From assembly GCA_021850485.1 (NCBI GenBank), contig JAJZLY010000005.1, forward strand, positions 37,139 through 101,138: a stretch of 64,000 nucleotides of DNA. The letters are read 5' to 3'. The notes under the pieces were generated by a model, which saw only the letters and a list, made by a program, of their open reading frames with translations, searched no databases and was not told where the DNA came from. The DNA is from Bacillota bacterium. Lineage in GTDB: Bacteria > Bacillota > Sulfobacillia > JAJZYS01 > JAJZLH01. Of this stretch, positions 1 to 64,000 are shown in pieces. Within the stretch, counting starts at the first letter, position 1. The number at the start of each line of letters is the position of its first letter. A program made the position numbers and the translations under genes.

Positions 1-1
1 C

Positions 2-973
2 GCGTTGTTGGTGGTCGTCGCTGCGTTCGGTGTTGCCTACCCGCTGTGGTGGAACCAGCGAGCCGCCATCGGCGGGCGCACCCTGATGCAGAGGGTCCAT
101 ACGCCCTCGCTGGCAGCCTGCAAGACCGCTGCGACGGATTCGTCCACCAGCTCTGGCCCAGGCGTGCTGGCCATCCCGGCTATCGGCCTCGATGCCCCAG
201 TGCTTCAGGGCCTGACCAACGCCGTCTTGGACGTGGCGGTGGGGCACGATCCGGTGACCGTCTGGCCCGGTGGCCCAGGTGAAAGCGTGCTGCTGGCCCA
301 CGATGTCAGTTATTTCTCGGCCCTCGACCAGTTGCGGCCCGGTGACCTGGTGACCTGGACTGCAGGGTGTAACCAGGCCGTGTTCCAGGTGATCACCACC
401 ACAGTGACACAGCCGGGTGCCACCATACCGCTGCCCGCATCGGGATTTGGCCTGGCGCTGGTCACCTGTTGGCCAACCAACTCCCTCTTTTGGACCTCGC
501 AGCGCTATATGGTGGAAACCAAACTGGTCTCGACCAAGACCCTGGCCCAGCCGGCCAGGGTCCTGGCGCAACCGCTGCTCGAACTGACCGTACCGGCTCC
601 ACCAGCACTGGTGAAGCTTGGCATTTCACCGACGGGAAGTGGGATTGGACTCGGTCGACTGGTCATTTCCGGCACACCGACTCAAGCCTTTGCCCAGAGT
701 CCACAGCCACTGGTGGCGGCCAACGCCGCCCTGGAGGACTATGTCGCCGCCGAGAAGACTGCCGCCGCGGGCAATGCGAACTGGTGGCATGCCCTGGCTG
801 TGGCCGATCTGCCGCTGCCGGCGCCGTGGTCGCTGTTCGATCGCACCAATGTCACGCTGATCGTCTCGGGTCAGACGGTGCAAGGAGTCGTCCTTTCCTC
901 GCCTGCTAAGACGCTGACCCTGACCGTGCGCGCTGGCGTGTTGCTGGTGAGCCAGGTGAGTGCCGGTCAGTAG
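2..973 (+). CDS. Sortase-like membrane-anchored protein (5' end outside window)
   Basis: The frame is open to the left edge, so the true start probably lies upstream; TTG at 5 is the first possible start visible. An N-terminal hydrophobic stretch is followed by a sortase-like fold: IPAIGLDAPVLQG near residue 55, a candidate catalytic His in LLAHDVSYF, Cys in LVTCWP and Arg in SQRYMVE. This His/Cys/Arg order is typical of sortases, which cleave sorting signals on surface proteins and transpeptidate them outside the membrane. About 150 further residues follow the Arg and match no domain I recognise. No LPXTG-type substrate is encoded in the window, so the partner is unknown. The sortase assignment is fairly sure; the subclass (D/E-like) is inference. 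Confidence 0.7.
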   Translation, partial: ALLVVVAAFGVAYPLWWNQRAAIGGRTLMQRVHTPSLAACKTAATDSSTSSGPGVLAIPAIGLDAPVLQGLTNAVLDVAVGHDPVTVWPGGPGESVLLAHDVSYFSALDQLRPGDLVTWTAGCNQAVFQVITTTVTQPGATIPLPASGFGLALVTCWPTNSLFWTSQRYMVETKLVSTKTLAQPARVLAQPLLELTVPAPPALVKLGISPTGSGIGLGRLVISGTPTQAFAQSPQPLVAANAALEDYVAAEKTAAAGNANWWHALAVADLPLPAPWSLFDRTNVTLIVSGQTVQGVVLSSPAKTLTLTVRAGVLLVSQVSAGQ

Positions 974-1027
974 GTACCAGCGCGTGCGGCCGCTGAGGCA
1001 ACAAAGGCGGTCCAAAACGGCCGTGGC

Positions 1028-1056
1028 TTGACTGTGGCCGTGGTGTTGGGTACGCT
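1028..1056 (+). promoter_or_regulatory. Candidate promoter of the valS T-box transcript
   Basis: TTGACT at 1028-1033 and TACGCT at 1051-1056 are 17 bases apart. The -35 is close to consensus and the -10 is weak. It sits directly before the T-box leader, which is the main support. Confidence 0.35.
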
Positions 1057-1283
1057 CCGTACCAACGCGATGAGCGGCAGGAGTAACTGGGCGGTGTGTG
1101 CAGAGAGGGGACGGACGGTGCAAGTCCCCACACCGGACAGTGAAGGTCAGCCGGGAGCGGCCCCTCGGGAGAGGGGACGGTCGGCACCGATAGCGGCCCC
1201 GAGTGACAAGACAAGGTGGTACCGCGGCACCCCCCCCGCCCTTGAGGTGAGGGGGTGTATTGCATGTCTTGGGGGTGTCTCAC
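1057..1283 (+). promoter_or_regulatory. T-box leader, tRNA-Val responsive
   Basis: The conserved T-box AAGGTGGTACCGCGG lies at 1213-1227. Upstream is a long structured stem I region with a GCAGAGAGGGGA segment like the distal GA-rich loop. A GTC triplet at 1146-1148 in the context GTGAAG-GTC-A is the likely valine specifier. Uncharged tRNA-Val should bind and raise valS expression. After the T-box, CACCCCC near 1228 can pair with GGGGGTG at 1251-1257 or with an identical GGGGGTG at 1271-1277, which is the valS ribosome binding site. The tract after the first hairpin is poor in T. Control may therefore act on translation as well as, or instead of, termination (inference). Confidence 0.85.
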
Positions 1284-3884
1284 ATGGACAGTCGCTACGA
1301 TCCGGCCAAGTTCGAGGCGCAGATCTACCAGCTGTGGCTGGACCACGGCGTGGCTAAGCCTGTCGCTGGCGGGCGGCGGTTCGTCTTGACCATGCCACCG
1401 GCCAACGTCACCGGGAACTTGCACATGGGTCACGCCCTCACCTACCCCACCCAAGACGCCGTGGTCCGCTTCCATCGCCTGCTCGGCGAAGAGGTGTTGT
1501 ACGTGCCCGGTACAGACCACGCCGGGATCGCCACCCAACTGGTGGTAGAGCGCGAGCTGAAAAAGGAGCATCTGACCCGCACTGGACTGGGTCGAAGGGC
1601 CTTTGTGGATCGGGTCTGGCAATGGCGAGAGCACTCTGGTGGCCAAATCCTGAGCCAGCTGCGCCGGCTAGGGGTGCTCGCCGACTGGGATCGGCTGGCC
1701 TTCACCCTGGATGCGGGACCCAGCCGGGCGGTGCGCACCTTTTTCCAGCGCGCCTACCACAAGGGGCTGATCTACCGCGGCGCCTATATCGTGAACTGGT
1801 GTCCGCGCTGTCGAACGGCGCTGTCCGATCTGGAGGTGGTACACCACGACACCGCCGGCACCCTTTGGCAGATCGCCTACCCGGTGATCGGCACCGACCA
1901 GACGATCACCGTCGCCACCACCCGACCGGAGACCATGCTCGGCGACACAGCCGTGGCGGTGCACCCGGACGACTCCCGGCACCGAGCACGGGTGGGACAG
2001 ATGGTGCAGCTGCCGCTGACTGAGCGGCAAGTGCCGGTGATCGCAGACGCAGCAGTCGACATGGACTTTGGCACGGGAGCCGTGAAAGTGACGCCAGCCC
2101 ATGATGCCGATGACTTCGCCATCGGCATCCGCCACCAGCTGGAGCCGCTGGCTGTGATCGATGAAGACGGCAAGATGATCAATGTGCCGCACCGGTACCT
2201 GGGCCTTTCCACCACCCAGGCCCGAGAACTGGTCCTGAGCGAGTTGCAGGCCCAGGGCGTGTTGGTGGGGCAACAAGAGCACCTACACGCCGTCGGTCAC
2301 TGCGAGCGCTGCGACACGGTGATCGAACCGCGCCTGTCCCAGCAGTGGTTCTTGTCGATGAAACCCCTGGCCGAGCAGGCCCTGGCGGCGGTCGCCCGCG
2401 GCGATGTCAGCTTCCACCCGGACCGCTTCACCAAGATCGCCAACCAATGGCTGGAGAACATTCACGACTGGTGCATCTCACGCCAGTTGTGGTGGGGTCA
2501 CCAAATCCCGGCCTGGTACTGTGCCGATTGCGGGGCGACGGTGGTGCCAGTGGCAGATGAGACGCCCAGTAGCTGCCCCAAGTGCGCCGGAACCCGCCTG
2601 ACTCAGGATGAAGACGTGCTCGACACCTGGTTCTCGTCGGCCCTGTGGCCGTTTTCCACCCTCGGCTGGCCGGAGCAGACGGCCGACCTGGCACGCTACT
2701 TCCCGACCCAGACCCTGGTCACAGGAAGCGACATTTTGTTCTTCTGGGTGATCCGCATGCTGGTGGCGTCGTTGGAGCTGACAGAGCAGGTGCCCTTTGG
2801 TCAGGTGATGCTGCACGGCTTGGTGCGAGACAGCCAGGGACAAAAGATGTCCAAGACCCGCGGCAACGGCATCGACCCCTTGCTCATGATCGAGCGCCAC
2901 GGAGCCGATGCCCTGCGCTGGAGCCTGCTCACGGGAACTGCCCTCGGCCAAGACGTCAGAGGCTCAGAGGCGCGGGTGGTGGAAGGGAGAAACTTCACCA
3001 ACAAGATCTGGAACGCGGCCCGGCTGCTGGTCCAGCAACCCGGCGATCGTGCCGATCCGGCCGGTGCCAACCAGCGCATCGACCGCTGGCTCCTAGACTG
3101 CGTGGCCGAGACAGCCGAGGCGGCCCGTGCGCTGCTCCTCTCCTATGAGCTGGGGGCCGGCGCGGCGCGCATCCAAGACCTGTTTTGGGACCGTTTTTGC
3201 GACGTCTACCTGGAAACGCTCAAGGGCAGGCTGAACGGCCCAGACGGCCCGGCTGCCCTGAGCTTGGCCAACTCCGTCTTAGCCGATTGCCTGATCATGC
3301 TTCACCCCTTCGTTCCCTTCGTCACCGAAGCGATCTGGCAGTCGCTCAGGCAGACTGAGCGTCTGGTGGCCACGGCCACCTGGCCCGCACCTGAGCAGCG
3401 CTACCCCGTGGAACGCCGGCAGATCGATCAACTGTTGGATCTGGTACGGGCCATCCGCAACCTGAAGGCGGATGCTGGCGAAGCGGCCAGCCGCACCGTG
3501 CTGGTGCGGGTGCACGCCCATGACCAGAGTGCAGCCTTGATCCAAGAGGAGGCAGGCTTGATCGCCCATTTGGCGGGGTGCGAGTTGGTTTTGGCCGGTG
3601 AGGGTGATGCGGTGTGGGAGAAGGCGCTGTCCGCCCGCACGGACGTGGCGGACGCCTACCTGCGGGTGGGGGAGGCGGCGAGCCAAGAGCTCGGGCGCCT
3701 GGAGCGCGATCTGGCCACATTGGCGGAAGAGATCGGGCGGGTCCAAGGCCGCTTGGACAGTGCAGACTTTTTGGCCCATGCCCCTGCGGCTGTGGTGGAA
3801 AAAGAGCGCGCTCGCCTCCAGGAGCTGGCTGCAAAACACCAGCGGGCGTTGGATCGCCGCCGTCTGCTTCAGGGCGGCCAGTGA
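1284..3884 (+). CDS. valS: Valyl-tRNA synthetase
   Basis: Class I aminoacyl-tRNA synthetase that charges tRNA-Val and edits mischarged Thr; cytoplasmic. The 866-residue product has the normal ValRS length. HMGH (residues 47-50) is the HIGH signature after PPANVTGN, and KMSKT begins at residue 521. Between them lie the editing domain (TTRPETMLGD) and a Cys-rich segment (CADCGATVV...CPKC) that may bind zinc. The C-terminus is a charged coiled-coil arm. I chose ATG 1284 because GGGGGTG lies eight bases upstream; an in-frame TTG at 1260 would start inside the leader hairpin. The last bases overlap the folC start, suggesting coupling. Confidence 0.97.
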   Translation: MDSRYDPAKFEAQIYQLWLDHGVAKPVAGGRRFVLTMPPANVTGNLHMGHALTYPTQDAVVRFHRLLGEEVLYVPGTDHAGIATQLVVERELKKEHLTRTGLGRRAFVDRVWQWREHSGGQILSQLRRLGVLADWDRLAFTLDAGPSRAVRTFFQRAYHKGLIYRGAYIVNWCPRCRTALSDLEVVHHDTAGTLWQIAYPVIGTDQTITVATTRPETMLGDTAVAVHPDDSRHRARVGQMVQLPLTERQVPVIADAAVDMDFGTGAVKVTPAHDADDFAIGIRHQLEPLAVIDEDGKMINVPHRYLGLSTTQARELVLSELQAQGVLVGQQEHLHAVGHCERCDTVIEPRLSQQWFLSMKPLAEQALAAVARGDVSFHPDRFTKIANQWLENIHDWCISRQLWWGHQIPAWYCADCGATVVPVADETPSSCPKCAGTRLTQDEDVLDTWFSSALWPFSTLGWPEQTADLARYFPTQTLVTGSDILFFWVIRMLVASLELTEQVPFGQVMLHGLVRDSQGQKMSKTRGNGIDPLLMIERHGADALRWSLLTGTALGQDVRGSEARVVEGRNFTNKIWNAARLLVQQPGDRADPAGANQRIDRWLLDCVAETAEAARALLLSYELGAGAARIQDLFWDRFCDVYLETLKGRLNGPDGPAALSLANSVLADCLIMLHPFVPFVTEAIWQSLRQTERLVATATWPAPEQRYPVERRQIDQLLDLVRAIRNLKADAGEAASRTVLVRVHAHDQSAALIQEEAGLIAHLAGCELVLAGEGDAVWEKALSARTDVADAYLRVGEAASQELGRLERDLATLAEEIGRVQGRLDSADFLAHAPAAVVEKERARLQELAAKHQRALDRRRLLQGGQ

Positions 3885-5134
3885 GCGTCCGGTCCACCAT
3901 CCGCCGGCTGCACAGTCGGGGCCGGTTCGGCGAGTTGGGCCTGGAGCGGATGGAGCGCCTGATGGCCAATCTGGGCCAGCCGCAAGACGCCGTGCCGGCC
4001 ATCCATGTGGCTGGTACCAACGGCAAAGGCTCGACGGCTGCCATGGTCGAGGCGGTATGGCGCCAGGCCGGCTTCCGGACTGGGCTCTACACGTCTCCGC
4101 ACTTGGTGGACTGGCGAGAGCGGATCCAGGTCTCAGGACAGCGGATCTCGCCCCGCCTGTTGGCTGAGCATTTGGCGACGGTCGAGCGGGCCTTGGGCCA
4201 AGAGCAAGATCCGCTCACCGAGTTCGAGGCCTGGACGGCGGTCGCATTTATGCACTTTCGCCACCGTCAGGTGCACCGGGCGGCGATCGAGGTGGGGTTG
4301 GGTGGCAGGCTCGATGCCACCAATGTGCTGCACCGGCCGCGGGCGGCGGCGATCGTGACCATCGGCCTGGACCATGTGCAGCGGCTGGGTGGAACGCTCG
4401 ATGCCATCGCCTGGGAGAAGGCTGGGGTGGCCAAGGCCGGTGTGCCGCTGGTCGTTGGCTGGCTGCCGCCCCAAGCGCTGCACGTGGTTCAAGAGCGCGC
4501 CGCTCAGGTTGGCGCGCCCGTGATCCTGGCCGGGCGCGACTTCACCTATTCGGGCCACGGTGCCCAGTGGCAATTTGCCGGCCTGGGCCGACGCGTCCGG
4601 GCGGCGCTCTCGCTCAGCGGCACCTATCAGGCGGAAAACGCCGCCGTCGCAACGGCGCTCTTGGTGCTTGCCGACCCCGACCTCGGCCCCGACCAGATCC
4701 GGTCGGGGCTCGAAGTAGCCCGCTGGCCGGGGCGCATGGAGCGGGTCAGCGAACGACCCCAGGTGTGGCTGGATGGCGCGAAGAACCCCCTGGGCACACA
4801 GGCTCTGCGCCGTCACCTAGATCAGGTGGCAGCCGGAAAAGGGGTGCGGCTGGTGTTTGGCTGCCTGGATGAGCGGGATCCAGCGGCGCTTTTGGCCCCG
4901 CTGGCCGACCGGGTCGAGGAGTTGATGCTGGTGCCTATCCACGATGCCCGGGCTTTGCCGTCGGCCCAACTGGTGGCGGCAGCCCAGACGCTCGGGCTGA
5001 AAGGACGCCTGGGTACCCTGGGCCAGGCCGCCCGTTTTCTGTTGGAGACGCCCGACAGCCAAGTCGGGGTCGGCACAGGGTCGTTTTATTTGGTCGGCCC
5101 GCTGCGCCGCTTGATCTGCGGGGCGCGATCCTGA
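3881..5134 (+). CDS. folC: Folylpolyglutamate synthase/dihydrofolate synthase
   Basis: Mur-ligase family enzyme adding glutamate to dihydropteroate or folates with ATP. The P-loop AGTNGKGST starts near residue 44. SPHLVDWRERI and FEAWTAVAFMHF are the usual folate-loop neighbours, and GLGGRLDATN follows. The product is 417 residues, normal for the family. GTG 3881 overlaps the valS stop and places the conserved N-terminus correctly. One oddity: the C-terminal domain motif, usually DGAHNP, reads DGAKNP here (about residues 298-303), a His to Lys change. It lies downstream of valS in what looks like one transcript, as in many Firmicutes. Confidence 0.95.
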   Translation: MSVRSTIRRLHSRGRFGELGLERMERLMANLGQPQDAVPAIHVAGTNGKGSTAAMVEAVWRQAGFRTGLYTSPHLVDWRERIQVSGQRISPRLLAEHLATVERALGQEQDPLTEFEAWTAVAFMHFRHRQVHRAAIEVGLGGRLDATNVLHRPRAAAIVTIGLDHVQRLGGTLDAIAWEKAGVAKAGVPLVVGWLPPQALHVVQERAAQVGAPVILAGRDFTYSGHGAQWQFAGLGRRVRAALSLSGTYQAENAAVATALLVLADPDLGPDQIRSGLEVARWPGRMERVSERPQVWLDGAKNPLGTQALRRHLDQVAAGKGVRLVFGCLDERDPAALLAPLADRVEELMLVPIHDARALPSAQLVAAAQTLGLKGRLGTLGQAARFLLETPDSQVGVGTGSFYLVGPLRRLICGARS

Positions 5135-5238
5135 TGGCTAGGCGGCGCAGCCGGCGGCGGCGGCTCGGCCTCACCTTATTGGTCTGGGCCATCGCCTTTG
5201 CTGGTGGCTGGTACCTGGCTGGCCGCCTATTCCTCTAG
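5134..5238 (+). CDS. Small membrane protein, 34 residues
   Basis: The ATG overlaps the folC stop (TGATG), a typical coupled arrangement. The product starts with an Arg-rich stretch (eight Arg in the first ten residues), then a single hydrophobic helix of about 20 residues, and ends AGRLFL. By the positive-inside rule the N-terminus would be cytoplasmic. I do not recognise a family. The coupling and clean membrane topology argue that it is real, but a 34-codon frame in high-GC DNA can occur by chance. Confidence 0.45.
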   Translation: MARRRSRRRRLGLTLLVWAIAFAGGWYLAGRLFL

Positions 5239-5307
5239 GTCCAGTGCTGAGAGGAGATGCGGTTTCGGACCCGAAGTCGACCGAGCCGACCGCAAAGGAG
5301 GCTATCG

Positions 5308-5550
5308 ATGCAGCGGCGTCATCAGCGCCCGCACTGGGGATACTGGGTTGCCGGCCTGGCCGGCCTGATCATCGGCACCGTGATGGGCCAGGCACTCAGC
5401 CCGGTAGCCGGTACTTGGCTGGGGCATGCCATCGTGATCTCACCGTGGACCGTCAATTTGTACGTCCTTGGCTTCACCATCTTCGTGAAGACCAATCCGG
5501 CCGGCCTGCTGCTCGCGGTCCTGGCTGTGTTTATCTATGGCGGCGTCTAG
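5308..5550 (+). CDS. DUF4321-like membrane protein
   Basis: An 80-residue protein with two hydrophobic segments: residues about 13-30 (AGLAGLIIGTVMG) and 60-80, with SPWTVNLYVLGFTIFVKTNPAG between them. This resembles DUF4321, a small membrane family found beside radC or maf in Clostridia-like genomes; function unknown. AAAGGAGG lies six bases before ATG 5308 and decides the start over an in-frame ATG at 5257. It sits between folC and radC, 17 bases before the latter. Confidence 0.8.
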   Translation: MQRRHQRPHWGYWVAGLAGLIIGTVMGQALSPVAGTWLGHAIVISPWTVNLYVLGFTIFVKTNPAGLLLAVLAVFIYGGV

Positions 5551-5567
5551 CGGGAGGTCCGGCCCAG

Positions 5568-6266
5568 GTGGCCGGCCGCAAGAATCCGGGCCTGCCCAGA
5601 GAGCGGCTGTTCACCAAGGGTGCCTCCGCCCTTAGCGATCGCGAGCTGGTGGCGATCTTGTTGCGTACCGGCCGCCGTGGGATGCCGGTTCTGGCCCTGG
5701 CTGACCAGCTGCTGAGCGAGGGGTTGGATCGACTGTTTTGGTCCTCCCCCGAGGAATTGGTGCGCCGGGCCGGGATCGGTCCGGCAAAGGCAGCAAGCTT
5801 GTGGGCTGCCTTCGAACTGGGCCGCCGGATAGGGCTTCCGGCACAGCCGGCGAGACCCCGGTTGAGCGACCCGCAGCAGGCTGCCAGCCTGCTGCGCCAC
5901 CACTTTGCGCCAGAGCGCGAGGAGCTGCGCGCTTTGTACCTGGATCGCTCCTTGCGCCTGCTTGACGAACGCGTGATCAGCCAAGGCGGGCGCAACTGGA
6001 CCCATGCTGAGCCGGCGGATGTGTTCGGTCCGGCCCTGCGACTGGGTGCATCGGCGGTGATTTTGGCTCATAATCATCCGGGCGGCGACATGGTGGCCTC
6101 GTGGCAGGACCGCGCGGCAACCGAGCGGCTGTGCCAAGTGGGCGCCTTGCTCGGGGTCAGGCTTCTGGATCACCTCCTGATCACAGCCGCCGGCCACCTC
6201 AGCCTCGTGGCCCAGGATTCGGAGCAATCTGGCTGGCCTCAACGAAAGGAGCCCAGGCGGCGTTGA
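5568..6266 (+). CDS. radC: RadC family JAB-domain protein
   Basis: 232 residues. The N-terminal half is helix-hairpin-helix-like ([20 protein letters not shown]); the C-terminal half is an MPN/JAB metal-binding domain with HNHPGG and a downstream Asp in SWQDRAAT. Despite the historic name, a role in DNA repair is not established for the family. GTG 5568 follows GGGAGG by ten bases and gives the usual start [22 protein letters not shown]. The end overlaps mreB by four bases. The position before mreBCD is the common Firmicute order. Confidence 0.93.
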
Positions 6267-7300
6267 ACCTGAGCGACATCTTCCGGCGGACCCTGTCCCG
6301 GGATCTCGGCATCGACCTCGGCACCGCCAACACATTGGTCTACCTGAGAGGACACGGCGTGGTGGTGGAGGAGCCATCGGTGGTGGCGATCGACACCAGC
6401 ACCCGGGCCGTGCTGGCCGTTGGCCGCCAGGCCAAGGAGATGGTGGGGCGAACCCCCCGCCACATTCGCATTGTCAGGCCGATGAAAGATGGCGTGATCG
6501 CGGACTTTCAGATTGCCCAGAGCATGCTCAAGTATTTCATGGCCCAGGCCACGGGCGGCGCCCGCCTGTTTCACCCGCGGGTGGTGATCGCAGTTCCCTC
6601 GGGCACGACCAGCGTGGAGCGCAGGGCGGTGATCGAGGCCGCTCAGCAGGCTGGCGCCCGCATTGCCCTGCCCATCGTCGAGCCCTTCGCGGCAGCGATC
6701 GGGGCCGACTTGCCGGTCGGTGAGCCCACCGGCAACATGGTCGTCGACATCGGCGGCGGTACCACCGAGGTGGCGGTCATCTCCTTGGGTGGGGTGGTCT
6801 TGTCCCAGTCGGTGCGCGTCGCCGGCGATGAAATGGACGAGGCGATCGTGAATTACGTGCGCAAGGTGTACAACGTGGCGATTGGCTATCAGACCGCCGA
6901 GCAGGTCAAGATTGCCGTGGGTGCGGCCACCGACGCCGGCGACGCCGGGCTGGAGATCTGCGGCAGAGATCTGGTGACCGGGTTGCCAAGACCGGTGCGC
7001 CTGCAGGCAACGGAGGTCCAAAAGGCCGTGGCTGAGCCGGTGGCGGCGATCGTTGCCGCCATTCGCCAGACCCTGGAGCGGACGCCGCCGGAGCTGGCGG
7101 CTGACATCATGGAGCGGGGCATCGTCTTGACGGGCGGCGGCTCGCTGTTGCGCAACCTCGACCAACTGTTGATCAAGGAGACGGGTATGCCCGTGCATCC
7201 TGCGGAAGACGGGCTGCGCTGTGTGGTACGCGGCACTGGCCGCTGTTTGGAGGAGCCGAAGTTCCTGGATCTCGTGAAAAAAGTTCAGCGGCAGGACTGA
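6263..7300 (+). CDS. mreB: Rod-shape actin homologue MreB
   Basis: Bacterial actin that polymerises at the inner membrane and guides lateral wall synthesis. The 345-residue product shows the ATP-binding phosphate motifs GIDLGTANT (near residue 17) and [11 protein letters not shown], and TGGGSLLRN near the end. TTG 6263 overlaps the radC stop and has AAAGGAG about 12 bases upstream; it yields the normal MreB N-terminus. First gene of the shape operon mreB-mreC-mreD-mrdA-rodA. Confidence 0.97.
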
Positions 7301-7303
7301 CGG

Positions 7304-8119
7304 ATGGGTCCCGGGGCAAGACAACGCTTTCTCGCCGCCATCAGCCTGACTGTGATCGTGGCGTTGTTGCTCGCCGGCACCTCCAAGGTCACCGGAGCGG
7401 CGATCAGTCTGTCGGCGGGTCTGTCCGAGGTGGCGGCACCGGCCGAGGGCGTGCTGGTGGGGGCCCTGTCCTCGGTCGGTGGCGTGGCGGCCGACCTGGC
7501 GGATATGTGGTCTGCCCAGCAGCAGGTCAGTGCCCTGCGTGCCAAAAACGCCACGTTGCTAGGACAGATCGCCCAGATGCAAGCTGGCCAATACACGCTC
7601 AACCAGGTGCTACAGGTGCTGGCGCTCAGCCAGACCGCCGGGCTCAAGGGAAATACGGTGGCAGCCTCTGTCGTCGGTCGCTCTCCGGACACCTGGTTTG
7701 ACACCTTGTGGATCGACCGCGGCAGCCAAAGCGGGATCCGCGTCGGCGATGCGGTCTTGTCGGTGGGCGGCGTGATCGGCCGGGTGCTGGCCGTGACGCC
7801 CAGCACGGCCGTGGTGCTGTTACTCGCCGACCCACAGAGTGCGATGGGTGTGATGGATGCGCGCACAGGTGCGACCGGCGTGGCGCTCGGCCAAGGCCGG
7901 GCGAGCACGCTCGAGTTGCAGTTTTTCACCGGCAACGCCCAGGTGCGCCCCGGTGACTTGATCGTCACATCGGGCCTGGGACGCCCGATCCCAGCGGGGC
8001 TGCTGGTCGGCCGGGTCAGCGCCCTGGGCAAGGCTGAACTGGGGCTGGTCAAGACGGCCACCGTGGTTCCTCACGCGGCCCTGGCCCAGGTGCAGACGGT
8101 GCTGGTCGTAACCAGATGA
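7304..8119 (+). CDS. mreC: Rod-shape protein MreC
   Basis: A bitopic membrane protein linking MreB to wall synthases. The 271-residue product has one N-terminal helix (FLAAISLTVIVALLLAG), a coiled coil (about residues 65-100, QQQVSALRAKNATLLGQIAQ) and the beta-rich MreC domain (VVGRSPDTWFDTLWIDRG, GVIGRVLAV). It begins three bases after mreB and overlaps mreD by four. Confidence 0.95.
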   Translation: MGPGARQRFLAAISLTVIVALLLAGTSKVTGAAISLSAGLSEVAAPAEGVLVGALSSVGGVAADLADMWSAQQQVSALRAKNATLLGQIAQMQAGQYTLNQVLQVLALSQTAGLKGNTVAASVVGRSPDTWFDTLWIDRGSQSGIRVGDAVLSVGGVIGRVLAVTPSTAVVLLLADPQSAMGVMDARTGATGVALGQGRASTLELQFFTGNAQVRPGDLIVTSGLGRPIPAGLLVGRVSALGKAELGLVKTATVVPHAALAQVQTVLVVTR

Positions 8120-8604
8120 CAACTCGCCCCGGCCGGGCTTGGGCGCTGCTGGTGGCCGCCGTCTTGGTGCAGACCGCGCTCGGCGTGGTGTGGCCGTCAT
8201 TGGTCTGGATGCCGGACCTGATCGGGGCGGTGGTGATTGCGACGGCGCTCGAGCACGACCGTTCGACCTCCTTGCTGGTCGGGCTGGCCGCTGGTGCCTG
8301 GCAGGACCTCAGCCTGGGCCGCCTGATCGGCCTGCACACCTCACTGTGGGCTGTGACTGGCTATGCGGTCAGTTCACTGCGCATCCGGATGGGGTCTGAC
8401 TCTTGGCTTGTCACCATCTGGATGGCGCTGGCTGTGCTGGTCGCTGAACGCCTGGGCGAGTGGGTGGTGCTGACCCTGGTGGGAGTGGCAGTGGCGCCCT
8501 TGATCGTGCTGCTGGGCGCCAGCGTGGTTACCGTACCGTTCGTCTTGTTGTTCCGCCGCCTGATGCGGGTTGGCCGATCGGGCCTGAGACGAGCGATACC
8601 ATAA
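8116..8604 (+). CDS. mreD: Rod-shape protein MreD
   Basis: A 162-residue integral membrane protein with about five hydrophobic helices. The segment GLAAGAWQDLSLGRLIGLHT is a typical MreD loop region. ATG 8116 overlaps the mreC stop. Recognition rests on topology and position in the operon as well as this motif. Confidence 0.9.
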   Translation: MTTRPGRAWALLVAAVLVQTALGVVWPSLVWMPDLIGAVVIATALEHDRSTSLLVGLAAGAWQDLSLGRLIGLHTSLWAVTGYAVSSLRIRMGSDSWLVTIWMALAVLVAERLGEWVVLTLVGVAVAPLIVLLGASVVTVPFVLLFRRLMRVGRSGLRRAIP

Positions 8605-8668
8605 GTCCTGCGGTTGTGGTTTCATCCATATAGGCCCCGTCCGCATCCCGCACCCACACGAGGTCGAC

Positions 8669-10573
8669 ATGCCACAAGGAGAACGTCAACGCCGGATCCG
8701 GATCCTGGCCGTCTTCGGCTTGTTGCTGGCGGCACTGTTGGTCTGGCGCGTGCTGGCGGTTTCATTGGTCTTGGGTCCACCGCTGGTCCAACTGGGCGAT
8801 CAGTTTCGGATTCGCACCATGCCGGTGGCGGCCCCGCGCGGCGCCATCTACTCGCGCAGCGGCAAATTGCTGGTCACCAGCGAGCCGTCCTTCGCAGCCT
8901 ACTATTTTCGGGTTGGCGGCCCACCCAGCCTGGGCGAACAGAAGACCCTGGAGGCCGACTTGGGGATCACACCTCAGGCCATGACGAAGGCGCTGTTCAT
9001 CTTTTCGACAGAGCCCTCCTTGCCAGTGGTCTTGAAGAGCGGGCTCAGCCCCTCTGAGCTGACGCAGCTGCTGCAGGGTCTGCCTGAGTTGCCAGGTGTG
9101 TTTGTCAATCCGCAGCCAGTGCGCAACGATTTGCTCGGATCAGTGGGCGGGCAGATGATCGGCTACGTCAGCCGGGTGACCGCCCCAGAGTTGGCGGCTT
9201 GGAAACTACCCGGATTGACCGCCGCTTCGGTGGTCGGCCAGACCGGTCTGGAGCTCGCTTATCAGAACCAGCTGTTCGGTCGGCCCGGTGGTGAAAAAGT
9301 GGAAGTCAATGCCAACGGTCTACCAGTGAAAGTTCTCGGCACCACGCCACCTGTGCCCGGTGATTCATTGACCCTGACCATCAGCAAGACGCTGGAGCAG
9401 ATTAGCGCCAAGGCGCTGCTGGCTGATATGGCCATGCTCCGCAAGCAGTACGGCAGCCAGTCGGCCGTGCTGTCCGGGGCGGTGGTGGTGGTCGATATTC
9501 ACACCGGCGCCGTTTTGTCGATGGTGTCTGAGCCCAGCTACAACCCCAACGCCTTTGCCCAGGGCATCTCCACGGCTGCCTACCAGGCGCTGGCCCAAAA
9601 TCCGGGCCTGCCATTTCTGAATCGGGCAGTCCAAACCGCCTCACCACCCGGATCGGTGTTCAAGATGGTGACTGCCATGGCCGGTCTGACCGCCGGCAAG
9701 ATCACGCCGACCTCCACCATCACCTGCTTGCCCCGTTATTGGCGGCCGCCTTACCCATACAACTGGTTGCGGCGCACCTCCACTGGTCCCAATACCCTGG
9801 TCAAGGCCATCGCCCAGTCTTGCGACACCTACTTCTACGCCGTCGGTCACCGCGTCGGCATCAATGCCATCGCCGACTGGGCCCATAAGTTCGGCTTTGG
9901 CCATCCCACCGGCGTCGATCTGCCCGGCGAGGTGGCCGGCGTGATTCCCACTGTCGCCTACTACGAGAAGCAATACGGCTCCTTGTACCCCGGCCTGGCC
10001 TATTCGGTGGCCATCGGCCAGGGGGCGGATGAGGTGACCCTGATGCAACTCGCCCAGTACATCGGAGCCCTGGCCACCGACGGCACCATGGTCAAACCCT
10101 ATCTGGTCCAGCAGATCAAAAGCCCCAGCGGCAAGGTGCTGTTTAACGCCACACCCCAGATTGTGGGCCACATCAGTGCGCCGTTGGCCTATTGGAGCGT
10201 GATCCGCCAGGGCATGATCGACGTCACCACGCCCGGCTCCATCCCAGGCCCGGGCGGCACGGCCGGCGGCGCCTTTGTGAACTTTCCGATGCAGGTGGCA
10301 GCCAAGACTGGTACCGCTCAGCTGCCGGGCGGGGTCAAGGGCGGGCAGGGCTATATGACGTTTTTCATTTCCTACGCCCCGGCCAACAACCCGCAGATCG
10401 CCGTGGTTTCGACCATGCAGACGGTCTCCATGGTCGCCGGCGGCATGATCGCCAGGGCCATCTATGACGCCTACTTCCACCTGCACGACCCCAATCCGCC
10501 CTTCCCCCAGGTTGTCACTCCGACCACGCCGCCCACCACCCCCGCCCAGACGGCCGCAACGGCGGCACCGTGA
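8669..10573 (+). CDS. mrdA: Penicillin-binding protein 2-type transpeptidase
   Basis: A monofunctional (class B) transpeptidase for lateral wall peptidoglycan, anchored by one N-terminal helix (ILAVFGLLLAALLVWRVLAV). It is 634 residues. The dimerisation region starts with APRGAIYSRSGKLL. The transpeptidase domain has SVFK with active Ser 329, the second motif in QSCDTYF, and KTGT beginning at Lys 546. The C-terminus is a Pro/Thr-rich tail. Its last bases overlap rodA, its glycosyltransferase partner. Confidence 0.95.
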   Translation: MPQGERQRRIRILAVFGLLLAALLVWRVLAVSLVLGPPLVQLGDQFRIRTMPVAAPRGAIYSRSGKLLVTSEPSFAAYYFRVGGPPSLGEQKTLEADLGITPQAMTKALFIFSTEPSLPVVLKSGLSPSELTQLLQGLPELPGVFVNPQPVRNDLLGSVGGQMIGYVSRVTAPELAAWKLPGLTAASVVGQTGLELAYQNQLFGRPGGEKVEVNANGLPVKVLGTTPPVPGDSLTLTISKTLEQISAKALLADMAMLRKQYGSQSAVLSGAVVVVDIHTGAVLSMVSEPSYNPNAFAQGISTAAYQALAQNPGLPFLNRAVQTASPPGSVFKMVTAMAGLTAGKITPTSTITCLPRYWRPPYPYNWLRRTSTGPNTLVKAIAQSCDTYFYAVGHRVGINAIADWAHKFGFGHPTGVDLPGEVAGVIPTVAYYEKQYGSLYPGLAYSVAIGQGADEVTLMQLAQYIGALATDGTMVKPYLVQQIKSPSGKVLFNATPQIVGHISAPLAYWSVIRQGMIDVTTPGSIPGPGGTAGGAFVNFPMQVAAKTGTAQLPGGVKGGQGYMTFFISYAPANNPQIAVVSTMQTVSMVAGGMIARAIYDAYFHLHDPNPPFPQVVTPTTPPTTPAQTAATAAP

Positions 10574-11700
10574 CCCTACGCGAACTGCTGCGCGGCTTGG
10601 ACGGCTGGCTGATCGGGGCTGCCCTAGGGCTTTGCGCCCTGTCGGTGGTGACGTTGGCCCTGACCACGCCCAACTTGGTGCCGGGCTCGCCCCTGTATTT
10701 GGCCAAGCACCAGTTGATTTGGGTGGTGGTCGGCCTGGTGGTGATGGCCATCATGATGTGGGTGCCACACACGTTGCTGCGCCGCTTCCGCTGGCTGATC
10801 TATGGGCTGACCCTGGCCATGCTGATGGTGGTCTTGGTGCACGGCCAGTCCGTGCTGGGTGCCCAGCGTTGGATCAACATCGGGCCGTTTCAGTTCCAGC
10901 CCTCCGAGTTTGCCAAACTCGGTGTGATCATCATCCTGGCTGACCTGCTGGAGAAAAAACGGGGGGCGATCCGCACTCTGCGCGACATGGCGCCGGCGAT
11001 CGCCATCGCCCTGGTGCCGATGCTTTTGGTGATCAAGCAGCCAGACCTGGGCACGGCCCTGGTCATCGCCGGCATCTTGGGCGTGTTGCTGTACGAGGCC
11101 GGAGGGTCAGGGTGGAAGATTCTGGCGCTGTACGGTGGCACCGCCGGCTTCGTGGTGCTGCTGGTCTGGTTGCATGTGCAAGCCGGCTTCCCCCTGCCCC
11201 TGCATCACTATCAGGTGACCCGGCTTTTGGCTTTCGTCAACCCCAACGCCGACCCGCTGGGCACCGGCTACAATCTGATCCAGTCTGAGATCGCCATTGC
11301 CTCTGGGCACCTCACGGGTGTCGGCGTGACCGAAATCAGCTCCCTGATCTCGTTCCTGCCGGCTGCGGACACGGACTTCGCCTTCGCCTCACTGGGATTG
11401 GTCGGCGGTCTGCTGGCGATGGTGGCCGCACTCGGCCTGTACGCGGTGGTGGTCGGCAGGACGCTGGTCATTGCCCACCAGGAGACCGATGGCTACAGCA
11501 GTCTGATCGTGCTGGGGGCGGCCGCGCTCTTGACCATCCATGTCTTCATGAACGTGGGCATGGCGACCGGTATCATGCCGGTGGTCGGCGTACCGGCGCC
11601 CTTTATCAGCTACGGCGGATCATCAGTGGTGACCGACTTTGCAGCCTTGGGCTTGATCTTGTCCAGCCGCTTGCACCGGGTGCATCTCAGCTTCCACTGA
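10570..11700 (+). CDS. rodA: SEDS peptidoglycan glycosyltransferase RodA
   Basis: A SEDS-family polymerase that extends glycan strands from lipid II with its partner PBP2. 376 residues, about ten membrane helices, with the family segments GPFQFQPSEFAKL, KQPDLGTAL, TGVGVTEISSLISFLPAADTD... and VPAPFISYGGSS. GTG 10570 overlaps the mrdA stop, giving one-to-one coupling. It ends the shape operon. Confidence 0.96.
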   Translation: MTLRELLRGLDGWLIGAALGLCALSVVTLALTTPNLVPGSPLYLAKHQLIWVVVGLVVMAIMMWVPHTLLRRFRWLIYGLTLAMLMVVLVHGQSVLGAQRWINIGPFQFQPSEFAKLGVIIILADLLEKKRGAIRTLRDMAPAIAIALVPMLLVIKQPDLGTALVIAGILGVLLYEAGGSGWKILALYGGTAGFVVLLVWLHVQAGFPLPLHHYQVTRLLAFVNPNADPLGTGYNLIQSEIAIASGHLTGVGVTEISSLISFLPAADTDFAFASLGLVGGLLAMVAALGLYAVVVGRTLVIAHQETDGYSSLIVLGAAALLTIHVFMNVGMATGIMPVVGVPAPFISYGGSSVVTDFAALGLILSSRLHRVHLSFH

Positions 11701-11789
11701 CGGCCGCCGCAGGCGGCGAGGGAAGGAAGCAACTGGCAGTCAGAAGAAGCATGCGCTAACTTCTGCTGGCAAAGAGGGTGAAGGTCGCT

Positions 11790-12977
11790 ATGTTCCGTCG
11801 GGGCCGGAGCGTACGACTTTCAGCGTTGCTTTTTAGCTTGCTGGCGGCAGTCAGTGCCTGCGGCAATGTTGCAGTTGGCCCCCTCCCAGTGGTGGCAGGG
11901 GACTATCCGGTCCACCCGCTGCTCTCCACTCTGTGCCCGCCGCCTTCCGTTCACACCGTGACCGGCTTTGCTGGCGGCGGCCAGATTCTCGGCTACCAGC
12001 CGGGCTGGGGGATCTTGGTGGGTGCGAACCACCACGGCGGGCCTGGGGCGCACAGTCAGTACCAGCCGGGCCTGTACCTGGTCAATGCGGCCAGCGGGGC
12101 GGTTACTCGCCTGACCGCACTGGCGCTGGCGAACGGACAAAGTGTGCAAGCCGTGATCGGCGATGGTTGGGTGGTCTGGCTGAGGGCTGCCCCGGCCGGA
12201 GTAGGCCCATGGTCGCTGCAGGCACTCAATCTGGCCACCCACCGGCAGCAGACGGTGGACCGTGGGATGGCCGAAACCCGGCCCTTTGCCGCTCAGTTTG
12301 GTCCTCAGCGTCTGACCATCATCGGCGACACGCTGTATTTTCTGCTGGTGACGCCAGAGCGATCGGCGGTGCTGGCCTACGATTTCGCAACCGGCAGCCT
12401 GCGCACCGTGCTGGCGCTACCCGCCAAAGGCGGGCGCCAGATCCTGACCATGGCCGCGACCGCATCAGGTCTTACCTATGTGGTCGGCTCGGCCGCATCT
12501 GCTGGCGGCGTGGCTGCGGGCGAGGTCTACTCACTGCCATTTGCATCCGGCCAATCCATCCCCCTGTTGAAACAGAAAAACGCGGCCTATGCGCTGGCCG
12601 TTGATGGGTCGACCCTGGCTCTCGCTCTATACAACCCGTCGATTCCGTTCCAGCGAGTGCTGCCCTATAGCTCGATCGTACTGTTTCGGCCGGGTGCCAC
12701 CGCCCTGACCGATGTGGCAATCATGCCTGGGATTCGGGGCACCCCTCAATTTTGGTCGCACTATCTGGTGTGGGGGGCGGAGCCGGACCGGGGCGGGGTG
12801 TTGGACCTTGCCACCAACCAGGTCTACGTCTTGCCCAACTTGGGGTTGTTCTTCAGCCTGGGCGTCTACAACGGCATCCTCGGTTGGACCGGCGCCCTCT
12901 TCAAGCCAGCACCCACCGGCTCCAGCGCAGCCGTTACGGTGGTGCAGGACATCTCTTGGTGCTCCCTGGCCGGCTAG
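11790..12977 (+). CDS. Lipoprotein, beta-propeller-like
   Basis: Type II signal peptide: MFRRGR, a hydrophobic core, then lipobox VSAC with Cys 24. The 395-residue mature part has repeated short segments (GGGQILGYQPGWGILV, GDGWVVWLRAAPAG, GDTLYFLLVTPERSAVLAYD) that look like propeller blades. No enzymatic motif is seen. ATG 11790 has GAAGG at correct spacing; an in-frame GTG at 11778 has none. It stands alone between rodA and the RNase gene. Likely an outer-face membrane lipoprotein of unknown function. Confidence 0.75.
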   Translation: MFRRGRSVRLSALLFSLLAAVSACGNVAVGPLPVVAGDYPVHPLLSTLCPPPSVHTVTGFAGGGQILGYQPGWGILVGANHHGGPGAHSQYQPGLYLVNAASGAVTRLTALALANGQSVQAVIGDGWVVWLRAAPAGVGPWSLQALNLATHRQQTVDRGMAETRPFAAQFGPQRLTIIGDTLYFLLVTPERSAVLAYDFATGSLRTVLALPAKGGRQILTMAATASGLTYVVGSAASAGGVAAGEVYSLPFASGQSIPLLKQKNAAYALAVDGSTLALALYNPSIPFQRVLPYSSIVLFRPGATALTDVAIMPGIRGTPQFWSHYLVWGAEPDRGGVLDLATNQVYVLPNLGLFFSLGVYNGILGWTGALFKPAPTGSSAAVTVVQDISWCSLAG

Positions 12978-13077
12978 CCGCGAAGATGGCCTGGCCAGGG
13001 CCAATGATGCATCTGCTGCAAGGATCTGGTACGATCAGGAAGTTAGGTTTGCGCTTTTTGGGATGGGGGAGCACCCG

Positions 13078-14787
13078 GTGGCCACGGTGCGCGAGATCCT
13101 GTTGAACGTCGGCTCCGACGAGGTGCGCGCTGTCGTCTTGGAAGACGGTCAGCTGGCAGAGGTTTTGCTCGAGCGGCCGCAGCAGATGCGGTCGGTCGGC
13201 AACATCTACTTGGGCCGGGTGGAAGATGTATTGCCAGGGATGGACGCAGCCTTCGTCAACATCGGATTGGACCGCAACGCCTTTTTGTACGCCGACGACG
13301 CCGTGCATTGCTGCCAGTCCCAAGAGCGCACGGGTGAGGGCCGACCGCGCATTGAGGAGATGGTGCGGCCCGGTCAGCAGATCTTGGTCCAGGTGGACAA
13401 GGAACCAGTCGGTTCCAAGGGGGCCAAGATTTCGACCGCCATCGGCCTGCCCGGCCGCTTCGTGGTGCTGACGCCGCAGACTGACTTTTTGGGGGTCTCC
13501 AGGCGGATCGAAGACGAAGACGAGCGTGCCCGCCTGCGCGCCCTCGTCGAGGAAAGCCGCCGTCCTGGCCATGGAGTGATCGTCCGCACCGTGGCCGAGG
13601 GCCAAGGGGCGGCAGCCATCCGTGCCGACCTCAGATTTCTGGAGGCGCTGTGGGAGTCGATCCAAGAGCAGGCCGGGCGGGCCCAGCCGCCGGCGCTGTT
13701 GCACCGGGACATGGGCCTATCCGGCCGGCTGCTGCGCGACTTTATGACCGACGACGTGCAGGTTCTTTTGGTCGACAATGCCGACGAATACCAAAACCTG
13801 ATCGAACTGGCTGGCCTGATGTCGCCGGATCTCGCTCAGCGCATAGAGCTTACCGGTGGCGATCTGTTTGGGAAGCGGGGCCTGGACCAAGAGATGGAGC
13901 GGGCGATGCGGCGGCGGGTGTGGCTGCACTCCGGCGGCTACCTGGTGATCGACCGGGCGGAGGCGCTGACCGCCGTGGACGTCAACACCGGCAAGTTTGT
14001 GGGCAAGGAGAACTTGGCCCAGACCATCTTGCAGACCAACCTGGAGGCGGCAGACGAAATTGCCCGTCAGTTGCGGTTGCGGGACCTCGGCGGGATCATC
14101 GTGGTCGACTTCATCGACATGGAGGAGGAGGCGCACCGCCAGCAGGTGCTGGACGCTCTGGAGCAGGCGGTGAAGCGTGACCGCACCAAGGTGCACGTGC
14201 TGGGCATGACCAAGCTGAACCTGGTCGAGATGACCAGGAAACGGGTCGGCTCCGGGCTGGATCAGACGCTGTACTCTCCCTGTCCGTTGTGCGACGGCTG
14301 GGGCAGGGTCGAGTCGGACGAGACGGTGGCCGTGCGCTTGCGCCGTGAGTTGCGCCAACTGCTGGCCGAGACGGCCGAAGAAGCGGTCTTGGTGGAGGCG
14401 CACCCGGCGGTGGCGGCGCTATTGATTGGCCCCGGTGGCGTGGCCCTGAAGACGCTGGAGCAAGAGACGGTGCATACCGTGTTCGTGCGCGGCAGCCTCG
14501 ACCTGGCTCGGGCCGAGCACCGGGTGGTGGCCAAAGGTGCCCGTGCGGTGGTGGAAGCCTTGGCCCGGCCAGTGGTGGTCGGCCAGGAGGTTGAGGTCGA
14601 GATCTCAGCCGCCCATACCACCCAGGCGGCGGATGGGATCGCCCGCATCCAAGGCTACGTGGTGGACGTCGAGCAGGGCGCTGGCCTGGTTGGCCAACGG
14701 GTCAAGGTGAAGATCGTCTCCACCCACCGCACTTATGCCCGGGCCAAACTGGTCTTGTCGGCAGAGGCATCGCCCCGCCCGCTGTGA
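13078..14787 (+). CDS. rng: Ribonuclease G/E
   Basis: Endoribonuclease for rRNA and mRNA processing. The 569-residue product has the S1-like region (GNIYLGRVEDVLPGMDAAFVNIG), the RNase H-like and catalytic segments (TAVDVNTGKFVG, GGIIVVDFIDM) and the zinc-link CPLC (SPCPLCDGWGRV). A C-terminal segment of about 100 residues follows and includes a TRAM-like stretch (YVVDVEQGAGLVGQRVKVKI). GTG 13078 is chosen because GGGGGAG lies six bases upstream; GTG 13087 is an alternative. It converges on the peroxiredoxin gene, with three bases between the stops. Lying before rplU is a common Clostridia order. Confidence 0.92.
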   Translation: MATVREILLNVGSDEVRAVVLEDGQLAEVLLERPQQMRSVGNIYLGRVEDVLPGMDAAFVNIGLDRNAFLYADDAVHCCQSQERTGEGRPRIEEMVRPGQQILVQVDKEPVGSKGAKISTAIGLPGRFVVLTPQTDFLGVSRRIEDEDERARLRALVEESRRPGHGVIVRTVAEGQGAAAIRADLRFLEALWESIQEQAGRAQPPALLHRDMGLSGRLLRDFMTDDVQVLLVDNADEYQNLIELAGLMSPDLAQRIELTGGDLFGKRGLDQEMERAMRRRVWLHSGGYLVIDRAEALTAVDVNTGKFVGKENLAQTILQTNLEAADEIARQLRLRDLGGIIVVDFIDMEEEAHRQQVLDALEQAVKRDRTKVHVLGMTKLNLVEMTRKRVGSGLDQTLYSPCPLCDGWGRVESDETVAVRLRRELRQLLAETAEEAVLVEAHPAVAALLIGPGGVALKTLEQETVHTVFVRGSLDLARAEHRVVAKGARAVVEALARPVVVGQEVEVEISAAHTTQAADGIARIQGYVVDVEQGAGLVGQRVKVKIVSTHRTYARAKLVLSAEASPRPL

Positions 14788-14790
14788 CGA

Positions 14791-15258
14791 TCAGCCTTGC
14801 AAGGCGGCTAGAACTTGTGCCATCGGCGGCTGGTCGGTCGCATCCTTCAGCCACTGGTAGATGAGCCGACTGTCTGGCCCGAAGACGAACACGGCTCGAT
14901 TCGAAACATTCAAGATGCCCGCCACCTCGGGCAGCAGCACGCCGAAGGCCGCTGCCGCCTGACGGTTCGGGTCTGCGAGCAAAGGGTAGGCCAGCGCGTT
15001 TTGGGTGGCGAAGGCCTGTTGCACGAACTGGCTATCGATGCTGATGGCGTACACTTCGGCACTTTGGGCTTGGATCTGATCCAGCACCTGCTGAACCGCA
15101 CTCAACTCGCGCAGTCAGCCGCCGGTGAAGGCCAGGTGGTAGAAGACGACAACCAGACGGTGCGCCGCCGCTCGCTCGGCCAAGTTCACCGTGGGCCCGG
15201 CTCCAGACACCAGCTGGACCTCGGGGCAGGGAGCGCCAACTGTAAGTCCTGTGGACAT
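14791..15258 (-). CDS. Peroxiredoxin with in-frame TGA at the catalytic Cys (candidate selenoprotein)
   Basis: Read through one in-frame TGA (15115-15117), this is a complete 155-residue AhpC/TSA peroxiredoxin of the AhpE/BCP type, reducing peroxides in the cytoplasm. The family normally reads LAFTxxCTxEL; here it is LAFTGG-TGA-LREL, so the TGA replaces the peroxidatic Cys (codon 48). Conserved sequence runs on both sides: FYHLAFTGG before, then ISIDSQFVQQAF, YPLLADPNR, FGVLLPEVAG and RAVFVFGPD. A SECIS-like hairpin follows the TGA. No other Cys remains except Cys 15, so it would be 1-Cys (1-Sec) type. ATG 15258 has GGAGGGG six bases upstream. The alternative is a point mutation of TGC or TGT making a pseudogene. 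The Sec biosynthesis genes are not in this window. Confidence 0.72.
15080..15095 (-). promoter_or_regulatory. SECIS-like hairpin downstream of TGA codon
   Basis: On the minus strand, TTCAGC-AGGT-GCTGGA forms a six-pair stem (one G-U) with a four-base loop AGGT. The loop begins 25 bases after the TGA. Bacterial SECIS elements are short stems within the coding region, roughly 16-37 bases past the UGA, with a G in the first two loop bases; this fits. Confidence 0.55.
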
Positions 15259-15335
15259 CTGCACCCCTCCGATCGGAGCCCAAGAGACACCACTCATTGT
15301 ACGTCTTGGCCGCCGTCTGTGGGCCGATGAGTCGC

Positions 15336-15365
15336 TTGGCTGCTGGCCGGCCGTTATGGTACAGT
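15336..15365 (+). promoter_or_regulatory. Candidate promoter for rplU operon
   Basis: TTGGCT (15336-15341), an 18-base spacer, then TACAGT (15360-15365), 39 bases before rplU and pointing away from the divergent peroxiredoxin gene. Confidence 0.4.
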
Positions 15366-15403
15366 ACCAAGGTCTATGTGCCAGGCGACGCTAGGAGGCC
15401 GAC

Positions 15404-15715
15404 ATGTACGCGGTGATCGAGACCGGCGGCAAGCAGTATCGGGTCAGCCCGGGGGACACCTTGGGCGTGGAGAAGCTGGAGCCGGCCGGGGCCCAAGTGG
15501 TGTTTGATCAAGTGCTGTTGGTGGTTGATGACCAGGGTCAGTCCCGGGTCGGCACGCCCTTGGTCAAGGGCGCTACCGTGTGCGCGGACGTGCTTGGCGA
15601 TAAGCTGGGCAAGAAGATCCGCGGCCTCAAGTACAAGTCAAAGTCCAACTACCGGGTGCACTTCGGACACCGTCAGCGCCACACCATGGTGCGCATCACC
15701 CAGATCGAGGGATGA
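15404..15715 (+). CDS. rplU: 50S ribosomal protein L21
   Basis: 103 residues, full length. MYAVIETGGKQYRVSPGD is the standard L21 N-terminus; the C-terminus has KYKSKSNYRVHFGHRQ and ITQIEG. TAGGAGG precedes the ATG. The stop overlaps prp, the usual L21-Prp-L27 arrangement. Confidence 0.98.
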   Translation: MYAVIETGGKQYRVSPGDTLGVEKLEPAGAQVVFDQVLLVVDDQGQSRVGTPLVKGATVCADVLGDKLGKKIRGLKYKSKSNYRVHFGHRQRHTMVRITQIEG

Positions 15716-16026
15716 TCCGGGCCAGCCTCCGGCAGACGGGGCCGGCGGTGGAGATCGCGGTCACCGGCCATGCCGGAACGGCCGAAGCGGGACGGGACCT
15801 GCTCTGCGCCGCTGTATCCGCTCTGTGTGAGACCCTGGAACGGGGCCTTGGCCGCTACGACCCGGACTCGGAGCGGACATTGGGCGAGGGTTCTTTTCAC
15901 TACCGGGGTAGCCCAGGAGCCGAGGCCAGGGCGTTGGTTTGGACCTTCTGCCAAGGATTGAAGGAACTTTCTGCCGATCACCCACGGCACCTGAGGTGGA
16001 CCGAGACCGATTCCAAGGAGGCGTGA
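15712..16026 (+). CDS. prp: Ribosomal-processing cysteine protease Prp
   Basis: 104 residues. The catalytic His is in TGHAGT (about residue 21) and the Cys in [10 protein letters not shown] (about residue 34). Prp removes the N-terminal extension of L27 in Firmicutes and related bacteria. The next gene here encodes an L27 with such an extension (MDLQRF before AHKKG), so enzyme and substrate are adjacent. ATG 15712 overlaps the rplU stop. Confidence 0.93.
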
Positions 16027-16030
16027 TCCG

Positions 16031-16294
16031 ATGGACCTGCAACGATTTGCGCACAAAAAGGGCGGCGGCTCGTCCCGCAACGGACGGGACTCCAATCCCA
16101 AAATGCTGGGCGTCAAGGCCGGAGATGGCAGTCTGGTCAAGGCGGGAACTATCATCGTCCGCCAGCGCGGCGAACGGCTGAAGGCCGGTGACAACGTGGG
16201 CGTCGGACGCGATTACACGCTGTTCGCCCTGACCGATGGCAAGGTGGCATTCACCCGCCGCGGCGACCGCGGCTTCGTTTCGATCCAGCCCTAG
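16031..16294 (+). CDS. rpmA: 50S ribosomal protein L27 with cleavable N-terminus
   Basis: 87 residues. MDLQRF precedes the mature [15 protein letters not shown]; the Phe-Ala junction matches the Prp cleavage site (LxxFF/F-A). The core [12 protein letters not shown] and [13 protein letters not shown] is typical. AAGGAGG lies ahead of the ATG, four bases after prp ends. Confidence 0.98.
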
Positions 16295-16337
16295 TCAGGC
16301 TGCCTGGATCCAAGGTTTCTGGCACCCGGAGGCTTAG

Positions 16338-18307
<1,970 letters not shown>

Positions 18308-18347
18308 CAGCCGTCGTGTCGCAGCGCTTTCGGGAGGAGGTGAGAGG

Positions 18348-18608
18348 ATGCCAAGAACCTTGTACGTAGGCAATCTGCCCTGGACGACAACGGAAGAAGA
18401 ACTCACGGAGCTGTTCGCCGCCACGTCGACCGTGGTGTCATGCCGGATCATTGTGGACCGGGAGTCCAACCGCTCGCGCGGTTTCGGATTCGTCGAGATC
18501 AGCGACGAGTCAAACGTGGAGACGGTGGTCGAGGCCATGAATGGAGCGAGCGTCGGCGGCCGAACCCTGGTCGTGAACGAAGCCAGGCCCAGAACAGCAG
18601 GTCTGTGA
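18348..18608 (+). CDS. RRM-type RNA-binding protein
   Basis: An 86-residue single RNA recognition motif: RNP2 LYVGNLPW (residues 5-12) and RNP1 RGFGFVEI (about 47-54). Such small RRM proteins occur in cyanobacteria and scattered other bacteria, often cold- or stress-linked; the target here is unknown. A strong ribosome site (GGGAGGAGGTGAG) precedes the ATG. It interrupts the otherwise usual nadD-yqeK pair and is followed by a hairpin. Confidence 0.92.
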   Translation: MPRTLYVGNLPWTTTEEELTELFAATSTVVSCRIIVDRESNRSRGFGFVEISDESNVETVVEAMNGASVGGRTLVVNEARPRTAGL

Positions 18609-18624
18609 TCGAACGGCCGGCAAC

Positions 18625-18655
18625 AGGCGGGTTCTGCGGGACCCGCCTGAGTTCT
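18625..18655 (+). terminator. Candidate terminator after RRM gene
   Basis: AGGCGGGT / ACCCGCCT form an eight-pair stem with an eight-base loop (18625-18648), followed by a T-containing but weak tract. It may attenuate rather than end transcription, as yqeK begins at 18673. Confidence 0.5.
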
Positions 18656-18672
18656 TGATCAAGGGGGAGCCG

Positions 18673-19251
18673 ATGGACCAGACCGCTGCCCGCCAGTGGG
18701 CGGAGTTACGGCTCAGTCCGCATCGACTGGCCCACGTGGCCGGGGTCGCGGCGATGGCCGACGAGTTGGCCTGGCGCGTCGGCGAGGACACGGCCAACTG
18801 TCGGCTGGCGGCCTGGTTGCACGATGCGCTCAAAGAAGAAGACGGCCCCGCCCTGGCTGCCGAGGCAAGTCGGAGAGGGCTGGCGGATGAGTTGCGCTTG
18901 CCGTTTTTGCTGCACGCTTCGGTGATGGGGGCACGGGCGCTGGCCGACCTTGGGGTCTCGGCCGCCGTGGCGGAGGCCATCACCTATCATCCGATCGGAC
19001 GGCCAGGCTTGGGCCAAATCGGTCAGATCCTCTATCTGGCAGATAAACTAGAGCCTGGGCGGCAGTATGATGGGGTAGAGGCGTTGCGCGAGCTGGCCCG
19101 CCAAGACTTGGCCAGCGGCCTTCGGGCCACGGTGCAGGCGATCCGCGACTTTCAGAGTCGGCGCCTGGATCCGCAGCCGATCCATCCCTTGACCGAGCAG
19201 TGGCTGAGTGAGCTGAAAAGAGGCGGACAGCGATCGCACAAGATGTCTTGA
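18673..19251 (+). CDS. yqeK: YqeK family HD-domain hydrolase
   Basis: 192 residues. HD signature: His in RLAHVAGVAAMA, HD in AAWLHDALKEE, His in LLHASVMGA, and Asp in LYLADKLEPGR. Family members in Firmicutes hydrolyse diadenosine tetraphosphate. ATG 18673 has AAGGGGGAG five bases upstream, better than the in-frame TTG at 18655. The end overlaps the rsfS region. Confidence 0.92.
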   Translation: MDQTAARQWAELRLSPHRLAHVAGVAAMADELAWRVGEDTANCRLAAWLHDALKEEDGPALAAEASRRGLADELRLPFLLHASVMGARALADLGVSAAVAEAITYHPIGRPGLGQIGQILYLADKLEPGRQYDGVEALRELARQDLASGLRATVQAIRDFQSRRLDPQPIHPLTEQWLSELKRGGQRSHKMS

Positions 19252-19595
19252 CCCTGGCTTCCCAGTGCCTTCAAGACCACCTGGCCAAGGATCTGGTGGT
19301 GATCGAGGTCGGTCCGCAGACGGTGATCGCCGACCACTTCTTGATCGCGACCGCGACCAGTGGTACGCACCTGGCCGCGTTGGCGGATGCCTTGAGCGAG
19401 CAGCTCAAGGGGTTTGTGCACCACCAGGAGGGAGATCGGCACTCCAGCTGGATCCTGCTCGATTGCGGCGATGTGGTGATCCACCTCTTTTTGGAGGAGG
19501 CCCGCAGCTTTTACGCATTGGAACGGCTGTGGGGCGACCTCGCCATGTGGAAGGTGGAGGACCCCAGCGCCGAGGCGGTCAAGACGCTGCCGTAG
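19248..19595 (+). CDS. rsfS: Ribosome silencing factor RsfS
   Basis: Binds L14 on the 50S subunit and blocks subunit joining in starvation. 115 residues from TTG 19248; core motifs ADHFLIATATSGTHL, WILLDCGDVVIHLF and FYALERLWGD. The start is uncertain: TTG 19248 has no ribosome site and gives a slightly short N-terminus. In the same frame an ATC at 19233 follows AGAGGCGG at good spacing and would restore the usual length. Coupling to yqeK is likely either way. Confidence 0.93.
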   Translation: MTLASQCLQDHLAKDLVVIEVGPQTVIADHFLIATATSGTHLAALADALSEQLKGFVHHQEGDRHSSWILLDCGDVVIHLFLEEARSFYALERLWGDLAMWKVEDPSAEAVKTLP

Positions 19596-19649
19596 CGGCA
19601 GGAGCAATCCCTCGTGATCAGAAGAGCCATAGCTTAGGAGGTGAAGTCG

Positions 19650-20087
19650 ATGGGCCGACGCAGCGGATCGATTGGCCTGGGTCTCGTCGTCACTGCCATC
19701 GGCGTGTATCTAGCGGCACAAGCCCTGGGATTTCCGGTGCAACCGTTTGGCCGCGTCGTAGGCATCTACTGGCCGCTTTTATTCACGCTGTGGGGCGTGG
19801 CGGAGCTGGTCGAAAAGCGCGGGGGGCTGTTTGTTCCGCTGGGTGCGATCTTGTTTGGCCTATTGCTCACCGCCACCAACAGCGGGCTGTTCCCGCTTTC
19901 CAGCGGGTCGGCGTGGCAACTTCTGGCGGCTGCTTTCGTGGTGGCGCTTGGCCTGGAGATGACGGTTGGCAAGAAGATCTTCCGGCACCGGCGGTGGGAC
20001 GGACGGCGCGGCCCCAAGACGACCATGCACTGGATGTGGGACGACCGGGAGCCACCGGACATCGAGAAACCACCTCAGGACGTTTGA
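19650..20087 (+). CDS. LiaF/DUF5668-like membrane protein
   Basis: 145 residues. Four hydrophobic segments in the first 110 residues (GSIGLGLVVTAIGVYLAAQ, IYWPLLFTLWGVAELV, FVPLGAILFGLLLTA, LLAAAFVVALGLEM) followed by a charged tail. This matches the N-terminal membrane region of LiaF-like proteins, which sense envelope stress; the C-terminal LiaF domain is missing. TAGGAGG lies before ATG 19650. A distal relative of the stress island at 42.6-48.1 kb may be intended (inference). Confidence 0.7.
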   Translation: MGRRSGSIGLGLVVTAIGVYLAAQALGFPVQPFGRVVGIYWPLLFTLWGVAELVEKRGGLFVPLGAILFGLLLTATNSGLFPLSSGSAWQLLAAAFVVALGLEMTVGKKIFRHRRWDGRRGPKTTMHWMWDDREPPDIEKPPQDV

Positions 20088-20112
20088 CACCCTGCGGGAC
20101 CTCTCATAGACT
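20084..20112 (+). promoter_or_regulatory. Promoter of tRNA-Ala
   Basis: TTGACA (20084-20089), 17-base spacer, TAGACT (20107-20112), 15 bases before the tRNA. The -35 overlaps the stop of the preceding gene. Confidence 0.75.
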
Positions 20113-20127
20113 AGGGAAGCCCGTTTC

Positions 20128-20203
20128 GGGGCCGTAGCTCAGTTGGGAGAGCGCCTGAATGGCATTCAGGAGGTCAGGGGTTCAACTCCCCTCGGCTCCA
20201 CCA
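20128..20203 (+). tRNA. tRNA-Ala (anticodon GGC)
   Basis: 76 bases with encoded CCA. Acceptor GGGGCCG pairs with CGGCTCC (one G-U). The anticodon arm CCTGA-ATGGCAT-TCAGG gives anticodon GGC; the T arm is AGGGG-TTCAACT-CCCCT. It is intact and is the attachment site of the element to its right. Confidence 0.97.
20153..20203. repeat. Left attachment repeat (in tRNA-Ala)
   Basis: 3' part of the intact tRNA from the anticodon stem to CCA. It matches 23644-23694 in 46 of 51 positions. Confidence 0.8.
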
Positions 20204-20213
20204 CTTGAAACGA

Positions 20214-20248
20214 AGATCCCGCAAGGATTTGCGGGATCTTCTCTTTTC
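20214..20248 (+). terminator. Rho-independent terminator after tRNA-Ala
   Basis: AGATCCCGCAA-GGAT-TTGCGGGATCT is an 11-pair perfect stem followed by TCTCTTTTC. Confidence 0.9.
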
Positions 20249-20297
20249 TGCTGGAGAGCTAAAATGTTCGATCTGCTACCATTTTGCTACCATCCGC

Positions 20298-21258
20298 CTA
20301 TTTTGGACTCCCGGCTCCGGTGCGACCCGATGGCATCTCATGGGAACCCATGACGTCGGCAAAGAGCGATGCGGCCGTCTTGTCGGCGACCTTCTTCTGA
20401 CGGCCAGGCTGATCGTGCATGTAAACGCTCATGGTCGTCGTCACTTTGGCGTGCCCAAGGCGGTTCTGGACGGCAGTCGTGTCGCCTTCTGAATCTTGGA
20501 TCAGGAATGTCCCAACCATATGGCGGAGGTCGTGCAGGCGGATGTGCCGCAGGCCAGCCAGCTCTAATTGCCGAGTGAAGAGGCGGTGCAGGGTGCGTGG
20601 GCTGAGCGGCGTACCAACTCGCGACGGGAACACCAGGCCGTGCTCCTGCCACAATGTTCCGGCCCGCTCCCGGTCTTGGTCAAGACGCTGGCGCTGGTCC
20701 TGGAGGATGCGTCGGTCGGCGTCTGTCATCTCGATAGGGCGCGCCCCACGGGGCTCCTTGGTCACCCGCTCGACGACACCACGACCTGGCCGGTACGGGC
20801 GCTGGACCCGCACATTGAGATAGCCGTGCTCCCAATCAATGTCGATCCAGCGCAGGCCGATCAGTTCGCCACGGTGCATGCCCGTTGAAAGGCTCAGTGC
20901 AAAGAGTCGGTGCGCAGAGAGGGAGTTAAGAAACGTGCGAGCCTCTTCCCGGGTATGGATGATGTGTTCGCGTGGCGTGTATTTGGGTTTCGTAACGCGG
21001 TCCAGCGGGTTGCGGGCGATCAGGTCGCCGACGGACGGCTGCCCGGAACGCAATGTTGAGGATGTTGTGGCAGTGGGTAGGGGCGGAGCCGTGCAAGGAA
21101 CCGTAGAGCTTCTCGACCTGGTCCGGTCGGAGACTGGCCAGCCGTTCTCCCCCGAGGAGTGGAACGATCTGGTTTCGAATGAGTCGGCGATACTTGGCGG
21201 TTGTATGCGGAGCCAGCGGGATACGGTGAATTCGAGCGGTCGTCGCAATCGGGGCGCA
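20298..21258 (-). pseudogene. Tyrosine recombinase, frameshifted and truncated
   Basis: The C-terminal catalytic domain is intact in one frame: Arg in STGMHRGELIGLRW, HDLRH, and LGHAKVTTTMSVYMH with the attacking Tyr. The core-binding domain is in another frame: PHTTAKYRRLIRNQIVPLLG, RPDQVEKLYGSL, then HNILNIAFRAAV, which should join GDLIARNPLDRV. The frame breaks near 21035-21050. Upstream, the domain's own frame runs into a stop at 21259, so the N-terminal arm-binding part is lost. It lies next to the tRNA, the normal place for the integrase of a tRNA-borne element. Confidence 0.8.
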
Positions 21259-21314
21259 TTACATAACTGGCCATCACCTACAATGATCTCAATGACCGAG
21301 GGGAGGGGCTCGCT

Positions 21315-21548
21315 GTGAAGACACACTCATACCGCGTGATGCTCGCCTGGGATGCCGACGACGAGATGTGGAACGTGTCGGCGCCCGCCATTCCCGGCTG
21401 CTTCACGTTTGGAGTCACCGTTGAAGAGGCGATCGAGAACGCTCGCGAGGCGATCTTGGTCAATGTCGAGGACATGGCGGAGCGAGGAGAGGTCATCCCT
21501 GCGGAGGACACCCGCATCGAGATGGTGACGGTCGAGGCTAAGGCTTGA
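21315..21548 (+). CDS. hicB: HicB family antitoxin
   Basis: 77 residues with the HicB partial RNase H-like fold: YRVMLAWDADDEMWNVSAPAIPGC, FGVTVEEAIENAREAI. HicB neutralises HicA, a small mRNA interferase. GTG 21315 follows GGGGAGGGG at good spacing. There is no C-terminal DNA-binding domain. The partner reading frame directly after it is ruined, so this is likely an orphan antitoxin. Some HicB-like proteins stand alone, so function is not excluded. Confidence 0.75.
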   Translation: MKTHSYRVMLAWDADDEMWNVSAPAIPGCFTFGVTVEEAIENAREAILVNVEDMAERGEVIPAEDTRIEMVTVEAKA

Positions 21549-21706
21549 CCGGACGTGCCGTGGTTGATGCTCTCCAGCGCCAAAGTTGCAAGGTGTCGCG
21601 GCAACGTTGCAGTCGTGTCCGGCGGGAATGGCCGGACGGGCGCGAGGTGACGGTGCCTGCTGGCAAGGAGTCGCAGCGTCCCTGCCGAACCAGTCTTGAG
21701 AAGTGA
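21545..21706 (+). pseudogene. Degenerate HicA toxin
   Basis: A 53-codon frame from TTG 21545, overlapping the hicB stop. It still aligns by eye with HicA: TGRAVVDALQR, then RQRCSRVRR where functional HicA has RxxGSHxxxR, then PDGREVTVPAG. The Gly and catalytic His of GSH are replaced (CSR) and the VPxH region is altered, so the toxin should be inactive. This is an assignment from position and weak similarity. Confidence 0.5.
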
Positions 21707-21720
21707 AGGGAGGGTTGTCG

Positions 21721-22179
21721 ATGGATCAGGAGATGAAGGCATACCTGGACGCAATGCAACAGGGCATCATCAAGCAAATGGTTGACTTGAACACGGAAAC
21801 GCGCACTGAATCCCGTGACCATGGGGAGCGACTGAACGGGCAGACCCGTGAGTACATAGAGAAACTGCACACGCAGGCCCATGACCATGCGGAGCAACTG
21901 AACGCGCAGACCCGTGAGTACGTAGAGAAACTGCACACGCAGGCCCATGACCATGCGGAGCAACTGAGCGCGCAGACCCGTGAGTACGTAGAGAAACTGC
22001 ACACGCAGGCCCATGACCATGCGGAGCAACTGAACGCGCAGACCCGCATCCTGATCGAAGCGGTTCACGACGACATTCGGCTCGTTGCCGAGGGCGTCGT
22101 GATGTTCAACGAGAAGCTCGACCGGATCGCCGGCGACCACGAGCAGCGTATCCAGCGCCTTGAACGAGGGGCGTTGTAA
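21721..22179 (+). CDS. Coiled-coil protein of 11-residue repeats
   Basis: 152 residues, strongly charged, no signal peptide or membrane segment. The middle is made of alternating 11-residue units (TREYVEKLHTQ / AHDHAEQLNAQ), three full 22-residue copies after a partial one. An 11-residue period fits a hendecad coiled coil, a nearly straight helical bundle. The C-terminus (LIEAVHDDIRLVAEGVVMFNEKLDRI) continues as helix with EHEQR-like heptads. ATG 21721 follows AAGGGAGGG. No known family recognised. It is the only apparently intact gene of the element besides hicB. Confidence 0.7.
   Translation: MDQEMKAYLDAMQQGIIKQMVDLNTETRTESRDHGERLNGQTREYIEKLHTQAHDHAEQLNAQTREYVEKLHTQAHDHAEQLSAQTREYVEKLHTQAHDHAEQLNAQTRILIEAVHDDIRLVAEGVVMFNEKLDRIAGDHEQRIQRLERGAL
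21847..22044 (+). repeat. Three tandem 66-bp repeats in coding sequence
   Basis: Units 21847-21912, 21913-21978 and 21979-22044 are nearly identical in DNA as well as protein, so amplification is recent or maintained by recombination. A shorter, diverged unit precedes them. Confidence 0.9.
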
Positions 22180-22326
22180 CCATTCCCGTCACCGTGGCAA
22201 GTCGTCCGCGCTCGGCTTAACAAAGCCGGGCGTTCTTGATCATCGGCGAAGTGGGTACCTGCCGCTCGGCCGGCCGCATGTTGATCTGCAACAGGACTGC
22301 GGCTTCTGATTTACGAACCCCTGCCC

Positions 22327-23526
22327 ATGCCAAGCATCACGCCACGGCCCCGCAAGAACGACCGGCCAGACCGGCCGACCAGGCGGCTTGTCACCTGGGA
22401 CCTGCCGCCGGGTCCTGGTGGCAAGCGTCGGTGCACAACCGAGACGGTGCGAGGCAACAAGCGAGACGCCGAGCAGAGATCGACCGGGCTGCCGGCAGAT
22501 ACGTTTCACCATCTAAGCAAACCGTTGCACAGTACATGGAGCAGTGGCTTGCAACGGTGAGTCAGCACATTCGACCAGCCACCTACTACAGCTACGAAAT
22601 GCAGGTTCGGGTGCATATCCTTCCTCACTTGGGGGCAGGAGCCCCTTGTCAACCTGGCAGCCCAATCGCTCCAGGCATGGTTGGTTACGTTGTCTCAGCC
22701 GCAGGGGAACGGCACGACCCTCTCGCCCCGCTCCGTCGCATACGTTTGCTCGGTGCTTGGCATCGCACTCGGAGAGGCAGTCCGGCTGGAGCTCCTGCCT
22801 GCGAACCCTGTGAGCCGGATACGACCGCCCAAGCAGAACCCGAAGAAGGTGGAGTCCCTCACCTTCGAGCAGGAACAGGCAATTGACGAAGTCGGGCGGG
22901 ACATGAGGCTGGGCGTCTTGTTCTCGGTCCTGCGGAAGACGGGGCTTCGCATCGGCGAGGCGATCGGTCTCCGGTGGGAGGATGTGGACCTTGAGAACGC
23001 CACCCTTTCGGTCCATCGCACCATGTCGGAGATCAACGGACGAATGATCGAAGGACCGCCCAAGACCAAGGCCGGACGACGGGAGATAGCGCTAGCCCCA
23101 CAGACGGTCGAGATGCTCCGCTGCCAGAGGTAAGCGCAGGAAGTGGAGCGATGGGTAAACAGCGCGGACTGGAACCAACAGAGACTGGTATTCCCCTCTA
23201 CTACGGGCACGGTGCTATTCCGCCACAATGTCCGACGTGCCTGGCTGGACCTCATTGCGAGAGATGGACTGCCGGTCTACGGTCTCCATGCCTTGCGCCA
23301 CACCTGTGCCAGCCTCACGCTCCAAGCCGGAATCGGACTGGCCGAGATCGCAGCCAAGTTAGGCGACGAGAACACCGCCTTCGGGGCCAGAGCCTACGCC
23401 CATGTCCTGCAAGCCACCAAACGGCAGGCAGAGGACCGCTTTGGGCGCTTCCTCACCGGAAGACCATCGGACTGGATTGTTGTCGAAATATTGGCAAACC
23501 GCCCGCCGACCCCTGCTATCACATGA
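22327..23526 (+). pseudogene. Second tyrosine recombinase, broken
   Basis: Pieces of one integrase lie in order. The N-terminus (WDLPPGPGGKRRCTTETVRGNK) is in the frame starting at 22327. The core-binding part (KQTVAQYMEQWLATVSQHIRP) is in a second frame. From about 22650 the frame shifts again (LGAGA then LVNLAAQSLQAWLVTL), leading to the catalytic domain with Arg in KTGLRIGEAIGLRW. An in-frame TAA at 23131 interrupts it; the same frame continues with HALRHTCASL and the Tyr in ARAYAHVLQ. Two frameshifts and a stop make it inactive. Confidence 0.85.
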
Positions 23527-23643
23527 CATAACGTGTGACCTAGTGATCGTTCCGTAATGGCCTGAAAGCACCATATAGAAAGGGTTTGTGCCTATCCTTC
23601 AAGCCTTGTTGATAGTCATGAAAGGTCACGCAATTTGGACATG

Positions 23644-23694
23644 GCCTGGATGGCATTGAGGAGGTCGGGGGCTCAACTCCGCTCGGCTCCACCA
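23644..23694. repeat. Right attachment repeat, tRNA-Ala 3' remnant
   Basis: Starts GCCTGGATGGCATT and ends CGGCTCCACCA. Five differences from the tRNA copy break both anticodon-stem and T-stem pairing. No 5' half is present, so it is not a working tRNA. Confidence 0.8.
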
Positions 23695-23699
23695 GACTG

Positions 23700-23730
23700 A
23701 ACCCGCTTCCCGTAAGGGAAAGCGGGTTTT
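23700..23730 (+). terminator. Terminator right of the element
   Basis: AACCCGCTTCCC-GTAA-GGGAAAGCGGGTT stem with one bulged A, then TTTGG. It probably was the original tRNA-Ala terminator before insertion (inference). Confidence 0.75.
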
Positions 23731-23853
23731 GGCTGAAGGCCGATGTCCGTCGAAAGTAGGGTACATCCTGACCACGAGGCAACCTCGGCTGCGCCGGGGC
23801 TTCAGGGTATTCTTGTGGCTTGGTGCCGAACCAAGTGCCCGACGCGCCGGTGC

Positions 23854-24324
23854 TCAGAGGTCCTTGCGCATCATGATGTTGGTGGCGTGGTAGCCGCTGG
23901 TGTCGTAGAGGTGTCGGGCGGTGTGGTTGTGAGCGAACACGTGCAGACCGATTCTGGCTAATCCAAGCGCCCGCACGGCTTCGTCCAGCGCCGAGAGTGC
24001 CTGTCGGCCGTATCCCCGGCCCTGAAATTGGTCCCAGACATGGATGTCCCAGATCCAAGCCTCGGCCTGACCGGCCTCTTGGCGGACGCCGAACCAGATC
24101 ATGCCGACCCGGCTAGATGACTCATCGTCAACCAGAGTGTGCAGATGTTGGCCCTGCGAGTGCAGCCCGTCCGGAAGGAGCACCTGAAACTCTTTGGCGG
24201 CTTCTGCATGAGCCTCTGTGACGGACCAGCGGCCAGCTGCCACATGCTCTTCAGCATAGTGGTCGACGGCCACTGCGAGATAGCTGGAAAACTCCTCTTC
24301 CGTCATGGTGGCCAGTCGAATCAC
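23854..24324 (-). CDS. GNAT family N-acetyltransferase
   Basis: 156 residues. The acetyl-CoA-binding loop is QFQGRGYGRQAL (about residues 99-110), preceded by the strand WIWDIHVWD and followed by IGLHVFAHNHTARHLYDTSGY, the typical GNAT motif B. Substrate unknown. GTG 24324 has AAGGAGG nine bases upstream. It lies just outside the decayed element and is transcribed towards it. Similar stand-alone GNATs are common accessory genes. Confidence 0.85.
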   Translation of the reverse strand: MIRLATMTEEEFSSYLAVAVDHYAEEHVAAGRWSVTEAHAEAAKEFQVLLPDGLHSQGQHLHTLVDDESSSRVGMIWFGVRQEAGQAEAWIWDIHVWDQFQGRGYGRQALSALDEAVRALGLARIGLHVFAHNHTARHLYDTSGYHATNIMMRKDL

Positions 24325-24467
24325 TAGACCGCCTCCTTGCCTTCCCCGGAGCCACTGTCTTGGACACAGGGGCCAGGCGCACCTTCCGCCGGAACCCGAA
24401 TGCGGTGGTGGTCACAGGGGAGGGCACCGCTGGTCGGGAATCCTCGGATCAGTCTCGAGGAGGCGTG

Positions 24468-25217
24468 GTGGTCAAAGCGGTGCCCGGATCAGGTAGTGCC
24501 CAGCCTCCAGCGTCCGACGGGCACCCGCGGCGCGCCATCCTGACCCTCCTTGGTTTCGGGGTGGTCGGACCCGTCTTGTTCACCGTGTCCTACGCCATCA
24601 ATGAGGCGCTGCGCCCTGGCTTCAACCTCTGGCAAGAGTCCATCTCCATGCTCAGCCGAGGGCCAGCCGGGTGGATTCAAAGCGCCAGTTTCACGGTGTT
24701 CGGGCTGATGAGCATTGCCTTTGCCGTGGGTCTTGCCAGACTGGATCCGCCGCCAGACGGCTCGCCCTGGATCGCCCGCCTGCAGGCGGGCATCGGCGTT
24801 GGGCTGGTGTTTGCTGGATTGGTGGTCCAGCACAAGTTGAATCTTGGCCCAGGCGGGGTACGGCCTGCGGGTCTGCTCACGCCGTATGGCTACATTACCG
24901 TGGCCGGTTTTGTCCATGTCCTGGCGGCTGTGTTGATCTATGCCTCGACCGTTGGGTCGTGCCTGCTGGTGGGCCGCAGCCTACGACAGCGGACTCAGGT
25001 TGCAGTCGGTGCCTACTCCACGGCCAGTGGTTCGCTGTACGCCGTGTGCATCTTGGGCTTCGCACTGGCTCCGTTGCTAGTTGGGCCGGCTGGCCTCTTC
25101 GAACGACTGGCCAGCCTGATCGGAGCCGTCTGGACGGTGTGGTTTGCCAGCCGCACGATGGGGGCCGCTCGGAGCAGCGCCCGGGCCAGGAGCCAGACGG
25201 CCGTAGGCGAACCTTAA
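24468..25217 (+). CDS. DUF998-like membrane protein
   Basis: 249 residues with about six hydrophobic helices. The first loop, NEALRPGFNLWQESISMLSRGPAG, matches the family pattern (RPGY...ISxLS.GP.GW). Function unknown. GTG 24468 is preferred because CGAGGAGG lies five bases upstream; longer in-frame starts exist at 24360. Confidence 0.75.
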   Translation: MVKAVPGSGSAQPPASDGHPRRAILTLLGFGVVGPVLFTVSYAINEALRPGFNLWQESISMLSRGPAGWIQSASFTVFGLMSIAFAVGLARLDPPPDGSPWIARLQAGIGVGLVFAGLVVQHKLNLGPGGVRPAGLLTPYGYITVAGFVHVLAAVLIYASTVGSCLLVGRSLRQRTQVAVGAYSTASGSLYAVCILGFALAPLLVGPAGLFERLASLIGAVWTVWFASRTMGAARSSARARSQTAVGEP

Positions 25218-25277
25218 CCTTCTGGTGTCCAGAAACCAGAGCCTGGGCGGCGAGATGGCGATCAGGAGGTGAACCCC

Positions 25278-25787
25278 ATGTGGCAGCTGGCGATTCCCGC
25301 CTGGCAGTTGGTGGTGCGCTCGGTCGTCATCTACGCCGCGCTCTTGATTGGACTGCGGCTGTTCGGAAAGCGAGAGGTCGGCCAGTTCACCGTGTTCGAT
25401 CTGGTCCTAGTCTTGCTGGTGGCAAATGCCGTGCAGCCGGCGATCACCGGTCCGGATAACTCGGTGGCCGGCGGGTTGGTGATCATCGTCAGCTTGTTCG
25501 TGCTGAACTGGGCGATTGCCAGCGTGCGCGGCCGGTCGCCGCTGCTTCGGAGCCTACTGGAGGGCAAGGCCGCGATCGTTGCCCGTGACGGGCAGTGGAT
25601 GCCAGCGGCGTTGAAGCGAGCTGGCTTGGACATCGATGACTGCACGATGGCGCTGCGTGAGCACGGATTTCAGGATGTTTCCGAGGTGTCGCTGGTCGTG
25701 TTGGAGACGGATGGTTCGATCTCCGTGGTTCCGGGCTCCACGCCGATGCTCCGTAGCCGCAGGCGGGTGCGTACTCGGCGCATGTGA
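25278..25787 (+). CDS. DUF421/YetF-like membrane protein
   Basis: 169 residues: three N-terminal hydrophobic segments, GLRLFGKREVGQFTVFDLVLVLLVANAVQ as the family signature, then a small cytoplasmic domain (LLEGKAAIVARDGQWMPAALKRAGLDIDD). The family is linked to spore or envelope functions in Bacillus, but its role is unclear. AGGAGGTG precedes ATG 25278. It converges on the next gene with two bases between the stops. Confidence 0.88.
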   Translation: MWQLAIPAWQLVVRSVVIYAALLIGLRLFGKREVGQFTVFDLVLVLLVANAVQPAITGPDNSVAGGLVIIVSLFVLNWAIASVRGRSPLLRSLLEGKAAIVARDGQWMPAALKRAGLDIDDCTMALREHGFQDVSEVSLVVLETDGSISVVPGSTPMLRSRRRVRTRRM

Positions 25788-25789
25788 GG

Positions 25790-26260
25790 TCAAGGAGGCG
25801 GCCGGCGGCCCCCAGGTTCTGCCCGACCCGCCCGGGATGTGCCGGCTGCGCGAGCGGATGTGAGGCGGCGCAGGAGCACAGCTCCGAGGTACACGACCAC
25901 CGTCGAGACCAGCACTGAGAGCGGATAGACCCAAGAAGAGATGTGCAGCAAAAAGGCGAGCAAGACGATGGCCAGAGCCGGAGGGGCGGCCGCCTGGCTC
26001 AGTTCCATCAGTGCGAAGATGGCCAGGAGTCCGGTGGCGATGCCGATGGCTTCCGGCAGGTGGACCAGCAAAATGCCAACGGCGGCCGCTGCTACCGGCA
26101 GCAATATGACCGACCGCCAGCCGGCCAGCTCGGCCCTAGGGTCGCGAAACGCCAAGTAGGCGATCACCGCCAAGGGCGGGAACAGGGCGTAGCGCACAAC
26201 CAGGGCCAAGCTCAGCAGGTGAGCCAACTCGACGACCGCCACCACGGCCAGCGGTCGCAA
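25790..26260 (-). CDS. HPP-like integral membrane protein
   Basis: 156 residues, five hydrophobic segments. FPPLAVIAYLAFRDPRAELAGWRS and AAAPPALAIVLLAFL resemble the HPP family. Function unknown. The only start in this frame is TTG 26260, without a clear ribosome site. Family assignment is tentative. Confidence 0.5.
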   Translation of the reverse strand: MRPLAVVAVVELAHLLSLALVVRYALFPPLAVIAYLAFRDPRAELAGWRSVILLPVAAAAVGILLVHLPEAIGIATGLLAIFALMELSQAAAPPALAIVLLAFLLHISSWVYPLSVLVSTVVVYLGAVLLRRLTSARAAGTSRAGRAEPGGRRPPP

Positions 26261-26446
26261 AAGAACTGAAACGGACTTGCATCGAAGACCCCCTCGCCAT
26301 CGCGTCGATCATAGACGAGGCTGCGTGCCACGGCTACCAGCCGGGGAGAGTCCTGTCGGCGGCGGCTGGTTGGCGTATCATAGATACATAGAGCCCCAGG
26401 GATGGGGTCCAATTGGATGCCGCCAGGTGGCCGACGGGAGGTCCCG

Positions 26447-27361
26447 ATGCCAGCAGTCCCCTCTGGAGCGCAGTTTGAGATCCGCCACGGCAAACAGCGA
26501 GCGACCGTCGTCGAAGTCGGGGCGGCGATTCGTGAATACGTGGACAATGAGCGCCCCGTCTTGGATCCTTTTCCTAGCGATGCGATGTGCGACGGCGCCC
26601 ATGGCACGCCGCTGATCCCCTGGGCCAATCGGCTGGCTGACGGACGTTATCGGTTCGACGGCCACGAGTACCAGGTGCCGCTGACCGAGCCGGAAAAGCA
26701 AAATGCGATCCACGGCCTGGCGCGCTGGCGCAACTGGCAGCCGATCCGCCAGGGACCATGCACAGTGGTGATGGGAACCCGCCTACACCCCAGCCCCGGC
26801 TACCCTTTCACTCTGGATTTGGAGATCGACTATACGCTGAGCGCGGCGGGCCTGACGGTGGAGATTTCGGCCACCAACATGGGGACCGGTCCCTGCCCCT
26901 ACGCCTGTGGCCAGCATCCGTACATGTCGCCGGGAGCTGGGCTGATCGATCAGTGCACGCTGCAGCTTGCAGCTGAAACCCGAATTCTCAGCGATCCTGT
27001 GCGCCAGCTGCCGACGGGGCTGGAAGCTGTGGCCGGCACGGCCTTCGACTTCCGAACGCCCAGACCCATTGGCGAACAGCAGGTGGATTTCGCCTTCACC
27101 GACCTGAGCCGAGACCAAGACAACTTGGCTTGGGCCAGGCTAGGCTGCCCAGACGGGCGGAGCGTGGCACTGTGGGTGGATGCAACGTTTTCGGTGCTCG
27201 AACTCTACACCGGAGACACCCTCGCCCCCCACCGCAGGCGGCGGGGCTTAGGCACCGAGCCCATGACCGGCCCGCCGAACGGATTGCAAAGTGGTGTGGG
27301 CCTGATCCGGCTGGAAAGCGGTCAGCGCCATACCAGCCGGTGGGGCGTACGACTTGACTGA
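26447..27361 (+). CDS. Aldose 1-epimerase family protein
   Basis: 304 residues, beta-sandwich galactose mutarotase fold that interconverts sugar anomers. Conserved points: GTPLIPWANRLADGRYRFDG, NAIHGLARW with the first His, PYACGQHPYM with the catalytic His, and LELYTGD near the end with the catalytic Glu. ATG 26447 has GGGAGGTC upstream and is preferred to ATG 26402. It stands 23 bases before the tal-pgi gene, so it may supply the right anomer of glucose or glucose 6-phosphate to this pathway (inference). Confidence 0.88.
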   Translation: MPAVPSGAQFEIRHGKQRATVVEVGAAIREYVDNERPVLDPFPSDAMCDGAHGTPLIPWANRLADGRYRFDGHEYQVPLTEPEKQNAIHGLARWRNWQPIRQGPCTVVMGTRLHPSPGYPFTLDLEIDYTLSAAGLTVEISATNMGTGPCPYACGQHPYMSPGAGLIDQCTLQLAAETRILSDPVRQLPTGLEAVAGTAFDFRTPRPIGEQQVDFAFTDLSRDQDNLAWARLGCPDGRSVALWVDATFSVLELYTGDTLAPHRRRRGLGTEPMTGPPNGLQSGVGLIRLESGQRHTSRWGVRLD

Positions 27362-27384
27362 ATGCCGTTGAGGGGGCGTTTGCG

Positions 27385-30192
27385 GTGACATCCAAGTCGG
27401 AGTTAGGCCCGGTCCGCCAGGCCAGTGCTCTTGGTCAGAGCATCTGGTACGACAATGTGAGGCGAGCGCTGCTCACCTCCGGGGAAATGGCCCGGATGGT
27501 GGCCGAAGACGGCTTGGGCGGGGTTACATCCAACCCGTCTATCTTCGAGAAGGCGATCAGCGGCTCCCAAGACTATGCGAAGGCCCTGGTGGCAGCCCGG
27601 GCCCGAGGCGCGCTGGATGCCAAGTCGCTTTATGAAGCCTTGGCCTTCGCTGACATCGCTGAGACTGCCGACATCTTGCGTCCGGTCTATGACCGCACCC
27701 GTGGCCAAGATGGATATGTCAGCATTGAGGTGCCGCCCAACTTGGCCCACGACTCGGCCGGCACTCTGGCTGAGGCGATCCGCATCTGGGGGGCGATCAA
27801 CCGCCCGAACCTGATGATCAAAGTACCGGGCACCGCGGAGGGTCTGCCGGTGGTGCAGAGCCTGATCGGCAGGGGCATCAACGTCAACATCACGTTGCTG
27901 TTTTCGGTTGCCGTGTACGCCCAGGTGGCCCAAGCCTACCTGGCGGGACTGGAGGATCGGCTGGCCGGTGGCGGCAAGATCGATCAGATCGGTTCGGTGG
28001 CCAGCTTCTTTGTCAGCCGCATCGACTCGGCGGTTGACGGCAGGCTGCCCCAGAAGCTGCAGGGCAAGGTCGCCATCGCCAACGCCAAGATCGCCTATCA
28101 GCGCTACCATCAGATCTTCTTTGGACCGCGCTGGCAGACGCTAAAGAAGCAGGGGGCAAGGCCTCAGCGCCTGCTGTGGGCATCCACCTCGACCAAGAAC
28201 CCTGCCTATCCGGAGCTTCTCTACGTGGAGTCTTTAATCGGCCAGGACACGGTGAACACCGTGCCTCCGGCCACCTACGACGCCTTCAAGGCCGAGGGCA
28301 AGGTGCGCGCCACGCTCGGCGAGGGACTGGAGGCGGCCGAGCAGGTTCTGGCCGGCGCCGCCAAAGCTGGCGTGGACCTGCAAGAGGTCACCGATCAACT
28401 GCTGGTCGAGGGACTGGACTCCTTCGATCTGGCGTTTCGCAGACTGCTAGGTGCCGTCGAGGCAACAACCGTCGCCAGTCCCCGTGCCACCGAAGGCAGG
28501 CGGTTTTTACCTCCTGAGCTCAACACCAGCGTGGATCAGATCATCGATCAGTGGCGGGAGGAGGGCCGCGTCAGCCGACTTTGGGTCCACGATCAGACGC
28601 TGTGGACCGGCCAAGACGAGGCGCACTGGCTGGGCTGGTTGGGGGTGGCGCTTGACCAACGGACGCACCATCACCACTTGTCGCGCTGGATCGACGATGT
28701 GAAGGAAGCTGGGTTCCAAGACGCCGTGGTGCTGGGCATGGGCGGATCCAGCCTGTGTCCGGACATGCTGGCCCATACCTTCCGCTACGGAAACCACCGC
28801 CCGCGCCTGCATGTCCTCGATTCCACCGATCCGACCCAGATCCGTGACCTCGAGAGCACCCTGGACCTTGCCCACACCTTGTTCATCGTGTCCTCCAAGT
28901 CCGGCTCCACATTGGAGCCCAACATCTTCGCCGACTACTTCTGGGATCGGATGCGGACGGTGGTTGGTGCTAATCAAACTGGCCAGCACTTCGTGGCCAT
29001 CACGGATCCGGGCTCCGGACTCGAGCAGCGGGCCCACCACGACCAATGGCGCGCCGTATTCCACGGCGTGCCTTCGATCGGTGGCCGCTACTCGGCTCTC
29101 TCCGACTTCGGCATGGTGCCAGCGGTGAGCATGGGCGTGGATGCGCTCCGCCTGCTGGAGCGGGCAGAGACCATGGCGCATGCATGTGCCGCCTGCGTGC
29201 CCGATCACGAAAACCCGGGGCTGGAGTTGGGGGCCATCTTGGGCGCCGCCGCAGCAGCCGGACGGGACAAGGTGACCCTAGTCACCGCTCCGGATATCGC
29301 CCACTTCGGAGGGTGGCTGGAGCAGCTTTTAGCCGAATCTACTGGAAAACAGGGCAAGGGGCTGATCCCCGTGGACCTGGAGCCCTTGGGCGAGGTGGAA
29401 GCCTACGGTCAAGACCGACTGTTTGTTCACATCTGCCTGGCCGACCACCCCAATGCCGACCAAGACCGGCAGATCGACCGCCTGATCCAGGCCGGTCACG
29501 CTGTCTATCAGATCAATCTGCGCGATGCCTACGACCTGGGTGGCGAGATCTTCCGGTGGGAGTTCGCGACCGCCGTGGCTGGCTCCATCATCGGCATCGA
29601 CCCCTTCAACCAGCCCGATGTGGAAGACGCCAAGGTGGCCGCGCGCAAACTGGCCGAGGCCTACGAACAAACAGGTACGCTGCCACAGCTGACACCGGTG
29701 AAGACGGAGGGCACCTTCAAGCTCTTCACCGATGCGAGAAATGCCAAGGCCATCTCCGGTGCAGGATTGCCCAACTCGCTGGCCGGCGCCTTGAAGGCTC
29801 ATCTGGCCCGGGCCAAGGCCGGCGACTATGTGGCGCTATTGGCCTACATCCCGATGACCGCAGAGCACCAAGCAGCCCTGACCAAGATCCGCACCGGGAT
29901 CAGAGATCGCCAGCAGGTGGCGACCTGCGTCGGATTCGGGCCTCGCTTCCAGCACTCCACCGGCCAGGCCTATAAGGGCGGCCCGAACAGCGGGGTGTTT
30001 TTGCAGATCACCTGTGACGATGGCCAAGACCTGCCGGTACCGGGCCACCGCTACAGCTTCGGCGTGATCAAAGAGGCGCAGGCCAGAAGCGACCTGGACG
30101 TGCTGGCCGCACGCGGACGGCGCGTCTTGCGGCTGCACCTGGGGTCGGATGTGGACTCCGGTTTGGCCGAGCTGGCCCGGATGCTGGCCTGA
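27385..30192 (+). CDS. Transaldolase/glucose-6-phosphate isomerase fusion
   Basis: 935 residues. Residues 1 to about 370 are transaldolase: GVTSNPSIFEKAI, LMIKVPGTAEGLP, and LWASTSTKNP. Residues from about 385 are a glucose-6-phosphate isomerase: GMGGSSLCPDML, STDPTQI, SSKSGSTLEPN, ending in a long extra C-terminal part with KGGPNSGVFLQIT. Fusing these two cytoplasmic enzymes links the non-oxidative pentose phosphate pathway to glycolysis; such fusions are known in several bacterial groups. GTG 27385 gives the normal N-terminus. It leads an operon with gnd, an HAD enzyme, a DUF2090 protein and zwf. Confidence 0.95.
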   Translation: MTSKSELGPVRQASALGQSIWYDNVRRALLTSGEMARMVAEDGLGGVTSNPSIFEKAISGSQDYAKALVAARARGALDAKSLYEALAFADIAETADILRPVYDRTRGQDGYVSIEVPPNLAHDSAGTLAEAIRIWGAINRPNLMIKVPGTAEGLPVVQSLIGRGINVNITLLFSVAVYAQVAQAYLAGLEDRLAGGGKIDQIGSVASFFVSRIDSAVDGRLPQKLQGKVAIANAKIAYQRYHQIFFGPRWQTLKKQGARPQRLLWASTSTKNPAYPELLYVESLIGQDTVNTVPPATYDAFKAEGKVRATLGEGLEAAEQVLAGAAKAGVDLQEVTDQLLVEGLDSFDLAFRRLLGAVEATTVASPRATEGRRFLPPELNTSVDQIIDQWREEGRVSRLWVHDQTLWTGQDEAHWLGWLGVALDQRTHHHHLSRWIDDVKEAGFQDAVVLGMGGSSLCPDMLAHTFRYGNHRPRLHVLDSTDPTQIRDLESTLDLAHTLFIVSSKSGSTLEPNIFADYFWDRMRTVVGANQTGQHFVAITDPGSGLEQRAHHDQWRAVFHGVPSIGGRYSALSDFGMVPAVSMGVDALRLLERAETMAHACAACVPDHENPGLELGAILGAAAAAGRDKVTLVTAPDIAHFGGWLEQLLAESTGKQGKGLIPVDLEPLGEVEAYGQDRLFVHICLADHPNADQDRQIDRLIQAGHAVYQINLRDAYDLGGEIFRWEFATAVAGSIIGIDPFNQPDVEDAKVAARKLAEAYEQTGTLPQLTPVKTEGTFKLFTDARNAKAISGAGLPNSLAGALKAHLARAKAGDYVALLAYIPMTAEHQAALTKIRTGIRDRQQVATCVGFGPRFQHSTGQAYKGGPNSGVFLQITCDDGQDLPVPGHRYSFGVIKEAQARSDLDVLAARGRRVLRLHLGSDVDSGLAELARMLA

Positions 30193-30246
30193 TCGAGCGA
30201 AGGCGGCGAATTGGCGGAGGACATGGACACAGAGGAGGTATTGGTG

Positions 30247-31266
30247 ATGGAACTGGGGATGGTGGGACTCGGACGGATGGGGGCCAATCTGGTCAGGCGG
30301 CTGACCCGGGCTGGACATGAGTGCGTGGTCTACGACCTCGACCCCAAGGCAGTCAGCGCCCTGCAGGGAAAGGGCGTGACCGGCGCATCGTCCCTGGCGG
30401 ATCTGGCCGCCAAGATGGGCAAGCCGCGGGCTGTCTGGGTGATGGTGCCGGCTGGTGATGTCACCACCAAGACCATCAACGAGTTGGCCCGTCACCTCGA
30501 CGCAGACGACGTCGTCCTAAATGGCGGCAACTCCTATTACCGAGATGACATGGCGTGTGCGCAGGAGCTGGGCAAAAAGTCCATCCACTACCTGGATGTC
30601 GGAACCAGCGGCGGAGTGTGGGGGCTTGAACGTGGCTACTGCCTGATGATTGGCGGCGAGGAGCGCCCGGTCAAACGGCTGGAGCCCCTATTCGCCGCCA
30701 TCGCCCCCGGCGTGGAGTCAGCAGAGCGCACTCCGGGTCGGCGGGGCGCTCCTTCGCAGGCCGAGCGCGGCTACTTGCACTGTGGACCGGTCGGGGCCGG
30801 CCACTTCGTCAAGATGGTGCACAACGGCATCGAGTACGGCGCCATGGCCGCCTACGCCGAGGGCCTGAACATCCTGAAGGGGGCCAACGCCGGGTCGGTG
30901 ACCCGCAGCGCGGACGCTGAGACAGCGCCCTTGGAGGATCCAGAGTTCTACAGGTTCGAATTCGACCTGCCGGCGGTGGCTGAGGTGTGGCGGCGGGGTA
31001 GCGTGATCGCCTCATGGCTGCTCGACCTGACGGCTCAGGCCCTAGTCGAGTCGCCAGATCTCGCCGATTTCTCGGGACGGGTTTCGGACTCAGGCGAGGG
31101 CCGCTGGACGGCGATCGCTGCCATCGAAGAGGGCGTGCCGGCACCGGTGCTGACCACGGCGGTGTACTCCCGCTTCGCCTCGCGCGGCTTGGACCACTAT
31201 GCCAACCAGGTGCTCTCCGCTATGCGCAAGGAATTCGGTGGCCATGCGGAAAAGCCAAGCGGCTGA
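30247..31266 (+). CDS. gnd: 6-phosphogluconate dehydrogenase (short, NAD-type)
   Basis: 339 residues, the short form of the enzyme (classical ones are about 470). It oxidatively decarboxylates 6-phosphogluconate to ribulose 5-phosphate. GLGRMGANLVRRL (near residue 8) is the dinucleotide fold, then NGGNSYYRDD and LDVGTSGGVWGLERGYCLMIGG, and KMVHNGIEYGAMAAYAEG with the catalytic Lys. AGAGGAGGT before ATG 30247 decides the start. A Glu or Asp at the end of strand 2 (YDLDPK) suggests NAD preference (inference). Confidence 0.93.
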   Translation: MELGMVGLGRMGANLVRRLTRAGHECVVYDLDPKAVSALQGKGVTGASSLADLAAKMGKPRAVWVMVPAGDVTTKTINELARHLDADDVVLNGGNSYYRDDMACAQELGKKSIHYLDVGTSGGVWGLERGYCLMIGGEERPVKRLEPLFAAIAPGVESAERTPGRRGAPSQAERGYLHCGPVGAGHFVKMVHNGIEYGAMAAYAEGLNILKGANAGSVTRSADAETAPLEDPEFYRFEFDLPAVAEVWRRGSVIASWLLDLTAQALVESPDLADFSGRVSDSGEGRWTAIAAIEEGVPAPVLTTAVYSRFASRGLDHYANQVLSAMRKEFGGHAEKPSG

Positions 31267-31308
31267 CGGCCAAAGCGCCCACTTGGCCCCAGTCAGAGGA
31301 GGCAGTCC

Positions 31309-31983
31309 GTGGCGACCAAGCGCCTGGCGATCTTATTTGACATCGACGGCACGCTGATCATCTCCGGGGATGCCGGCGCAGCGTCCTGGCGCCTGGCCTT
31401 CCAGGAGCTGTACGGGATCCCGGCCGACATCGGAGCCTTCACCGACACCGGCCTGACCGACCCGGAGGTGGGGCGCAAGACCTTCGTCGGCGTCCTTAAG
31501 CGAGAGCCCACGGCTGAGGAATTCACGAACCTGCTGGATGCCCGTCTTAAGCACCTGCACCAGACAGTCATCGACTCCACCGGCTACCGTGTACTCCCTG
31601 GTGTGGCGGCATTGTTGCCCAAGCTCCTCGACGAAGGCTACCTGCTGGGGCTGGTCACGGGAAACATGGAGCCAGCTGCCCATGTCAAGCTGCACCGGGC
31701 CGGATTGAACCGCTTTTTCTGCTTCGGCGGCTTTGGCTCTGACTCCGAAGACCGGGTCACGCTGACCAAGGTGGCCCTGGAGCGGGCGGCCTTGGTCTAC
31801 GGCGCGCCGCTGATGCCAGAGCAGTGTATTGCCGTCGGTGACACGCCGCATGATGCCGAGGGGGCCCATGGCGCCGGCATCGCCTGTATCGGCGTGGCCA
31901 GCCACAACTTCACGGTCGACCAGTTGACCGCTGGCGGCTGCGACTACGTGATCCCATCTTTGGAGGAGGGTTGGCCGCTGTGA
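31309..31983 (+). CDS. HAD-superfamily phosphatase
   Basis: 224 residues. Motif I is FDIDGTLI (residues 8-15), motif II LVTGN, motif III Lys in TKVALERA, motif IV VGDTPHDAEGA. The cap is C1-type, like phosphoglycolate phosphatase or beta-phosphoglucomutase. Substrate unknown; the context suggests a sugar phosphate. GTG 31309 follows AGAGGAGG. The stop overlaps the next start. Confidence 0.88.
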   Translation: MATKRLAILFDIDGTLIISGDAGAASWRLAFQELYGIPADIGAFTDTGLTDPEVGRKTFVGVLKREPTAEEFTNLLDARLKHLHQTVIDSTGYRVLPGVAALLPKLLDEGYLLGLVTGNMEPAAHVKLHRAGLNRFFCFGGFGSDSEDRVTLTKVALERAALVYGAPLMPEQCIAVGDTPHDAEGAHGAGIACIGVASHNFTVDQLTAGGCDYVIPSLEEGWPL

Positions 31984-32912
31984 GTTTGGGACACGGTCCG
32001 CTGTATGTGCTGCCGTTTGACCACCGGGGATCGTTCCAAAAGGGCCTGTTCGGGGTGGACCAGGGCGAGCCGCTCAGCGCTGAACAGCGGCGGCGGATCG
32101 AAGATCTCAAACTCCTGGTCTATGAGGGCTTGGAGCAGGCGCTACGCCAGGGTGCTTCGGCAAAGGCCGCCGGCGTGTTGGTCGACGAGGAGTTTGGCGC
32201 CGAGGTGGCCAGGCGGGCGAAGAAGGCAGGCCTGACGCTGGCCATGCCGGCTGAGAAGTCTGGCCAAGACGAGTTCGACTTCGAGTACGGCGCCGAGTAC
32301 CAGGCGCACATTGCGGCCTTTGCGCCGGACTACGTCAAGGTGCTGGTCCGCTACAACCCAGAGGGAGACCTGACCCTAAACGCCCGCCAAGAGGTCAAGT
32401 TGGCCGGCCTGTGCCAGTGGCTGGCGGGACAACCGGCAGGGTTCTTGTTCGAACTCTTGGTGCCGGCCACCCCAGCCCAAATGGCCCGGGTGGCTGGCGA
32501 CAAGCAGGCGTACGCCGAGTCCCTCCTGCCGGATCTGGTGGTGCGGGCGATGGCCCAGTTGCAGGCAGCCGGCGTGGAGCCGGACGTGTGGAAGATCCAG
32601 GGGTTGGAGACACGCGAAGACTGCGAGCGGGCCGCAGCTCAGGCCCGTGCCGGGGGTCGAGAGCGGGTGTTTTGCATCATCCTCGGCCACGGCGCCGACG
32701 ACGCTCAGGTCACCCGTTGGCTGCAAGCGGCGGCTGGCGTGGCTGGCTACGATGGGTTCGCTATCGGCCGCACCATCTGGTGGCAGCCGGTGGTGGATCA
32801 CCAGGCAGGGCGCATCGATCGGGCCGAGGCCGTGCGACAGGTGGCTGACAAGTACCAGCAGATGGTTGCGGTGTACGAGGCGGGCAAGCAGCAGCCTACT
32901 GGCGGCAGATGA
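31980..32912 (+). CDS. DUF2090 (class I aldolase-like) protein
   Basis: 310 residues. It resembles the C-terminal half of IolC-type fusions annotated DUF2090: LYVLPFDHRGSF at the start, AGVLVDEEFGAEV, AMPAEKSGQDEFDFEYG with a candidate Schiff-base Lys, and FELLVPATPAQM. The fold is a TIM barrel, and related proteins are 2-deoxy-5-keto-gluconate-6-phosphate aldolases. Here it sits in a pentose phosphate operon without inositol genes, so the true substrate may differ. GTG 31980 overlaps the HAD stop and has GGAGGAGGG upstream. Ends overlapping zwf. Confidence 0.8.
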   Translation: MSLGHGPLYVLPFDHRGSFQKGLFGVDQGEPLSAEQRRRIEDLKLLVYEGLEQALRQGASAKAAGVLVDEEFGAEVARRAKKAGLTLAMPAEKSGQDEFDFEYGAEYQAHIAAFAPDYVKVLVRYNPEGDLTLNARQEVKLAGLCQWLAGQPAGFLFELLVPATPAQMARVAGDKQAYAESLLPDLVVRAMAQLQAAGVEPDVWKIQGLETREDCERAAAQARAGGRERVFCIILGHGADDAQVTRWLQAAAGVAGYDGFAIGRTIWWQPVVDHQAGRIDRAEAVRQVADKYQQMVAVYEAGKQQPTGGR

Positions 32913-34375
32913 CGGCCGCTGGCCCGGCCGCCTCGCCTAAGTTACCGGTTGCACTGACCCCAGATCCCACCGTGTTGGTCTTGTTCGGGGTGACCGGCGA
33001 TTTGGCCCGGCGCAAACTGTTGCCCGGCCTCTACCACCTGGCGGCGGCCGGGCTGATGCCCAAGCGCTATCAAATTGTGGGCACAGCGCCGGCGGAATCT
33101 GGTATGGATCAAGAGTCCTTTGCGGCATACGTGCAAGACGTGCTCGCCCACTTCGGCCGACGCGAACTGAGCAATCGGGTGTGGCAGCCCTTCAGCCGAC
33201 GCCTGCGATTTGTGCCGTCGCAGCCAGAAAAGATGCAAGACCTGGCTCAGGCCGTGACCGAGGCCAGTGCCGAGATCAAGGCGGCCAACCGGCTCATCTA
33301 CTTGGCGGTGCCGCCTGATGCCTTCTCGCCGATGATCAAGGCGATCGGCAAGGCGAAGATCGCCACCGCCGCAAGCCGCCTGGTGATCGAAAAGCCCTTC
33401 GGCCACGACCTCGCCTCTGCCCGAGCCTTGAATCGGGCCCTGCACCGGGTGTTTTCGGAGGCGCAGATCTACCGCATCGACCACTTCTTGGGCAAAGAGG
33501 CCGTGCAGAATATCTTGGCCATCCGCTTCGCCAACGGGCTGTTCGAGGCGGCCTGGAACAGGGAGCACGTGGCGTACGTCCAGATCGACATCCCGGAGAC
33601 GCTGACCATCGAGGGTCGCGCTGGCTTTTACGAGGCGACCGGCGCCTTTCGGGACATGGTCGTCACCCACCTCTTCCAGCTGCTGGGGTTTGTGGCCATG
33701 GAGCCGCCAGACCACTTCGATGCCCTGTCGCTGCAGTCCACAAAGCGGCGCGTATTTTTGGCCATGCGGCCGCTTGACCCGGCACGGGTGGTCTACGGCC
33801 AGTACCGGGGATACCGCAAGGAGCCAGGGGTGGCCAAAGATTCGACAGTAGAGACGCTGGTGGCGTTGGAGGCTTGGATCGACAATCCACGCTGGCGGGG
33901 CGTGCCCTTTTACCTGCGCACCGGCAAGGCCATGGCGAGAAGTGCCCTGACCGTCACGCTGGGCTTTCGGGATCCGCCCCGCCACATGTTCGACCGGGTG
34001 GCGCAGCAGAAGCTGGGAGAGAGCCCCAACGAGTTAGTGCTGGAGCTGGCCGACCCTGGGCAGGTGCACATTCCCTTTCTGGCCAAAGAGCCGGGGCCGA
34101 CCATGACGCTGGCCGAAGCGGCGCTGAACTTCTCGTATGCCGACTCCTTTCAGGCGGCCAATGAGTTGGAGGCCTATGAACGGCTGTTGCATGACATCAT
34201 GCTGGGCGATCAGACGCTATTCAACGGGGCTAGCGCCATTGAGCGGCTGTGGCAGGTAGCGGCGCCTGTGCAGGCAAACCCGCCCGCGCTCTTGCCCTAT
34301 GCCCAGGGCTCTTGGGGGCCAAAGTCCGTGCAGCAGCTGGTTGAACCCCATCGCTGGCACCTGGGAGACGACTGA
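32909..34375 (+). CDS. zwf: Glucose-6-phosphate 1-dehydrogenase
   Basis: First step of the oxidative pentose phosphate pathway, making NADPH. 488 residues; GVTGDLARRKLLPGLYHLAAAG binds NADP, RIDHFLGKEAVQNI is the active-site signature, and FYLRTGKAMA follows. ATG 32909 overlaps the previous stop. Last gene of this operon. The pathway's lactonase is not present in the window. Confidence 0.97.
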   Translation: MTAAGPAASPKLPVALTPDPTVLVLFGVTGDLARRKLLPGLYHLAAAGLMPKRYQIVGTAPAESGMDQESFAAYVQDVLAHFGRRELSNRVWQPFSRRLRFVPSQPEKMQDLAQAVTEASAEIKAANRLIYLAVPPDAFSPMIKAIGKAKIATAASRLVIEKPFGHDLASARALNRALHRVFSEAQIYRIDHFLGKEAVQNILAIRFANGLFEAAWNREHVAYVQIDIPETLTIEGRAGFYEATGAFRDMVVTHLFQLLGFVAMEPPDHFDALSLQSTKRRVFLAMRPLDPARVVYGQYRGYRKEPGVAKDSTVETLVALEAWIDNPRWRGVPFYLRTGKAMARSALTVTLGFRDPPRHMFDRVAQQKLGESPNELVLELADPGQVHIPFLAKEPGPTMTLAEAALNFSYADSFQAANELEAYERLLHDIMLGDQTLFNGASAIERLWQVAAPVQANPPALLPYAQGSWGPKSVQQLVEPHRWHLGDD

Positions 34376-34401
34376 GCCGGCTTTTTCGTGAGCACGCCAT
34401 G

Positions 34402-34430
34402 TTGTCAGGCGCACCGCATCTCTCTATCCT
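34402..34430 (+). promoter_or_regulatory. Candidate promoter of hom
   Basis: TTGTCA (34402-34407), 17-base spacer, TATCCT (34425-34430), 48 bases before the proposed start. Confidence 0.55.
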
Positions 34431-34477
34431 GAGGGAACGCCCGGCCACCGGACGGCGCGTCAAGGGAGAGGGTTTAC

Positions 34478-35749
34478 ATCAAGATCGGATTGCTGGGTCT
34501 GGGCACGGTCGGTCAGGCCGTGCTCAGCGCCCTGACCGACAATCAGGAGACCATCGCCCAGCGGGCAGGCGGACCACTCAACGTCAAACGGGCGCTGATC
34601 TTGCACCCCGAGCGCCATCTTGGCCACGCCAACCTGATCACCACCCAGTGGCAGGAGATCTTGGCCGATGATGAGATCGCCATCGTGGTCGAGGTGATGG
34701 GCGGCATGGAGCCCGCGTTCACCTATATCCGCCGGGCGCTGGCCGCGGGCAAATCCGTGGTCACCGCCAACAAGGAGGTCCTGGCCAACCGCGGCGACGA
34801 GCTGTTCGCAGCGGCAGAGCTAAGCGGCCGTGATCTTCTGTTCGAAGCCAGCGTGGGTGCGGGCGTCCCGGTCATCCGTGCCGTCAAGCTGGGCTTGGCC
34901 GGAAACCGGGTGCATCAGGTCTGCGGCATCTTGAACGGCACCACCAACTTCATCCTGACCGAGATGGCACAGGGGATGGTCGACTACCAGCAGGCACTGG
35001 CTAAGGCCCAGGCACTGGGCTACGCCGAAGCAGACCCAGCTGCCGATGTGGATGGCCACGACAGCGCCCGCAAAATCGCCATCTTGGCGTCGATTGCCTT
35101 TTCCAGCCGCGTGGTGGAGGCCGATGTGCGCTGCAGCGGCATCGCCCAGGTGCAGGCCGCCGACTTGGCCTGGGGCTCGCGCCTGGGCTGGGTCCTGAAG
35201 CCGATGGCCCGGGCCCGCCTGGTAGCAGAGGGCTTGGAAGTGGCGTCCTATCCAGCCTGGGTGGGACCGGGACATCCCCTGGCGCATGTGGACGGCATCA
35301 TGAACGCCGTGTCGGTGCGGGCAGAGCCGCTCGGCGAGGCCACCTTCACCGGGCCGGGGGCAGGCGGACCCGCCACCGCTTCGGCGGTCTTGGGCGACCT
35401 GATTGAGGCCGCCCGCAATCTGCGGCTGGGGGGGCACGCTGTGGGCTGCACCTGTTACCGGCAGCTTGCCATCTTCGACCCGGCCCGGGCAGAAGACGCC
35501 TTCTATCTGCGCCTGACCGTGCGGCCGGAGCGCACCGTGGTCTCGCAGATCGCGGCCACCTTGGCTGAGCATCGAGTCGGACTGCGTCAGACCTTGCAGG
35601 CGGCCGCGGCCGATGGGCGCGGCGAGGTGGTGGTGGTGACAGAAACCTGTCGCAGAGGGGACCTCGATCGCGCCCTGGCCCATCTGGCCCAATCCCCGTC
35701 TGTCTTCACGCTGCGCCCGCCGCTGGTGGTGGAAGCCCAGTCAGCCTAG
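34478..35749 (+). CDS. hom: Homoserine dehydrogenase, apparent ATC start
   Basis: Makes homoserine, the precursor of Met and Thr. Residues 2-13, KIGLLGLGTVGQ, are the nucleotide-binding start; NGTTNFILT, AQALGYAEADPAADVDGHD and KIAILASIAF follow, with an ACT domain from about residue 350 for regulation. The frame has no ATG, GTG or TTG between a TGA at 34430 and TTG 34490; starting at 34490 would cut off strand 1 of the fold. ATC 34478, in the position where relatives have Met, follows AAGGGAGAGG by five bases. So either an AUC start or an error in the sequence is likely. Total 423 residues. Confidence 0.9.
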   Translation: MKIGLLGLGTVGQAVLSALTDNQETIAQRAGGPLNVKRALILHPERHLGHANLITTQWQEILADDEIAIVVEVMGGMEPAFTYIRRALAAGKSVVTANKEVLANRGDELFAAAELSGRDLLFEASVGAGVPVIRAVKLGLAGNRVHQVCGILNGTTNFILTEMAQGMVDYQQALAKAQALGYAEADPAADVDGHDSARKIAILASIAFSSRVVEADVRCSGIAQVQAADLAWGSRLGWVLKPMARARLVAEGLEVASYPAWVGPGHPLAHVDGIMNAVSVRAEPLGEATFTGPGAGGPATASAVLGDLIEAARNLRLGGHAVGCTCYRQLAIFDPARAEDAFYLRLTVRPERTVVSQIAATLAEHRVGLRQTLQAAAADGRGEVVVVTETCRRGDLDRALAHLAQSPSVFTLRPPLVVEAQSA

Positions 35750-35795
35750 CCAGGCCAGAGCAGGCAAGCGCACACCTATGCAGAGGCAGGCAGAT

Positions 35796-35824
35796 TTGAC
35801 AAGCGCCAGCGGGGGCCCTATCAT
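35796..35824 (+). promoter_or_regulatory. Promoter of the SAM-I riboswitch transcript
   Basis: TTGACA (35796-35801), 17-base spacer, TATCAT (35819-35824), about 27 bases before the riboswitch. Near-consensus housekeeping promoter. Confidence 0.8.
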
Positions 35825-35850
35825 CCACTTCACAACCGCATAGCTGAATT

Positions 35851-35969
35851 CTCTTATCAAGAGAGGCAGAGGGAAACGGCCCGATGAAGCCCGACAACCG
35901 ACCCGATCACTTGTGATCGGGAAGCGGTGCCAATTCCGGCGCCCCGTCAGGGAGCGCGAGATGAGAGGA
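35851..35969 (+). promoter_or_regulatory. SAM-I (S-box) riboswitch
   Basis: Conserved S-box elements in order: CTCTTATCAAGAGAGGCAGA closing P1, GGCCCGATGAAGCCCGACAACC, a GATCACTTGTGATC hairpin, GGTGCCAATTCC, then GCGAGATGAGAG. SAM binding should favour the terminator that follows and shut off metY-metX when methionine supply is high. Confidence 0.96.
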
Positions 35970-35998
35970 GGGACAGCCCGCTTCTCACACAGCGCGTC

Positions 35999-36028
35999 AC
36001 CTCTTCCATCGGGAAGAGGTTTTTGTTT
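35999..36028 (+). terminator. Riboswitch-controlled terminator
   Basis: ACCTCTTCC-ATCG-GGAAGAGGT nine-pair stem followed by TTTTTGTTT, 71 bases before metY. Confidence 0.93.
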
Positions 36029-36099
36029 GCCCGGCAACGGTCGGCAAGCAAAGACCCACCGAAAAGAGGTCGGCTGCGGCTGAGAAGGAGGGGTCGTCT

Positions 36100-37386
36100 G
36101 TGTCCAAATTGGGAACCCTGTGTGTGCACGCCGGTCAGAACGTGGATCCGGCCACCAAATCCCGGGCTGTACCCATCTACGCCACCACCGCCTATGTGTT
36201 TGACAGCCCGGACCACGCCCGGGATCTCTTCGCGCTGCAAACTCCGGGCAACATCTACTCCCGGATCATGAACCCCACCAACGATGTCTTCGAACAGCGC
36301 CTGGCCGCCCTGGAAGGTGGGGTGGCGGCGCTCGCTACCGCCTCGGGCCAAGCCGCCATCACCTTGGCCATCCTCAACCTGGCCCAGGCGGGAGACAACA
36401 TCATCTCCTCGCCGAGCCTGTACGGCGGCACCTGGAATCTGTTCGCCCATACCTTTCGCAAGCTCGGCATCACCGTGACCATGGCCGACGCCAGCCGTCC
36501 CGAAGAGATCGCACGTGCCGTCGACGACCGGACCCGGGCCGTCTACATCGAAGCCGTCGGCAACCCGCGCCTGGATGTGCCAGACTTCCAGGCCGTCTCC
36601 GAGGTTGCGCATCGGCATGGACTGCCGCTGATCGTGGACTCCACCTTCCTCACACCGGCCCTGTTTCGCCCGATCGAGCACGGCGCTGACATCGTGGTGC
36701 ACTCCGCCACCAAGTTCATCGACGGGCACGGCACGGCGATCGGCGGCGCCATCGTCGACTCGGGCAAGTTCGACTGGCAGGGCAGCGGCCGCTTCGCCGA
36801 CCTGACCGAGCCGGACCCCACCTACCACGGTGTGCGCTATGTGGAGAGTTTCGCCGCCGCCGCCTACATCGCCAAGGCCCGGGTTCAGCTGTTGCGCGAC
36901 CTCGGACCCTGTCTCTCGCCGTTTCACGCCTTTTTGTTCCTGCAGGGGTTGGAGACCTTGCACCTGCGCATGGCCCGTCACTCGCAAAATGCGGCACAGA
37001 CAGCCCAGTGGCTGAGCCACCATCCGGCGGTTTCCTGGGTGAATTATCCGACCTTGGCCAGCCATCGGGACCATGCCCTGGCCGCACGGTACTTTCCGGA
37101 TGGTGCCGGTGCGATCTTGACCTTTGGCGTGAAAGGGGGGTTCGAGCCGGCCAAGGCCTTCATCGAGCGCTTGCAGCTGTTCTCGCTTTTGGCCAACGTC
37201 GGCGACGCCAAGAGCTTGGTCATCCACCCCGCCTCGACCACCCACTCCCAGCTGACGGCCACCGAGCAGACGGAAGCCGGCGTCAGCCCAGACATGGTCC
37301 GGCTATCGGTCGGCATCGAGGACCCAGACGACATCTTGGCCGATCTCGACCAGGCCCTGGCCGCGGTCGCGATCAAGAGCGCGTGA
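36100..37386 (+). CDS. metY: O-acetylhomoserine sulfhydrylase
   Basis: PLP enzyme of the Cys/Met metabolism family, joining O-acetylhomoserine with sulfide to homocysteine. 428 residues; the Lys in [16 protein letters not shown] binds PLP, and [22 protein letters not shown] starts the family pattern. GTG 36100 follows GAAGGAGG. Controlled by the SAM-I riboswitch and coupled to metX by overlap. Confidence 0.95.
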
Positions 37387-38573
37387 GCACGGTCGCCCAG
37401 CACCAGGCGCAGCGCATCTCATTGCCGAGAAGGCCGTTTCCGCTGACTGGCGGCGATAGCTTGCCCGAAGTGCAGGTGGCAGTGCGCACCTGGGGTCACT
37501 ACGATGCAAACGCCAACCGCGGCGCTGGCAACGCCGTGCTCATCTGCCACGCCCTGACCGGAGACCAAGACCCAACGACCTGGTGGCCCGGTGTGGTCGG
37601 GGTCGGCCGAGCGATTGACCCAAAGCTCCACTTCATCATCGGCCAAAACGTGCTGGGTGGCTGTCAGGGCACCACCGGGCCGCTTAGCATAGATCCGGCC
37701 AGCGGCCGCCCGTGGGGGCTGACATTTCCCAGCGTCCAGGTCGCGGATATGGTGGCGGTGCAGGCGGATCTGCTAGAGCAGCTCGGTGTTTCGCACCTGT
37801 GGCTGGTGGCCGGTGGATCACTCGGCGGCATGCAGGCCCTGGCCTGGGCCATGCTCCACCCCGGCCGGCTGGAGCATGCGCTGGTGGCTTGTGCACCGTG
37901 GGCCAGTCCGCCCATGGCCATCGCCTGGAATGAGATCGGCCGCCAGGCCATCTTGCTGGACCCGGATTTTGCCAACGGATCCGACCCCTCGGGCCAGACG
38001 GCAGGACGCGGCCTGTCGGTGGCTCGCATGCTGGCCATGACCACCTACCGCAGCCACCAGGATCTACATCAGCGCTTTGGCCGAGACATGCTGGACTCTG
38101 CCACCGACCCGGTGTTCGCCCGCAGTGGGCCCTATGCCACAGAGCTGCCGCGCACATTTCGCTTCGCGCCGCACTACCAGGTCGAAAGCTACCTGCACTA
38201 TCAGGGGGAGAAATTGCGCCGACGCTTTGACGCCTTCTCCTATCTCTACCTGACCGCGGCCATGGATGGCTTCGACGGCGCACAGCTGACGGTCGGCCAG
38301 TTGACTGGGCCGTTGCCCCGGGTGCACGTGCTTGGCGTGGACAGCGATCTGCTCTACCCAGAGCCAAGTGTGCGTGAGGTATGCCTGCAGCTGGGTGCCC
38401 TGGGCTACCCGGCCAGCTACCAACAGCTGAAAAGTGCCAGTGGCCATGACGCCTTCTTGCTGGAAGGTGCCTTGGTCGGGCGAGAGATCGACGCATTGCT
38501 TCAAGACCGCACCTTGCCGGCCGCCGCCAGCCTGGCGGCCGCAGCACACGGCCGATCTGCAGGCGGCAGGTGA
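37383..38573 (+). CDS. metX: Homoserine O-acetyltransferase
   Basis: Alpha/beta-hydrolase-fold enzyme acetylating homoserine, the substrate for metY. 396 residues; oxyanion region CHALTGDQD, nucleophile Ser in [11 protein letters not shown], Asp in VDSDLLYP, His in [26 protein letters not shown] is a family signature. GTG 37383 overlaps the metY stop. With hom just upstream, this completes a direct route from aspartate semialdehyde to homocysteine. Confidence 0.95.
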
Positions 38574-38646
38574 ATCCGGCCAGGACACAATTTTCAGACT
38601 GCGCTCGAAGCTTTTAGCATCCCAGGCTCTGAGAGGGGTGCGCCGG

Positions 38647-40200
38647 ATGTCGGGTTGGCGGTTTCGGCTGCGATCGATGATGGTCCTTAGTGGATTGAGT
38701 GTGGCGGTGTTGATGCTCACGGCCTCGGTGCCAGTGGTCTCGGCCAAAGGGTCGAACTTCCTAACCGGGGTGCTGCCACCCCCGCCGCCCGGTTCCACGT
38801 CCACCTATAACATTGCCGCTGAGCCGCAGATCCGCTCCACGCCGAACGGAAACTTCTACATCAGTTCGGAGAACGGACTCGGAGCCGGCACCGACGCCTG
38901 GAAGTCGACCAACGGCGGCCAGTCATACGGCGCCTTGGTCCAACCCAATGCGGTGTCTTCTGCCAACACAAGCCAGACCACAGGCCTGGCCCCGGGCGGT
39001 GGCGACACTGATCTGTCCACGGCGCCGGTTGTGAACGGATCTACCGCGAACAGCCACTACAACGTGTACGTGGCCAGTTTGACCCTGGGCAATGTGACGG
39101 TCAGCGCCTCGCAAAACGGCGGGTTGAGCTGGCAAAAGCAGGTCCTGTCAGCCACGGTGCCGGCAGACGACCGGGAGTGGATCGCGGCGCAAGGGGCGAG
39201 CAACTATGTCCTCTCCTATCACGCCGTCGGCGACGGCGATCAGATCATCGTCAATCAAGGTACCTTGGTCCAGGGCGTGCCGACCACCGTGCAGACATAC
39301 AACGCCATCAATCCGGCGCAGACCGATATCTATCTGGGCACCTACCTGGACAACGAGATCGGCAACATCGTCGTCAACCAACAGACTGGCATGGTGGCCC
39401 AGGTGTTCGCCGGCTGCGCTCCCAGCGCCACGGCCATCGTTAGCTGCACGAACTTCAACACCGTGTACGTGGCGATCGGCACGCCCAGCGGTGTGAACGC
39501 GTCCGGCTTGCCGGTGCTGTCCTTCCAGGACTACATCGTGTACCAGTCCCCGAACCCGAGTGCCAACTTCGCCAATAACTTCCCCAACGTGGCCATCGAT
39601 GCGGCTGGGAACCTGTATGCCTCTTGGTCCAACGACCAAAATGTCTATGTCAGCTACTCGCAAAACAACGGCCAAAGCTGGAGCGCACCGCAGCAGGTGA
39701 ACTCCGGATCGCAGGCGCTGACCGCCATCTACCCCTGGATGACGGCAGGCGCTGCCGGCAAGGTGGACATTGTCTACTACGCCACACCAGCCAGCGCCAA
39801 CTTCCAAACCTGTGCCTCAGGCACTCCTGGGCCCTACGACTGCCAGAACGAGCCGTGGAGTGTGGCCTTCGCCCAGAACCTAAACGTGCTGGGCGGCGGC
39901 AGCTGGCACCAGCAGATCGTCACGGACGTGGTGCACTACGGCGGCGTCTGCCAAGGCGGCGTCACCTGCACCTCGACCGCTAACGACAACCGGGACCTGT
40001 ACGATGACTTCGGCGTGGCGGTCAGCCCCGTCAGCGGCATGGCGTCGATCACCTACTCCAACGACCAGTACGCGAACCTGGCAGGCAGCCCTGATCAAGG
40101 AGCGTGCACCCTGAGCCAGTCCAATACCGCAGCCTGCGATCACACCGACTTTGCCACCCAGATCGCCGGTCCGGGTCTGTACACGACTAAGAACAACTAG
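38647..40200 (+). CDS. Secreted sialidase-like propeller protein
   Basis: 517 residues with a signal peptide (residues 1 to about 34, cut after VVSA). The mature part has repeated SxDxGxxW-like stretches: SENGLGAGTDAWKSTNGGQSYG, SQNGGLSWQKQV, SQNNGQSWSAPQQV. These are Asp-box-like (BNR) motifs of beta-propeller proteins. No sialidase catalytic set is visible, so a binding or structural role is as likely. ATG 38647 follows GAGAGGGG. No cell-wall anchor is seen at the end. Confidence 0.8.
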   Translation: MSGWRFRLRSMMVLSGLSVAVLMLTASVPVVSAKGSNFLTGVLPPPPPGSTSTYNIAAEPQIRSTPNGNFYISSENGLGAGTDAWKSTNGGQSYGALVQPNAVSSANTSQTTGLAPGGGDTDLSTAPVVNGSTANSHYNVYVASLTLGNVTVSASQNGGLSWQKQVLSATVPADDREWIAAQGASNYVLSYHAVGDGDQIIVNQGTLVQGVPTTVQTYNAINPAQTDIYLGTYLDNEIGNIVVNQQTGMVAQVFAGCAPSATAIVSCTNFNTVYVAIGTPSGVNASGLPVLSFQDYIVYQSPNPSANFANNFPNVAIDAAGNLYASWSNDQNVYVSYSQNNGQSWSAPQQVNSGSQALTAIYPWMTAGAAGKVDIVYYATPASANFQTCASGTPGPYDCQNEPWSVAFAQNLNVLGGGSWHQQIVTDVVHYGGVCQGGVTCTSTANDNRDLYDDFGVAVSPVSGMASITYSNDQYANLAGSPDQGACTLSQSNTAACDHTDFATQIAGPGLYTTKNN

Positions 40201-40223
40201 GCCCTGGCGGCCACCTGCCAGCT

Positions 40224-40252
40224 GCCGGCTCCGGGAACCTCCCGGAGCCGGC
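40224..40252. terminator. Long hairpin between convergent genes
   Basis: GCCGGCTCCGGGA-ACC-TCCCGGAGCCGGC gives 13 perfect pairs. There is no T tract on either side; it could still act in both directions or as an mRNA end. Confidence 0.5.
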
Positions 40253-40291
40253 GGCGCCCGGACGTCGCCCTAGGCCGATTGCGACCTCTGG

Positions 40292-41335
40292 TCACGGCGC
40301 AGCACCAGGGGCGCTGACTAGAGCCAATAGGCGGGTCGCGGTCAAGACCCTAGCCGCCACCCGCGCCACACTGGCGGTGGCGTCCACCACCAGAGCTGGC
40401 GGACCGCTGAGCGCCAGCTGTTTGGCCAAAACCGCTGCCCGCTGCAGATGCCAGTCGAGTCCTGCACCGGACTCTCGTTGCCTGAGGCGGTCTGCCAGCA
40501 CGTCCGGCGGGGCGGTCAGCTGCACCACCTGCACCTGAGCGCCGGGAACGACTTCGGCCAAGGCGGCGGCGTCGGACGCTGTCTCCAGCACGCCGGCCAC
40601 GATCAGACAGCGGGCGCCTGCGCAGCGGGCATGGCGCCACAGCTGGCCGAGGTTCGCTACCGCAAGGGCCGCGGCGAACGGATCGCCTGGGCTACGCGGC
40701 CAGATCTCGCTGAGGGCGTCTCGGTCGGCCAGGGCGTGGGCCACGCCGGCCTCTTGCAAGAGATCGCCCACGGCCATCATCACGGTGGTCTTGCCCACCC
40801 CCACCGGACCGGACAGGGCGATCACCGGCACGCGTCTCCACCAGTCCAGGGCCAACCGCTCGGTGGTCTTGATGTAGGCATCCTTGCCGTCCATGTAGCG
40901 CTCGATGTCGCCTGCCACCTGGACCGCCAGGCGCTGTTTCAGACCACCGTAGCGGTCGCGCTCGGCCGGATCAGCGCGCAGATAATCGCGAAAGGCCAGA
41001 TGGCGCTCGATGTCGGGATGCCCGAGGCCGTAGACGTGCAGGTGATGGCTGCGCAGATCGCCGCCTTTTCGAAAATAGCGGCGGCCGACGATGCCGAATT
41101 CGCCCAGCGCCTCGTAGCCCATGGCTGCCAGTTGGGGCTCGGCCGCGGCGACGGCCTCGATGTCTCGGATGACGGGCATGATGTCGATCACCGGCTTGGC
41201 GGCCAGACCTGGTACGGCCGTGCTCCCAATGTGGTGGATGAAGACGAGCCCGGGCAGAATCCTGGCGAGGCCTGTTGCTTCTTGCTGGAAGCGCTCTGGC
41301 CAAGCCGGATCGGCCGGGACGACCACCGCTCGCAC
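40292..41335 (-). CDS. GrpB domain fused to a P-loop kinase-like domain
   Basis: 347 residues. Residues 1 to about 165 are a GrpB/UPF0157 domain, a nucleotidyltransferase-like fold: HHIGSTAVPGLAAKPVIDIMP is the signature. From about residue 170, ALSGPVGVGKTTVMMAVGDLL is a Walker A motif of a small kinase or ATPase, with TAPPDVLADRLRQRESG like a LID region. GrpB is found beside or fused to dephospho-CoA kinase in some actinobacteria, but this second domain is different from CoaE by eye. GTG 41335 has GGGGGGA upstream. Function unknown. Confidence 0.85.
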   Translation of the reverse strand: MRAVVVPADPAWPERFQQEATGLARILPGLVFIHHIGSTAVPGLAAKPVIDIMPVIRDIEAVAAAEPQLAAMGYEALGEFGIVGRRYFRKGGDLRSHHLHVYGLGHPDIERHLAFRDYLRADPAERDRYGGLKQRLAVQVAGDIERYMDGKDAYIKTTERLALDWWRRVPVIALSGPVGVGKTTVMMAVGDLLQEAGVAHALADRDALSEIWPRSPGDPFAAALAVANLGQLWRHARCAGARCLIVAGVLETASDAAALAEVVPGAQVQVVQLTAPPDVLADRLRQRESGAGLDWHLQRAAVLAKQLALSGPPALVVDATASVARVAARVLTATRLLALVSAPGAAP

Positions 41336-41439
41336 TCAAGTCCCCCCTGTACCGCTAAGCGCCTCAGGCGCTGCCGGTGCGTGTCTGCGTTGGCCTCACC
41401 CACTCGATCTGACAGGCCCCAGACCAGCGCCCTGGGCGG

Positions 41440-42597
41440 TCAGGCAGCAGCGGCCTGCCGATCCACCCGGGCCAAGGCTGGCACCGCCAGCATCGAGAGG
41501 GCACCGAGCGCCACCACGGCCCATAGGCCGGCGTGCAGCCCGTGCAGCTGGGCCAGATAGCTAAGCGGCAAAAGGGCGAGAGCGCCCAGGCCATTGGCCA
41601 GGCCCAGGGCGATTCCAGAGCCCAGAGCTGGATTCTCGGTGAAGATGTCCTGACCTAGCAAAATGGTGATCGGACCGGTGGAAAAGACGCCGATGCCTAG
41701 GGCCGCCAGCACCACCCACAGCCACAGCCCGCTGGCGACCGTCAGCACCAGCGCAGCTAAGACCGCTACGATGGTCGACCCCCAGAGCACAGGCGCGGCG
41801 CCAAAGCGATCGCGCAGCGCACCACCGGCCAGGTTGCCGATCACGCCGACGCCGATCAAGGTGGTGACCAGCGAGGCGCCGGCCACCAGGGAGCCGCCCT
41901 GAGCGTGGTAGATCAGCGGCAAGAAGGTGACCAGGGCAGCCACGGAGGCAGCGCGCAGCGTGCCGAAGATGAGCAGGCTGGTGGCGGGCATGGCGTGACG
42001 GCGCCAGGCGATTTTGGGGCTGGCCCCCTGGCGGCGGGCCAAAGCGGGAACCTCAGCCCGCAGCCACAGCCAACTCAAAAGCAGCGGGATGGACAGCAGC
42101 CACAGGTGTGTGAGCCCGACGGCTGCCACCACCACGCCAGCGGCCAAGGGGCCGATGGCCCGCCCGAACTCGCCGCCGACCAAAAACCCGGACATCGACA
42201 CGCCCTCTCGGCCCTGACCCAGCGTGCGGGTCACGGCCAGCGCCTGCGGGTGATAGAGCGTTGAGCCAAGCCCGGTCAGGAATAAGGAGGCGGCCAGCAA
42301 CGGGTAGGTGGGGGCATAACTCACTCCGAAGGTGGCCACCGCCGCCAGCAAGATGCCGCCCAGTACCAGCGAGCGGCCGCCGATGCGGTCGGACCACAGG
42401 CCGGACAACGGCTGCAGAGCCTGGCCTAAGGTCAGGGCCGTGACCAGAGATGCGAGCCAAAGCAGCGGGATGTGGCGGGCGATGGCGATGGCGGGCAAGA
42501 TTCCGGGCAGGTAGTTGGCCAGGGCGTCATTGTTGAGATGGCTCCAGATCATCGCCCAGTAGGGGACGCTGGTGGTGCGTACAGCGGGATTGGCCAC
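41440..42597 (-). CDS. MFS exporter, Fsr-like
   Basis: 385 residues and about 12 hydrophobic helices. SHLNNDALANYLPGILPAI at the start resembles the fosmidomycin-resistance type of MFS exporter, and SDRIGGRSLVLGG is the MFS loop 2-3 motif. Substrate unknown. GTG 42597 follows GGAAGGAG. It is divergent from pspA. Confidence 0.85.
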   Translation of the reverse strand: MANPAVRTTSVPYWAMIWSHLNNDALANYLPGILPAIAIARHIPLLWLASLVTALTLGQALQPLSGLWSDRIGGRSLVLGGILLAAVATFGVSYAPTYPLLAASLFLTGLGSTLYHPQALAVTRTLGQGREGVSMSGFLVGGEFGRAIGPLAAGVVVAAVGLTHLWLLSIPLLLSWLWLRAEVPALARRQGASPKIAWRRHAMPATSLLIFGTLRAASVAALVTFLPLIYHAQGGSLVAGASLVTTLIGVGVIGNLAGGALRDRFGAAPVLWGSTIVAVLAALVLTVASGLWLWVVLAALGIGVFSTGPITILLGQDIFTENPALGSGIALGLANGLGALALLPLSYLAQLHGLHAGLWAVVALGALSMLAVPALARVDRQAAAA

Positions 42598-42636
42598 ATC
42601 CAGGCTCCTTCCGGGCGAGCGGGCGACAATAGTGAT

Positions 42637-42642
42637 TATAAT
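42637..42642 (+). promoter_or_regulatory. Candidate -10 box of pspA
   Basis: A perfect TATAAT lies 41 bases before the pspA start. No matching -35 is found at 16-18 bases, so activation by another factor is possible. Confidence 0.45.
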
Positions 42643-42682
42643 AGGTCGGCACCACGCACAGCAGGTCCAAGGAGGGATCCAG

Positions 42683-43384
42683 ATGGGACTCTTGGCCCGG
42701 ATGTCGACCGTTTTCAAGTCCAAGGCCTCAGCCGCCCTTGATCAGATGGAAGATCCGCGGCAGACCCTCGACTATTCGTATCAAAAGCAGATGGAACTGT
42801 TGCAACAGGTGAAGCGAAGTCTGGCCGACGTGGCCACCTCGAAGAAAATGCTGGAGCTGCAAAAGGACCAACTGGATGCCCAGGTGACCAAGCTAGAAAG
42901 TGAGGCCCAGGCCGCCCTGTCAGCCGGCCGTGAGGATTTGGCTCGCGAGGCGCTGACCCGTAAAGCGGCGATCGCCCAGCAGTCCTCCGGCCTGACCAGC
43001 CAGGTCGCTGATCTGGCCGCTCAGGAAGAGAAGATGGTCGAGAGCGAAAAACGGCTGGAGGCCAAGATCACCAGCTTTCGCTCGCAGAAGGAAGTGATCA
43101 AGGCCCAGTACTCCACCGCGCAAGCCCAGGTCAAGGTTGGCGAAGCCACCACCGGCATCTCAGAGGAGATGGCGGACGTCGGCATGGCGATGCAGCGGGC
43201 TCAGGACAAAACGGACCGGATGAAGGCCAGGGCGGCCGCGATCGATGATCTGACCGAGTCGGGAGCGTTGACCGACCCGACCAGTCCGGACCCGGTTCAA
43301 GCCGAGCTGGACAAGGTGCAACAACAGTCAGATGTGGACGCCGACTTGGCCCGGCTGAAGGCTCAGATGGGGGGAGCCAAGTGA
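42683..43384 (+). CDS. pspA: PspA/IM30 family protein
   Basis: 233 residues, nearly all coiled coil: MGLLARMSTVFKSKASAAL, the amphipathic helix 1 that binds membranes, then DPRQTLDYSYQKQ and long helices to residue 200. It binds the inner membrane under stress and forms ESCRT-III-like assemblies. AAGGAGG before ATG 42683. The stop overlaps pspAA. Middle gene of a stress island (see findings). Confidence 0.95.
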   Translation: MGLLARMSTVFKSKASAALDQMEDPRQTLDYSYQKQMELLQQVKRSLADVATSKKMLELQKDQLDAQVTKLESEAQAALSAGREDLAREALTRKAAIAQQSSGLTSQVADLAAQEEKMVESEKRLEAKITSFRSQKEVIKAQYSTAQAQVKVGEATTGISEEMADVGMAMQRAQDKTDRMKARAAAIDDLTESGALTDPTSPDPVQAELDKVQQQSDVDADLARLKAQMGGAK

Positions 43385-43641
43385 TCGTCCGCATCTTGCA
43401 CGAGGGCCAGTACGACATTTCCGGCCAGACTCTGGACCAGGTGAACCGTCTGGATGCCACCTTGCTGGAGCATCTGCGGGCGTCGGATCAGGCTGGCTTT
43501 GACCAGACCCTGGCCCAGCTGCTGGCCACCGTCCGCAAAGAGGGCAAGCGGCTTTCTGACCACGAACTGCGCGAGTCGCACCTGATCCTGCCAGCCGCTG
43601 ACTTTACCTTGGATGAGGCGAAAGGACTGTTCCATCCCTAG
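43381..43641 (+). CDS. pspAA: PspAA domain protein
   Basis: 86 residues. MIVRILHEGQYDISGQTLDQVNRLD is the PspAA pattern, and LRESHLILPAADFTLDEA follows. In actinobacteria and archaea it is the regular companion of PspA. GTG 43381 overlaps the pspA stop, supporting a joint complex. Confidence 0.88.
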   Translation: MIVRILHEGQYDISGQTLDQVNRLDATLLEHLRASDQAGFDQTLAQLLATVRKEGKRLSDHELRESHLILPAADFTLDEAKGLFHP

Positions 43642-43717
43642 ACCGAAAACGGCCGCGATCGGGTGCCCAAGCCGGATAGGGGACTTAAGGGGGTTCGGGA
43701 GGGGGTTCGGGCTGAGT

Positions 43718-44053
43718 TTAGGGGCCGACGCCCAGACGCCGGCCAGGCCAGGCGACCACGGCCACCACGGCCAACCCGGCGACGGTGGACACCACGCCGG
43801 CCCCAAGCCGGATCAGACTTGGGGAAGCGACCACCGCACCGATGGCCGGGCCGAGCATGGCGGCGCCGCTGAACCAAAGCCACCACCCGGCAACACCGAG
43901 CAAACCGACTGCCGTGGCTAGGCCGATCAGCAATGGCGCCGCCACTAAGCCCGGGCGCCTAGGCAGGCGCGGCGGTGTGAACGGCGGCGGGTTCGGCTCG
44001 GGCAGGGCGCTCAGCCACCGCCGCAGTTCACGGTCAGAGATCGGCGAAGGCAT
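43718..44053 (-). CDS. Two-helix membrane protein, possible anti-sigma
   Basis: 111 residues: a short Pro-rich cytoplasmic head (SDRELRRWLSALPEPN) and two hydrophobic helices (about residues 34-60 and 65-100). ATG 44053 with GAAGGAGG upstream starts inside the 3' end of the sigma factor gene, so the two are coupled. A membrane anti-sigma role is likely from context only; no zinc anti-sigma motif is present. Confidence 0.6.
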   Translation of the reverse strand: MPSPISDRELRRWLSALPEPNPPPFTPPRLPRRPGLVAAPLLIGLATAVGLLGVAGWWLWFSGAAMLGPAIGAVVASPSLIRLGAGVVSTVAGLAVVAVVAWPGRRLGVGP

Positions 44054-44609
44054 CAGCCACACCTCCTTCGGCCTGCGGCATAGCGGCTGTGAGCTGCGCC
44101 TTCAGACGATGGCGGCCGCGGTGCACCCAAGTCTTCACGGTGCCAACCGGCAGGTCCAAGATGGCCGCGGCCTGGCGATAGGGGAGTCCGTCTTGCAACA
44201 CCAACTGGACCGCCACCCGCTGCATGGGGGGCAAGGTGGCCAACGCGGCGCTCAGGCGGACCACATACTCCTGATTCAGGAGGCCGCGATCGAGCTCTGT
44301 GCCCACGGCCGGACAATCTGCCAGCAGATCGGCGACTGGGACCTCCCGGCGACGGCAGAGATGGTTCTTGGCAAGGTTGGTGGCGATGGCCAGGAGCCAA
44401 GAGGCGAACTGTGCATTTTGGCGGAGCTGAGGCAGTCTTAGCCAGGCCCGGGTCAGGGCGTCTTGGGCCAAATCCTGGGCCTGGCCCCGATCCAGGACGA
44501 AGCGGTAGCAAAGCCGGTAAAGGGTTGGCCAGAGCGGTTCGATCAGGGCCGAAAAGGCCTGGTCATCTCCTTGTTTGGCCCGTTCCACCAACAGGGGCGA
44601 ACAGCGCAC
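44034..44609 (-). CDS. ECF sigma factor
   Basis: 191 residues. Region 2: FSALIEPLWPTLYRLCYRFV and AQDLAQDALTRAWLRL; region 4: LPPMQRVAVQLVLQDGLPYRQAAAIL and GTVKTWVHRGRHRL. GTG 44609 follows GAGAGGGGG; an ATG at 44627 is an alternative. It is divergent from the DUF4097 gene at 44738, and overlaps the small membrane protein, so it probably directs this envelope-stress region. Confidence 0.9.
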   Translation of the reverse strand: MRCSPLLVERAKQGDDQAFSALIEPLWPTLYRLCYRFVLDRGQAQDLAQDALTRAWLRLPQLRQNAQFASWLLAIATNLAKNHLCRRREVPVADLLADCPAVGTELDRGLLNQEYVVRLSAALATLPPMQRVAVQLVLQDGLPYRQAAAILDLPVGTVKTWVHRGRHRLKAQLTAAMPQAEGGVADAFADL

Positions 44610-44737
44610 GCCACCACCCCCTCTCATCTGCGCCGACCATGTCTTGCCAGGGACGGCTTCGCCACGCCAGCTCCGCCTCCTGGCGATCTGAAACCGCCCG
44701 GCCGGTGTTCGGGTCTGTTTAGGGGAGGGGGAAGTCC

Positions 44738-45595
44738 ATGCCGAGACGGCGCCTAGCGATCGGGTTGTTCATCACCGCAGCCGTGGTGGCCGTTTTGGCC
44801 TATGGATCCCTGTGGGTGAGCATGGGCTGGCCGTGGGGCGCAAACCACTGGCTGGTCTCCTCTGGCAGCCACAGCGGATACCGCCAGGTGACGGCCAGCG
44901 CTGTTTCCCGGGTGGTGATTGCGGCGTCGGGCCAAGCCGTGCAAGTCAGCACGGCGCCTGGATCGGTGATCACTGTCGCCTGGAGTTCGGCGGGATCGCC
45001 CCAGCGCGCCGTGCACCTGGTCCGACAGGGGGCCACAGTGCACATCTCGTTTCAGCCACCCGCTGCGGTGGTTTGGTCCTGGTCGCTGTTTCGCCAGCCG
45101 TCTGCGGTCTTGGACGTGGCACTGCCGCCTGGACTCACCTTGGACACTAACGTGGGCAGTGGGTCGCTCAGTGTGACCGGGGTCTACCGCCAGGTGTCGG
45201 CCGAGGTGCAGGCTGGCACGCTGCACATCTCCCACTTCCAAGGTGCTCTCCTGGCGTCCGTCGGCCTCGGCGCCCTGGGCGTCGAACAGGCCACCATCAC
45301 CGGGCCGCTTTCCCTCAGCACGCACACCGGCGTGGTGGACTTCTGGGGAGATCCCGGCCGCCAGGCCACCATCACAGACAATCTGGGCGCGGTCGATCTG
45401 CAACTCGAGCCAACCGGCCGCTTGCAGGTGACCGTGCGAGTGGGCCTCGGTTCGTTCACCACAGCTGGCTTCTCACAGATCAGTGGGGGCGCGCACAGCG
45501 GCATCTACAGCGGCACCATCGGCCAAGGCACAGCCGGCTCCCTGCTGGTCACCGACGCGGCCGGCGCTGTGACCATGGTCCCATATCGGCCGTGA
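44738..45595 (+). CDS. DUF4097 (adhesin/toastrack-like) membrane-anchored protein
   Basis: 285 residues: N-terminal helix (IGLFITAAVVAVLAYGSLWV), then a beta-helix-like repeat domain (VDVALPPGLTLDTNVGSGSLSVTG, GALGVEQATITGP) as in DUF4097 proteins, which are often linked to Psp and Lia stress systems. ATG 44738 with GGGGAGGGGG upstream. Divergent from the sigma factor and probably its target (inference). Confidence 0.8.
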   Translation: MPRRRLAIGLFITAAVVAVLAYGSLWVSMGWPWGANHWLVSSGSHSGYRQVTASAVSRVVIAASGQAVQVSTAPGSVITVAWSSAGSPQRAVHLVRQGATVHISFQPPAAVVWSWSLFRQPSAVLDVALPPGLTLDTNVGSGSLSVTGVYRQVSAEVQAGTLHISHFQGALLASVGLGALGVEQATITGPLSLSTHTGVVDFWGDPGRQATITDNLGAVDLQLEPTGRLQVTVRVGLGSFTTAGFSQISGGAHSGIYSGTIGQGTAGSLLVTDAAGAVTMVPYRP

Positions 45596-45608
45596 GGGAG
45601 GAGCGGTG

Positions 45609-46190
45609 GTGAACGCAGGCGGTCTCTTGCCGTCGGTCGGGCTCAGCATCCTTGGCTGGTTGCTGGCGATCGTGGTGGTGCTGGCGGTGGCGGTGGTGAT
45701 CGTGGCGGCCATGTCCTTTCGCCACCAGGAGCGGATGGCGGAGTTAGGCAAGCACCAGATCACCCACCCGTCTGAAGGTGGGGCAGCAGAGCTCTTGACG
45801 CCCCCGCAGGCCTCGGCCGCGGCCTATGGCCACCCGCTGGTCCGGGCCACCACTCTGGCCGGCCTCGGCCTGGGCCTCAGCTTCGGTCTTGCCACCATCG
45901 GCTTTGGGCCCTGGATGCTGGGCGGGCTGATTGTGCTGGCCGTTGGCCTAGTCCAGACCGGGCAATGGCTGTGGCAGCCAACCGTCACACCGCCATCGGC
46001 AAAAGAGCGCCGGGCCTGGCGGGAGAGTGCGCTGCGGATCGGGGCCGTCGGCATCGCCCTGTTCGTCGGGTTGGGCTTGATCGGGTTTGGCCCGGCGCTG
46101 ATCCCGGGCAGCATCCTGATCGGCCTTGGTCTCGGCCGCCTTGCCGCCGATCGACTGAGTGCCCGAGCGCCGGTCGGCAAAGAGCCTTAG
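45609..46190 (+). CDS. DUF6249-like membrane protein
   Basis: 193 residues. Helix 1 (about residues 9-35) is followed by SFRHQERMAELGKHQITH, then four more hydrophobic helices. This resembles the DUF6249 family, seen with stress regulators. GTG 45609 preferred for spacing to GGAGGAG; 45606 possible. It follows DUF4097 by 13 bases and should be co-transcribed. Confidence 0.7.
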   Translation: MNAGGLLPSVGLSILGWLLAIVVVLAVAVVIVAAMSFRHQERMAELGKHQITHPSEGGAAELLTPPQASAAAYGHPLVRATTLAGLGLGLSFGLATIGFGPWMLGGLIVLAVGLVQTGQWLWQPTVTPPSAKERRAWRESALRIGAVGIALFVGLGLIGFGPALIPGSILIGLGLGRLAADRLSARAPVGKEP

Positions 46191-46210
46191 CCGGCCCCGG
46201 CGAAGCGACG

Positions 46211-46552
46211 CTAAGCCCAGCGGTGGACGAGGGATTGACCCTGGGCGTCGGTCATCGAGTCGGTGGCGATCAAGATCACATCGATCAGCCACCAGATGCC
46301 CAGTCCTCCGAGGGTGATCAGCTTCAAAATGCCGGTGCCGACCTTGCCCAGATAAAACCGGTCGACGCCGAAGTTCCCCAGAAAGATGGACAGCAAGAGG
46401 GCTACCAGCCAGTCCCGACGCCCCGGTTCCAAGAGGTTGGGGCGCACCTGGGTGGCCACCCCGCAGTGCACGCAGACCGCGGCGCGCGGATCGATCTCCT
46501 GGCCGCAGGCTCGACAAAAGGCCTTGTGCGGACCTGTCTCAGCACGGCTCAC
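46211..46552 (-). CDS. Zinc ribbon plus TM2 domain protein
   Basis: 113 residues. [20 protein letters not shown] is a CxxC...CxxC zinc ribbon (residues about 13-30); then a TM2 domain of two helices ([41 protein letters not shown]). Common small membrane protein with unknown role. GTG 46552 with GGAGG upstream. Convergent to the DUF6249 gene. Confidence 0.9.
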
Positions 46553-46638
46553 CGTGTCGCCTCCCTATTGGGTCACTGCTATGACCAGCGAGCGAGCGAA
46601 TCGGTTTCAGCGGGCCGAAAGAGGTGTGGGACCACCCT

Positions 46639-47202
46639 TCAACCGGGAATATCGGTCAAGGGGTACCACCGCTCGAGTTCTGCTTCCATCGGCAGGTATG
46701 GTTTGAGCAAAGCCGCAAGATGCATCTCCCAGGCGTTGTCTCGCCCTTGCGCTAACGGCGCGAACGGGTAGAACTTGCCGCGCTTGAAGTTAAAGACCAG
46801 GTGGCCGGCCCGGCCATGGCTGTCGGAGATGGGCACCGTCAGCGCCAAGGGGGCGTCGTCGAAGCCGTGTTCGGTGAGCGTGTGCGAAAAGCTGTACAGC
46901 GTGGTCAGACGGTCGTCCAGCGCACCGCCATGGGCGATCAGCCAAGCGAAGCCGTAGCTATCAGCGCTTTCGCTGATAGTCATGGCGTGTTCCGTGGCGA
47001 ACATCTCGACCACTTGGCGAGCCTCGGATTTGGCGTCATCGAAGGCTGTCTCGTCGATGGGCCGGTAGCAGAAGGTGGCGGTCGGCGAGACGCTGAGGCC
47101 CACCGCCTCCAGGTCTGGCCCGGCACTGGCCAGCGCAAACAGCGGGTCGCTCTGGGTCCCCTTCAGCCGCATGCGGCCGAACAGGCCATCGAAGGGTCTC
47201 AG
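46639..47202 (-). CDS. PspAB-like protein, likely CTG start
   Basis: 187 residues from CTG 47202, which overlaps the htpX stop; ATG 47172 is the alternative (177 residues). The longer form adds FDGLFGR, like the family start before DPLFALASAGPDLEAVGLSV. FCYRPIDETAFDDAK and DSYGFAWLIAHGG follow. PspAB proteins accompany HtpX, PspA and PspAA in actinobacteria and haloarchaea. Role unknown, probably with the membrane protease. Confidence 0.72.
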   Translation of the reverse strand: MRPFDGLFGRMRLKGTQSDPLFALASAGPDLEAVGLSVSPTATFCYRPIDETAFDDAKSEARQVVEMFATEHAMTISESADSYGFAWLIAHGGALDDRLTTLYSFSHTLTEHGFDDAPLALTVPISDSHGRAGHLVFNFKRGKFYPFAPLAQGRDNAWEMHLAALLKPYLPMEAELERWYPLTDIPG

Positions 47203-48110
47203 CGGGCCATCTCCTGTTCCAGACGCTGCAGATGAGCCAAGCGATGCTCCAGGCTGGGGTGGGTTTGAAAGAGCTCAATCAGTGATCCGGATCGGACCAT
47301 CGGAAAGATGTACAGGGCGGATAGAGACTCGGCGGTGCGCAGGTCCTTTTGCGGCACCCGTTGCATGGTGCCGGAGATCTTCACCAACGCCGACGCCAAC
47401 TGACTGGGCTGACCGGTCAGCACCGCCGATCCGCGGTCGGCCGCGTACTCGCGATAACGGGAGATGGAGCGGATCAGAAAGAACGAGATCACCCAGACCA
47501 GCATGGAGGCCAGCATGATCAGCAACTGGTCCTGCTGCTGGCGGCGGCCGCCGCCATAGCCCATGCCAAAGCCGAACCACAAGGACATCTGCGTGATGTA
47601 GCTGGCCAAGGTGGCAAAAAACGAAGCGAGCGTCATCAGGCGCACGTCGCGGTTTTTGACGTGGGTCATCTCGTGGGCCAGCACCGCCTCCACCTCGGCG
47701 GGAGTCAGCCGCTCGGTCAGTCCGCGGGTGACTGCTACGACTGAGTGGTGCGGGTCACGGCCGGTGGCGAAGGCGTTGGGCACTGGGGTGTCAATGATGG
47801 CCAGTTTGGGTGTGGGCAGGTCCGCCAGCTGAGCCAGCTTCGCCACCATGCCGGACAGCTCCGGTTCCTGGCCCTCTGCCACCACTTTGGCGCCGCTGGC
47901 CGCCAACACCATTTTGTCTGAGAAGTAGTACTGAACGATCAGCATGCCGCCCAAGATCACCACCATCGGCAAGTAGCCGACGCCAGCTTGCAGCAGGATC
48001 CACATGAACAGCACGTACACGGCGCCTAGGAGCACATAGGATACGCTCATCCGCCAGGTCAGGCCGCGGTCGGCCAAGGACGCCTTGCGATCGATACTGC
48101 CTTGAGGCAT
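47199..48110 (-). CDS. htpX: Membrane zinc metalloprotease HtpX
   Basis: 303 residues. HEMTH at 146-150 binds zinc; two N-terminal helices (residues about 22-42, 46-62) and two around 160-215; the third zinc ligand Glu is in YREYAADRG. It degrades misfolded membrane proteins. ATG 48110 follows GAGGTGGAG and is preferred to the longer in-frame start at 48155. Coupled to PspAB. Confidence 0.95.
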   Translation of the reverse strand: MPQGSIDRKASLADRGLTWRMSVSYVLLGAVYVLFMWILLQAGVGYLPMVVILGGMLIVQYYFSDKMVLAASGAKVVAEGQEPELSGMVAKLAQLADLPTPKLAIIDTPVPNAFATGRDPHHSVVAVTRGLTERLTPAEVEAVLAHEMTHVKNRDVRLMTLASFFATLASYITQMSLWFGFGMGYGGGRRQQQDQLLIMLASMLVWVISFFLIRSISRYREYAADRGSAVLTGQPSQLASALVKISGTMQRVPQKDLRTAESLSALYIFPMVRSGSLIELFQTHPSLEHRLAHLQRLEQEMAR

Positions 48111-48211
48111 CGACTCCACCTCGATTTCTGGAAAGTGACGGCATCGTGGCCCCATTGTATCGTGTTGCCCCTAGGCTGCAACCAGCGGCAAGCGACGGCG
48201 GCGCGCCGTCA

Positions 48212-48622
48212 CTAAGCGGGGCGAAGGCCCTCTACCACCAGGCCTTCGCGAGCTGCCACAGCTGCCAGATGGTGATCTAAGGTCACGATCACGGCCGCTT
48301 CGCCCATCTCTGCAGCCCAGACTAAGGCCGCTGCCAGCTGCAGAGCATCCGCAGCGCACAAGGGGTGCACGCGCAGGAGCCGTGCGGCCAAGTTCCGCAC
48401 CGCTTCACCCGGCTGGATGTCCCACCACCCGTTCGCAAGTTGTGACAGCGTGTGGCATGCCGCGCGCTCCTGATCGTCTGTCAGCACGCCTTCTCGTCGC
48501 AGCCGAGAGATGGCCGAGACGCACTCAACTGTGGCGCCCCACCACACCGCCATCGCCGGATCCCTAGTGGCGCTCTCCTGCACGCACAAGGGAAGCAATG
48601 CTGAGCTGTCCCAAAAGCGCAT
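48212..48622 (-). CDS. vapC: VapC family PIN-domain toxin
   Basis: 136 residues. PIN acidic residues: RFWDSSALLPL (Asp 5), a Glu near residue 33 in VECVSAISRL, CAADALQLAAAL (Asp), and VTLDHHLAAVA (Asp). VapC toxins cleave tRNA or rRNA. Starts one base after vapB, in one operon. Confidence 0.9.
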   Translation of the reverse strand: MRFWDSSALLPLCVQESATRDPAMAVWWGATVECVSAISRLRREGVLTDDQERAACHTLSQLANGWWDIQPGEAVRNLAARLLRVHPLCAADALQLAAALVWAAEMGEAAVIVTLDHHLAAVAAREGLVVEGLRPA

Positions 48623-48623
48623 G

Positions 48624-48914
48624 TTAGCGGCCTGTCTGCCGTTCGTCGAGCAGAAGACGGATGCCGAGATCGTCGGGATCCGGTGCCAACTCCGAGTGTA
48701 GCTCTCTGAGGTTTAGGCGGACCTTCGGCGGACGAAGAAGGCCCTGGCGTACCAGGCCGCGCAGGGATTGGGTATCGGGCGGCATGGTATACGGCGTGAT
48801 CTGAGCGACAGGGACACCGTGATCAGTCACAACCAGAGTCTGTCCGCTCTTGACCAGATCCCGCAGTGCGCTGAGATGCCCCTTGAGATGGGTGATCGTA
48901 GCCTCAGTCGTCAT
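48624..48914 (-). CDS. vapB: Phd/YefM-type antitoxin (VapB)
   Basis: 96 residues. ATITHLKGHLSALRDLVKSGQTLVVTDHGVPVAQI is the Phd/YefM DNA-binding N-terminus, and a C-terminal part that should wrap VapC follows. ATG 48914 after ATAGGAGG. It should bind its own promoter with VapC; a palindrome lies just upstream. Confidence 0.9.
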   Translation of the reverse strand: MTTEATITHLKGHLSALRDLVKSGQTLVVTDHGVPVAQITPYTMPPDTQSLRGLVRQGLLRPPKVRLNLRELHSELAPDPDDLGIRLLLDERQTGR

Positions 48915-48950
48915 GCCGTCGCCTCCTATCAAAACTATTCTGTCCTGAAC

Positions 48951-48964
48951 TATCTGACCAGATA
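48951..48964. promoter_or_regulatory. Candidate VapBC operator
   Basis: TATCTG-AC-CAGATA, a perfect six-base inverted repeat, 37 bases upstream of vapB. Confidence 0.45.
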
Positions 48965-49073
48965 AGTCAGAAACGAGGATCTGTCCCACTCCATGAACAC
49001 GTGGTGTACGAAAGAAGGTCACACGCAGTAGCGAGTACCCGCTCATGCCCAGCCTGATGAGGTGTAGGGCGGG

Positions 49074-50564
49074 CTACGGTCCGATGGTCACGCTGCGGCT
49101 CAGGTGGAAGGACCCCGAGGACACAAAGAGATGGTAGGTGCCGGTCTCCATCCATCCTGCCTGAGGCATCAGCAGCCACGCTCGTGCCGTGGCGGCCTGC
49201 ACCGCTGGATCAGACGATGGGTGTGCTCCCGGCGGCACCAGCACAAAACCGATCCCGGTGTCATACCACAGGGCGGATGCGGGCGCCGGGCAGCCATCGG
49301 CAGTGGCCATCCCCGGCGCCAAGGGCGGCCCGGCGCTTGGCCCTACCCAGCTGCCTAGGGGAACACACTGAGCGCGCACACCCACCTGAAGCGACAGGCG
49401 GACGTTTGGTCGCACGGTGTAAGGACCGGGGATTGTGACCTCCAGTCCCTGTGCCGCCGCCTGGGCCGCCTGTGCCACCGCCCGCAGGGATGTGGTGGTG
49501 GGAAGGGTGAAGCGGGCGCCGAAAACGGCCAGCACACTTTGGCTACCAGCGGGCAGTCTGGTCATAGCCACAATCGTGAGCTTCGAGCCTGCCGCCTGAT
49601 AGAGCGCCACCTCGCCACCAGCGGCGGCGACCAGCCGTCTCCCGGCGGGCGACCAGAAGAGCGCCGCCGGATTGATGTCTGGATAGGTCAGGGCGCCCGG
49701 CTTCAGGGCGAAAAGGGCCGCCCGAGTCGGCGGAGCCGTAAGAGATGGGGCCAGGTAGATCTGACCGGCAGCCGTCAGCAAGGCCAACTGCCCGGATGCG
49801 CTAATGGTGGCGGCCAGCAGCGGATGCGTGCTGGCAAACTGGGTGAGGATGGCCAGCGAGCTGAGTCCTCCCGCCGGCGACAGGGTGAAGTATCTGCACG
49901 AGAAGCCCTGTCCGCTGGGCACCGTTCCACGCACCAGGAAGTCTTGACTGCGGGCCGACAGCGCCAGGACCTGGGGCTGGCAGGAGGGGCCGGCCATGTT
50001 GCCTTCCAGCGTCAAGTTGGTCGGTGAGAGATGAGCCGGCAGTCGGTAGTCGGCCAGTGGTGCAAAGTTGGGTCCCAGCACCGCGAAGATCTCGCCGATG
50101 CCGCCGCCGTGAAAGGCGTTGACGGCGAAGGGGCCGGCCCCGACCGTGCCCACGATGCCACTGAGTTCAGTGAAACCGTCACCTGTGTACATCGAGCCCT
50201 GATGCGGGGTGGTGAAGGCCAGCGACAACAGGCTAAGCTGGCCCGTTGCGCGCTGCCAAGAGAGGGCGGTCAGGCCGAGATTGGCAGCCACCGGCTGGGA
50301 TGAGGCGGTTGTGATCAGCACGGTGGTGTTGCCAGGGCCAGCGGCCAGCGCTAACACCGGATTGGGCGTGGCAATCGAGGCGGCCTGACCTGAAGGCAAG
50401 GAGATGGCGCTCAGGCCGCCAAAGGTTCCGGCGGCCAAAACTGTGACCGGAGCTGCAGTCAAAGGAGTCTTCGTGGCCACTGCTGGACTTGAGTGTGCAG
50501 CCGGGCCGCCGCAACCTGCCAAGATCAACAAGGCGACCAAAAGCCACGGCATGCGTCTACGCAT
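49074..50564 (-). CDS. Lipoprotein, propeller-like
   Basis: 496 residues, signal peptide with lipobox LAGC (Cys 18). Repeats such as TFGGLSAISLPSGQAASI and SASGQLALLTAAGQIYLAP suggest blades. The C-terminus has an Ig-like stretch (GTYHLFVSSGSFHLSRSVTI). It resembles the lipoprotein at 11790-12977 in style. Function unknown. Confidence 0.75.
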   Translation of the reverse strand: MRRRMPWLLVALLILAGCGGPAAHSSPAVATKTPLTAAPVTVLAAGTFGGLSAISLPSGQAASIATPNPVLALAAGPGNTTVLITTASSQPVAANLGLTALSWQRATGQLSLLSLAFTTPHQGSMYTGDGFTELSGIVGTVGAGPFAVNAFHGGGIGEIFAVLGPNFAPLADYRLPAHLSPTNLTLEGNMAGPSCQPQVLALSARSQDFLVRGTVPSGQGFSCRYFTLSPAGGLSSLAILTQFASTHPLLAATISASGQLALLTAAGQIYLAPSLTAPPTRAALFALKPGALTYPDINPAALFWSPAGRRLVAAAGGEVALYQAAGSKLTIVAMTRLPAGSQSVLAVFGARFTLPTTTSLRAVAQAAQAAAQGLEVTIPGPYTVRPNVRLSLQVGVRAQCVPLGSWVGPSAGPPLAPGMATADGCPAPASALWYDTGIGFVLVPPGAHPSSDPAVQAATARAWLLMPQAGWMETGTYHLFVSSGSFHLSRSVTIGP

Positions 50565-50662
50565 CAGATCACCTCGGAGCTTCGCAACGGATCAAGCCTG
50601 ACAGCGCCTGGGGCATTCACTAGAGCGCGTCCTTCGGGCTGGAGGTTCCCAGCTCTCTCAGC

Positions 50663-52225
50663 TCATGGCCCGGGGATCGTCCACAGTACGTAGCCGCCGT
50701 TGACGCCGTCGATCAGCTCGGTCGTCGTCCCGGCGGGCTTGATCGACGCCAGTAAAGCGGCATCCTTGGGTGCCAGAAGCGCCAGGATCGGACCGTGGCG
50801 GCCGCTGATCTGCGTCTGCCAGGACGCAAACGAGAACTGGCCGTGTTCCAGGTGCGCCCATGGGTCACCCATCAACACCACCTGATAGCCCTCCAGCCGG
50901 GCCAGAAACGGGAAAAACGTGGCCCGAAAGGAGCGAGAGTCATACACCAACGGATAGGTGCGATCGACCTGAGGAAGGCGGTGCAAGGCGTCGGCCAGGA
51001 TGAAGGCGGTGCGGTCGGTGAGATCTGGTGTCCCGTTTCCGTGGTAGTAAAGGCCAAGCGAGGCCACCGGTGACAGCACCAAGACGGCCGCCAACACCAG
51101 CACAGCCTGGCGCCAGATCTGGCCGATGCGCGGCGCCCACTGTTGCCAGGTTCGCCAGGCCCAGTCCGCGATCAGCGGATAGGCAAACGGCAAGATCGGC
51201 ACCAGGTAACGTGCTGCCTGCGGGTAGTTGTATGCCTTGTTCAACACTGGAACCAGCAGCAACGGGCCGATGGTTAAGAGCAGTATTAAGGCGTGCCGCC
51301 GATGTCTGAGGTGCGAGATGATGGCCATGACAAACACGGCCAGGGCGATGACACCGATCAGACCGGGGAGCACATCTTGAGCCAACTGGTGCGGGTTTAA
51401 AAAGGCTGTACCTAGAGTTTGCCCCCACTCGCCCATCTCATAGAGCAGGTTTTGCAGGTAGCTGGCCAGGCCCGGATGGGTGGGAACGGCGTACTTTTTG
51501 TGCAAGAAGATCCACTGCAAGGATCCGAGGTGACTTTGGATGTTGTAGACGATCATGTTCAGGTAGCCGATCGCCGCCGCACCCAGGCCGGCCACCGTTG
51601 GCCACAGGCGGCGGCGGTCTCGGACGGCGGTGATGGCCAAATAGGCGACCAGCGGAAGCAGCATGTCCATCACCGACGAGTCGGTCTGCAGCGCCACGCC
51701 CCATACCAACCCGGCCCAGACCAATAGCCACCGCCGGTCCTCAGCCCGGTAGGTCAGATAGCCGGCCAGTGCCACTGCAAACGGCGTGACGCTGTTGGAA
51801 AAGGCCATGTGTGAGACGAATACGGCGGCGCCGCAGAGGGCGAACAGCAATCCGGAGGCCAGTCCGACGCCCCAGCCGCCCAGCCGGCGGCCGATCGCCA
51901 TGGTCACGCCCACCACGGCCACTCCGAAGGCGAGGGAGACCAGGCGCGGAATGTACAGACTCATCCCGAAGAGCCAAAACAATCCGGCCACCAGATAGTT
52001 ATAGAGGGCACCGATGTCGTGGGCGACGTCGGTGAGCGGGCGCAGGTGCAAGAAGGCGATCTGGTAGGAGATGTAGACCTCTTCCAGCTCCACCTGAAAC
52101 GACGGGACCTGGTAGAGGTCCCAGAGCCGAAGCAAAATGGCTATCAACACAACGCCAACGCCTGCCAGCAGGTGGCGATGATTTCGGATCCAGTTGTGCA
52201 GCAAAGACGGAGGCGGCTTGGTCAC
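50663..52225 (-). CDS. PMT/ArnT-type glycosyltransferase (GT39/83-like)
   Basis: 520 residues, about 11 hydrophobic helices. After helix 1, VPSFQVELEEVYISYQ is where such enzymes carry the first-loop acidic motif (usually DE or similar); ALYNYLVAGLFWLFG follows. They transfer a sugar from a polyprenyl carrier to a protein or lipid outside. GTG 52225 overlaps the preceding stop. Acceptor unknown; the upstream lipoprotein gene in the same direction is one possibility. Confidence 0.82.
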   Translation of the reverse strand: MTKPPPSLLHNWIRNHRHLLAGVGVVLIAILLRLWDLYQVPSFQVELEEVYISYQIAFLHLRPLTDVAHDIGALYNYLVAGLFWLFGMSLYIPRLVSLAFGVAVVGVTMAIGRRLGGWGVGLASGLLFALCGAAVFVSHMAFSNSVTPFAVALAGYLTYRAEDRRWLLVWAGLVWGVALQTDSSVMDMLLPLVAYLAITAVRDRRRLWPTVAGLGAAAIGYLNMIVYNIQSHLGSLQWIFLHKKYAVPTHPGLASYLQNLLYEMGEWGQTLGTAFLNPHQLAQDVLPGLIGVIALAVFVMAIISHLRHRRHALILLLTIGPLLLVPVLNKAYNYPQAARYLVPILPFAYPLIADWAWRTWQQWAPRIGQIWRQAVLVLAAVLVLSPVASLGLYYHGNGTPDLTDRTAFILADALHRLPQVDRTYPLVYDSRSFRATFFPFLARLEGYQVVLMGDPWAHLEHGQFSFASWQTQISGRHGPILALLAPKDAALLASIKPAGTTTELIDGVNGGYVLWTIPGP

Positions 52226-52557
52226 TCCTGGCGCCGCCAGAAGGGATGCTTACGCTTGGACATCTCGGCGTGGTAGATGGCCTCTTCACTGTAGGGAGCG
52301 CTCTGCGCCAGCGCCTCCTCGGCGGTTAGCTTGAGCCGGATGGCCGAGCGCGTGATCACTTCGATCGCCTCTTCCGGCAGCATCTTCGGACTGTGCAAGC
52401 CCTGGCGGTAGCCGACTCCGTCAAAGATGTCCTCGTTGGCGTCACCGAGAATGTGGGTGACATGCCCGATCACCTCGCCATCTTTGGCCACCACCGCAAG
52501 CCCGGGCGTCACCGCCAGCCAGGCAATCTCGTCGTCACGAGACTCATCGTCAGGCAT
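52222..52557 (-). CDS. PRC-barrel/DUF2171-like protein
   Basis: 111 residues. PGLAVVAKDGEVIGHVTHILGDANEDIFDGV is a PRC-barrel-like beta pattern, followed by a helical, charged end. ATG 52557 with CAAGGAGG upstream. Coupled to the glycosyltransferase gene. Role unknown. Confidence 0.65.
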   Translation of the reverse strand: MPDDESRDDEIAWLAVTPGLAVVAKDGEVIGHVTHILGDANEDIFDGVGYRQGLHSPKMLPEEAIEVITRSAIRLKLTAEEALAQSAPYSEEAIYHAEMSKRKHPFWRRQE

Positions 52558-52685
52558 CTCATGGCCTCCTTGGGTTGGATCGGCGACGTTCGGACCTAAG
52601 CACTAGTTTGTCGCATTCACCGCGATCAGGGAAGCAGGGCCGGTCCGGGGCTCAGGGAAATCTCAGACTGACAGGAGGCGGTGCG

Positions 52686-53630
52686 GTGCAGTTTCAGGGC
52701 ACCATCTTAGTCGGCGGCGATCGGGCGCAGGGGCTGTGGGAGATCCGGCGGCGGCTGAAAATCGCCGGCGTCGACCCGCATGGCCTCGATACGCTGTGGC
52801 TCGATGGCGAGCAGGTCGACCTGGCACAGGCTCTGGCCGCCCTTGGCCACGTGCCATGGCAGGCGGCACGGCGAGTGGTGGTAGTGGTCGGGTTGGTCCT
52901 CGACGCCGACGACGGTGCGCTGGCACAGGTCGCAAAGGATGCTCTCGCCGGTCCTGGCGCCGATCTGCCCTGGCTGATTGCCTGGACCCAGCGGGTGGAT
53001 CATCGTTTGGCCGCGATCCGGCCCTTGGCCGCCGCTGGCGTGCTGATCGACCTGAAAGACGCCGATGGCGAGTCGACCATTACAGCACTCAGCCGGGACA
53101 TGGGCGTGGAGGTCACTGCCCAGGCGCGCCGCGACCTGGCGGCGGTGGTGACCGATTTGGCCGGCCTGGAAAGCGAACTCAGCAAGCTGCGAGATCTGAC
53201 CGATGGGGGTGAAATCACCCGCCAGGCTGTGGCCATGGCCACGACCGGAGACCCTGCGCTCAGCCGGTTCGCGCTCGCACAAGCGGTGCGAGAACGGCGC
53301 CTGGGCGGGGCGCTGGAGTTGGTGCGGCCCCTATTGCGCGCCGGGCAGGAGGCACTTGCCCTCAACGCCCAAATTGGCCGGGAACTGTCCCTGATCGGCC
53401 GGGTGATGGCGGCTGGCGGTGATCGTAAACAGCTCAGCGCCCTGGGCCTGCAGCCGTGGGTGCTCAGCCAGCTGGAACGGGCTGCAGGCCGCTGGCGTCA
53501 GGCGCAGATTCTGCGCGGCGTGGAGCGGGTGCTATGGGCTGACGAGCAACTGAAAGGCACCCTGCCCAAGCGGCGGGATGCCTTGATCTTGGAGATCTTG
53601 GTGGTGGAGCTTTTGGCCGAGGACGGCTGA
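52686..53630 (+). CDS. holA: DNA polymerase III delta subunit
   Basis: 314 residues. Clamp-loader subunit that opens the sliding clamp. LSKLRDLTDGGEITRQAV and LRAGQEALALNAQIGRELSLI match the family's domains II and III; the degenerate N-terminal AAA+ domain has no complete P-loop (ILVGGDRAQG), as usual for delta. GTG 52686 after ACAGGAGG. Position before rpsT and lepA fits the common gene order. Confidence 0.88.
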   Translation: MQFQGTILVGGDRAQGLWEIRRRLKIAGVDPHGLDTLWLDGEQVDLAQALAALGHVPWQAARRVVVVVGLVLDADDGALAQVAKDALAGPGADLPWLIAWTQRVDHRLAAIRPLAAAGVLIDLKDADGESTITALSRDMGVEVTAQARRDLAAVVTDLAGLESELSKLRDLTDGGEITRQAVAMATTGDPALSRFALAQAVRERRLGGALELVRPLLRAGQEALALNAQIGRELSLIGRVMAAGGDRKQLSALGLQPWVLSQLERAAGRWRQAQILRGVERVLWADEQLKGTLPKRRDALILEILVVELLAEDG

Positions 53631-53632
53631 AC

Positions 53633-53884
53633 CTACTTGGCGGCTTGGCTGATGCGGGCCAGCCGGCTCTTGCGCCGGGCGGCGGTGTTGGCGTGCAAGA
53701 CGCCCTTGCTGACCGCCTTGTCGATGGTCGACACGGTCGCGGCGAGGGCAGCGGGGCGCTCGGCGGCGGGAGCTTCGGCGAACTTCTTGACGGCGGTGCG
53801 GACCCCGGTGCGCACGGCCTTGTTGCGAAGGCGTGCCTTCTCCGAGGTGCGGATTCGCTTCTTGGCAGACTTGATATTAGCCAC
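53633..53884 (-). CDS. rpsT: 30S ribosomal protein S20
   Basis: 83 residues. NIKSAKKRIRTSEKARLRNK is the standard start; Lys/Arg-rich helices follow. GTG 53884 after GGAGGTGACC. Convergent with holA. Confidence 0.98.
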   Translation of the reverse strand: MANIKSAKKRIRTSEKARLRNKAVRTGVRTAVKKFAEAPAAERPAALAATVSTIDKAVSKGVLHANTAARRKSRLARISQAAK

Positions 53885-53915
53885 TTGGTCACCTCCGAAG
53901 ACGACTGAGCGCCCT

Positions 53916-53945
53916 ATCTTAGCACGCTGGGCGGCCGTATCACAA
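53916..53945 (-). promoter_or_regulatory. Candidate promoter of rpsT
   Basis: On the minus strand TTGTGA, an 18-base spacer and TAAGAT, about 32 bases before the gene. Confidence 0.5.
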
Positions 53946-53967
53946 CGACCCGATCAGCCGATTGCCA

Positions 53968-53996
53968 TTGACCGCATCACCGCTCGGGCGTAGCAT
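53968..53996 (+). promoter_or_regulatory. Promoter of trxA
   Basis: TTGACC (53968-53973), 17-base spacer, TAGCAT (53991-53996), 46 bases before the start. Confidence 0.6.
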
Positions 53997-54042
53997 GAGG
54001 CAACCATCTCTCAGGTGGAAGGTCAGGTAAGGGGGCGGGCAG

Positions 54043-54366
54043 ATGGCGGAGGTCATGCCGGTAGCCGATGGCGACTTCGATCAGCAGGTGCTGAAGAGTG
54101 CCCAGCCAGTGTTGGTCGACTTCTGGGCCGAGTGGTGCGGACCGTGCCGGATGGTGGCGCCGGTGGTGCAGGAGCTCGCAGGCGAGCTTTCCGGCAAGCT
54201 GAAGGTGCTGAAAATGAACGTCGATGAGAATCCGGAGACAGCGGCCCGCTATCAGGTGATGAGCATCCCCACGCTGGCCGTGTTCAAGGGCGGCCAGTTG
54301 CAGGAGAAATTGATCGGCTATCGGCCCAAGGCGCAGCTGGCCGAAGAGGTCGGCCGCTCGCTGTAG
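54043..54366 (+). CDS. trxA: Thioredoxin
   Basis: 107 residues. Active site WAEWCGPCRM (Cys pair near 32 and 35) and cis-Pro in MSIPTLAVFKGG. Cytoplasmic disulfide reductase; it could reduce the peroxiredoxin at 14791-15258 (inference). GGGGGCGGGC lies before the ATG. Confidence 0.97.
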   Translation: MAEVMPVADGDFDQQVLKSAQPVLVDFWAEWCGPCRMVAPVVQELAGELSGKLKVLKMNVDENPETAARYQVMSIPTLAVFKGGQLQEKLIGYRPKAQLAEEVGRSL

Positions 54367-54382
54367 GCAAGTCGGAGTCCGA

Positions 54383-54418
54383 GCACAGGGGGCGGCGGGT
54401 GACCGCCGTCCCCTGTGC
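54383..54418 (+). terminator. Strong hairpin after trxA
   Basis: GCACAGGGG and CGGCGG pair with CCGCCG and CCCCTGTGC across a GTGA loop, with one G opposite a T. No T tract. Confidence 0.55.
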
Positions 54419-54439
54419 GTGATGGGAGGAAGTGGCTGA

Positions 54440-54736
54440 ATGCTGGCGTCTGCCGTTGAGAAGAGTCTGTGTCAGGCCTACCCGCAGCTGGCGTCTGGCG
54501 ATCAGCCAGTGGGCCTGGAGGCGCTGATGGCACAGGCAGCCGCCGTGCGCAGCGGCACCTTTCAGTTAAGCTGCCAGAGTCCACAAGCCGAAGAGGGCCC
54601 GGACTCGGTGGTTGCTGCCTGGACGGCCAGCGATCAGGGCGGCAAGCTGCCGGTCCAAGGCCGCGGCGATAGCGCTGAAGAGGCAATAGCGGCGTGGCTG
54701 CTCGCTCGGCTGAGCGTCGGCGGCTGGTCCCGTTAG
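54440..54736 (+). CDS. Hypothetical protein, 98 residues
   Basis: Starts at ATG 54440 after GGGAGG. The middle contains FQLSCQSPQAEEG and WTASDQGGKLPVQGRGDSAEEAIAAW, suggesting a small alpha/beta domain with a C-terminal helix. No family recognised. It overlaps the convergent DUF212 gene by four bases. Confidence 0.6.
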   Translation: MLASAVEKSLCQAYPQLASGDQPVGLEALMAQAAAVRSGTFQLSCQSPQAEEGPDSVVAAWTASDQGGKLPVQGRGDSAEEAIAAWLLARLSVGGWSR

Positions 54737-55293
54737 AAAAACAGCAAGGTCAGTAAGATACCGAGCAGAGCGCCGGTCAGGACCTCGGCCCGGGTGTGGC
54801 CGACCAGTTCGGCGAAAGGCTTCTCCCAAGGTGTCTCGCGATCGCGCAGGATGTTCAGGAATTTGGAGTGTTGGCCGACCTGCTGGCGGATGTTGACGGC
54901 GTCGTAGAGCACGATCACGGCCAGTACCGCAACCACGGCGAACAGGTCTGACTGCCAGCCGTGCGTCAACACCACCGCCGTGGCCAGCGCCGTGACCGTG
55001 GCAGAGTGCGAGCTGGGAAAGCCGCCCGGCTCCCAGAAGCGAGACCAGGTCAGGGAGCGGGCGCGTACCGATGCGACGATGCCTTTCACCACTTGGCTGA
55101 CCAGCGAGGCGAAGAGCGCGGCGACCAAGATCACATTGGCGTTGCGCAAGGCGTGGGCCAGTGGCACGATCACCGGAAACCAAGGATGCACGAAGTTCGC
55201 TCCCAAATCGATCCGCAGTGGGCTGGTGCCGGGCCCATCCCCTTCGCCATAGGGATCCCATGTCCCTTGACGAACTCCGTGAAGGTGAGTCAT
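54733..55293 (-). CDS. DUF212 / divergent PAP2 membrane protein
   Basis: 186 residues from ATG 55293. Helices and the motif GGFPSSHSATVTALATAV, then LYDAVNIRQQVGQHSKFLN and LVGHTRAEVLTGALLG, are the family's phosphatase-like residues. Related to acid phosphatase/PAP2 enzymes; substrate unknown. The real start may be internal, as family members usually begin about ten residues before the first helix and this frame is 15 bases from lepA. Confidence 0.88.
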   Translation of the reverse strand: MTHLHGVRQGTWDPYGEGDGPGTSPLRIDLGANFVHPWFPVIVPLAHALRNANVILVAALFASLVSQVVKGIVASVRARSLTWSRFWEPGGFPSSHSATVTALATAVVLTHGWQSDLFAVVAVLAVIVLYDAVNIRQQVGQHSKFLNILRDRETPWEKPFAELVGHTRAEVLTGALLGILLTLLFF

Positions 55294-55308
55294 TAAGGAG
55301 CGTCGCTG

Positions 55309-57111
55309 GTGCATCCGCTCAGCCGAATTCGCAATTTTTCGATCGTCGCCCACATCGATCACGGGAAGTCCACCTTGGCCGATCGTCTGATCGAGCTGAC
55401 CGGCGCGGTCACCGCCAGGCGGATGGTGGCCCAGGTGCTGGACACCATGGACATCGAGCGCGAGCGCGGCATTACGATCAAGGCCCAGACCGCTCGGCTG
55501 CCCTTTGTGGCGGCCGACGGTCAGAGCTACACCTTGAATCTGATCGACACCCCCGGGCACGTTGACTTCAGCTACGAGGTGAGCCGGGCGCTGGCCGCCT
55601 GTGAGGGCGTGCTGCTGGTGGTGGATGCGGTGCAGGGCCTGGAAGCGCAGACGCTGGCGCATTTTTACACCGCGCTGGAGGCCGGGCTGGTGGTGATCCC
55701 GGTGATCAACAAGATCGACCTGCCCAATGCCGACGTGGAGCGCGTCAGCGCCGATCTGGAGGCGCTCGGCTTTTTGGCGACGGAGATCTTGGCCGTCTCC
55801 GCCAAAGACGGCCGCGGCGTGGAGACACTGCTGCAGGCGCTTGTCGACCGGCTGCCGCCGCCGCAGGGCGATCCGGATGCCCCATTGCGGGCGCTGGTCT
55901 TTGACTCGCACTACGACCCCTATCGCGGCGTGATCGCCCATCTGCGGGTGGTCGACGGTGCGGTTGCACTTGGCGAGAGCGTGCGCCTGATGGCCGGCGG
56001 CGGCCTGTACACCTGCGAACAGTTAGGCGTGTTCACCCCACTGCCGGTGGCGGTGGAACGGCTGGAGATGGGCGAGGTCGGCTTTTTGGCGGCCGGTATC
56101 CGCTCGGTGGCCGAAGTGCCGGTCGGCGATACCGTGACCCTGGGCGAGCGGCCGGCCGCCATCGCCCTGGACGGCTATCGGCCCGCCGTGCCGATGGTGT
56201 TCGCCGGGCTGTATCCGGCTGAGCCAGCGCAATACGACGTGTTGAAAGACGCCTTGGAGAAGCTGAGGCTGAACGACGCCGCCTTGTCCTTTGAGCCGGA
56301 GACCTCCACTGCCCTCGGTTTCGGGTTCCGGGCCGGGTTTTTGGGTCTGCTCCACCTAGAGGTGGTCCAAGAGCGGCTGGAGCGGGAGTATGGGGTCGAC
56401 CTGGTGACCACGGCGCCGCACGTCATCTACCAGGTCCAGCTGACCGACGGCAGCGAGCTGCGCATCGATAACCCGTCCCATTTCCCGCGGCCAGACGTGA
56501 TCCGCGAGATCCGAGAGCCGATGGTTGAGGCCACCGTGTTCGCCCCCGGCGAGGCGGTCGGTGCGGTCATGGAACTGGCTCAACAGCGGCGGGGCAGCTT
56601 TGTGACCTTGGAGTACCCGACCCCCGGCCGGGCCAAGTTGATCTACCGGTTGCCGTTGGGCGAGATCATGTACGACTTTTTCGACCAGTTGAAGTCGCGC
56701 ACCCGTGGCTATGCCTCGTTGGATTACCAGGTTTGTGGCGTCGAAGTGGCGGACATGTTGAAGGTCGACGTGTTGCTGAACGGCGAGGCGGTGGACGCTC
56801 TGTCTTTCGTCTGCCACCGCAGCCAGGCCGAAAGCCGAGGCAGGGGGCTTTGTCAGGAGCTGCGCCGGCTCATCCCCCGCCAGATGTTCGAGGTGCCGAT
56901 CCAAGCTGCCGCCGGCAGCCGTATCTTGGCTCGAGAGACCATCCCAGCCATGCGCAAAGACGTGCTGGCCAAGTGCTACGGCGGCGACATCAGCCGCAAG
57001 CGCAAGCTTTTGGAAAAGCAACGGGCCGGCAAGCGGCGGATGCGCCGGGTGGGCCGGGTGGAAGTGCCGCAGGAGGCCTTCATGGCCATCTTGAAGGCGG
57101 AGCGCAGCTGA
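55309..57111 (+). CDS. lepA: Elongation factor 4
   Basis: 600 residues. GTPase motifs AHIDHGKST (residues 14-22), [17 protein letters not shown], then EF-G-like domains and the specific C-terminal domain ([18 protein letters not shown]). GTG 55309 after AAGGAG. The promoter must lie inside the divergent DUF212 gene. The stop overlaps hemW. Confidence 0.97.
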
Positions 57112-58298
57112 TGGCGGCGCCGGTCGGGGTGTACGTGCACTGGCCCTACTGCCCGTCCAAGTGCGGCTACTGCGACTTCAATGCCTACCTTTTGCCCAGG
57201 CGCCCGCACGCCTATGCCGATTACACTGCGTCTTTGCTGCAAGAAATCTCCTTGGCCGAGCGTACAGGTGACCTGTCTGGACCGCTGCAAAGTTGCGCCT
57301 TCGGTGGCGGAACACCGACCATGTTTCCGGTCGAGCAGCTGGTCCAGGTGCTCGGCGCGCTGCGCCAGGCGGGGCTGGCACCAGATGCCGAGGTGACGGT
57401 CGAAGCCAATCCCGGCGACCTGGAAGTGGCGGCACTGGGCCGGCTGGCCGAGGCGGGGGTGGGCCGACTGTCGATCGGAGCGCAGACCTTCTCCGATCCC
57501 TTGCTCAAGGCGATTGGCCGAGTGCACCAGGCTTCGGACATCGGCCGAGCGGTACAGATGGCCAAGCGAGCTGGCATCCGACGGGTCAATTTGGATCTGA
57601 TGTACGGCCTGCCCGGCCAGTCCCAAGCGGATGTGGCATATGCCTTGCAGCGAGCCCTGGCCCTGGGTGTCGGCCACGTCTCCGCCTATGCCCTGGAGCT
57701 GGAGCCGGCCACGGTGTTCGGCCGGCGGGCGGCCCGTGGCGAATTGGCATTGCCCTCAGAACAGAGCGTGATTGAGATGGGCGACCTGGTCGAAGAGACC
57801 CTGAGCGCGGCTGGGCTCTACCGCTACGAGGTGTCGAACTACGCCCGCCCCGGTGAGGAAAGTCAACATAATCTGGCGGTGTGGCGGCGCGGCCGCTACC
57901 GAGGCTTTGGCGCTGGCGCTCACTCGTTCATCGGCGAGCGGCGCTGGTGGAACGTGGCTTCGCCCTTGCTCTACAGCCGCCGCCTGGCGGCCGGCGAAGG
58001 AGTGGTGGCTGGTGAGGAGGACGTGTCGGCGCTCGCCATGGGCGAGTGGGTGTATCTCAGCCTGCGCACCTTGGTCATTGACACCGAGCGCTTTGGCCAA
58101 GAGTTTGGCCAGCCATGGCAAGACGTGTTCCCGGCCTCGACTCTGTGGGCTGTGGCCGAGGGCTGGCTGAGTTGGCAGGGCCAGACCCTGGTGGTGGCCA
58201 AAGAGCGGCGCTGGCTGCTCAATCAGATCGCCGAGCGCTTTCTGGAGGAGGGCGCCCTGAGCCAGAGAAGGTTGACCCCGTGTGCTGATGCAGGATAA
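57111..58298 (+). CDS. hemW: HemW-type radical SAM protein
   Basis: 395 residues. Radical SAM cluster in CPSKCGYCDFN, then FGGGTPTM, VEANPGDLE, LSIGAQTF, DLMYGLPGQ, and SNYARPGEES. The short N-terminus before the cluster fits HemW, a heme chaperone, rather than true HemN oxidase. ATG 57111 overlaps lepA, the usual order lepA-hemW-hrcA. Confidence 0.93.
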   Translation: MAAPVGVYVHWPYCPSKCGYCDFNAYLLPRRPHAYADYTASLLQEISLAERTGDLSGPLQSCAFGGGTPTMFPVEQLVQVLGALRQAGLAPDAEVTVEANPGDLEVAALGRLAEAGVGRLSIGAQTFSDPLLKAIGRVHQASDIGRAVQMAKRAGIRRVNLDLMYGLPGQSQADVAYALQRALALGVGHVSAYALELEPATVFGRRAARGELALPSEQSVIEMGDLVEETLSAAGLYRYEVSNYARPGEESQHNLAVWRRGRYRGFGAGAHSFIGERRWWNVASPLLYSRRLAAGEGVVAGEEDVSALAMGEWVYLSLRTLVIDTERFGQEFGQPWQDVFPASTLWAVAEGWLSWQGQTLVVAKERRWLLNQIAERFLEEGALSQRRLTPCADAG

Positions 58299-58299
58299 T
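58272..58299 (+). promoter_or_regulatory. Promoter of hrcA operon
   Basis: TTGACC (58272-58277), 16-base spacer, GATAAT (58294-58299). The predicted transcription start falls at the CIRCE element. Confidence 0.75.
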
Positions 58300-58306
58300 A
58301 AGCGTA

Positions 58307-58333
58307 CTGGCACTCTATGCCGGTGAGTGCTAA
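58307..58333 (+). promoter_or_regulatory. CIRCE operator
   Basis: CTGGCACTC-N9-GAGTGCTAA. The right arm is perfect; the left differs from TTAGCACTC at two of nine positions. HrcA, encoded next, binds here and represses at normal temperature. Confidence 0.95.
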
Positions 58334-58345
58334 GGGGGTGAGGCC

Positions 58346-59371
58346 GTGGCCGATCTCGATGGCCGCAAGCGTCAGATCCTACAGGCCGTGGTGGAGGACT
58401 ATGTGCGCTCTGGTGATCCGGTCGGATCGCGCACCATCGCCCGCAAGTACCTGATCACCTCCAGCCCGGCCACCATCCGCAACGAGCTGGCGGATTTGGA
58501 GGAGCTGGGCTACCTGGACCAGCCGCACACGTCGGCCGGGCGGGTGCCGTCCGACCAGGGGTATCGTTTCTACGTGGATCGCCTGATGCAGCCGCCGCAA
58601 CTGTCCCGCCAGGACATGCTGCGCATCCGCAACGCCTATCGGCAGGGCGCTCAGAGCTTGGAATGGCTGATTCACGAAACCGTCAAACTGCTGGGAACGG
58701 TTTCAGAGTATACGGTGCTGGCATTGGTTCCCCAGCCCGGACCACAGCGTCTGCAGGGGCTGGACATTGTGCCCTGCTCCGGGGACCAGGCGGTGTTGGT
58801 GCTGGTCACCGACCAGGGGCTGGTCTTTCACCGCATGATCGAGGTGCCACCTGACCAGCCGCCGGAGTCGCTGGCCGAGACGGTCGGGTTGTTGCGTGAG
58901 TCCCTCTTGGGCCGGTCGATCGAAGACATACGGGGCCGTGCCCTGAGCCGACTGACCAACCGCCTGCGCAGCCGGGCGCAAGTGGCCGAGCAGGTGTTCG
59001 AGCTGCTGCTGGCCAGCTTGGCCAGCGCCGACGACGGCGAGCAGGTGGTGGTGCAAGGGGCGAGCCGGATCGCCCAGCAGCGCGAGTACCAAGACCTCGC
59101 CCGGCTGACCGAGATCTTAGGATTCTTGGAGCAGCGGCGGGCGGTGCGAGACCTTTTGCTGGAGATGGATGAGGGGATCGGCGCCGTGATTGGCCGAGAA
59201 CACCGCATGGCGCAGGCCTTTGGCACCGGTGTGGTGATGGCCAATCTGCCGGGTCCGGGCGGCAGCCGCCTGCGCTTTGGCGTGGTTGGGCCCAAACGGC
59301 TGGACTACGCCCGCGCCACCGCCGTGCTCGGTGCCATTGCCGAACAGCTGGGGGAGATGCTCCATGAGTGA
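58346..59371 (+). CDS. hrcA: Heat-inducible repressor HrcA
   Basis: 341 residues. The winged-helix N-terminus (SGDPVGSRTIARKY, SPATIRNELADLEELGYLDQPH TSAGR in two parts) binds CIRCE; the rest holds the dimerisation domain. GTG 58346 after AAGGGGGTGAG. Autoregulated through the CIRCE just upstream. Its last bases overlap grpE. Confidence 0.97.
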   Translation: MADLDGRKRQILQAVVEDYVRSGDPVGSRTIARKYLITSSPATIRNELADLEELGYLDQPHTSAGRVPSDQGYRFYVDRLMQPPQLSRQDMLRIRNAYRQGAQSLEWLIHETVKLLGTVSEYTVLALVPQPGPQRLQGLDIVPCSGDQAVLVLVTDQGLVFHRMIEVPPDQPPESLAETVGLLRESLLGRSIEDIRGRALSRLTNRLRSRAQVAEQVFELLLASLASADDGEQVVVQGASRIAQQREYQDLARLTEILGFLEQRRAVRDLLLEMDEGIGAVIGREHRMAQAFGTGVVMANLPGPGGSRLRFGVVGPKRLDYARATAVLGAIAEQLGEMLHE

Positions 59372-59870
59372 GCGCGAGCCTGATCAGCAGATCGGCGAGG
59401 AGGCAACACCCGACCTGGAGAGTCGGCTGCAAGGCTTGGAGGAACAGCTGAACAGCCGCCAGGAGACTATCTTGCGCCTGATGGCGGACATCGAGAACAT
59501 CCGCCGCCGCCAGGTGGAACGCGAAGCCCTGATGCGCCAAGACGCTGTGGCCGATTGTGTCGGGAAGCTGCTCAAGGTGAGAGACAACCTGGCCAGGGCG
59601 GTGGCGGCGGAGGGAACAGACGGACTGCGCGATGGCGTGCAGCTAACCTTGGCCAGCTTTGACGCCGCACTCACCGAGCTGAACGTGCGCCGGCTGGAGA
59701 CGGTGGGCCAGCAGTTTGACCCGCACCTGCACGAGGCACTTGGGCACGACGAACACACCGATGCCGAAGATGGCACCGTGTTGGAGGAGTATCTGCCCGG
59801 TTATCAGATCGCCAATCAGATGATCCGGCCGGCGCTGGTCAAGGTAGCCCGGCGCACAGATCTGGCGTGA
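59364..59870 (+). CDS. grpE: Nucleotide exchange factor GrpE
   Basis: 168 residues. Acidic N-terminus, long coiled coil ([28 protein letters not shown] in two parts), then the beta domain with FDPHLHEAL and EEYLPGYQI. It releases ADP from DnaK. ATG 59364 overlaps hrcA. DnaK itself is not next to it. Confidence 0.96.
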
Positions 59871-59883
59871 CCAAGGGCGGCTC

Positions 59884-60996
59884 ATGAAAGACTACTACCA
59901 GCTGCTGGGCGTGGCGCGCACCGCCTCCGAAGACGAGATCAAAAAGGCGTTCCGGCGCCTGGCCAGAGAGAACCATCCGGATCGCAACCCAGGCGACAGT
60001 GCGGCCGAGGACCGCTTCAAGGAGATCAACGAGGCCTACTCGGTGCTCAGCGATCCGCAAAAGCGCCAGCAGTACGACACCTTTGGCAGCGCAGACGGGG
60101 CCCAGAGCGGAGCTGGCGGATTTGGCGGTCAGGGCTTCCAAGACGCCAACTTTGGCAACCTGGGCGACATCTTCGATGCCTTCTTCGGCGGTGGCCGTGG
60201 CCAGGCTAGCGGCCCGCAGCGCGGCCAGGACATCCAGACCCAGATCGTGCTCACCTTGGAAGAATGCTTTTCGGGAGTGGAGAAAAAGCTGCGGCTGGGC
60301 CGCGAGGAGGCCTGTCCGCGCTGCGCCGGCAGTGGTGCTGAGCCGGGCACCAAGCCGAATCGCTGCCCGCGATGTGATGGCCGGGGCCAGGTGAGCAGCC
60401 AGCGCCAGACACCCTTTGGCGCGTTTATGTCTACTACGCCGTGTCCGACCTGCCGTGGCCGCGGCCAGGTGGTGGAGCGGCCGTGTGTCCAGTGCCGGGG
60501 CAGTGGCCGCGCCCACGTTGAGCGCTCGATTACGGTGCGCATCCCAGCCGGCGTCGCAGGCGGCGCCCGGGTGCGGATCAGCGGCGAAGGCGAGATGGGG
60601 GGGCGGGGCGGACCACCGGGAGATCTCTACGTCTTGATCCGGGAGAAGGCCCACCCCCGCTTCGAGCGCCAGGGTGCAGACCTGCTGATCGATTTGCACC
60701 TCAGCTATCCGGATCTGGCGCTGGGCACCGAGTTGGAGGTGGAGACCCTAGACGGCCCCTGCCGGGTGGCCGTGCCATCTGGCACCGCAGTCGGGCAGCA
60801 GATCCGCGTCCGGGGCCGGGGCATGCCGCAGATCCGAGGCCGCGGCCGCGGCGACCTGATCGCCCGGGTCGGTGTCGAGGTGCCGCGCCAGGTCTCGGCC
60901 AGGGAGCGCGAGCTGCTCCAAGAACTGGCGGAGCTGTCTGGGCGCCACGGCCGGAGCAAGGATTCGTTTTTCAAGCGGGTGCGCGATGCGCTCTAA
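59884..60996 (+). CDS. dnaJ: Chaperone DnaJ
   Basis: 370 residues. J domain (1 to about 70) with HPD in ENHPDRNPG, Gly/Phe region to about 115, four zinc repeats ([32 protein letters not shown]), then the C-terminal client-binding domains. It follows grpE by 13 bases. dnaK, usually between them, is absent here. Confidence 0.97.
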
Positions 60997-61008
60997 GTCG
61001 GTTCAGCG

Positions 61009-62064
61009 GTGCGGCCGCTGAACCGGCGCCTGCGCATCGGTGTGCTGTTCGGCGGCCAGTCCGCTGAACACGCCGTGTCCTTGATGAGCGGTCAGGCGAT
61101 CATGGACGCGCTGGCCACGCGCCATCAGGTGGTGCCGATCGGCATCAGCAAGAGCGGTCAATTTCTGCCAGGCGTCGATGTCCGGGCGGCGCTGGCTGGC
61201 TCGGGCCAACTGGCCGAGACCACCACAGCCCTGGCGCCCAGCGCGGCGGTGGCCGGATTGGACGTGGTGGTGGTGGCCCTGCACGGGCCGAAGGGAGAAG
61301 ACGGCACGGTGCAGGGCCTTCTGGAACTCGCCGGCATCCCCTATGTCGGGTCCGGTGTGCTGGGGTCTGCGGTCGCCATGGACAAGGCGATGATGAAGGG
61401 TGCCTTCGCGGCAGCCGGCCTGCCGGTCGGTCCCTGGCGCCTGCTGCGGCACGCCGAGTGGGTGGCCGAGCCAGGTCAAGCACTGGTGAAACTTGAGAAC
61501 TTTCAACTACCGGTCTTCGTCAAGCCGGCCAACATGGGGTCGTCTGTCGGGATCAGTCGGGTTGACAGTTGGGCGGAGCTCTCCCCGGCGATCGAGCGGG
61601 CGTTTGCGCACGACCGGCGGGTGGTGGTGGAGGAGGGACTGCGCGCCCGCGAGCTGGAATGCGGCGTGATCGGCAACGACAGGCCGCAGGCCTCGGTGGT
61701 GGGCGAGGTGGTATCGCATCGGGCCTTTTACGACTACGAGGCCAAGTACCAGGCAGACGGTGCCGATCTCCTGATCCCGGCCGATCTGCGGCCTGAAGTG
61801 GCATCTCGGGCCCGCCAGCTGGCTGTGCAGGCGTTTTTGGCGGTGGATGCCGCCGGCTTGGCCCGAGTCGACATGTTCTTGGTCGGCGACGAGCTCTACG
61901 TTAATGAGATCAACACCCTGCCCGGCTTCACGCCGTATTCGATGTTTCCGCGGCTGTGGCAGGCCAGCGGGATAGACTATCCAACTCTATTGGATCGGCT
62001 GATCGACTATGCCTTGGAGCGCCACGCAAGGATGCGGCCCGACTCGCCAAGGGGGGATTCGTGA
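61009..62064 (+). CDS. ddl: D-alanine-D-alanine ligase
   Basis: 351 residues. ATP-grasp enzyme joining two D-Ala for the wall precursor. GVLFGGQSAEHAVSL at the start, LHGPKGEDGTVQGLLEL, FVKPANMGSSVGIS, and VNEINTLPGFTPYSMFP near the end. GTG 61009, 12 bases after dnaJ. The Tyr of the D-Ala-D-Ala type omega loop (FYDYEAKY) is present, which argues against D-Ala-D-Lac specificity. Confidence 0.95.
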   Translation: MRPLNRRLRIGVLFGGQSAEHAVSLMSGQAIMDALATRHQVVPIGISKSGQFLPGVDVRAALAGSGQLAETTTALAPSAAVAGLDVVVVALHGPKGEDGTVQGLLELAGIPYVGSGVLGSAVAMDKAMMKGAFAAAGLPVGPWRLLRHAEWVAEPGQALVKLENFQLPVFVKPANMGSSVGISRVDSWAELSPAIERAFAHDRRVVVEEGLRARELECGVIGNDRPQASVVGEVVSHRAFYDYEAKYQADGADLLIPADLRPEVASRARQLAVQAFLAVDAAGLARVDMFLVGDELYVNEINTLPGFTPYSMFPRLWQASGIDYPTLLDRLIDYALERHARMRPDSPRGDS

Positions 62065-62408
62065 TGGCGGACGACTGTATCTTCTGCCAGATCGCAGGCG
62101 GGAAGATTCCGGCGCGCGTCGTGTTTCAGGACGAAGATGTGATGGTATTTCGCGATCTTACGCCGAAGGCGCCCAGTCACTTGCTGGTCATCCCCAAGCG
62201 GCACATCAGCAGTTTGGCGGAAACGGACGACGCCGACTCGGGTCTGCTTGGCAAGCTGCTGCACCGGGCGGTGGAAACGGCCAGGCAAGAAGGGCTGGAT
62301 AAGGGCTTTCGGACCGTGATCAATACCGGCCCAGAAGGTGGCCAGACGGTTGGCCATCTGCACCTGCACGTGATCGGCGGCAGGCAGATGACCTGGCCGC
62401 CGGGTTAG
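62064..62408 (+). CDS. HIT family nucleotide hydrolase
   Basis: 114 residues. CIFCQIAGGKIPA at the start and HLHLHVIGG, the His triad, at the end. Purine-nucleotide phosphoramidase type (HinT). ATG 62064 overlaps the ddl stop, with GGGGGG upstream. Confidence 0.95.
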   Translation: MADDCIFCQIAGGKIPARVVFQDEDVMVFRDLTPKAPSHLLVIPKRHISSLAETDDADSGLLGKLLHRAVETARQEGLDKGFRTVINTGPEGGQTVGHLHLHVIGGRQMTWPPG

Positions 62409-62417
62409 GCAGGATCG

Positions 62418-63298
62418 TTGGCCGACCACGAGGGGATCGTGGAGACCCGGTGGTTGCAGTGGCGAGGTTTGAACATCCGCTTTCTGCAGTCGGAGGGCGG
62501 GAGCCGGACGATCTTGTGCTGGCCAGGAATTGGGCTTCCGGCGGAAGAGTTCTTGGAACTGTTGCGCCGGGGCCCGAGCCATGGCTATAGCGTCATCGCC
62601 TTGGATCCGCCCGGACATGGCGGCTCCGACCCGTGGCCAAGCGGGTGGAGTTGGCCGCTGGCAGCAGATCTGGCCAACGAGATCGCGACTGCGGACCACG
62701 GTCGCCAGATGTTGTTGGTCGGACACTCGGCGGGAGCAACCACCCTCCTGATGTGCCAATCGATGCTCCGGATAAGCGTCTGCGGCTTGTTTTAGCAGAC
62801 GGTGGCCTGCCTTGGCCGGACCTTGATGGGCGGACAGCGCAACAGGTGCGGCAAGCGAATGATGCATGGTTTGAGCAACAGCGCTTCCAGACATGGGGCG
62901 ACGCCCTGGCCGCCGCCGAGGCCGAGATTGGTTCCCTGACGGCTGACCAAACCGCCGTATTGCAGCAGTTTTACACACTGCGGCAAGGTCTGGTGGTGGC
63001 GCGGGCCGATCAGGAGACCATTGCCCAGGTCAGTATCCTGCTTGCGACGTACTTCGAGCACGATGTGCCCCTAGTCTTGGTACCCACCTTATTCCTCTCG
63101 GGAGGTCGTGCTGGCCACCCACCTGACCTAAGCCGCCTCGTCGGTCGGGTCAGCGACCTCCGTTTCGAACTGGTGCCAGGCGCCAGCCATGAGCTCTTTT
63201 TGCAAGGCGCCCAGCCGGTCACAAGCCGGATCTTGGCCTTTGCTCAGAGTCTAGCAGGCTGGAGCCAGAGCCCGCCTCGGCCGCCTGTGAGCGATTGA
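62418..63298 (+). pseudogene. Alpha/beta hydrolase with a frameshift
   Basis: The first frame (TTG 62418) has LCWPGIGLPAEEF, ALDPPGHGGSD and the nucleophile in LVGHSAGATTLL, and ends at a TAG near 62795. The second frame, from about 62760, continues with LRLVLADGGLPWPD, VPLVLVPTLFLSGGR and VPGASHELFLQG with the catalytic His. One missing base (or two extra) near 62755-62765 would join them. It may be a sequencing error or recent inactivation. Confidence 0.8.
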
Positions 63299-63324
63299 CA
63301 CCCGCTCCTGGCGGCGGGTATCAT
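63295..63324 (+). promoter_or_regulatory. Promoter of rpsU
   Basis: TTGACA (63295-63300), 18-base spacer, TATCAT (63319-63324). Same -10 sequence as the SAM-I promoter. Confidence 0.75.
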
Positions 63325-63359
63325 CGATCCACGTATGACAGCGGAAGGAGGGTCAGACC

Positions 63360-63536
63360 GTGTCCGAAATCAAGGTCGGCAAGAACGAGACCCTGGAGAG
63401 TGCTCTCCGCCGCTTCAAGAGGCAGATTCAGCGTTCCGGGGTCCTCGCCGAGGCGCGTAAGCGTGAGCATTACGAAAAGCCCAGCGTCAAGCGCAAGAAG
63501 AAGTCACTGGCCGCCCGGCGGCGGAAGAAGGACTGA
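63360..63536 (+). CDS. rpsU: 30S ribosomal protein S21
   Basis: 58 residues. [20 protein letters not shown] starts as in other S21, and the end is Lys/Arg-rich ([17 protein letters not shown]). GTG 63360 after GAAGGAGGG. yqeY follows after one base, the usual Firmicute pair. Confidence 0.98.
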
Positions 63537-63537
63537 C

Positions 63538-63987
63538 GTGACGCTTCAGGAGCGGATCGACACCGACCTGAAGACGGCGATGAAGCAGAGAGAGGCGGGC
63601 AAGTCCCGCCTCTCTGTTCTCCGTCAGGTGAAGGCCGCCGCCCAGTACGAACAGGTGCGCCTGGGCCGCCCACTCTCAGACGACGAATGGCTGGCGGTGC
63701 TCGGTCGCGAAGTGCGCCAGCGCGAAGAGGTGCGACCTGACCTGGTCCGTTCCGGCCGGCCCGAAGTCGTCGCCAAATTGGACGAGGAACTGCGCTTGGT
63801 GCGCGAATACCTGCCAGCCCAACTTGGCGCCGCGGACCTGGCGGCGGCGGTGGCCCAGGTAGCGACCGAGTTGGGGGCCAACTCCAAGGCGGATCTGGGC
63901 CGGATGATGGCGGTGTTGGTGCCGAAATTGCGCGGCCAAGTCGATGGCACAGCGCTTCGTCAGGCCGTGGAGAAGCAGCTGGGCTGA
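63538..63987 (+). CDS. yqeY: YqeY / GatB-like domain protein
   Basis: 149 residues. LQERIDTDLKTAMKQREAGK starts the family; the C-terminal part is a helical domain as in the tail of GatB (SKADLGRMMAVLVPKLRGQVDG). Proposed to act near tRNA amidation, though its function is uncertain. GTG 63538. Confidence 0.95.
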   Translation: MTLQERIDTDLKTAMKQREAGKSRLSVLRQVKAAAQYEQVRLGRPLSDDEWLAVLGREVRQREEVRPDLVRSGRPEVVAKLDEELRLVREYLPAQLGAADLAAAVAQVATELGANSKADLGRMMAVLVPKLRGQVDGTALRQAVEKQLG

Positions 63988-64000
63988 CCGGCGGCCCCAG

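Follow-up and report, generated by a model that had tools for sequence, protein, structure and literature searches.

Does the TGA at 15115–15117, on the minus strand of the 64,000-nucleotide stretch of Bacillota DNA analysed here (the window), end one protein and precede another, or does it specify an amino acid in the middle of a single one? The preliminary description took the second view, and read the codon as selenocysteine (Sec) at the catalytic position of a peroxiredoxin. The evidence assembled below supports that reading: the genome encodes a Sec apparatus, and the same TGA recurs in three other species. We put at roughly 95% the probability that this is a functional selenoprotein gene, in which UGA at codon 48 is decoded as Sec to yield a one-domain peroxiredoxin of a Sec-only clade with His in place of the active-site Pro.

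The reading frame

The coding sequence (14791–15258, minus strand) specifies 155 residues, the one at codon 48 being Sec, and ends in a TGA terminator at 14791–14793; its 156 codons include only one internal TGA. The ATG at 15256–15258 is favored as the start over an upstream ATG at 15297 because a Shine-Dalgarno-like sequence, GGAGGGG (15264–15270, minus strand), lies 5 nt ahead of it. The orthologue in genome G055 is preceded by GGAGGG in much the same position. Scans for promoters and terminators around the peroxiredoxin gene found none.

Read without recoding, the same DNA falls apart, as had been predicted for automatic annotation: conventional ORF calling yields a 60-aa ORF (15115–15297) and a TTG-started ORF of 104 aa (14791–15105), both on the minus strand. 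It could be argued that these are real—a short N-terminal protein, and a C-terminal one initiated at TTG 15103–15105—and a standard gene caller would indeed list both. Neither part retains the whole peroxiredoxin fold, however, and the sequence around the TGA, FYHLAFTxGU, is nearly invariant in four orthologues, the window's included, something that only a fused product explains. Two separate proteins are, to our minds, scarcely credible. What we have instead is a selenoprotein gene with good support, and one that would be cut in two or lost in standard annotation.

Family, fold and active site

With Sec48 entered as Cys in the protein programs, the translation scores well above the Pfam gathering thresholds for AhpC-TSA (PF00578; 90.2 versus 26 bits) and Redoxin (54.9 versus 26.6 bits). 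In alignments with two solved homologues, 2cx3 from Aeropyrum pernix and 2ywn from Sulfolobus tokodaii, codon 48 falls on the peroxidatic Cys, exactly where the preliminary description had placed it. An AlphaFold model built from a ten-sequence alignment (mean pLDDT 92.1, pTM 0.89) predicts a helix at residues 46–57, the first long one, with the catalytic residue at its start, and the best solved fold matches of this model are Bcp4 (Foldseek E 5e-16), AhpE and PrxQ. The protein belongs to the peroxiredoxin superfamily, then, by its gathering score, by its predicted fold, and by its active-site residues Thr45 of the TxxU motif (ACC, 15124–15126), Sec48, and the conserved peroxiredoxin Arg121 (CGA, 14896–14898; all minus strand), which are present in all four orthologues.

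Finer classification is another matter. None of the NCBIfam equivalog cut-offs is reached—34 bits versus 270 for PrxU (NF040737), 49 versus 272 for AhpC (TIGR03137), and 49 versus 140 for BCP (NF006960)—and so the protein is not filed as AhpC, BCP/PrxQ, PrxU or Tpx. The earlier label, 'AhpE/BCP-type', is apt as a statement of which folds lie closest, but not as a family assignment.

The preliminary description also overlooked a substitution in the active site itself. Codon 41 (CAC, 15136–15138, minus strand) is His, where the PxxxTxxU/C motif has Pro, and the Pro of PxxxT/SxxC is absent from all four orthologues, each of which has His41. The full PxxxTxxU motif is thus lacking, and the window protein reads HxxxTxxU. 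Such a protein can still work like a PxxxTxxU selenocysteine peroxiredoxin. Elsewhere in the phylum, another Sec peroxiredoxin (L083; G396:C84) has Ile where the motif calls for Pro (YIKDNTPGU). This indicates that the motif Pro is not strictly universal, and that its loss may have happened more than once among Sec forms.

A genome equipped for selenocysteine

The host genome is a draft of 1.61 Mb, 97.2% complete. The preliminary description proposed that it be searched for selA, selB, selD and tRNA-Sec, and all four are present above their cut-offs: tRNA-Sec at 72.7 bits (gathering score 47; reported by ARAGORN, too, as tRNA-SeC with anticodon TCA), selB at 353 bits (curated cut-off 242), selA at 487 (268), and selD, which adjoins selA, at 348 (125). 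Two further genes on contig C20 of this genome contain in-frame TGA codons: selD itself (L048), in SNKSGUGCK, and the formate dehydrogenase alpha gene, FdhA (L060), in NRTUHAPS. We take these to be the usual Sec positions of the two families, and standard annotation may truncate both genes. A second candidate selenoprotein of the same genome (L058; G000:C26, about 25.5–26.1 kb, minus strand) is a SelL-related redox protein of 153 aa, with an in-frame TGA in TUIAC (UxxC). In the class more widely, selA is above cut-off in 15 of the 16 genomes whose TxxU gene was read at its locus, and the one that lacks it is only 63% complete. The gene comes from a lineage rich in selenocysteine.

Might TGA be read as something other than Sec? 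In some bacteria, TGA read-through occurs without Sec, and one could suppose either that TGA is recoded throughout, to Trp or Gly, or that a near-cognate tRNA decodes it leakily. Codon usage in this host speaks against both. TGA terminates 30 of the 45 long ORFs in the window—an approximate figure, from a mechanical list of long, largely non-overlapping ORFs—and is the main stop codon there; the host therefore uses it as a normal terminator and has not recoded it globally; general recoding was rejected on this ground. The in-frame TGAs that we found, moreover, sit at redox-active positions of the peroxiredoxin, SelD and FdhA, and there are none in selA, selB or rng. We consider decoding as some other amino acid very improbable. 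Of the codon-48 TGA itself, we infer that it is translated as Sec.

The same TGA in four species

Searches of 154 genomes of the class and 398 of the phylum bear on the question from another side. Two orthologues from the same genus (G055 and G054; 66% and 59% identity to the window protein) and one from another family (G056; 54%) came from the class-wide search. Each has exactly one TGA, and in all three it occupies the codon-48 column, where the solved homologues have Cys. Two of these genomes match public records of 'Bacillota bacterium' MAGs (JAKAUI010000002.1 and JAJZYS010000029.1), and a scan of public contigs returned two orthologues already known, together with one distant Cys relative. 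Within the genus, gene order is kept: rng – prx – rplU – ysxB – rpmA – obgE. None of the neighbors rng, rplU, ysxB, rpmA and obgE was found beside the gene in G056, so the TGA persists in two different contexts.

Comparison of the window gene with each orthologue gives pN/pS ratios of 0.41–0.56 upstream of the TGA and 0.33–0.45 downstream of it. Ratios of this size indicate purifying selection on the protein both before and after the codon, in keeping with the conserved sequence that the preliminary description noted there.

These findings bear directly on the most mundane explanation, that a Cys codon, TGC or TGT, became TGA by mutation or by sequencing error, and that the remainder of the gene is decaying. 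A premature TGA is, after all, what a pseudogene most commonly looks like; the hairpin that follows it, taken alone, is not significant. But the same TGA is present in four species whose proteins are 54–66% identical to that of the window, with the frame kept; pN/pS is below 0.6 on both sides; and the host has a full Sec apparatus along with other selenoprotein genes. Sequencing error is very unlikely, too, because the three other species were assembled separately. The idea of a pseudogene or an error is, in effect, already refuted, and we give it almost no weight.

The downstream hairpin

If UGA is to be decoded as Sec, a SECIS element might be expected close by, and a candidate is present at 15078–15097 (minus strand). 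The preliminary description was right about its apical loop, AGGU (15086–15089), which begins 25 nt after the TGA, but not about its stem, for which six pairs were given and eight are found when G-U pairs are counted. Published limits for bacterial SECIS elements are a loop of 3–9 nt with G in one of the first two places, a stem of 4–16 bp, a spacing of 16–37 nt, and an energy of at most -7.5 kcal/mol (PMC13188914). The window hairpin lies within them, at -9.2 kcal/mol, though their specificity is weak. In all four species an AGGU loop occurs at exactly +25, on stems of 8, 8, 7 and 6 pairs, the core of the G056 hairpin, taken by itself (-6.3 kcal/mol), being weaker than the published energy limit.

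How much of this is forced by the peptide? When synonymous codons of the window gene are resampled, 9.5% of the outcomes have a hairpin at least as low in energy. With the peptide fixed, an AGGU loop at +25 with at least six pairs arises in 12% of resamplings for each member of the genus, and in 31% for G056; the joint chance for all four species is about 0.0005 if they are independent, although the sequences are related. One double compensatory change is present in the stem, from G-C to A-U (CAG/CTG to CAA/TTG), but pair counts in the covariation analysis, from four sequences only, are no higher than in shuffles. Since the peptide partly forces it, the hairpin is weak evidence by itself, and as stand-alone proof of Sec we rejected it, following the resampling and the pair counts. 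In the sequence comparisons, what carries weight is that the TGA and the position of the hairpin are conserved across species, not the hairpin alone.

A Sec-only clade

The four window-type proteins cluster together (SH-aLRT 98) in a tree built from 46 homologues. Two residues are invariant in, and specific to, this clade: His41, which is Pro in nearly all TxxC and TxxU homologues, and Cys11 (TGC, 15226–15228, minus strand), the only other Cys in the protein. No Cys form of the clade was found in the 154 class and 398 phylum genomes, nor was the HxxxTxxU coding pattern found in viral contigs. The TxxU label requires four changes on the tree, and this suggests repeated interchange between Sec and Cys forms; the deeper branching order is unsure because of long branches.

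Other peroxiredoxin-like proteins with unusual active sites turned up along the way. A distinct group in other genomes of the class (L025, L030, L032, L034 and L036) forms one supported branch of the tree and has UxxC instead (FYEGATUGAC), with Sec in the Thr column and Cys in the peroxidatic column. Another such protein (L057; G000:C2:174271–174531) has a long insert around its active site (YPRTGQPGQPLPTGWDSIAGARGCTPE).

A possible catalytic cycle

SelB and Sec-tRNA(Sec) would decode UGA 48, guided by the hairpin just downstream. From established peroxiredoxin chemistry, we infer that the product is a peroxidase. Thr45 and Arg121 would hold its Sec48 selenolate where the first long helix begins. 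From there the selenolate would attack H2O2 or organic hydroperoxides, become oxidized to the selenenic acid, and then be reduced back by a thiol. This thiol is probably supplied from outside, by thioredoxin or a low-molecular-weight compound, for example; less surely, Cys11 might act first. An ordinary Cys thioredoxin (WCGPC) is encoded in the window at 54043–54366 (plus strand), and is a possible reductant. A SAM riboswitch (RF00162, 74.6 bits) is also present, at 35851–35967 (plus strand).

What His41 does in the active site, and whether Cys11 is a resolving residue, are matters for guesswork. In the most elaborate version, the site of this Sec-only subfamily has been rebuilt: His41 helps directly to bind the substrate or to transfer protons, and Cys11 is the resolving residue, forming a selenylsulfide with Sec48. 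We think this unlikely. We know of no described class of peroxiredoxins with a resolving Cys at a position like that of Cys11. The replacement of Pro by His raises a question: does Sec relax the need for a near-universal active-site residue, or does His add something of its own?

Comparison with known selenocysteine peroxiredoxins

That some bacterial peroxiredoxins carry Sec at the peroxidatic place, as the preliminary description stated, is well documented. PrxU is the Sec peroxiredoxin of Eubacterium (Peptoclostridium) acidaminophilum (Sohling et al. 2001, as cited in PMC13188914), and like the window protein it has the AhpC/TSA fold with Sec at the peroxidatic position; the NCBIfam model for it, whose cut-off the window protein misses so widely, is longer (233 positions). 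A TxxU peroxiredoxin selenoprotein family (COG1225) was represented by 43 genes in the Sargasso Sea set (PMC1088965), and TxxU peroxiredoxins are listed among the selenoproteins of bacterial genomes, as well (PMC1794560, Table 1). The window gene shares with this family the TxxU motif, widespread Cys homologues, and a SECIS-like hairpin downstream. It differs in being HxxxTxxU, whereas the family's motif, PxxxTxxU, is called 'highly conserved' in a 2026 review (PMC13188914).

The closest solved proteins, in sequence and in fold, are Bcp4 of Sulfolobus solfataricus (3hjp) and the PrxQ of A. pernix (2cx3, 4gqf), the catalytic Cys column of 2cx3 matching Sec48. Both are sulfur enzymes that have the motif Pro, in contrast to the Sec and His41 of the window protein, and the A. 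pernix enzyme contains an additional Cys (SPWCLKKF), absent from the window protein. AhpE of Mycobacterium tuberculosis (1xvw, 4x1u), a one-Cys-type enzyme, has the same fold as the window model (TM about 0.87); it is a Cys enzyme, and 27–29% identical to the window protein. Nearer home, Sulfobacillus thermotolerans was reported to upregulate a Sec peroxiredoxin, there called PrxU, on ore (PMC7409299). This, too, is an annotated Sec peroxiredoxin of the Bacillota, from an acidophilic host under oxidative stress; it is likened to the window protein by description only, and at 178 aa in the published table, versus 155, it is the longer of the two (PMC7409299).

Sec peroxiredoxins of the TxxU kind have been known since 2001–2006, and in kind the window gene is ordinary; the general picture of selenoproteins is unchanged by it. 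What is new is modest: a clade of four species, with no Cys orthologue found, in which HxxxTxxU stands for PxxxTxxU and a second residue, Cys11, is invariant.
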